This document shows, piece by piece, positions 1-32,851 of a stretch of DNA of 32,851 nt. The stretch covers positions 1 to 32,851 of the forward strand of contig JAPCJS010000005.1 of NCBI GenBank assembly GCA_027886825.1, written 5' to 3'. This DNA comes from Nitrososphaerota archaeon (GTDB lineage Archaea > Thermoproteota > Nitrososphaeria > Nitrososphaerales > Gagatemarchaeaceae). A model generated the notes under the pieces. That model was not told where the DNA came from, did no database searches, and saw nothing but the letters and a program-made list of their open reading frames with translations. Every line of letters begins with the position of its first letter. The first letter of the stretch is position 1. Position numbers and translations under genes: made by a program.

Positions 1-257
1 GCCAGGTCCCGTGTGATTATGGACGCCACTACGGTCGGTATCGAAGGGGTATCTCGTGGCATTTCCAATGCTGCGTATCTGTAATACTTAACCGTTTTGA
101 ACAGATAGATGTATATAGTCAGTAATGATTATTACAACCAGGGAAAGCATGTGAATATCAATAATCAAACAACTCAAACAGTAATGCCGGAGCTCGACAG
201 AGGGACTACGGGTGACTTTGAAGGTCAAACGGCCAGACTCGGCACGGCTAACCTCCG

Positions 258-1910
258 GTGAATAGAATGACAGAAGCGTCATACGTAACAAGCTCCAGCG
301 GCCAGCAGGTTATCGTCCTGAAGCAGGGGGGCGCAAGCAACCGGGCAAGGAAGGCGCAGAGCAACAACATTGCTGCGGCCAAGCTGATCGCCGAGATGGT
401 GAGAACCTCACTCGGCCCGAGAGGGATGGACAAGATGCTCGTGGACGGCATGGGCGATGTCACTGTCACCAACGACGGCGCTACGATGCTCAAGGACATG
501 GACGTCCAGCACCCCGCAGCGAAGATGGTCATCGAGGTATCGAAGACAGTCGATGATGAGGTCGGCGACGGAACGACGTCGTCAGTCGTCCTTACGGGAG
601 CGCTGCTTGAGAACGCTGAGGAGCTGATCGAGATGGGTATCCATCCGATGGTCATCGTCAACGGTTACCGGAAGGCCGCACATCAGGCACAGAAGATCCT
701 GGACAAGATCGCCGTAAGCGTAGCACCGAACGACAGGGTCACGCTCACGAGGATCGCAAGGACCAGTATGGCTTCCAAGCTTGTCTCGAATGACAGCCTT
801 GTGTTGGGGGAGATCGTAGTCGATGGGCTCCTTCACGTCGCGGAAGAGGTCGGCGACGGGAACTTCAGAGTTGACCTCGAGAACCTGAAACTCGAGAAGA
901 AGGTCGGCGGTTCCATCAAGGACACCCGCCTCGTGACGGGAATCGTCCTAGACAAGGAGGTGAGCCACTCGGGGATGCCGAAGAAGATCGAGGGAGCACG
1001 GATCGCCCTCGTCAGCTCCGCCCTCGAGATCGAGAAGACGGAGTTCGACTCGAAGCTCAGCATAACCAACCCCGCGCAGATCCAGCAGTTTCTTGACCAG
1101 GAGACGAAGATGCTGAAGGAGATGGTCGAGAAGATCTCCAAGGTCGGAGCCAACGTCCTGATCTGCCAGAAGGGGATCGACGACGTAGCACAGTACTACC
1201 TTTCGAGAGCCGGCATCCTTGCCCTGAGAAGGGTCAGGGAGACGGACATGCTCCGGCTTGCAAAGGCGACTGGCGCAAGGATAGTCTCGGGGCTCGACGA
1301 CATCTCCAGGAAGGACATCGGATGGGCGGGTCTGGTGGAGGAACGCAAGGTCGAGGACGACAAGTGGACCTTCGTAGAAGGCTGCAAGAATCCAAAGGCC
1401 ATGACGATACTCGTCAGGGGCGGAACGCAGAGGGTGGTCGACGAGGTAGAGAGGTCCATGCACGACGCCATCATGGTCACAAAGGACGTGCTCGAGAACC
1501 CCGGGATAGTGGGCGGTGGCGGCGCGGTCGAGGAGGAACTGTCGTACCGCCTGATGAAGTGGTCCAGTACGCTGGAGGGGAGAGAACAGCTCGCCGTGCA
1601 GAAGTATGCGGAGGCCTTCGAGGCCATCCCCCTCGCGCTGGCCTCCAACGCCGGGTTCGATCGGCTCGACATCCAGGTCGCCCTCAGGTCGAAGCACGGG
1701 CACGACGAAAAGTGGTATGGAGTAGACGTCCTGGGAACCGGCGTGCGCGATATGTTCGAGAAGAACGTGATAGAGCCTGTGAGCGTCAAGCAGCAGATCA
1801 TAACCTCGGCGACCGAGTGCGCGTGCATGCTGCTCAGGATCGACGACGTCATCCCCAGCCGAGGAGGGGGAGCACCCATGCCCCAGCGTGAAGAGTCGGG
1901 CATGGACTGA
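258..1910 (+). CDS. thsA: Thermosome subunit (group II chaperonin, TCP-1/Cpn60 family)
   Basis: 550 aa ORF with SLGPRGMDKMLVDGMGDVTVTNDGATML, VGDGTTSSVVLTGALL and GGGGAVE motifs typical of thermosomes. Start is GTG 258 or ATG 267. Confidence 0.97.
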   Translation: MNRMTEASYVTSSSGQQVIVLKQGGASNRARKAQSNNIAAAKLIAEMVRTSLGPRGMDKMLVDGMGDVTVTNDGATMLKDMDVQHPAAKMVIEVSKTVDDEVGDGTTSSVVLTGALLENAEELIEMGIHPMVIVNGYRKAAHQAQKILDKIAVSVAPNDRVTLTRIARTSMASKLVSNDSLVLGEIVVDGLLHVAEEVGDGNFRVDLENLKLEKKVGGSIKDTRLVTGIVLDKEVSHSGMPKKIEGARIALVSSALEIEKTEFDSKLSITNPAQIQQFLDQETKMLKEMVEKISKVGANVLICQKGIDDVAQYYLSRAGILALRRVRETDMLRLAKATGARIVSGLDDISRKDIGWAGLVEERKVEDDKWTFVEGCKNPKAMTILVRGGTQRVVDEVERSMHDAIMVTKDVLENPGIVGGGGAVEEELSYRLMKWSSTLEGREQLAVQKYAEAFEAIPLALASNAGFDRLDIQVALRSKHGHDEKWYGVDVLGTGVRDMFEKNVIEPVSVKQQIITSATECACMLLRIDDVIPSRGGGAPMPQREESGMD

Positions 1911-1992
1911 CTCTGCACGAGCACCACGCTCAGACTTTGAGCAGATTCCGAAGACTGTTCCAGTGATTTTAAATACATACAGCTTTTCAGTC

Positions 1993-3096
1993 ATGATGAT
2001 GCTTTTCCGAGAGAAGAGAGCGATAGCGCCGATCGCTATTGCCGTCGTAGTGGTTGTAATTGTGGTCATTGCAGGAGTTGCTGCTTACTCTGTCCTGTCG
2101 TCAGGCTCAGGCTCTTCCTCATCTTCATCGTCTTCCTCGTCGAGTCACACGACGACGAAGTCCTCGACCACGACGTCAACGACAAAGTCGACGACCTCCT
2201 CGACCACGACTCTTCCGACTTCGAGCTCAACGACTTCAAAGACTAGCACTACCTCTACCACGACTGTTCCGACGACTAGCACCACCACTAGCACTACCTC
2301 TACCACGACTGTTCCGACGACTAGCACCACCTCGACTACGACTAGTTCTTCTACGTCCACTCATTCGACGACCTCATCGTCTTCCAACACTTCGACGAGC
2401 ACGATAACGACCTCCTGCTCTACTGGTAGCAGCACCACCTCCACTTCTACGTCTACGACCCAAGAGAACGTGATACCGCTGCTCAGCACCTACTCGGCTA
2501 TGACCATCCAGGGCAACGGGACTTCCTCGAGTACTGGAGGAACTACAACGTCTTCCCCCCAGAGTTTCAATTATACCCAGTCTTACAGCACCGTCTATGT
2601 GAGTTCCACCACATACAAGATTAGCATCACCACCAGCGAAGGGGCCCAGAGTTTCTCCTCAACGATTTGGATCCTGAAGAATGGTAGTACCTTGGCCATT
2701 AACGAGGCCGGAACCAACCTCACCGGCTCAATTGCCCGGCAAATCGGCGCCTCGGCGTTCTTCGGGTTCACCTTGCAGATCCAGGCTGATTCGCAGATCG
2801 CCCAATACACGGCAACGAACTTCTTCCACTCCATAGGAACGTCCACTGTCTCCATCGGGCCGACCCAGGTGAGCGTTAACACCTATGTCGCCAACTCGCT
2901 ACCGGTGACCACGACCGACTGTGTCACCGGCGATATTACCACACTTACGGCCTTCTCGCTCTCCGTAGGAACGCCTCATGGGTCGAGCCTCCCGCTCGTC
3001 ACCCACGAGCACTTCGCAGGCAGCACCAAAGATACAAACGGCCAGACCAGCACCTTCGACGAGGTGCTTGCGGTCACCTCGATCACGCTGGCCTGA
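1993..3096 (+). CDS. Exported/membrane-anchored protein with pilin-like N-terminal helix, long Ser/Thr-rich linker and extracellular C-terminal domain
   Basis: Start MMMLFREKRAIAPIAIAVVVVVIVVIAGVAAY followed by about 110 aa of S/T. ATG 1993 is preferred over the ORF-track start 1888 because a TATA-like TTTTAAATA (1967-1975) lies 18-26 nt upstream and the signal sequence is then N-terminal. Confidence 0.75.
   Translation: MMMLFREKRAIAPIAIAVVVVVIVVIAGVAAYSVLSSGSGSSSSSSSSSSSHTTTKSSTTTSTTKSTTSSTTTLPTSSSTTSKTSTTSTTTVPTTSTTTSTTSTTTVPTTSTTSTTTSSSTSTHSTTSSSSNTSTSTITTSCSTGSSTTSTSTSTTQENVIPLLSTYSAMTIQGNGTSSSTGGTTTSSPQSFNYTQSYSTVYVSSTTYKISITTSEGAQSFSSTIWILKNGSTLAINEAGTNLTGSIARQIGASAFFGFTLQIQADSQIAQYTATNFFHSIGTSTVSIGPTQVSVNTYVANSLPVTTTDCVTGDITTLTAFSLSVGTPHGSSLPLVTHEHFAGSTKDTNGQTSTFDEVLAVTSITLA
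2242..2331 (+). repeat. Perfect 2 x 45 bp tandem repeat coding for the S/T-rich linker
   Basis: ACTAGCACTACCTCTACCACGACTGTTCCGACGACTAGCACCACC at 2242-2286 and identically at 2287-2331. Confidence 0.95.
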
Positions 3097-3245
3097 GATT
3101 CGGCACCAGACGGACCTGGCTCTGGCCAAGTCCGCTCCCGCAGCCTAAGCGCGGCCTTGGACCTCGGCTAGGCACTAACGGTGGTCACGATCATGGTGAC
3201 TCGAGGAGTTGAGCCAAACGACTAGTGCGGCAGACATCCGACTGT

Positions 3246-4241
3246 TCAGCGCGACTTGGCGATTCCCTCAAAGAGATCCTGAGCGAACTGCACATCGTGG
3301 GGCATGATGAGATTCACCTGGTTGGCGCCAGCTTCGAACCACTTCTCCGCGGATGCGGTCATGTCCTCCGCCGTCCCCAGGAGCACGGACTTGTTTGAGA
3401 GGTATTCTTGGGGATCCTTTCCTATGCGCTCCGCCCAGACCGTGGCCAGCTTCCTGGCCTCAGGGATGCTCCTGGCGAAGATCGGTGTCGCGTTGACGGA
3501 TATCCTGATGGATTTCATGTCCCTCCCGATCTCGCGACAGTAACTTTCCATCTGCGCGAACCTCTGCTGGAACATCTCGAAGGTGCACGGGCCGGTATCG
3601 ACGTCCCAGCCGTCTGCCTCTTCGACCGCGATCCTCATCACGTTCTCGGAGGCTCCGCCAATCACTATCGGCGGGTGAGGCTTCTGGACGGGCTTCGGGC
3701 TCAGGATCCCCTTTTCTATCCGGTAGTACTTTCCGGCGAACGTAACCTCCTCCTCGGTCCAGAGCATCTTGATCAGCTGGACGCTCTCCCTCAGCATCTC
3801 TACCCTTGTCCTGTAGGGCTTCCAGGGTATTCCGTACGCGAGACACTCGGTCCTGAACCATCCCGCACCCAGCGCCAGGTTCACTCTGCCGTCCGAGATC
3901 AGGTCGAGCGTCGAGGCCATCTTCGCGAGCACCGCAGGATATCTGAAGAGGTTACACAGAACGATGTTCGTCAGCCTGGCCCTCGACGTGATCGTCGACA
4001 GGGCTGAGAGGGTGGTCCATGCCTCGACTATCCCGTACCTGAACCGTTCGGGTCTCTCCTTCCCTCCGGGCGAAGAGCCCAGGGGGTTGAGGAGGTGATC
4101 ATGGACGCCTATCGAGCTCAACCCAAACCTGTCCGCCGCCAGAGCGATATCCCTGAGAACTCCAAAGTTCAGCTCCACCTCCTCACGCGCATAAGAGCGT
4201 CCGGATACAGGAAGGCTGATACCGAATTCTCGTCTGGTCAT
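3246..4241 (-). CDS. LLM-class (luciferase-like) F420-dependent oxidoreductase
   Basis: 331 aa; FGLSSIGVHDHL, DLISDGRVNLALGAGWFRTECLAYGIPW and KPVQKPHPPIVIGGAS motifs of the bacterial luciferase-like family. Confidence 0.9.
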   Translation of the reverse strand: MTRREFGISLPVSGRSYAREEVELNFGVLRDIALAADRFGLSSIGVHDHLLNPLGSSPGGKERPERFRYGIVEAWTTLSALSTITSRARLTNIVLCNLFRYPAVLAKMASTLDLISDGRVNLALGAGWFRTECLAYGIPWKPYRTRVEMLRESVQLIKMLWTEEEVTFAGKYYRIEKGILSPKPVQKPHPPIVIGGASENVMRIAVEEADGWDVDTGPCTFEMFQQRFAQMESYCREIGRDMKSIRISVNATPIFARSIPEARKLATVWAERIGKDPQEYLSNKSVLLGTAEDMTASAEKWFEAGANQVNLIMPHDVQFAQDLFEGIAKSR

Positions 4242-4384
4242 AGCAGGTCATCTCCCGTTCGAGGCTTGAAATGTCTTCCTTCCGGGGCAGAACCGAGTCC
4301 GATGAAGATAATGACATGAGCCATGCCGTTAGCCCGGCGGCGGGGCCTCACTAATCGGGATGACGCACGTCCTGACTCCCCTTT

Positions 4385-5131
4385 CTATCTCCACTTTGTG
4401 AGTATCTCCTCCCTCCGGAACGTGGTCCTGCACACCTGAAGCAGGACAGCGTCGATGGCCAGGAGGATGACAGAGATTATCACCAGATTGGTCGGGTCCA
4501 CAGATGTGAAACTCGTCTCGGCCAGGACATAGACGCCTCCGAACGGCACCGATGCCAGGGTCCCGAGCTGCTGGGCCGCGCGCAGGTCGCCGACGAGCGA
4601 GGAGATGATGACGTTTGCCTCGACGCTGAAGGTGCACGCGAGAGGGACCGCGAGCAGTAGGATAACCGCCATCGTGGAGTTCGGAAAATAGTAGTAGCCG
4701 AGGCGAGCGTACGTCAGTCCGTCCGCGAAGAGCATGAATATCGAGGCCCCGATGTATGACACTCCGATGGATGGCAGCAGCGCGGCGAGGCTCTTCCCGA
4801 GCAACAGCTCGCCGTCCGTGGTGGGCGTCGCGAGAAGGGGCTCCAGGCTCTTTTCGAGCTTCTCGCCGAGAAAGCTGTAGGAGGCGAGTACGGTCGGGAT
4901 GAGGGTCGCCAGGATGATGAAGAAGAACGAGAACGCGTTCAGCAGGACGACGATCTCCGAAACCGGAGGAGAACCTTTCATGAGGACGAGCCAGATGACG
5001 ATCGGCAGGCCGACGGAGATGACCGCAGGGAGCCCGATCAAGGAATAGAGGGTGTACCTCTTCCTCCTGAATATCTCAAAGTCGTTCGTCGCTACGATCA
5101 AGGCCTTCGAAAGCTTCATCCTCTTTTTCAC
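4385..5131 (-). CDS. ABC-2 type transporter permease
   Basis: 248 aa with multiple hydrophobic segments; EKLEKSLEPLLATPTTDGELLLGKSLAALLPS motif typical of ABC-2/NatB-like permeases; overlaps the ATPase gene. Confidence 0.85.
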   Translation of the reverse strand: MKKRMKLSKALIVATNDFEIFRRKRYTLYSLIGLPAVISVGLPIVIWLVLMKGSPPVSEIVVLLNAFSFFFIILATLIPTVLASYSFLGEKLEKSLEPLLATPTTDGELLLGKSLAALLPSIGVSYIGASIFMLFADGLTYARLGYYYFPNSTMAVILLLAVPLACTFSVEANVIISSLVGDLRAAQQLGTLASVPFGGVYVLAETSFTSVDPTNLVIISVILLAIDAVLLQVCRTTFRREEILTKWR

Positions 5132-6051
5132 TCCCGCACTAGTCTCAGGTAGACGTCTTCCAGTGACGGCAGCACCTCGGTGACGAACTGGACGCGACCT
5201 CCTGCGGCAACTATCGCGTCAACTATCGCGGGGTTCTCATCCACAGGGTCGCTCACATCGACGACAAGTCTGTTGCCATCCGCAACGACCTCCCTGGTTG
5301 TCAGCCTCTTCACGGCAACTATGATCGCATCGGTGACCTGTGCGAGCTCTATAACTGTCCTTCTCCCCCAGAACGACTCGAGCAGTTCCTTTGTTGCTCC
5401 CACCGCGACCAGCCGGGTCTTCAGGATCCCGATCCTGTCGCAGATCTTCTGAGCCTCGCCGAGGTTGTGAGTGTTGATGAAGATGGTCCTCTTCTCTTTC
5501 TTCAGCTCAAGGATAAAGTCCCTTACAGTCTTCGACGACTCTGGATCCAGGTTTGCAGTCGGCTCGTCCAGGAACAGTATCTGTGGGTCATGAATCAGCG
5601 CCCGGGCGATGGCCAGCTTCTGTTTCATCCCCTTTGAGAACGTCCCAGCGGCGAGGTTCCTCTTGTCCCAGAGGCCCAGCATCTTGAGGAAGTGCTCGAT
5701 CCGCTCCTTCCTCTGGCCCTCGTTGCACTCGTACAGACGGCCGTAGTAGTCCAGGTTCTTGTAGGCGCTCAGGTCGTCATACAGGCCGACGCTCTCGGGG
5801 AGCAGCCCGATGATCTTCCTGATCTTCTGCTGGTCCGAGCTCCTTCCGATTTCGTGATCGCCGATGGTGGCCTCTCCGCTCGTCTTTGATATGAGGCATG
5901 TGAGCATCCGGACGGTCGTGGTCTTCCCGGCGCCGTTCGGCCCGAGGAACCCGAAGACCTCTCCCTCCTCGACGCGAAGGGTCAGTCCCTCGACGGCCGT
6001 AATCTCCCCGAACTTCTTGGTCAGGTTCTCCGTCTCGATCAAGCGCACCAC
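5128..6051 (-). CDS. ABC transporter ATP-binding protein (ABC-2 exporter type)
   Basis: Walker A GPNGAGKTTT, signature FSKGMKQKLAIARAL, Walker B ILFLDEPTANLDP. Confidence 0.95.
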   Translation of the reverse strand: MVRLIETENLTKKFGEITAVEGLTLRVEEGEVFGFLGPNGAGKTTTVRMLTCLISKTSGEATIGDHEIGRSSDQQKIRKIIGLLPESVGLYDDLSAYKNLDYYGRLYECNEGQRKERIEHFLKMLGLWDKRNLAAGTFSKGMKQKLAIARALIHDPQILFLDEPTANLDPESSKTVRDFILELKKEKRTIFINTHNLGEAQKICDRIGILKTRLVAVGATKELLESFWGRRTVIELAQVTDAIIVAVKRLTTREVVADGNRLVVDVSDPVDENPAIVDAIVAAGGRVQFVTEVLPSLEDVYLRLVRE

Positions 6052-6251
6052 CTGCTAGAATGGCCGTCCGAGGTAGGGAGACGAAGATGGGCGGAGTTCC
6101 ATTTTTGGCCGGTCGATTGATGAGCGTCACCTTTGATTAATTAATGAATCTGACGGACGCCCGCAGGTCAGCTTACGGCGGCAGGAATGGGTGCCGGTCG
6201 GGTCGCACAGGCTGGGGCCGCAGTCGCCCCTTCGTGGTCGCTGGATGTATC

Positions 6252-8342
6252 TCACACCGGACTCGGTCTGAACCGGAAGAGGAGCAGCGAGTTGCCGATC
6301 ACGGTGACGGAGCTGATCGCCATCGCACCGGCCGCGAGGAAAGGCAGGACGTTGTAGACCTGGACCCCCAGGATGGGAACCAGCGCCCCGGCGGCGACTG
6401 GGATCAGGACCACGTTGTAGGCGAAGGCCCAGAAGAGGTTCTCCTTTATCTTCGAAAGGGTCTTCCGGCTGAGCTGGATGGCCACGGCCACGTTCTGCAG
6501 GTCGTCCTTGATCAGCACTATCTGCCCCGTCTCCCTCGCTATGTCGGTCCCGCTGCCGATCGCGATCCCGATGTCTGCCTTGGCCAGGGCGGGTGCATCG
6601 TTGATGCCGTCACCCACCATGGCGACCACTTTCCCCTGACTCTGCAGAGACCCTATCTTCTCCTCCTTCTCCCGGGGAAGCAGGCCTGCGACGAACTCGG
6701 TGATGCCGATCTTCTGGGCAATGGCCATCGCCGTACGCGGGCTGTCACCTGTCAGCATCACAACCCGGATCCCCATCCTCCCCAGGGCGTCTACGGCAGG
6801 CTTTGCGGTTGGTTTCACCGTGTCCGCGACCGCAATGATGCCTACCACTATGCCCTCGGCGACCACGATCATGGTCGTCTTCCCTTCCTCTTCCAGCCGT
6901 GTCACGTCTGTCTCCACCGTGGACAGGTCTTCTATCCCATTCTCCTGCATGAGCCGTCTGTTTCCCAGCATGACCGCCCTGCCGTCCACCATCGCCCTGA
7001 CGCCCATCCCGCCCATCGCCTCGAAGCCGCGCGGGTCAGAGAGAACGATTGAACGGCTTGCCGCTTCATCGACAAGGGCCTCGCCAAGCGGATGTTCCGA
7101 ACCCTTCTCCGCCGAGGCAGCCAGGTGAAGGAGCTCCTCCGGAGCGATGATCCCGTTGGTGACCACATCCGTGACCGAGGGCTTTCCCATGGTCAGGGTG
7201 CCCGTCTTGTCGAAGACCACCACATCGACCCTCGCGGCGAGTTCCAGGTACTCGCCTCCCTTGATCAGGATCCCGCTCTGGGCTCCCTTGCTCGTCCCCA
7301 CCAGGAGCGCGGCGGGAGTAGCGACTCCCAGCGCACACGGACACGAGATCACCACGACCGAGACGAAGACGAGCACGGAGAAGGCAGGCCCGATGTGTCC
7401 CAGGTAGTACCAGGAGAGTGCCGCCAGCGTGGCGGCAGCGACAACGACAGGGACGAAGTACGAAGCGATCCTGTCGGCGAGCCTCTGTATCGGGGCCTTG
7501 CCGATCTGTGCCTCCTCCACGAGCCTGACTATCTGGGAGAGGGTCGTATCCTGACCCACCTTGTCCGCCCTGAGCTTCAAGAGGCCTGACCTGTTGATCG
7601 TCGCCCCTATCACCACGTCTCCCACGGATCTCTCGGCGGGGATGCCCTCGCCGGTCATCATCGATTCGTCGATGGCCGACCTGCCCTCGACGATTACCGC
7701 ATCGACGGGTATTCTCTCGCCGGGTCTGACGACAAGCAGGTCTCCGACCTTGATCCGCTCCACGGGTACGTCGACCTCGAGGTCGCCCTCGATCCTATGA
7801 GCTAGGGGGGGTTGAAGCTCTACGAGCTTCCTTAGAGCGGCGGAGGCCCGGCTCCTCGTCACGTGCTCCAGGAACCGACCTGCCAGGATCAGTGTGATTA
7901 TGATGGCCGAAGTGTCAAAGTAGACGCCCGACGATGGGAGCAACTCTGGCGCGAACGTGACTGCAGCAGAGTACGCCCACGCCGCCGAGGTGCCCAGTGC
8001 GATGAGGACGTCCATGTTGCCCATCCTGTTCTTGATGCTGTCGTAGGTCCCTTCGTAGAACCTCCACCCTATGACAAATTGGAGTGGGGTGTCGAGGGCA
8101 AAGAGGACATAGTCTGACGGCCGCGCCGGCAGGAGAGACGCATACGTGAAGAGCAGAATCGGCAGTGAGAGCAGCGTCGAAGCAAGGAGCTCAATCTTTA
8201 GCTTGCGGAGCTCTTTCTCTGGGGAGAGGAACTCGCGCATGCAGGACTCGCTGCAGAAGTAGTAGGTGACGCCGCGGACCTCGGCCTTGAGCTCCGCGGT
8301 GCTCTCGTCGACGAACATTCCGCAGATGGGGTCCTTCGCCAT
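6252..8342 (-). CDS. copA: Copper-translocating P1B-type ATPase with N-terminal YHS domain
   Basis: CPC motif (VVISCPCALGVATPAALLVG), DKTGTLTMGKP, MVGDGINDAPALAKADIGIAIGSG; TM7/TM8 YNVVLIP and MAISSVTVIGNSLLL fit Cu+ P1B-1. N-terminus DPICGMFVDE...YYFCSESCMREF is a YHS domain. Confidence 0.92.
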   Translation of the reverse strand: MAKDPICGMFVDESTAELKAEVRGVTYYFCSESCMREFLSPEKELRKLKIELLASTLLSLPILLFTYASLLPARPSDYVLFALDTPLQFVIGWRFYEGTYDSIKNRMGNMDVLIALGTSAAWAYSAAVTFAPELLPSSGVYFDTSAIIITLILAGRFLEHVTRSRASAALRKLVELQPPLAHRIEGDLEVDVPVERIKVGDLLVVRPGERIPVDAVIVEGRSAIDESMMTGEGIPAERSVGDVVIGATINRSGLLKLRADKVGQDTTLSQIVRLVEEAQIGKAPIQRLADRIASYFVPVVVAAATLAALSWYYLGHIGPAFSVLVFVSVVVISCPCALGVATPAALLVGTSKGAQSGILIKGGEYLELAARVDVVVFDKTGTLTMGKPSVTDVVTNGIIAPEELLHLAASAEKGSEHPLGEALVDEAASRSIVLSDPRGFEAMGGMGVRAMVDGRAVMLGNRRLMQENGIEDLSTVETDVTRLEEEGKTTMIVVAEGIVVGIIAVADTVKPTAKPAVDALGRMGIRVVMLTGDSPRTAMAIAQKIGITEFVAGLLPREKEEKIGSLQSQGKVVAMVGDGINDAPALAKADIGIAIGSGTDIARETGQIVLIKDDLQNVAVAIQLSRKTLSKIKENLFWAFAYNVVLIPVAAGALVPILGVQVYNVLPFLAAGAMAISSVTVIGNSLLLFRFRPSPV

Positions 8343-8378
8343 GACTGCGGGGGAACCTGGGAAGTCTTAAAGCAGCGT

Positions 8379-8394
8379 CTTTACGGATGTAAAG
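8379..8394. promoter_or_regulatory. Putative operator of the TRASH-Lrp regulator upstream of the Cu ATPase
   Basis: CTTTACGGATGTAAAG inverted repeat (CTTTAC-N4-GTAAAG) 37-52 nt upstream of the ATPase ATG. TATA-like TTTAAG (minus, 8366-8371) lies between it and the ATG. Matches the palindrome at 16118-16132. Confidence 0.7.
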
Positions 8395-8492
8395 CTAATC
8401 CATCTCAACCAGTCTTAGCTCGGCTTCGTACGAATCCGATCGGGCAGGGAGATGCCCGCACCCCCGATCTCATGGCCTAGGCAGCACTGCGC

Positions 8493-9278
8493 TCAGTAGA
8501 AGCCTGCGGTGAGTCCACCATCGACGAACAGTATGTGTCCGTTGACATATCTCGAATCGTCTGACGCAAGAAAGAGCGCGCCGAGGGCTATGTCTTCTGG
8601 CTGGGAGAAGCGACCAGCCGGTATCTTCCTCAGGAGCGACGATATCGCCTCCTCGGGGTTAGGAGAAGCTTTCATCGAGGCCTCCCACTGAGGCGTACGT
8701 GTCTCACCGGGAACCAGGCCGTTCACACGGATGTTGTATCGCGCGTAGTCCAGGCACATCGCCCTGGTCAGTTCTCTGAGGCCGCCCTTGGCGGTCCCGT
8801 AAGCGTGGTTACCTACATAGTTCATGTAGGCGTTGGTCGTCACGGTATTGATTATCGATCCCCCTCCGCCCTTGATCATGAGAGGCACCACCTCTTTCGA
8901 GAGGAGGAAGGTCCCCCTCAGGTTGAGGTTGATGAGCCTGTTCCACTCCTCTTCGGTGTCGTCTACCACGGTGTCGTGCTGGTCTCTCTGCCAGCCTCCG
9001 ACGTTGTTGTGAAGGATGTCGATCTTCCCGAACCTGCCGACCACCTGCTGCACCATCCTCTTCACCTCGTCAGTGTTCATTACGTTGGCTCTGAAGAAAT
9101 CAGCCTGCCCACCAGCCGCCTGAATGAGCCTGACCGTCTCCCGACCTCCCTCTTCAACAAGGTCGTTGACAGCTACTTGGGCACCCTCCTTGGCGAAGAG
9201 TATCGCCGTCGCCCTTCCTATTCCCGACCCCGAGCCTGTTATCAGCGCCACCTTCCCCTGCAGGCGTTCCATCGTCAT
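8493..9278 (-). CDS. SDR-family NAD(P)-dependent oxidoreductase
   Basis: GKVALITGSGSGIGRATAILFAKEGAQVAVND, NNVGG, YGTAKGGL catalytic YxxxK. ORF track extends to 9383; start near 9272-9278 fits the family N-terminus. Confidence 0.92.
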   Translation of the reverse strand: MTMERLQGKVALITGSGSGIGRATAILFAKEGAQVAVNDLVEEGGRETVRLIQAAGGQADFFRANVMNTDEVKRMVQQVVGRFGKIDILHNNVGGWQRDQHDTVVDDTEEEWNRLINLNLRGTFLLSKEVVPLMIKGGGGSIINTVTTNAYMNYVGNHAYGTAKGGLRELTRAMCLDYARYNIRVNGLVPGETRTPQWEASMKASPNPEEAISSLLRKIPAGRFSQPEDIALGALFLASDDSRYVNGHILFVDGGLTAGFY

Positions 9279-9578
9279 CTTCGCTCGACCAGGTATGACT
9301 ATTTGAGCGTTCGTCAACCAGGATGGCCTGGACGCGTTTCGTCTCGAAAACTCGGCGAGTTCGTAGCACTGTATCACTTCCATGCCCCTCGTTGCTCCTG
9401 CCGAGCGGATCCGGAGCGAAAGATACGCCTCTGAAGCTCAGGTCCAAGAATAGACAGAGATAGTACAATGCGAGGTGAGGGTCGGTCGTTCATCTATCTT
9501 TGGAATATCTACGGTAAGCTTACACCTCTGTCTCCTTAACATTCTTATAGTATCAGCGTTCAAACCCAAAACTGTAGC

Positions 9579-11510
9579 TTGTACATCGAGCACAGGAGGG
9601 CCGGTATCGCTAGAACTCTTTTGGCCGTGGTTCTCATAATCATCTTTGTTGTGGCCGCAATAGGTGCCGTCGAGCTCAGCAATAATTCGTCTCATTCATC
9701 TACCAGCAGTTCATCGCAATTGTCGTCTAGCAGTTCATCGTCTCAGTCATCCACCGCATCCAGTGGTAACGGCACGCTGACTATCGACGACTTCCTTTTC
9801 CAGGGCAATAATGGCGGTAACGTCGGACCCAATGTCCTGTACGGAAGCGCCGCTTGGCCGCAGTGGGCAGAAGGTTCGGTCTATCAGAGCCTCATAGCGC
9901 TCAATCTCACTGCTGAGCAGAATAATAACCAGATTCAGTTTCTTCCTGACCTAGCTTCGAACTGGACTGTTTCACCAGATGGCATGACGTACACTTTCGC
10001 TCTGCGACAGGGCGCCACCTTCTCCAACAGCGACGCGTTCAACGCGTATGATGTTTGGACTCAGTTCTACATGGAGTATTTCATATATGCCAACTCGACC
10101 AGTTTCTGGGAAGGCTCCTCGATATTCAACATGAGCGCCGTACAGTTCGGGTTATCGACCATGAGGGAGCTTAACCAGAGCGGTTTGGCCTCGCCGTCCC
10201 AGCAGGTCCTGAGCATGATGACCAATCAGGCGTGGCCTGTGTACACTACGGGACCATATACGATCGTATTCCACATGAACAGTCCGTTTGACTTCTTCCT
10301 CGGGACCCTCCCAGGTTGGTTGGGCTTGATCTTTGACCCCATGTTTGTCCTGCAGCATGGAGGGACCGGCCCTGCAGGCCAGATCAATCCCTACTTCAAT
10401 ACCCATCCGATGCCCGGGACTGGACCATACGTGGAGACCAAGATAGTGGCGCCCGAGTACGCCCAGTTCGAGAAGAACTCCCACTATTGGGGGAGCGACC
10501 TGACGGCCGCCCAGATCGCCGCCAATCCGATCTTGGACCCCGGACACTATAACACGATAATCGTCCAGGACAAGTCGGATGACATCACCCGATATGTGGA
10601 TCTGACCAGCGGTACATCTCAGATCTCAGCGGTCGAGACATCCGACTTCCAGCTGATTCAGACCAATCCCGCCTACGGATTCATGACTCTGAAGTATCCT
10701 GCAGGAGAAGAAAGGATGTCGATGAATACACAGACGTCTCCGACCAATAACACGGACGTAAGGCTCGCGATAGTCCACGCGTTGAACTACACACAGATCA
10801 TAGATGATGCCGTCTTTGGTTACGGAGTACCGATGGTGGGACCAGAGACGCCCAACTTCGGCGCGTACTATGATCCCGGAAACGTCGCGCAGTACAGCTA
10901 CAATGTCACTCTTGCGGAGCAGTATCTGACTGCCGCTGGCTACCCCGGCGGCAAGGGTCTGCCCACCATCACAATGTCGATAGACTCGGCCGCGCTCTCG
11001 TACGAACAGCCCCAGGCCGAGATAATACAGCTGGATCTGGCGCAGATAGGGATAAAGACCAACATAGTGATAACCCTCGACAGTCAGTATTACTCCTACT
11101 TCGGCCCCTACCCCTACGAACTGGCAAATGCCCAGAACATACCCAACATCACCTTCGACGGCGCTACGCCATACACGCCAGACTTTATGACGCCGGTCGA
11201 TTACTGGTCCTTCTTTGTAACAAACTACACCCTCTTTGGCAACTATGCGATCTATAACAATCCAATCGTGGATCAGAACGTCGCGTTCATGTTCAGTAGC
11301 GATGACACCACCGCTATCATCCAACACCTGGCCGTAGCCGAGCAACAGATCTACAAGGACGCACCATACGCCTGGCTATACGATGCCCAGCTCCCGCTGG
11401 GATCAGGCAGCTACGCCTACAACAAGAGTGTGATAGGCGGGTTCTACGCAGACCCCAACCTGGAAGGAGTCTGTACCGTCCCCATACTGAACACAATCTA
11501 CCCCGCCTAG
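9579..11510 (+). CDS. ABC transporter substrate-binding protein, family 5 (peptide/nickel type), membrane-anchored via pilin-like N-terminus and Ser-rich linker
   Basis: TTG start; HRRAGIARTLLAVVLIIIFVVAAIGAVEL + Ser-rich linker; LPDLASNWTVSPDGMTYTFALRQGATFSNSDAFNAYDV and DVRLAIVHALNYTQIIDDAVFGYG motifs of SBP_bac_5. TATA-like CTTATAGTA (9544-9552) upstream. Confidence 0.88.
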   Translation: MYIEHRRAGIARTLLAVVLIIIFVVAAIGAVELSNNSSHSSTSSSSQLSSSSSSSQSSTASSGNGTLTIDDFLFQGNNGGNVGPNVLYGSAAWPQWAEGSVYQSLIALNLTAEQNNNQIQFLPDLASNWTVSPDGMTYTFALRQGATFSNSDAFNAYDVWTQFYMEYFIYANSTSFWEGSSIFNMSAVQFGLSTMRELNQSGLASPSQQVLSMMTNQAWPVYTTGPYTIVFHMNSPFDFFLGTLPGWLGLIFDPMFVLQHGGTGPAGQINPYFNTHPMPGTGPYVETKIVAPEYAQFEKNSHYWGSDLTAAQIAANPILDPGHYNTIIVQDKSDDITRYVDLTSGTSQISAVETSDFQLIQTNPAYGFMTLKYPAGEERMSMNTQTSPTNNTDVRLAIVHALNYTQIIDDAVFGYGVPMVGPETPNFGAYYDPGNVAQYSYNVTLAEQYLTAAGYPGGKGLPTITMSIDSAALSYEQPQAEIIQLDLAQIGIKTNIVITLDSQYYSYFGPYPYELANAQNIPNITFDGATPYTPDFMTPVDYWSFFVTNYTLFGNYAIYNNPIVDQNVAFMFSSDDTTAIIQHLAVAEQQIYKDAPYAWLYDAQLPLGSGSYAYNKSVIGGFYADPNLEGVCTVPILNTIYPA

Positions 11511-11525
11511 TCCGACACACATCAG

Positions 11526-12587
11526 ATGCGTCGGATGGTTGACTTGGTTCAAAGATCGAAGCTGGAACGAGCGGGCCTCGGGTTCTATCCGACGCCGTTC
11601 GAGAGGATGCCCCGGCTAGAACGCGAGATCGGAGGACCGCGTCTGTTCGTCAAGCGCGACGACCTCACCGGCCTTGCGCTGGGAGGCAACAAGACGCGAC
11701 AGCTCGACTATCTGTTGGTAGAGGCGATCAAAAAGAGGGCAGACGTCATAATCACGACCACCGGGTTACAGTCGAACTGGGCCAGACAGACGACCGCAGC
11801 GGCCGCGAAGCTCGGTGTGAAGACCGTCCTGGTCCTCAGGACTGCACAGTTCGATGAGACGCCAAAAGAGTTCGATGGGAACCTGCTCCTGGATCACATC
11901 ATGGGCGCGGATATCAGCTTCATCAGGATGAAGATAGATGAAGATCCAAGAGACATACTGGAGTCTGTCGCAGAGAGATTGACGGCGAAGGGTCACAGGC
12001 CTCACGTCCTCCATCTGTCGCACATGGAATCCCCGCTGGCGGCTGCCTCCTACGCAGAGGCCATGAAAGAGCTGATGGGACAGACAAAGTCAACCGGCGA
12101 TCTTCCTGATTGGATAGTGGTTGCGAGCGGGTGCGGGACGACACACGCGGGGCTGTTGGCCGGCGCGAAGATGCTCAACCTGGGGACCAAGATCATCGGG
12201 ATAAGTGTCGGCGCGTTCACGAAGAAGAAGATCGACGCGGTGATCGAGAGCGCCTTCGATGGCGCGTCGGAGCTCCTTGGCTCAAGTCATCGGGCGAATC
12301 CGCGCGACATAATCACGCTGGAGGACTACGTGGGTGAAGGCTATGGCAAGCCCTCGAGAGAGTCTCTGGAAGCCCTGAGGCTGACCGGACGAACCGAGGG
12401 ACTGCTGCTCGATCCCGTCTACACATCCAAGGCGATGGCGGGCCTCATCGACCTTGCCAAGAAGGGGTACTTCAAGAAGGACGACAGCGTCTGTTTCCTC
12501 CACACAGGAGGGATACCGGCCCTTTTCCCCTACAGGGACTACTTCCCTCCGCCAAACGGCGACCACATACTAACGGAATCAGAGTAA
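11526..12587 (+). CDS. PLP-dependent D-cysteine desulfhydrase / 1-aminocyclopropane-1-carboxylate deaminase family protein
   Basis: FYPTPFERMPRLEREIGGPRLFVKRDDLTGLALGGNKTRQLDYLL (PLP Lys in GGNK), TTGLQSNWARQTTAAAAKLG, FLHTGGIPALFPY. Confidence 0.9.
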   Translation: MRRMVDLVQRSKLERAGLGFYPTPFERMPRLEREIGGPRLFVKRDDLTGLALGGNKTRQLDYLLVEAIKKRADVIITTTGLQSNWARQTTAAAAKLGVKTVLVLRTAQFDETPKEFDGNLLLDHIMGADISFIRMKIDEDPRDILESVAERLTAKGHRPHVLHLSHMESPLAAASYAEAMKELMGQTKSTGDLPDWIVVASGCGTTHAGLLAGAKMLNLGTKIIGISVGAFTKKKIDAVIESAFDGASELLGSSHRANPRDIITLEDYVGEGYGKPSRESLEALRLTGRTEGLLLDPVYTSKAMAGLIDLAKKGYFKKDDSVCFLHTGGIPALFPYRDYFPPPNGDHILTESE

Positions 12588-12746
12588 AGGTCCCCGGACC
12601 AGGAACTCGATGAGAGCTGTACGCGATGAAATACCCTCGAGGCGCATGAAAGGTCCCAGGGATTCCTGCGTATGGCAGATCAGACCCTATCTCGTCGGAA
12701 TATCGAGAGGTGCAGCGGCGTCATCCGAACGTACAGGGACGCGAGA

Positions 12747-13145
12747 TCAGGAGATTGCTTCTAATCCGCATGCATGGTCCTCGTCCGCCTCTGCCCCGCT
12801 CACACCAATCGCTCCGAGAACAGCTCCATCCTTTTTCGCAAGCACGCCACCTGCTATGAATATCACTCTTCCTTGGCCGACCTGCATCAGACCGTTTGCA
12901 TCGAGGGGATTGCTCTTCATCTCCTCTACCAGCTCACCCGTGTGTCTCTTGAAGGCGACGGCGGTGTAGGCCTTCGCTCTTGCAATGTCTGGGGTCGAGA
13001 TATCCGCGCCGTCCATCCTGACAAAGGCCACGGGGATCCCTGATTCATCTACGACGTACACGGATACCCTAAGGTTCATCTGTTTCGCCTTTTGTTGCGC
13101 CTTCTCGACCCATATTTGCGCCTGTGCTAAGGTTAGACTGACCAA
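12747..13145 (-). CDS. GlcG/HbpS (DUF336) family protein
   Basis: VVDESGIPVAFVRMDGADISTPDIARAKAYTAVAFKR...GGVLAKKDGAVLGAIGVSGAEADEDHACG. TTG start; AT-rich TATA-like element near 13171-13178. Confidence 0.9.
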   Translation of the reverse strand: MVSLTLAQAQIWVEKAQQKAKQMNLRVSVYVVDESGIPVAFVRMDGADISTPDIARAKAYTAVAFKRHTGELVEEMKSNPLDANGLMQVGQGRVIFIAGGVLAKKDGAVLGAIGVSGAEADEDHACGLEAIS

Positions 13146-13427
13146 GACCTGCGAAGCTAACCGTCATCCGCTAATATTGTTTCTGTTCCCGGGTATATCA
13201 TCGATGATGATTTTCCTTTGACCATGCAAAATCAAAGTCTTTTTTCTCATGGAAGTCGATAATCTGTCGGCCCCATCGTAGTGTTCATCACGATGGATCC
13301 GAGGCAGAGGCGGTCCGGACGCGTCGAGTTACTCAACCCACTTCCGGGATGAGACATTTGTGGGAGACGGCCAAACGGGGCCTTGAGATGTCCGACACCG
13401 GCGCTTTGTGACCGAGTACCTCTCCGG

Positions 13428-14162
13428 TCAGTACTTTGCTTCTGCGACCGGTCTGAGGTTTACCTGCGTGATCATGGACTTCCAGGGCTGCGCTGCAACG
13501 AAGTTTACTGCTTCGGCCACATCCTCTGCCTCGAGCATATCCAAGAGGACGGGGTCGCCCTTGGTTCTTCCTTCTCCCAACGCGAAGTAGGTGTTCACGC
13601 TCCCCGGACAGACCAGGCACACCTTGATGTTGTGCGGCTGCAGCTCCCTGTCCAGCGCCTCCATCATCCCGACCTGGGCGTGTTTCGTCGAGCAGTATAC
13701 TGCTTCGTTGGCATATCCGATGATCCCGGATGCAGAGGAGATGGTTATGATCTGGCCATAGCGGCGCTCGATCATAAGAGGGACTACGAATCTCGTAAAC
13801 AGAAAAGTGCTGCGATTGTTGACCGCGACCATCTCGTCATACTGGTCGACCGTTGTCGTGACCAGTGGTTTGTAGGCGCCTATCCCTATGTTGTTTACAA
13901 GTATGTCGACCTTCCCGAACTTTTCTCGCGCCTTCTCGACGATACCCATTACGTCCTGTTCTTTCGTCGCGTCCCCGGGGGCCACGAGAATCTTCCTCCC
14001 GGTCCCCTCCACTTCTTTTGCGAGGCTCGAAAGGTCTTCTTCTGTCCGCGCGGTAACCACGAGATCAGCGCCCTGTCGCACGAGGCGCAGAGCGACCGCC
14101 CTTCCGATACCCCTGCTCGCCCCAGTCACCAGGGCAACTTCGCCGTCGAGAGACCTAAGCAC
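13428..14162 (-). CDS. SDR-family oxidoreductase
   Basis: GEVALVTGASRGIGRAVALRLVRQGADLVVTART, NNIGIG, ISSASG, YCSTKHA. Confidence 0.92.
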   Translation of the reverse strand: MLRSLDGEVALVTGASRGIGRAVALRLVRQGADLVVTARTEEDLSSLAKEVEGTGRKILVAPGDATKEQDVMGIVEKAREKFGKVDILVNNIGIGAYKPLVTTTVDQYDEMVAVNNRSTFLFTRFVVPLMIERRYGQIITISSASGIIGYANEAVYCSTKHAQVGMMEALDRELQPHNIKVCLVCPGSVNTYFALGEGRTKGDPVLLDMLEAEDVAEAVNFVAAQPWKSMITQVNLRPVAEAKY

Positions 14163-14295
14163 CTGCTGGGAATGAACCTGCTGGGATATATGCCGTTCGA
14201 ACCATGTAGTCTACCCCGCTCAAATATAGGACAAATTGAGCCTCATTCTCAAAATATATCACAACGGTTAATAATATTTCAAAAGAAGTCACACC

Positions 14296-15342
14296 GTGGC
14301 TTCGATCAAGTTCGGTTATGAAAGTCCTGGCGTAGATCCTATAACCGCGGTAGAATTGGGCGTTTTGGCTGATAAGAACGGCCTTGATGGATTCTGGATT
14401 CCTGATCATTTTGTGGACCTTGATGGCGAGAGACTCGACCCATGGACGATCCTCTCTGCGATCGCTGTCAAGAGCAAGAAGCTGAAGCTGGCTTCGGCTG
14501 TCACAGATACACAGCGCACCCACCCTGCCCGTGCGGCACACATGATCGCGACGGTGGACGCGCTCTCGGGGGGACGAGTCATCCTGGGAATCGGAGCGGG
14601 AGAGGCGATGAACATCGTCCCCTATGGGCTGCCCTGGGAAGCAACAGCAGACAGGATCGATAGATTGAGGGAATCCGTTGAGGTCATCAGGCTGCTGTGG
14701 AGCAGCGCGAAGGACAAACCCGTCAGCTTCAGCGGCCGCTTCTACAAGCTTGACCAGGCGTTCCTGCGTCAGTCTCCGGCGCAGAAGCCATATCCACCCG
14801 TTTTCATCGGAGCGATCTCATCCGAGAAGATGCTCGAGCTTGTGGGACAGATAGGCGATGGCTGGTATGGGTGGCTCAATACTCCGAAGACCTTCAAGGA
14901 GAAGTGGTCGATAATAAAGAAGGCCGCCCAGGCTGCTGGCCGATCCCCGAACAAGATCGGTTCCGGTACACAGCTGATGGTGGGGTTTGCGAGGAACTCA
15001 GAGGAGAAGAAGGAAGCCTTGCTGAACGCGAAGCTGGGCCTCATGGTAGAGAAGACGGTGCTGAAGAGCATGGGATTGTTCCCCACCGAGAATTTCAATC
15101 AGTATCAGACGCTGCTCCCGCTCAAGGTCGATGGATCGAAGCTGGTCAAACTGGCAGAGAGCATCTCCGACGACGTGGCGTATGAGGTCGCCGCAATAGG
15201 CGGGATCGAGGAGTTCGAGGAGAAGGTCGAGGCGCTCTCCAAGGCCGGCCTGAAACAGGTCGTGGTAAGCGAGCTCAGCCCCCCGAGCGTTCCCAAGAGG
15301 ACCATCGAGGCTGTCGGGAAGGTCATAAAGCGCCACAGCTGA
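14296..15342 (+). CDS. LLM-class F420-dependent oxidoreductase (methylene-H4MPT reductase-like)
   Basis: IKFGYESPGVDPITAVELGVLADKNGLDGFWIPDHFVD..., DALSGGRVILGIGAGEAMNIVPYGLPW. GTG start. Confidence 0.92.
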   Translation: MASIKFGYESPGVDPITAVELGVLADKNGLDGFWIPDHFVDLDGERLDPWTILSAIAVKSKKLKLASAVTDTQRTHPARAAHMIATVDALSGGRVILGIGAGEAMNIVPYGLPWEATADRIDRLRESVEVIRLLWSSAKDKPVSFSGRFYKLDQAFLRQSPAQKPYPPVFIGAISSEKMLELVGQIGDGWYGWLNTPKTFKEKWSIIKKAAQAAGRSPNKIGSGTQLMVGFARNSEEKKEALLNAKLGLMVEKTVLKSMGLFPTENFNQYQTLLPLKVDGSKLVKLAESISDDVAYEVAAIGGIEEFEEKVEALSKAGLKQVVVSELSPPSVPKRTIEAVGKVIKRHS

Positions 15343-15428
15343 ATCTCTCCCCGGCCTTCAACCTCTGGTGTTCCCGTCCATGGACATTCCAAACACAGGG
15401 TCCATCGGCCATGATCGCCCGAGAAGCC

Positions 15429-16082
15429 TTAGACAGCACCTTTGAGAATGTCAGGCTGATCCGTCTTGGGCGCACCTAACTTCGCCAGCCTCGACCCATA
15501 CTTGTCGAGGTAAGCCTTTCTGCACGTCTTGCAGCAGAAGTAGTAGTGGGAAGAAGCGACAGAGACGGTGTATGGCCTGCTACGCGTGACCTTCTCGGAG
15601 CAGTAATCGCATCTCAGGTTCATGGTCATCGTACTCGGGAGAAGGGCGGCAGACTCCTCCTTGACGACGGCGGTGATGATCTGGCTCGATGTCACATCAA
15701 CTCCTGGCTTTGCCAGCACGCCAAGGTTGAGGAAGGACTGAAGTCCCTGGGGGCTGTTCAGAGCGACCTTCAAAGTGATGCTCTGTCCGGTGGTCATGTA
15801 GACGTCCTCCACCTCGCGGAGCCGGGCCAGATCGCTCGCGACCTCCTCTGCGACCATGGAACTTACCTTCAGGGTCACGAGGGCGAGCACGTGAGGATTG
15901 ACTGAATCGACGGAAAGCACAGGCACGAACTTCATGATCAGGCCGGCCTTGGTCATCCTCGCTATCCGGGCGGAGACCGTGGGAGTCGTGAGCGAAGTCC
16001 TTCGTGCGATCTGCCTGAATGATGCCCTTCCATCTTCCATCAGGGCCTCAATTATCTTAACATCAATCGTATCTGGTTTCAA
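15429..16082 (-). CDS. Lrp/AsnC-family transcriptional regulator with C-terminal TRASH metal-binding domain (CopT-like)
   Basis: HTH KPDTIDVKIIEALMEDGRASFRQIARRTSLTTPTVSARIARMTKAGLI; C-terminal CDYCSEKVTRSRPYTVSVASSHYYFCCKTCRKAYLDKYG TRASH motif. TTG 16082 is preferred over ORF-track 16145 because the operator and TATA lie upstream of it. Confidence 0.85.
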   Translation of the reverse strand: MKPDTIDVKIIEALMEDGRASFRQIARRTSLTTPTVSARIARMTKAGLIMKFVPVLSVDSVNPHVLALVTLKVSSMVAEEVASDLARLREVEDVYMTTGQSITLKVALNSPQGLQSFLNLGVLAKPGVDVTSSQIITAVVKEESAALLPSTMTMNLRCDYCSEKVTRSRPYTVSVASSHYYFCCKTCRKAYLDKYGSRLAKLGAPKTDQPDILKGAV

Positions 16083-16117
16083 GGGTTGAAAGAAAGGAGG
16101 GCTTCCGGTAAAAAAGG

Positions 16118-16132
16118 CTTTACGTTCGTAAA
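16118..16132. promoter_or_regulatory. Putative autoregulatory operator of the TRASH-Lrp regulator
   Basis: TTTACGTTCGTAAA perfect 14-bp palindrome (16119-16132), preceded by C; 36 nt upstream of TTG 16082; same sequence class and spacing as 8379-8394. Confidence 0.7.
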
Positions 16133-16263
16133 AGATAATCAGCACCGGAACCTCATCCTATTCTCGAAGATCAGACGGTGCAGGGTAAGAAGGTAGAAGA
16201 GCAGAAAGGTAAGCAGCGAGATGCTAACGGAAGTATATGAACTCTGATTGGTAAAAGAAGGAG

Positions 16264-16384
16264 TGCGGTCGCCGGGATTTGAACCCGGGTTACAAGCTTT
16301 CCTCTTTTCGGCCAATTGGACGAAAAATGGAGGGCTTATGTCCTAGACCAGATTGTCCTCACATATGATCTGGACGACGACCGC
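16264..16384 (-). tRNA. tRNA-Gly(TCC), two predicted introns (16353-16369 in D-loop; 16299-16327 at 37/38)
   Basis: Acceptor GCGGTCG/CGACCGC, T-arm CCGGG-TTCAAAT-CCCGG, D-stem GTCC/GGAC, anticodon stem TAAGC/GCTTG, spliced loop CCTCCAA, discriminator A, CCA not encoded. Mature length 75 nt after removing 17+29 nt. Confidence 0.88.
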
Positions 16385-16630
16385 TTTCGCATGCACCCTG
16401 ATTCGCCCCTTTTTATTTTTAATAATGAAATGATATCAGATGAACATCTTACACAGGCGTAGCGAACCCAACACATAGCTCAACTACATCGGTTTACTGC
16501 TCAACAGGCTACTTGGAGAATATGACGTCCTCATGAGTCGAACTTGATGCAACAGACAAATTCAATATAGCTATAAATATTGCATTTTGTATTTAAACAC
16601 CTATATAGTGATTATAATTGTTACATCAGT

Positions 16631-17068
16631 ATGTCAAACGTACAACAAGCACAGATTAAGAACAACAAGGGAGAGCTTATCGGAGAGCTTCGTGGAAAGT
16701 CCGTCACTACGACGATCAAAGAGATAACGCCCTTTGGCGTGAGGATATCAAACAACGGCACCGGCCAGTTCACCGGCAAGTACACTGCGTCTGTGATGGA
16801 CACGGTCAACGTATCTCTCAACAGAGATGGTACGACCCAATATGAGACGAAGTCCATCCAGAACACGATGGAGGGAGACTTTGTAATCGTAAACTCCACA
16901 GGCCATGGAAAGTCCACGGGCCCCACGACCCAGGAGTTTGAAGGAGAAGTCGCCTTCATGACCCAGTCTCAGAAGCTTGCGTGGCTCAACACGACCAAGG
17001 GCTGGATCGAGGGTACGACGAACAACGCAACCGGCGAATACCAGGCAAAGATCTACGCTCAGAAGTAG
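16631..17068 (+). CDS. Small protein of unknown function (145 aa), beta-rich with Gly repeats
   Basis: MSNVQQAQIKNNKGELIGELRGKSV...; TATA-like CTATATAG (16601-16608) about 25 nt upstream of ATG 16631, so the ORF-track start at 16580 is likely too early. Confidence 0.8.
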   Translation: MSNVQQAQIKNNKGELIGELRGKSVTTTIKEITPFGVRISNNGTGQFTGKYTASVMDTVNVSLNRDGTTQYETKSIQNTMEGDFVIVNSTGHGKSTGPTTQEFEGEVAFMTQSQKLAWLNTTKGWIEGTTNNATGEYQAKIYAQK

Positions 17069-17094
17069 AGCTTAGATCGTCCGACAGACATCGT

Positions 17095-17145
17095 TTCACC
17101 CTCCGAGGTAAGGTGCCAAGGGGCACCACCTCGTTTTTGGGTGAA
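17095..17145 (+). terminator. Stem-loop followed by T-run (intrinsic-terminator-like)
   Basis: Nested arms TTCACCC/GGGTGAA, CGAGGT/ACCTCG, GGTGCC/GGCACC around loop AAGG; TTTTT at 17134-17138 directly after the inner stem; 26 nt after the stop of the small CDS. Confidence 0.65.
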
Positions 17146-17368
17146 CAACTCTTTTCCTCTGCGCCGTCCGTAGTTGATGGTGCTAATCCGGTTTGTACGC
17201 GATCCTGTGAGTAGTCGCTAAGGATTCCACCGGTGATTCGGTTCATCTTGCCGTGTCTGATTCTGGGTTGATGTCTGTCTGGATCACCGTTCGCTTCTAA
17301 CGCTGGCAGAGGTACGATGACCCACACGCCGTGGAAAACACCCAGATGAGACCAGCAATAATTGAACC

Positions 17369-18061
17369 CTATGAACTGGAAGAACGATGCCCAACCGCCT
17401 TCTCCGTCTCATAGACCAGTCGTGCGGCCACCACATGAGCATCCAGAGCATTTGCATCGATCCGCACAAGCTTCTCAAGGGCCTTTGTCGTCTCCGGAGT
17501 GAAGTGCCCCTTCGGGAACCCTCCCACCAGCACCGCAGGGTTCTTGGCACCGACCAGCTGGATCGCCAGGTCCTCGAGCTTCATAGGGTTCCCCTGCACG
17601 GAGAGCCCTATCGCGGGGTCCGAGCCTATGCGGCTCAAGAGCCGGGGGACGGACTCTGCATGGAAGGTGATCAGGCCCGAGCCCGGCTTCTCATACAGAG
17701 TCTGTTGCATGAGGTCCCGGAACCTGAAATAGCTTTTCGGAGGCCTCGTCTGCTCCTTGAACTCCAGCACCAGATCGTCGCGCGTGTGGATGTAGACCTT
17801 GGCCCCGGCCTGCTGATACAGCGGGGTGCTCGTGATGCTGAGGAGCGTCAGGTGGACTAGGTCTGGCCGGCCCCTCTTGTAATCCTCCTTCAGCCTGAGC
17901 ATCGCCGCGTGATGGATGCTCCTGTCCAGAAGTATCCGGGACGGTTCGAGGTCCCTCCGCCTCGCGTCGTTCCTGACCGAGGCGTGCCTCGAGATCTCTC
18001 CCGGGACGAGCTCGAGGGCGGCCTCGGCGATGATGAGGTTCAGCACCACGTTCGAGGACAT
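17369..18061 (-). CDS. nep1: 16S rRNA pseudouridine N1-methyltransferase Nep1 (EMG1, SPOUT family)
   Basis: AALELVP, LDRSIHHAAMLRL, RGRPDLVHLTLLSITSTPLYQQ, VYIHTRDD, AVLVGGFPKGHF motifs. Confidence 0.95.
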   Translation of the reverse strand: MSSNVVLNLIIAEAALELVPGEISRHASVRNDARRRDLEPSRILLDRSIHHAAMLRLKEDYKRGRPDLVHLTLLSITSTPLYQQAGAKVYIHTRDDLVLEFKEQTRPPKSYFRFRDLMQQTLYEKPGSGLITFHAESVPRLLSRIGSDPAIGLSVQGNPMKLEDLAIQLVGAKNPAVLVGGFPKGHFTPETTKALEKLVRIDANALDAHVVAARLVYETEKAVGHRSSSS

Positions 18062-18100
18062 CCAGCTACGATTAATTCTTTGTCTGCAGGTGGCAGGAGC

Positions 18101-18421
18101 GTGAAGAAGAAGGAGGCCAAGAAGGAAGCCGCAAGGGTGGGTGCGACCCTGATCGAGATGGCCGTGGCGACAGCTCCCACCGACCTAGACCTTGCCAAGG
18201 CGCAGGCCTCGCTCGCCAGGAAGGTGATGCTCAAGTTCAACGTCCGATACGACTGGAGTCTTAGGCGCTTCTTCTGCCACGGCTGCAAGGGCCTGATCTT
18301 TCCGGGGATCAACGCCAGGGTCAGGCTGGGCCCGGGGAAGATGCTGCTGGTCACCTGCGCCGAGTGCAGCTACGTGAACAGGAAGAAACTTTCAAAGTCA
18401 CGCTTAAATATACAGCGGTGA
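18101..18421 (+). CDS. rnp4: Ribonuclease P protein component 4 (Rpp21/Rpr2)
   Basis: SLARKVMLKFNVRYDWSLRRFFCHGCKGLIFPGINARVRLG...VTCAECSYVNR, zinc ribbon. GTG 18101 or TTG 18080 start. Confidence 0.88.
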   Translation: MKKKEAKKEAARVGATLIEMAVATAPTDLDLAKAQASLARKVMLKFNVRYDWSLRRFFCHGCKGLIFPGINARVRLGPGKMLLVTCAECSYVNRKKLSKSRLNIQR

Positions 18422-18450
18422 GGGCTGACGAATTCACTCCGTGGAAAAAG

Positions 18451-18906
18451 ATGGTGCGAGTACATGATGTACCTGCCGATAAACTGATAGAGGCGCTAGC
18501 GGAGCATCTGAAGAAGGTTCCTGAGCTTGAGCCGCCACAGTGGGCGGCCTTTGTGAAGACTGGTTCCCACGCAGAAAGACCACCCCAACAGCCTGACTGG
18601 TGGTACACGAGGGCCGCATCCCTGATGAGGAAGGTATACCTTCAGGGACCGGTCGGACTCCAGCAGCTGGTGTCTGCCTATGGCGGCAGCAAGGCGCTAT
18701 CCTACTTTCCGAAGCACCACCGCGACGCTGGTGGCTCGGTCATCAGAAATGCGCTGAAGGAGCTGGAGGCGGCGGAGCTCGTGACGAAGCAGGGGAACAA
18801 GGGCAGGGTCCTTACACCAAAGGGAGTTGCACTGCTCGACAAGGTCAGCAAGGATGTTTTTAAGGAACTGTCCAAGGAAATCCCTGCGCTAGCAAGATAC
18901 GGGTGA
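18451..18906 (+). CDS. rps19e: 30S ribosomal protein S19e
   Basis: VHDVPADKLIEALAEHLKK...PDWWYTRAASLMRKVYLQGPVGLQQLVSAYGG...RNALKELEAAELV. Confidence 0.96.
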   Translation: MVRVHDVPADKLIEALAEHLKKVPELEPPQWAAFVKTGSHAERPPQQPDWWYTRAASLMRKVYLQGPVGLQQLVSAYGGSKALSYFPKHHRDAGGSVIRNALKELEAAELVTKQGNKGRVLTPKGVALLDKVSKDVFKELSKEIPALARYG

Positions 18907-18913
18907 TTGGATT

Positions 18914-19198
18914 TTGTCCGAACAGAGGGATAGCCAGCCGAGGAAAGAACAAGGGGAGGACAAGGAGAAGAAGGCCCTCCGCGAGAACATAATGCGCATG
19001 GCTCTGACCTCCGAAGCCCGACAGCGTCTGGCGAACATCAAGATGGTGAAACCCCAGATCGCCCAGACCATCGAGGAGTACATCGTGCAGATGGCCTCGT
19101 CGGGGAAGCTGAAACAGGTGATAAACGACGATCAGCTGAAGGAGTTACTCGGTTCGATACAGGGAAAGAAGAGGGAGTTCACCATAAGGAGGATATGA
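18914..19198 (+). CDS. DNA-binding protein, PDCD5 family
   Basis: MRMALTSEARQRLANIKMVKPQIAQTIEEYIVQMASSGKLKQVINDDQLKELL. TTG start. Confidence 0.93.
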   Translation: MSEQRDSQPRKEQGEDKEKKALRENIMRMALTSEARQRLANIKMVKPQIAQTIEEYIVQMASSGKLKQVINDDQLKELLGSIQGKKREFTIRRI

Positions 19199-19201
19199 GC
19201 T

Positions 19202-19360
19202 ATGGGAAGCGTAAAAGACAAGTCAAAAAAGAACCGACTGACCAAGGCAAGGAAACAGGCCTCGCCTGTCCCAACCTGGGTTGTGATAAAGACCAACAGG
19301 ACCGTCAGATTCAACCCGAAACAGCGGGACTGGCGGAGACAAAAGCTGCGCCAAAAGTGA
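19202..19360 (+). CDS. rpl39e: 50S ribosomal protein L39e
   Basis: MGSVKDKSKKNRLTKARKQASPVPTWVVIKTNRTVRFNPKQRDWRRQKLRQK*; 52 aa, absent from the supplied ORF track. Confidence 0.96.
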   Translation: MGSVKDKSKKNRLTKARKQASPVPTWVVIKTNRTVRFNPKQRDWRRQKLRQK

Positions 19361-19366
19361 TAGCGA

Positions 19367-19648
19367 ATGTCATCTAACCTAGAACCGCTGACGCGCGTCT
19401 ACATGGTACCGCTGCGCCGGGCCTTCGAGGCACCCAAGTACAGAAGGACGAAGGTCGCGGTGAGGATCATCCGAGAGTTCACGACGAGGCACATGAAGGC
19501 GACCGAGGTGAAGATAGAGAGGGGCGTCAACGAGCTGATCTGGTCCCGCGGAATCACCAATCCTCCCAGGAGGATCAAGCTCGAGATGGAAAGAGACGAG
19601 GACGGGGTAGTCTCTGTCCGGCTCGCACCTGAACCAGTGTCTTCCTAG
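19367..19648 (+). CDS. rpl31e: 50S ribosomal protein L31e
   Basis: TRVYMVPLRRAFEAPKYRRTKVAVRIIREFTTRHMKATEVKIERGVNELIWSRGITNPPRRIKL. Confidence 0.96.
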   Translation: MSSNLEPLTRVYMVPLRRAFEAPKYRRTKVAVRIIREFTTRHMKATEVKIERGVNELIWSRGITNPPRRIKLEMERDEDGVVSVRLAPEPVSS

Positions 19649-20314
19649 ATGGGTCTCTACCTCGTAGAGGTCTACAGAAGTCCCAACATCGGAATATTTC
19701 TCAGGGCCAACGACAAGTTCCTGCTGGCCCCGAAGGGCATAGCCTCGACGAAATCCAAGCTGCTCGCGGACAACCTCAGGGTCACGCCGGTCTTCGTCTC
19801 CGTCGAGGGGACGAGGCTGCTGGGGCCGCTCATCGCCATGAACAACAAGGGCATGGTCGTCTCCCGCATGATCGAGGACTATGAGGTGAAGGAGATAGCC
19901 TCGCAGACCGGGCTCAGGGTCGAGAAGTTCAATTCCAAGTTCACCGCGGTTGGCAATCTGGTGGCGGCCAACGACAACGGGGCGGTGGTCTCACCCATCC
20001 TCGACCAGGCGGCCGTATCCCAGATAGAGGACGTACTCGACGTGGAGATCCTCAGGCTCGCGATTCCCGAATACGTGCAGGTCGGCGCCCTGATCGTGGC
20101 AACCAACAGCGGTGCAGCCGTCTATCCCAAGCTGACCGAGAAAGATGTAGAAGACGTGGCGGGCGTCTTCAAGGTCGATGCGTACCCTGCCTCGGTGAAC
20201 GGGGGGATCCCGTTCCTGACGTCAGGGCTGATCGCCAACTCCTCTAACGCAGTGGTCGGGAAGCTCACGACGGGTCCCGAGCTCATCTTCCTGACCAAGG
20301 CCCTGAACGTCTAA
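19649..20314 (+). CDS. eif6: Translation initiation factor aIF-6
   Basis: SPNIGIFLRANDKFLLAP..., LVAANDNGAVVSPI, YVQVGALIVATNSGAAVYPKLTEKDVEDV. Confidence 0.96.
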   Translation: MGLYLVEVYRSPNIGIFLRANDKFLLAPKGIASTKSKLLADNLRVTPVFVSVEGTRLLGPLIAMNNKGMVVSRMIEDYEVKEIASQTGLRVEKFNSKFTAVGNLVAANDNGAVVSPILDQAAVSQIEDVLDVEILRLAIPEYVQVGALIVATNSGAAVYPKLTEKDVEDVAGVFKVDAYPASVNGGIPFLTSGLIANSSNAVVGKLTTGPELIFLTKALNV

Positions 20315-20372
20315 AGTCCAAAGAACCCGCATTCTTAAAAAGGGTCTTAACGAGCTGGAGGTAGATTTCGCC

Positions 20373-20792
20373 TTGAGCAAAGAAGAGGAACGGATCAACA
20401 ACCTGGTGGCAGAGGTCAGAGTGCTCGAGAGCACCTTCAACGATCTGTCGTCGCGCCAGAACCTCCTGGAGAGAATCCTGATGGAGAGCAGATCCTCCCT
20501 CGACACGATAAAGGGGCTCAGCTCCTCGACGACCGAAGAGGTGCTCTTACCCGTGGGAGGAGGGATACTCCTCCGAGCGAGCCCGCCGAAGACGGACAAG
20601 GTCCTGCTGAACATAGGCGCGAACGTCGTAGTCGAGAAGAGCAGGGACGACGCCACCAAGTTCATGGAGACCCGGGCCGGCGAGCTGGAAGAGGACATCG
20701 TGGCGATAAACTCCCAGCGGAACCAGATCGCCCAGCGCCTGGAGTCGGACCGAAGGGCGCTCCAGTCACTATTGAGCAGACAAGGTCAATAG
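20373..20792 (+). CDS. pfdA: Prefoldin subunit alpha
   Basis: Coiled-coil ends around VLLPVGGGILLRASPPKTDKVLLNIGANVVVEKS core; genomic position between aIF6 and FtsY. TTG start. Confidence 0.93.
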   Translation: MSKEEERINNLVAEVRVLESTFNDLSSRQNLLERILMESRSSLDTIKGLSSSTTEEVLLPVGGGILLRASPPKTDKVLLNIGANVVVEKSRDDATKFMETRAGELEEDIVAINSQRNQIAQRLESDRRALQSLLSRQGQ

Positions 20793-20798
20793 TCGGCT

Positions 20799-21704
20799 TT
20801 GTTCGACAAGCTCAGAGAGGCTTTCTCCTCTCTCACGAAGGTGGTATCCGAGAAGAAGCTCTCTGAGAAGGACATTGATGAGGCACTCTACAACTTCCAG
20901 CTCACGCTTCTGGAGAGCGACGTGGCCCAGGAGGTCGTCGACAGCATGGTGGGCTCCCTCAAGACCCAGATGACGGGACTGAAGGTCGAGCGCTCGAAGG
21001 ACACGGGTTCCCTGGTTCGCGAGAAGCTCCGGAGCACGATGACCGAGATCTTCACCAAGGCGGGGACCGCCGACGTCTTCAGGCTGATCGACGAGAAGAA
21101 GAAAAAGGGAGAGCCGTTCACGATACTTTTCCTCGGCATCAACGGGACGGGCAAGACAACCAGCGTGGCCAAGTTCGCGTACCTCCTCAAGCAGGCCGGC
21201 TACTCGGTCGTGGTCGCCGCGGGAGACACGCACAGGGCTGGGGCGATAGAACAGCTCACCGAGCACGCGAACCGGATCTCCATCAAGGTGATCGCGCAGA
21301 GGTATGGTTCCGACCCGGCAGCGGTAGCAAGGGACGGAGCGCTCTACGCAAAGGCCCACCACATCGATGTCCTCCTCGTGGACACGGCGGGCAGGATGCA
21401 GACCAACCTGAACCTGATGGAGGAGATGGGGAAGATAGTCAGGGTGGTCAAGCCTGACTTTAAGATATTCATAGGCGACTCTCTGGCCGGCAACGACGCC
21501 ATCTCCCAGGCGCAGCTCTTCAACAAGTACACCGGGTTCGACGGGGCGATCCTGACCAAGACCGATGCCGACACAAAGGGAGGCGCCGCCCTCTCGATAG
21601 CGTACACGACGAACCGGCCGATCCTGTTCCTCGGGGTCGGGCAGGAGTACAAGGACATGAAGAAGTTCGAACCGAACTCCTTCGTTGACGCCCTAATGGC
21701 CTGA
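20799..21704 (+). CDS. ftsY: Signal recognition particle receptor FtsY
   Basis: LGINGTGKTTSVAKFAYLLKQAGYSVVVAAGDTHRAGAIEQL, DTAGRMQTNLNLMEEM, TKTDADTKGGAALSI. TTG start. Confidence 0.96.
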   Translation: MFDKLREAFSSLTKVVSEKKLSEKDIDEALYNFQLTLLESDVAQEVVDSMVGSLKTQMTGLKVERSKDTGSLVREKLRSTMTEIFTKAGTADVFRLIDEKKKKGEPFTILFLGINGTGKTTSVAKFAYLLKQAGYSVVVAAGDTHRAGAIEQLTEHANRISIKVIAQRYGSDPAAVARDGALYAKAHHIDVLLVDTAGRMQTNLNLMEEMGKIVRVVKPDFKIFIGDSLAGNDAISQAQLFNKYTGFDGAILTKTDADTKGGAALSIAYTTNRPILFLGVGQEYKDMKKFEPNSFVDALMA

Positions 21705-21746
21705 TTGAGAAGCCGCACGGCGCACGGGATTAGACAAACCGGGGCT

Positions 21747-22574
21747 TCAGAGCCGGATGACCTCGAGAGCGAACTGGCCGGCGAGCCCCAGAATCTTCTC
21801 CCTGTGCTGACCCATCCCCTTCCAGTCGACGGCCACGAAACGGGGGAACCTCGAGGTCTTCTGGATCATCTGACCGAACATCTCGCTGTCGACCCCGCCG
21901 AGGGAGTGCTTCGCGACGACAGAGGAGAGCGCGACGTCGCTCTCGAGAAGCAGCTTGTTGAGCTTCGCGGAATAGTGAGGCCCTCCAAAGGCGATGGCCA
22001 CCCTGTCCCACGACCTCCCCTGCGTGAGCCCTTCGATCAGCGCGTCCCCGATTACCCTCGCGGCCCGCTCGTCTCCCCAGTTCTTCTCCGATGAACCGAG
22101 CTCCACGAACAGGACCGGCCTCTTGAGGGAGGTAGGGCCGTGGTGTGTCGCCTCGATCGTGATCTGGTAGTCTGGGATATCGTCCTTCCACTTGTTCAGG
22201 GCTATGAGATAGTTCTTCTGCAGGTCGGGGTTCACCCCTCCGACCTCCCTCGGTCTGCCGCCCAGCGAGGGCCTGTCCGTGAAGTTGCCTGTGGTGTGAA
22301 CCGTGAGCGAGGGTATCCCGGACTCGGCCCTGTGCCTTGACAGAAAGATGTAGGCCTGCGGGTTGAAGTAGGAGTCCAGGTCTGGCGGGCTTATCATCTC
22401 CGTGTCGATGGTGACAAGGAGAAGGGAGCCCTTCTGAAAGACGGGCTCTCCCATCAACGCTATCTCGGTCGACTGGAAACCATGGTTCTTTACCAGACCG
22501 CTGGCGATCGTGGCAGAGGCCTCATCCCTGGTCGAGGTTATCAGTACGGTCGCGGGCGAGCCTTCCGGTGTCAT
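21747..22574 (-). CDS. dtdA: D-aminoacyl-tRNA deacylase (archaeal/plant DTD2/GEK1 type)
   Basis: VHTTGNFTD, EATHHGPTSLKRPVLFVELGSSEKNW, AIAFGGPHYSAKLNKLLLESDVALSSVVAKHSL. Start 22574 (MTPEGS) or 22592. Confidence 0.93.
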   Translation of the reverse strand: MTPEGSPATVLITSTRDEASATIASGLVKNHGFQSTEIALMGEPVFQKGSLLLVTIDTEMISPPDLDSYFNPQAYIFLSRHRAESGIPSLTVHTTGNFTDRPSLGGRPREVGGVNPDLQKNYLIALNKWKDDIPDYQITIEATHHGPTSLKRPVLFVELGSSEKNWGDERAARVIGDALIEGLTQGRSWDRVAIAFGGPHYSAKLNKLLLESDVALSSVVAKHSLGGVDSEMFGQMIQKTSRFPRFVAVDWKGMGQHREKILGLAGQFALEVIRL

Positions 22575-22752
22575 GTGGTATTTTCGGTGCACCCGCTTGA
22601 GTCAGGGAGAAAAGCCTTTGACGGTCGTGTCAGAAGGAAGGCCTCGCGCGTGCGCAGATGCTTCGTGCCTGCGACGCTACGGAAAACCATCCGTAGAGGA
22701 TGGACTAGTCTTATAAATAGGTCTCCTGGCGAACGAGTGCAAGGCTTTAGCT

Positions 22753-22929
22753 TTGGGCGTTAGTGAATTCTTCAAATCGATGGTGTCTGTGATCAGGCTC
22801 TCCAAGAAGAGCGATAGAGATCAGTTTGTGCTCTATCTCAAGCTCGTCCTTTTGGGGGTGGCCGTGGTCGGGACCATAGGCTTCCTGGTCAAGTTCATCT
22901 CGACCGTGCTGCCCACGGTCTTCGGTTAA
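22753..22929 (+). CDS. secE: Protein translocase subunit SecE (Sec61 gamma)
   Basis: TTG start; LGVSEFFKSMVSVIRLSKKSDRDQFVLYLKLVLLGVAVVGTIGFLVKFISTVLPTVFG*, directly upstream of spt5. Absent from the ORF track. TATA CTTATAAATAG at 22710-22720. Confidence 0.92.
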   Translation: MGVSEFFKSMVSVIRLSKKSDRDQFVLYLKLVLLGVAVVGTIGFLVKFISTVLPTVFG

Positions 22930-22952
22930 GCAAAGCGAGGCTGAGAGATAAA

Positions 22953-23453
22953 TTGTCAGAACAAAAGCAGAGCTCGATCTATCCGGTAAAGACCACCGGA
23001 GGTCAGGAGAGGACGGTCGCGACCTTCGTCGCGAACAAGGCGATGCAGAAGAAGAAGCCCATCTACTCGATCCTGGCCCTGGATACCTGGAAGGGCTATG
23101 TGCTCTTCGAGGCACCGAATTCCCAGGTCGTCGATGAGAGCATCCAGGGTTTCAAGCACGTCCGCAGCAAGATCCCGGGGATGATGCAGTTCCAAGACAT
23201 AGAGAAGTTCCTGGTCACAAAGTCCATGGTTGCCGAGCTCTCCGACGGCGACATCGTCGAGATAGTAGCGGGGCCCTTCAAGACGATGCGAGCCAAGATC
23301 GTCCGCATCGAGACTGCGAAGCAGGAGGTCACGGTGGTCCTGCTGGACACCCCATACCAGCTTCCCGTGACCGTCGATGCCGCCTACCTGAAGATAGTTC
23401 AAAAAGCGACGGGCGAGTCCAAAGCAGCCTCGGATACGAAGAACAAGAGTTAG
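22953..23453 (+). CDS. spt5: Transcription elongation factor Spt5 (NusG-like)
   Basis: IYPVKTTGGQERTVATFVANKA...GYVLFEA...DGDIVEIVAGPFKTMRAKIVRIETAKQEVTVVLLD (NGN + KOW). TTG start. Confidence 0.95.
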   Translation: MSEQKQSSIYPVKTTGGQERTVATFVANKAMQKKKPIYSILALDTWKGYVLFEAPNSQVVDESIQGFKHVRSKIPGMMQFQDIEKFLVTKSMVAELSDGDIVEIVAGPFKTMRAKIVRIETAKQEVTVVLLDTPYQLPVTVDAAYLKIVQKATGESKAASDTKNKS

Positions 23454-23510
23454 CCAGCTGATCCCCGTCTCCTTCAGTGCGCCGGCCCGTGTAGACCGAG
23501 CACTCTCTCA

Positions 23511-23577
23511 CCGATGCAACCCCTTGAGGGCCGCTGTCTCGGAGATCGTCTCTCGTCCGCCGGTCCTCGCGCATCGG
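23511..23577. other. Structured intergenic element (possible ncRNA or cis element; strand unknown)
   Basis: Nested complementary arms CCGATGC/GCATCGG, GAGGGCCG/CGGTCCTC (one G.U if transcribed +), and GAGA-TCG-TCTC. Confidence 0.4.
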
Positions 23578-23725
23578 GACGCAACCATCCACGGACGGAC
23601 CTGTAACTCCTCAGACCGGATCGGACCAGGCAGGCACCTCGTTCTGCCTGGATACACCGATTGAACTCGGCAGAAAACCTTTAGATACGCTGCCGGGAGC
23701 CGTCCAAATCGAAGAAGTGCTGGTT

Positions 23726-24226
23726 ATGGGCGAGAAGAAAATCATCTCAGTACTCGTGACGGGGGGAGAAGCATCAGCTGGAGCGCCGCTCGGTCCAGCC
23801 ATAGGGCCGCTCGGAGTTAACGTCCTACAGGTCGTCAATGAGATCAACAAGGTGACCGCCGATTTCAAGGGGATGAAGGTCCCCGTGAAGGTCGAGGTAG
23901 ACCAGGAGACCAAGAAGTTCACCGTCTCGGTGGGGACACCCACAACGTCCGCCCTCCTGGTGAAGGAGGCTGCGATACCGAAGGGCTCTGGCAAGCCGAA
24001 CACCGAGCTGGTGGGGAACGTATCCTTCGAAAAGATCCTCGGCATAGCCAAGATAAAGATCAACGACTCGTACGCCAAGTCGATAAAGTCGTCCGTCAAG
24101 GAGGTCGTCGGCAGCTGCGTGAGCATGGGCGTGAAGGTAGAGGAGACCGACCCAAGGCAGTTCATGGTTCAGATCGAAGAAGGCAAGTGGGACAAGGCCA
24201 TCACCGATTACGAAGCAAAAACATAG
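23726..24226 (+). CDS. rpl11: 50S ribosomal protein L11
   Basis: MGEKKIISVLVTGGEASAGAPLGPAIGPLGVNVLQVVNEINKVTADFKGMKVPVKV. TATA-like CCTTTAGATA near 23677-23686. Confidence 0.97.
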   Translation: MGEKKIISVLVTGGEASAGAPLGPAIGPLGVNVLQVVNEINKVTADFKGMKVPVKVEVDQETKKFTVSVGTPTTSALLVKEAAIPKGSGKPNTELVGNVSFEKILGIAKIKINDSYAKSIKSSVKEVVGSCVSMGVKVEETDPRQFMVQIEEGKWDKAITDYEAKT

Positions 24227-24250
24227 GCGACGCCCGCGGGAGGGATCATC

Positions 24251-24997
24251 ATGACCCTCGGACGGGTAGCCGAGATCTGGCGCTACCCTGTCAAAGGACT
24301 GCAGGGTGAAAAGCTGTGGGAGAGCAGGGTCCTGACCACGGGCATATCCGGAGATCACCTATACGTTCTTCGCGCCGCCGGATCGAACAGGATCCTCCAT
24401 TCCGGCTCACATCTTCCTTCTGGTGAGGAGCCCCCCGGCCGTCCGGCCATGCTCGAGCTTGCCGCCAGGCTGACAGGGGAACCAGAGGGCGAGCATGAGG
24501 TCGCGATCGAGGCCTCAGGACTAAAAGCAATCTGCTCCAGCAGGAACCCAGGGATGAACCGGCTGGTAAGTGCCACACTGGGCGGTGACGTCGAGCTGAT
24601 CAGGAATCCGAGGATCGCAGCGTCGAGGGTCAGAGCGGGTCGGACGCTGCATCTCCTTGCCACCTCTTCCCTCCGCCGGATGGGAATGGTCTATCCGGAG
24701 GGGGATTTCGATGTCAGGCGATTCCGTCCGAACGTTGTCATAGCCACCAGACAGGATGTGGATGGCTACGTAGAGGATGAGTGGGTGGGCGAGGACCTGG
24801 AGCTCGGAAGCCTGCGCCTCCACGTCGAGAAACCCAATCTGCGCTGCAAGGTCACCACGATGAAGCAGCAAGGCATCAAGGATGACCCTCAGATGCTTCA
24901 GACGATCCGGAGGGAGAACGGGGGCAACCTGGGGGTCATGTGCACGGTGCTCGCGGAGGGGATGGTCAGGGTCGGGGACGGGGTCGCGCTCGCCTAG
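24251..24997 (+). CDS. MOSC domain-containing protein (molybdenum-cofactor sulfurase C-terminal-like)
   Basis: RVAEIWRYPVKGLQGEKL (MOSC N-term beta-barrel), FDVRRFRPNVVI, LRLHVEKPNLRCKVTTMKQQG...NLGVMCTVLAEGMVRVGDGV. Confidence 0.92.
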   Translation: MTLGRVAEIWRYPVKGLQGEKLWESRVLTTGISGDHLYVLRAAGSNRILHSGSHLPSGEEPPGRPAMLELAARLTGEPEGEHEVAIEASGLKAICSSRNPGMNRLVSATLGGDVELIRNPRIAASRVRAGRTLHLLATSSLRRMGMVYPEGDFDVRRFRPNVVIATRQDVDGYVEDEWVGEDLELGSLRLHVEKPNLRCKVTTMKQQGIKDDPQMLQTIRRENGGNLGVMCTVLAEGMVRVGDGVALA

Positions 24998-25066
24998 GCC
25001 CCATCAATGATAGCGAAACTCTTTTAATGACAGCCCTCAGGCTCGGTCTGGCTTTCGGGATAAGAA

Positions 25067-25720
25067 TTGCTTACTAACGTTCAACTGGCTGATCTTGTTA
25101 AGAAGGGGAAAGAGTCCAAGGAGAGGAAGTTCCCTGAATCGTTCGAGTCAGTGATCACCTTCAAAGACGTCGACCCAAAGAAGACCGACCTCAACATCAA
25201 CGAGACGCTCTACCTGCCGCACCCCGGGTCCCACAAGTCCACGATCTGCTTCATCGGCTCCGGCGACCTCCTGCTTAGGGCAAAGAACGCCGGGGTAGAG
25301 GGTACACTGGAACCGTCACAGCTCGAGAACTTCTCGGGAAACAAGAAGGAGGCGAAGAAGCTGGCGAGGTCATATGACTTTTTCCTGGCCGACACGGCGC
25401 TCATGCCGAGGATCGGTAAGCTTCTTGGGACTTCCCTCGGTCCGAAGGGGAAGATCCCGACGCCGGTCCCTCCGAACGCCCCGATCGAGACCATGATCAA
25501 CCGCATGAGGACCGCCGTAAGGGTCCGCAGCAGAGCCGCGCTGGCCGTGGGCGCCAAGGTGGGAGACAGGAAGCTCTCGGACGAGGACCTGGCCGACAAC
25601 ATCCTTGCGATGGTCCAGGCCGTCCAGAAGAAGCTCCCCAACGGAGACAGGAACATCAAATCCGTCATAGTAAAGACGTCGATGGGCAAGCCCGTGAGGA
25701 GCAAGGTCAGCGAAGCATGA
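25067..25720 (+). CDS. rpl1: 50S ribosomal protein L1
   Basis: FPESFESVITFKDVDPKKTDLNINETLYLPH..., LLGTSLGPKGKIPTPVPPNAP. TTG start. Confidence 0.96.
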   Translation: MLTNVQLADLVKKGKESKERKFPESFESVITFKDVDPKKTDLNINETLYLPHPGSHKSTICFIGSGDLLLRAKNAGVEGTLEPSQLENFSGNKKEAKKLARSYDFFLADTALMPRIGKLLGTSLGPKGKIPTPVPPNAPIETMINRMRTAVRVRSRAALAVGAKVGDRKLSDEDLADNILAMVQAVQKKLPNGDRNIKSVIVKTSMGKPVRSKVSEA

Positions 25721-26592
25721 CCCAACAGGTCCAGGTCCAGCGGGAATACAACGAGAAGAAGATCTCCACGGTTGAGAAGATAGCGCAGCTATCGAACAAG
25801 TATCCCGTCATCGTCATTACCCAGCTCTCCAAGGTTCGTTCTGCACAGCTGATGGCGGTAAGGAAGGTCCTTCGTGGGAACGCGGAGATCGTGGTGGTCA
25901 AGAACAAGCTCGCAAAGCTAGCGCTCAAGAGGGCAGGGATTAAGAACGCAGACGAGCTGCTCGACCACCTCACCGGCCAGAACGCCCTCCTCTTCTCAAA
26001 CCTCGATCCATTCAAGCTCTATCTGCTCCTCGAGAGGAACCGCGTCAGCCTTGCGGCGAGGGCGGGCGACGTCGCCCCCACCGATATCGTGGTACCTGCC
26101 GGTAACACAGGACAGCCCGCGGGGCCGGTACTCTCGGAGTTCAGAGAAGCCGGCATCCCGACCAAGATAGAGTCGGGAAGCATCTGGATCGTGAAGGACT
26201 CGGTGGCCGCCAAGGCTGGTACCCCGATCTCGCCAAAGCTTGCGAGCCTTCTCTCGAAGCTTGGGATCAAGCCCATCCGTGCGGGTCTCTCCATAGCGCT
26301 GGCGTACGATAACGGCCTGATATACGCGGCCGACGCAGTCGCCATAGACCTGGAAAAGTACAGGGAGAGCCTTGTCACTGGTTTCGCTTCATCAAAGGCC
26401 GTTGCGGTATACATCGGATATCTCACGGCAGACACAGCTCCCGAGATAATCGCCAAGGCCTATCGCGAAGCCTTCGCCCTTGCGGTGGAGGTTGGCGAGC
26501 TGACGCCGGAGACAACGTCCATGATATTCGGAAAGGCCGAGGCCGAGGCGAACGCCATCCTCGCGCTGGCCAAGGAAAAGGGGTACGTCTAG
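25717..26592 (+). CDS. rplP0: 50S ribosomal protein L10 (P0)
   Basis: KKISTVEKIAQLSNKYPVIVITQLSKVRSAQLMAVRKVLRGNAEIVVVKNKLAKLAL; overlaps the L1 stop (ATGA). Confidence 0.96.
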   Translation: MTQQVQVQREYNEKKISTVEKIAQLSNKYPVIVITQLSKVRSAQLMAVRKVLRGNAEIVVVKNKLAKLALKRAGIKNADELLDHLTGQNALLFSNLDPFKLYLLLERNRVSLAARAGDVAPTDIVVPAGNTGQPAGPVLSEFREAGIPTKIESGSIWIVKDSVAAKAGTPISPKLASLLSKLGIKPIRAGLSIALAYDNGLIYAADAVAIDLEKYRESLVTGFASSKAVAVYIGYLTADTAPEIIAKAYREAFALAVEVGELTPETTSMIFGKAEAEANAILALAKEKGYV

Positions 26593-26603
26593 CTTCACGA
26601 GAA

Positions 26604-26639
26604 GATAGATAGATAGACAGATAGACAGACAGACAGAGA
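26604..26639 (+). repeat. Tetranucleotide (GATA/GACA)n microsatellite
   Basis: GATAGATAGATAGACAGATAGACAGACAGACAGAGA; a short further GATAGATAGAC copy begins at 26659. Confidence 0.95.
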
Positions 26640-26990
26640 CCCTTTCCTCTCCCATCCGATAGATAGACGCTGGCCTCTCGATGAAATGGGTTGTGCGGCT
26701 AACCGGCTCTCTCGACCTGGGCTGCTAACTAATCGGGTGCTGTGCGTCATGACAGAATGTGGGTTCCTGCTCTGCCCACTCCGTCACATCCACTAGGTTC
26801 ACTGTGCGTGAGTGGTTCTCCCCTTCCCCGAATGCTCCACCTGGAGCAAGTCTACCGGTGCTCGAACATCGACCATCGTCACTGTGAGTTAGAGGTTCAT
26901 TCAGCCGATCCCATAGGGAAGCAATCGATCGTAGCGGCGTCTAATCGGAGAGACAAACAGAAAGAAGCGCCATCATATGATTCAGAGGGA

Positions 26991-27010
26991 GGCCTGCTAA
27001 ATCGCAGGCC
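26991..27010 (-). terminator. Hairpin 3' of rpl12 (possible terminator/processing structure)
   Basis: GGCCTGC-TAAATC-GCAGGCC, 7-bp perfect stem, about 30 nt downstream of the L12 stop on the minus strand. Confidence 0.4.
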
Positions 27011-27040
27011 AATCCTTTGCCGTGGAATCTGAGGCCGTTC

Positions 27041-27346
27041 TTAGCCGAAGAGAGACGCCAGACCTGCCAGCGCTTCTTCTTCCTTCTTCTCTTCTTCCTT
27101 CGGCTTCTCCTCAGCCTTTGCGGCCGCTGCCGGCGCGGCTGCGGCAGGAGCCGCCATCGCCATCGCGGAAGCGTTCTTCAGAGCTTCATCTATGTTGATC
27201 TCGCTCAGGGCTGATGCTAGTGCCTTTACCTTGACCTGGTCAACCTCGACTCCTGCGGCCTTGACGACGCCAGCCAGATTATCCTCGTTTACTGGTTTGC
27301 CCGCCTTGTGAAGCAGAAGAGCGGCGTACATGTAAGAGTCAGTCAT
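27041..27346 (-). CDS. rpl12: 50S ribosomal protein P1 (L12, stalk)
   Basis: [37 protein letters not shown]...[36 protein letters not shown] (minus, 27373-27381) about 30 nt upstream. Confidence 0.96.
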
Positions 27347-27468
27347 ACTAAAAACTCGCCATCCTTTTACTGCTTTTATAGTTTTCGTGGGCCGTGCTGC
27401 AATCTAGCGCGGCCCGTGGGACTCCACCTGCGCCACGCTGAACTTTATTTACCGATTCGCGAGGGTGA

Positions 27469-30216
27469 GTGCCAGTACTTCCGATGCCTAATGAAAAAGC
27501 GCTGCTCCAGGAGAAGTTCTCGAAGGATTACGAGAAGTACTACCTCGTGGACCTCTTCAAGCGCAAGGGATTTATCAGGAAACAGTGTGATAACTGTGGC
27601 AAGCACTTCTGGACGCTGGTGCCCGAGAAAACCAGATGTGACGACCCGCCATGTTCGGCCTACTCGTTCATCGGGGACCCTCCCACCAAGAAGAGGCTTG
27701 ACTACATTGGCACCTGGAAGGTCATCGAAGATTTCTTCCGCAGCAACGGCCACACTATAGTTCCGCGATACCCCGTAGTGGCGCGATGGAGACCAGACCT
27801 ATACTTCACTGTCGCCTCCATAATTGATTTTCAGAGGATAGAGGGTGGCAAGGTAATCTTCGAACTCCCGGCCAACCCGCTGGTCGTCCCCCAGATGTGT
27901 CTGCGGTTCAACGACCTTCCCACGGTGGGTCTGAACGGAAAACACAACTCGTCGTTCTGCATGGTCGGTCAGACGGCCCTGGCGAACAGCGAGGGATACT
28001 GGAAAGACCGATGCATCGACCTCGACTTCGAGCTCTTAACCAAGGAGCTCGGGATACCCGAGGAAGAAGTGTCGTTTGTCGAGACTTCGTGGGTCGGATA
28101 CGGCGCGTTCGGGTATTCGCTCGAATTCTTCGCGAGGGGCCTCGAGCTTGGGAACGCCGTCTTCACGGCCTTCGAGGGGGACGTATCGAACTACGTTGAG
28201 CTGAAGGAGAAGGTAGTAGATATGGGCGCTGGCCTGAACAGACTGGCTTGGATAACTCAAGGCACACCCACCGTGTACGACGTAGAGTTCGCTTCTGTTC
28301 TCAGCAACATGAAAGAAGTGTTCAAGCCGGATTATGACGAGGACCTTTTCCTACGTTATTCTCGGCTCGCAGGATCGATGAATCTCGATGATTTCGCGAA
28401 CCTATCCGAAGCGAGGAACATCATCGCCCGGCAGCTTGATATCTCGCCTTCCGTTTTGGCGGAACAGATAGGTCCGATACAGGCGCTCTATGCTGTAGCG
28501 GATCACGCGAGGACACTTCTCTTTGGGATCGCAGATGGACAGCTACCGAGCAATGTGGGAGGCGGCTACAACCTGAGGGTGCTCTACAGGCGCGCCCAAT
28601 CGTTCATCCAGCGGTACAACATGAAGGTCGACATCGTCGACGTTGTCGGCTGGCAGATAGACGCGCTTTCGAGCATGTATCCGGAACTGGCACAGCACCG
28701 CGACGACGTCTCGAAGGTACTGACCGTCGAAAGGACGAGGTATGCCTCCTCCGTCGAGAGGGTGTCGAAGGTCGTCTCCTCCATCGCGGCTTCAAAGAAG
28801 GAGGTCACGCTGGACGAGGTCGTCAAACTATACGAGTCGGATGGTATTACTCCGGAGCAGCTTGTGGCTGCCGGCGCTAAGGTCTCCGTGCCGGAGGACT
28901 TCTATCAGCGCATCGTCTCCAAACATGCATCGCAGAAGAACGAGGAGAAGGGAGCGAAGTACGACATAAGCGGCCTGCCCGATACAAGATTGCTGTACTA
29001 CGAGGACGTCGACCTCTTCGACTTCGAGGCGAAGGTCCTGAAGATCTATGATGGAGGGCTTGTTGTGCTCGACAGAACTGCCTTCTACCCAAGGGGAGGC
29101 GGCCAGGAGCCGGACCACGGGACAATAAATGGGAAGAAGGTCGCCGATGTCACAAAGTATGGGAGCGTCGTTCTGCACAAGGTGGACGGAGAACTCCCGA
29201 AGGTAGGGTCCGATGTACACGGCAGTATAGACTCGGTGCGGAGGCAGAGGATAAAACGCATACACACGGCGACCCACATCCTGAACGGGGCATCTCGCCA
29301 GGTGTTGGGCCCGTGGGTCTGGCAGCATTCGGCGTTCAAGGAAGCGGACTACGGGCGCCTGGACATCACGCACTTTGCGCACCTCAGCGAAGAAGAGGTG
29401 CAGAAGATCGAGGACGTGGCCAACGACATCGTGATGAAGGACCTCCCGGTGAACATCTCCAGCATGCCGAGGAGGACGGCGGAAGAGAAGTACGGTTTCA
29501 GGATTTTCCAGGGAGGCGTGGTCCCCTCCAGGACGCTCAGGATCGTGAACATCGCCGACTGGGACGTCCAGGCGTGCGGAGGCACCCACGTCAGGACCAC
29601 AGGCGAGGTCGGCCTCATCAAGATAACCAGGACCGAAAGGATACAGGACGGAGTCGAGAGGCTGCACTTCGTAGCCGGCTATTCGGCGGTCGAGTATGTG
29701 CAGGAGATGGACTCGACGATAATCGGCGCGTCGTCGTCGCTCACCACCCAAAGAGAGAATATAGTCAAGGTCATCGAGGAGTTGAAACAGAACCTTGAAG
29801 AGACATCCAGGCGCGAGAAGAGCTTGGGGGAGAAGCTCGTCGCCGCATCGATCCCCTCCTTGCTGTCCTCGGCGCGGAGCATCAAGGGGGTAAAAGTTTA
29901 TTTCTCCAACGAGCATGAGATGACCGAAGACCTGATTGTTAGCCAGGGAAGCAAAGGCGTAAGGGCGGACCCGTACCTAGTCTACGTTAGTGTCTCACCT
30001 CGTGGAAGCGCTGTGAGGGTCGTCTGTTTCGTGGGCAGCTCAGCCGTCGGGCTAGGTGTCGCTGCGGATGCGGTCGTGAAGGGTCTGGCCAAGATGCTAG
30101 GTGGCTCTGGAGGGGGAACGAAGGAGTTCGCCCAGGGCGGTGGCCCCACGGTGGAGAAGATCGAAGAGGTCTCCCAGGCCGTCTACAGCCTGGTTTCAGG
30201 GCTCGTCAGGAGTTAG
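27469..30216 (+). CDS. alaS: Alanyl-tRNA synthetase (archaeal type)
   Basis: KGFIRKQCDNCGKHFWTL zinc motif, GGKVIFELPANPLVVPQMCLRFNDLPTVGLNGKHNSSFCMVGQ, RIKRIHTATHILNGA, ACGGTHVRTTGEVG. GTG 27469 or ATG 27484 start. Confidence 0.97.
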   Translation: MPVLPMPNEKALLQEKFSKDYEKYYLVDLFKRKGFIRKQCDNCGKHFWTLVPEKTRCDDPPCSAYSFIGDPPTKKRLDYIGTWKVIEDFFRSNGHTIVPRYPVVARWRPDLYFTVASIIDFQRIEGGKVIFELPANPLVVPQMCLRFNDLPTVGLNGKHNSSFCMVGQTALANSEGYWKDRCIDLDFELLTKELGIPEEEVSFVETSWVGYGAFGYSLEFFARGLELGNAVFTAFEGDVSNYVELKEKVVDMGAGLNRLAWITQGTPTVYDVEFASVLSNMKEVFKPDYDEDLFLRYSRLAGSMNLDDFANLSEARNIIARQLDISPSVLAEQIGPIQALYAVADHARTLLFGIADGQLPSNVGGGYNLRVLYRRAQSFIQRYNMKVDIVDVVGWQIDALSSMYPELAQHRDDVSKVLTVERTRYASSVERVSKVVSSIAASKKEVTLDEVVKLYESDGITPEQLVAAGAKVSVPEDFYQRIVSKHASQKNEEKGAKYDISGLPDTRLLYYEDVDLFDFEAKVLKIYDGGLVVLDRTAFYPRGGGQEPDHGTINGKKVADVTKYGSVVLHKVDGELPKVGSDVHGSIDSVRRQRIKRIHTATHILNGASRQVLGPWVWQHSAFKEADYGRLDITHFAHLSEEEVQKIEDVANDIVMKDLPVNISSMPRRTAEEKYGFRIFQGGVVPSRTLRIVNIADWDVQACGGTHVRTTGEVGLIKITRTERIQDGVERLHFVAGYSAVEYVQEMDSTIIGASSSLTTQRENIVKVIEELKQNLEETSRREKSLGEKLVAASIPSLLSSARSIKGVKVYFSNEHEMTEDLIVSQGSKGVRADPYLVYVSVSPRGSAVRVVCFVGSSAVGLGVAADAVVKGLAKMLGGSGGGTKEFAQGGGPTVEKIEEVSQAVYSLVSGLVRS

Positions 30217-30222
30217 CATCAC

Positions 30223-32851
30223 TTGGCGTCCTACGAGAAATACTGGCTCAAAGTATGGAACGAGAAGCGCATCTTCGAGTCTGAGCCCATGCGCGGCAGG
30301 AAGAAGGCCTTCGTGACGTTCCCCTATCCGTACATGCAGGGGCCACTCCACATCGGCCACTGTTTCACCTCGACTAGGGTGGACGTCTACGCACGCTTCA
30401 AGAGGATGCAGGGTTACAACGTGCTCTTCCCGTGGGCCTGGCACTGGACGGGCGAGAGCATCCCGGGGCAGAGCTACCGCCTCTCGCAGGGCGACAAGTC
30501 GGTGAGGCGGGCCTTCGAGGAGATAGACGGAGTCCCGTCCCAGGAGGTGGATAAGTTCGTCGACCCAGAGTACCTGGCGTCCTACTACACCCGGGTGAGC
30601 AGGGAGGCCGTGAAGGAGACCGGGTTCTCCATAGACTGGAGGAGGGAGTTCCGGACCGTCGACCCTGCGTACAAGAAGTTCATCGAGTGGCAGTACCTGA
30701 GGCTGCGCGAGTTGGGGTACGTGGTGCAGGGGACCCATCCCGTGGTCTGGTGCAAGCGCGACCTGAGCCCTACTGGAGACCACGACCGGCTCGAGGGGGA
30801 GGGCGTCTCGGCGGAGGAGTTCACCCTGATCAAGTTCGAGATGGACGGAAAGTCCCTGGTGGCGGGCACGCTCAGACCGGAGACGATCTTCGGTGCCACG
30901 AACGTCTGGATCCACCCCGAGGGGTCCTACGTCGAGGCGCTGGTCGACGGGGAGACCTGGATAGTGAGCTCGTCGGCCATAGAGCGCCTGGGCGAGCAGC
31001 AGCACGACGTGACGGTCAAGAGGGAGTTCAAGGGCTCGGATCTGGTCGGCCAGATGGTGAAGGCTCCGAAGACGGGCGCGACGCTCCCTGTCCTCCCCAC
31101 GACCTTCGTAGACACGGACATAGTGACGGGTGTGGTGTACAGCGTCCCCGCGCACGCCCCGTACGACCTGATGGGCCTGAAGGACATCCAGACAGGGCGG
31201 TTGAGCCTCCCAGCCGACGTGAAGGTGGTCGCCGACCGGATCAAGCCAATCTCGATAATCTCCGTCTCCGGGTACTCGGAGATACCTGCGGAGGACGTGG
31301 TCAAAAAGCTCGGGATAAAGGACGCCGACGACCCGCGCCTCGAGGATGCCACGGCCGAGCTGTACAAGGCCGAGTTCCACCGCGGCGTCATGAAGGAGAA
31401 CTGCGGCGCGTTCAGCGGGATGAAGGTCAGCGAGGCGAAGACCGCGATATTCGAGGAGATGAAGGGGAACGGCTTCACCATAATGTACGAGCTTCCCGAG
31501 AAGGTCGTCTGCAAGTGCGGCACCCGCTGCTACGTCAAGATACTCGAGAACCAGTGGTTCCTCAACTACTCCGACCCCGCCTGGAAGGAGCTCACCAGGG
31601 AGGTGATACGGAGCGCCAACGTCTATCCACCCGAGTCGCTCGACTGGTACTACTCGACGATAGACTGGCTGAGGAACTGGCCGTGCGCCAGGAGGGCAGG
31701 GATGGGCACGAAGCTGCCGTGGGACAAGGAGTGGATAGTCGAGACGCTCTCCGACTCCACGATCTACATGGCCTTCTACACGATAAACCATCACATCAAC
31801 TCCGAGAAGGTCAAGTATGAGCAGCTGACCCCCGAGGTCTTCGACTTTCTCTTCCACGGGAAGGGCTCGCCGGTGCACCTAGCGAAGGCCTCGGGGATCG
31901 ACGTGAAGCTCCTGACCGACATGAGGAACGAGTTCATGTACTGGTATCCGGTCGACCTCAGGAACTCCGCCAAGGAGCTGATCCCCAACCACCTCACCTT
32001 CTTCGCGTTCCATCACGCCGCCCTGTTCGAGAAGAGTCAGTGGCCGAGGGGGTTCAGCGTCAACGGCATGATCCAGATCGAGGGGCAGAAGATGAGCAAG
32101 TCGAGGGGGGTCTTCGTCACCTGGAGGCAGGCGCTGGAGCTGTACGGCGCGGACGCGCTCAGGGCGACGCTGGCGCTGGCCGCAGACGGGATGGACGACG
32201 CCGACTGGAAGTCCAAGAACGCCGAGGACCTCAAGTTCAAGATAGAATCCCTCTTCACATTCGTCGAGAAGAGCCTCAGGGACACAGAGAAGAGAGAGGC
32301 GGACCACCTCGACCGATGGCTGATCTCGGTGATGCGCCACAGGATCGAGACGGTCACGGCGTCGATCGAGACGATGAAGGTCAGGAAGGCCCTATCCGTC
32401 GCCCTCCTAGATGTGTGGAACGACATTAGGTGGTACCTGCGGCGGACGGAGAGGCCGCGCAGGCAGACGCTGGATCTCGTCATCGAGACCTGGGTCCGGC
32501 TTCTGTCTCCGTTCATCCCGTTCGCGGCGGAGGAGCTGAACCAGAGGCTTGGGGGCAAGGGCCTGATAACGACCGCCGACTGGCCGTCGACCATAGAGTT
32601 CCCCGAGGACACCGCGGCCGAGGCCGCCGAGACGCTGGTCAACAGCGTGCTGGACGACGCCAGAAACCTCCTGAAGATAATCAAGGAGAGCAAGAAGAGC
32701 CTGAACCTGTACGTGTGCTCTGACGAGGCCCGGGCGTACTTCCTGGAGCTGTACCGGGTACAGAAGGAACACGGCGACCGCGGTTCTGTGATAAAGAAGT
32801 ATGCGAGGACGGGGATAAAGCCCGAGAAGGTCATAAAGCTCCAGTATGAGC
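30223..32851 (+). CDS. leuS: Leucyl-tRNA synthetase (partial, runs off the window)
   Basis: TTG start ASYEKYWLKVWNEKRIFESEP..., FPYPYMQGPLHIGHCFTSTRVDVYARFKRMQGYNVLFPWAWHWTG (HIGH), GQKMSKSRGVFVTW (KMSKS). Open to the right edge, so absent from the ORF track. Confidence 0.96.
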   Translation, partial: MASYEKYWLKVWNEKRIFESEPMRGRKKAFVTFPYPYMQGPLHIGHCFTSTRVDVYARFKRMQGYNVLFPWAWHWTGESIPGQSYRLSQGDKSVRRAFEEIDGVPSQEVDKFVDPEYLASYYTRVSREAVKETGFSIDWRREFRTVDPAYKKFIEWQYLRLRELGYVVQGTHPVVWCKRDLSPTGDHDRLEGEGVSAEEFTLIKFEMDGKSLVAGTLRPETIFGATNVWIHPEGSYVEALVDGETWIVSSSAIERLGEQQHDVTVKREFKGSDLVGQMVKAPKTGATLPVLPTTFVDTDIVTGVVYSVPAHAPYDLMGLKDIQTGRLSLPADVKVVADRIKPISIISVSGYSEIPAEDVVKKLGIKDADDPRLEDATAELYKAEFHRGVMKENCGAFSGMKVSEAKTAIFEEMKGNGFTIMYELPEKVVCKCGTRCYVKILENQWFLNYSDPAWKELTREVIRSANVYPPESLDWYYSTIDWLRNWPCARRAGMGTKLPWDKEWIVETLSDSTIYMAFYTINHHINSEKVKYEQLTPEVFDFLFHGKGSPVHLAKASGIDVKLLTDMRNEFMYWYPVDLRNSAKELIPNHLTFFAFHHAALFEKSQWPRGFSVNGMIQIEGQKMSKSRGVFVTWRQALELYGADALRATLALAADGMDDADWKSKNAEDLKFKIESLFTFVEKSLRDTEKREADHLDRWLISVMRHRIETVTASIETMKVRKALSVALLDVWNDIRWYLRRTERPRRQTLDLVIETWVRLLSPFIPFAAEELNQRLGGKGLITTADWPSTIEFPEDTAAEAAETLVNSVLDDARNLLKIIKESKKSLNLYVCSDEARAYFLELYRVQKEHGDRGSVIKKYARTGIKPEKVIKLQYE

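Follow-up and report, generated by a model that had tools for sequence, protein, structure and literature searches.

A tRNA-Gly(UCC) gene with a canonical intron and a putative relaxed D-loop intron in a Gagatemarchaeaceae genome

The window, that is, the whole stretch of 32,851 nt that was analyzed, carries on its minus strand what is very probably a functional tRNA-Gly(UCC) gene, seemingly present in one copy, with two introns: a bulge-helix-bulge (BHB) intron at 37/38 and a D-loop intron of the HBh' type at 15/16. Both would be spliced by the endonuclease EndA and the exons ligated by RtcB. In the draft assembly (2.4 Mb, 204 contigs, 90.8% complete), the window corresponds to contig C187; the genome falls within the genus of Ca. 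Gagatemarchaeum. The Gagatemarchaeaceae, formerly known as group I.1c Thaumarchaeota, are abundant in acidic soils (PMC10640624).

Gene anatomy and spliced product

An earlier note, made from the letters of the sequence, had proposed a tRNA-Gly(TCC) gene with these two introns. We reproduced all its coordinates and the pairings of both introns, which give the following features:

16384 to 16264, minus strand: tRNA-Gly(UCC) gene, 121 nt including discriminator A73; CCA not encoded
16370..16384, minus strand: exon 1, with acceptor 5' strand GCGGTCG, TC, D-stem GTCC, A14 and G15
16353..16369, minus strand: predicted intron A, 17 nt, in the D-loop at 15/16 (after G15), ATCATATGTGAGGACAA, forming a relaxed HBh' motif with D-stem GTCC
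16328..16352, minus strand: exon 2, with D-loop TCTGGTCTA, D-stem GGAC, A26, anticodon stem TAAGC and CC-TCC-A
16331-16329, minus strand: anticodon TCC, from ARAGORN tRNA-Gly(tcc) on the spliced sequence
16299..16327, minus strand: predicted intron B, 29 nt, at the canonical 37/38 site, strict BHB, TTTTTCGTCCAATTGGCCGAAAAGAGGAA
16264..16298, minus strand: exon 3, with A38, anticodon stem GCTTG, variable loop, T-arm CCGGGTTCAAATCCCGG, acceptor CGACCGC and A73
16410..16424, minus strand: A/T-rich stretch AAAAATAAAAAGGGGYGAATC upstream of the tRNA gene, likely a TATA-like promoter element by function

In the minus-strand reading, the stems are GCGGTCG/CGACCGC (acceptor), GTCC/GGAC (D) and TAAGC/GCTTG (anticodon). 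When both introns were removed, ARAGORN returned a cloverleaf with anticodon TCC, tRNA-Gly(tcc), and removal of either intron alone gave no tRNA-Gly. In the unspliced window, no tRNA was found by ARAGORN nor by Rfam at its gathering score, the Rfam tRNA model reaching 14.3 bits on the unspliced gene, below the threshold.

Relatives' genes were collected by similarity search, by an order-wide pattern search and from 40 fetched stretches, and were aligned to a mature tRNA. The pattern matched 28 stretches in a named collection, from which those with bacterial titles were left out as chance matches or mis-binned contigs; several of the order-wide matches were not tRNA genes on inspection. The matches in the named collection also showed that PLUF01000020.1 (Candidatus Gagatemarchaeum stordalenia bog_1369) carries the same gene; the gene is likewise present in the same-genus genome G001, and its sequence is identical at these two loci. 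The predicted mature tRNA of the window is identical to the spliced products of three relatives (L033, L036, and L037). In a further relative (L049/L100, genome G010) the gene is uninterrupted, GTCCAG-TCTGG being read directly, and it differs from the predicted mature tRNA at 3 positions only, alignment nt 6, 31, and 45. Exon 1 is thus alike in interrupted and uninterrupted homologues except at nt 6, and the acceptor and T-arm of exon 3 are identical or near identical among relatives. Together with ARAGORN, the intron-bearing and intron-free relatives bear out the two introns, their borders and the anticodon.

U33 is near-universal in tRNAs. Nucleotide 33 of this gene is a C (window 16332, anticodon loop CCTCCAA), and C33 is retained in most relatives' tRNA-Gly(UCC) genes, interrupted or not, while G046 has T33.

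We considered that the gene might be a decayed pseudogene, with tRNA-Gly(UCC) supplied by another gene, as could be the case if a second copy were missing from a draft of 204 contigs. This is extremely unlikely: all stems are intact, the exons are identical to those of relatives, and the upstream region is conserved with L033, the nearest relative, which has the A/T-rich stretch in the same place. Moreover, the rival tRNA-Gly(TCC) copy that the earlier note had named as the sign of a pseudogene was not found by BLAST, Rfam or a T-loop pattern (which misses other T-loop sequences) in this 90.8%-complete genome, the only further tRNA-Gly being Gly(CCC).

Splicing motifs and inserts in relatives

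Intron B presents an outer helix TAAGC/GCTTG (5 bp), a central helix CCTC/GAGG (4 bp) and an inner helix TTTTCG/CGAAAA (6 bp), with two bulges of 3 nt each (CA^T and AA^A). With its 4-bp central helix, two 3-nt bulges, helices on both sides and position 37/38, it is a strict archaeal BHB intron, as had been claimed. It is absent or different in relatives, e.g., L036 and L049.

In intron A, the intronic GGAC can pair with the 5' D-stem strand GTCC to give the central helix, and TCA/TGA forms the inner hairpin, so that an exon strand, a bulge and an inner helix are present and the outer helix is missing. The lack of an outer helix to close the 3' bulge makes this a relaxed HBh' motif. The predicted cuts are AG^A and AA^T: on either side three nucleotides stay unpaired, and the bond cut would be the one that joins the second to the third.

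Intron A is missing in L049/L100, and relatives carry other inserts at the same place. Across the tRNA-Gly genes of relatives, we counted 32 different inserts between nt 15 and 16, with lengths of 16-66 nt. In all but one of them (31/32), a GGA occupies the sixth to fourth nt upstream of the 3' border, where it can pair with TCC of the D-stem; the fourth central pair is standard in 17/32 and otherwise mostly G-A. The inner helix begins exactly one nt into the intron and stops exactly at GGA. Its first, second and third pairs are standard in 32, 31, and 29 of the 32 inserts, and they covary, with both sides changing between inserts (TA, CG, GC, and AT types). The mean length is 4.1 bp vs 0.6 in shuffles, which ignore relatedness, and sliding the register by one base lowers the counts of standard inner pairs. 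With putative cuts at AG^N and NN^Y, this pattern is the signature of a splicing motif, as judged from sequence comparison. The same site and same geometry in many relatives place the gene and its predicted inserts far beyond chance.

We tallied intron sites by hand in those genomes of the family for which a UCC gene had been recovered. Inserts at 15/16 were present in 24 genomes, at 19/20 in four (G003, G008, G016, and G029) and near 24/25 in four (G009, G018, G031, and G033); four others (G010, G012, G028, and G153) had no D-arm insert. The 15/16 inserts also occur in two further families of the order (f9 and f12) and in tRNA-Gly(GCC)-like genes (L110 and L055). Some genes have three introns (L123 and L106); L123 (G004:C51), a tRNA-Gly(UCC) gene of the same genus, has two of its three in the D-arm (15/16 and about 25/26). 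A broader reading, which we offer tentatively and hold to be rather improbable as a whole, is that the tRNA-Gly D-arm is a lasting intron hot spot in the order (15/16, 19/20, and about 24/25), that the 15/16 intron imitates GGAC, the partner strand in the D-stem, that introns may move between sites or isoacceptors and that the unspliced D-arm may toggle between folds in the genus.

Folding of the unspliced D region

In our folding analysis, the unspliced D region of the window gene reaches its lowest energy as an extended D-hairpin built with the exonic GGAC (-11.9 kcal/mol), compared to -5.0 kcal/mol for the HBh' fold. The extended hairpin is also the minimum-energy fold in L033. It would suit a tRNA in which the D-loop insert is retained, the mature molecule having a D-hairpin extended as GTCC-AGATCA / TGGTCT-A-GGAC. 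We regard such retention as very unlikely. The four intron positions of the extension can pair in 20, 24, 25, and 8 of the 32 inserts, compared to the first three inner pairs of the HBh' fold, which are kept almost throughout and covary. In addition, insert length ranges from 16 to 66 nt, L049 lacks the insert, and G18-G19, the nucleotides in contact with the T-loop, would be pushed out of place by a D-arm of this shape. The retained extended D-arm was rejected on its poor conservation among relatives, and the conserved geometry of the 15/16 inserts supports a relaxed HBh' splicing motif, as first put forward for intron A, rather than a retained insert.

Since the window gene and L033 both have two mutually exclusive folds, the D region might also switch between the HBh' fold and the extended D-hairpin and so regulate splicing and the supply of tRNA-Gly(UCC) in the genus. 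Conservation of the second fold is limited to a few genomes, and we hold the switch, and with it any regulation, to be highly improbable.

Under the preferred reading of a spliced D-loop intron, the claim that the intronic GGAC pairs in advance with the D-stem stands in part: the central GGA pairing is kept across relatives, but it does not belong to the lowest-energy fold in the window gene. Formation of the intronic GTCC/GGAC pairing may therefore require cotranscriptional folding or the help of EndA. When only the 5' part of the window gene, up to the end of the intron, was folded, GTCC/GGAC was kept with a shorter inner helix; in 22/32 inserts, this part folds with the whole motif. The HBh' hairpin would be complete before the exonic GGAC is transcribed, and cotranscriptional folding could thus favor HBh'. 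After cleavage and ligation, the D-stem would form using the exonic GGAC 22-25.

Splicing machinery, genome context and precedents

Two genes of the EndA family were found, on C175 and C25. The first subunit aligns nearly end to end with solved EndA chains (3p1z_B, 2cv8_A, and 2zyz_B) and contains the motifs GTDFAVY, IDHAP and RKQF, which provide the catalytic Tyr/His/Lys. Its extra loop has K40-P41-K42 opposite K-P-R of 3p1z_B, and the EndA specificity loop is described as a lysine, then P/V, then K/R (PMC12397907). The second subunit is without the HAP (His) motif. Separate alpha-like (catalytic) and beta-like (structural) subunits with a K-P-K loop point to an (alpha-beta)2 enzyme with the crenarchaea-specific loop, in line with the assignment of Thaumarchaeota enzymes to alpha2-beta2 EndA (PMC4090602). 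The EndA class, which the earlier note had wished to see checked, is thus the broad-specificity kind as predicted from the genes, from which heterotetramer assembly and activity are also predicted. Only (alpha-beta)2 and epsilon2 EndAs are reported to remove relaxed introns efficiently (PMC6379350). The genome has one RtcB ligase. A transcript of the tRNA gene would then be cut at both introns by this two-subunit EndA with its crenarchaeal-type specificity loop, and RtcB would join the exons.

Unusually placed interruptions are also apparent in further tRNAs of this genome. In a tRNA-Lys(TTT)-like gene (L186, G000:C135:57207-57296 and upstream), one apparent D-loop insert follows GTAGCTTAG and a second lies before the T-arm; a tRNA-Gln(TTG)-like gene (L182, G000:C124) is interrupted near nt 7/8, and a tRNA-Glu(TTC)-like gene (L174, G000:C77) after the D-arm. 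In the window, a 162-aa ORF with no Pfam match (16580-17068, plus strand) lies between the tRNA and an EMG1/NEP1 gene (17369-18061, minus strand), and in several relatives the tRNA directly follows the EMG1-like end. The window also encodes an Lrp/AsnC-type regulator with a C-terminal TRASH metal-binding domain (15429-16145, minus strand) and a likely heavy-metal P-type ATPase (6252-8342, minus strand).

Introns in the D-arm, tRNAs with several introns and relaxed motifs have all been described in archaea before. tRNAscan-SE 2.0 listed 107 noncanonical introns in genomes of Thaumarchaeota, the same phylum (PMC8450103), and Caldiarchaeum, a neighboring lineage, has D-arm introns and multi-intron tRNAs (PMC3293823), giving precedents both for tRNAs with more than one intron and for introns in the D-arm. 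Sulfolobus tokodaii tRNA-Glu(UUC)/(CUC) and Aeropyrum pernix tRNA-Thr likewise have short BHB-type D-arm introns, each border falling after the second bulge residue and before the third, and those of S. tokodaii tRNA-Glu are cut by the cognate EndA (PMC4307357); these are other isoacceptors in another lineage. Relaxed hBH/HBh' motifs, with the same HBh' geometry as intron A, are cut by (alpha-beta)2 EndA with the crenarchaea-specific loop (PMC6379350, PMC12397907), and the genes of this genome encode the same kind of separate subunits and K-P-[K/R] loop. In open-access papers, we found no description of introns at 15/16 in tRNA-Gly(UCC) from the group I.1c family, nor of one D-arm site conserved across three families with other D-arm sites in some relatives.

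The comparison records a D-loop intron site that has persisted in soil Thaumarchaeota, with intron sequences that kept changing. General tRNA finders miss such genes, so that the tRNA sets of such genomes are easily undercounted. From the 32 naturally occurring versions of a relaxed splicing motif, one can read how much variation the splicing enzyme has to accept.
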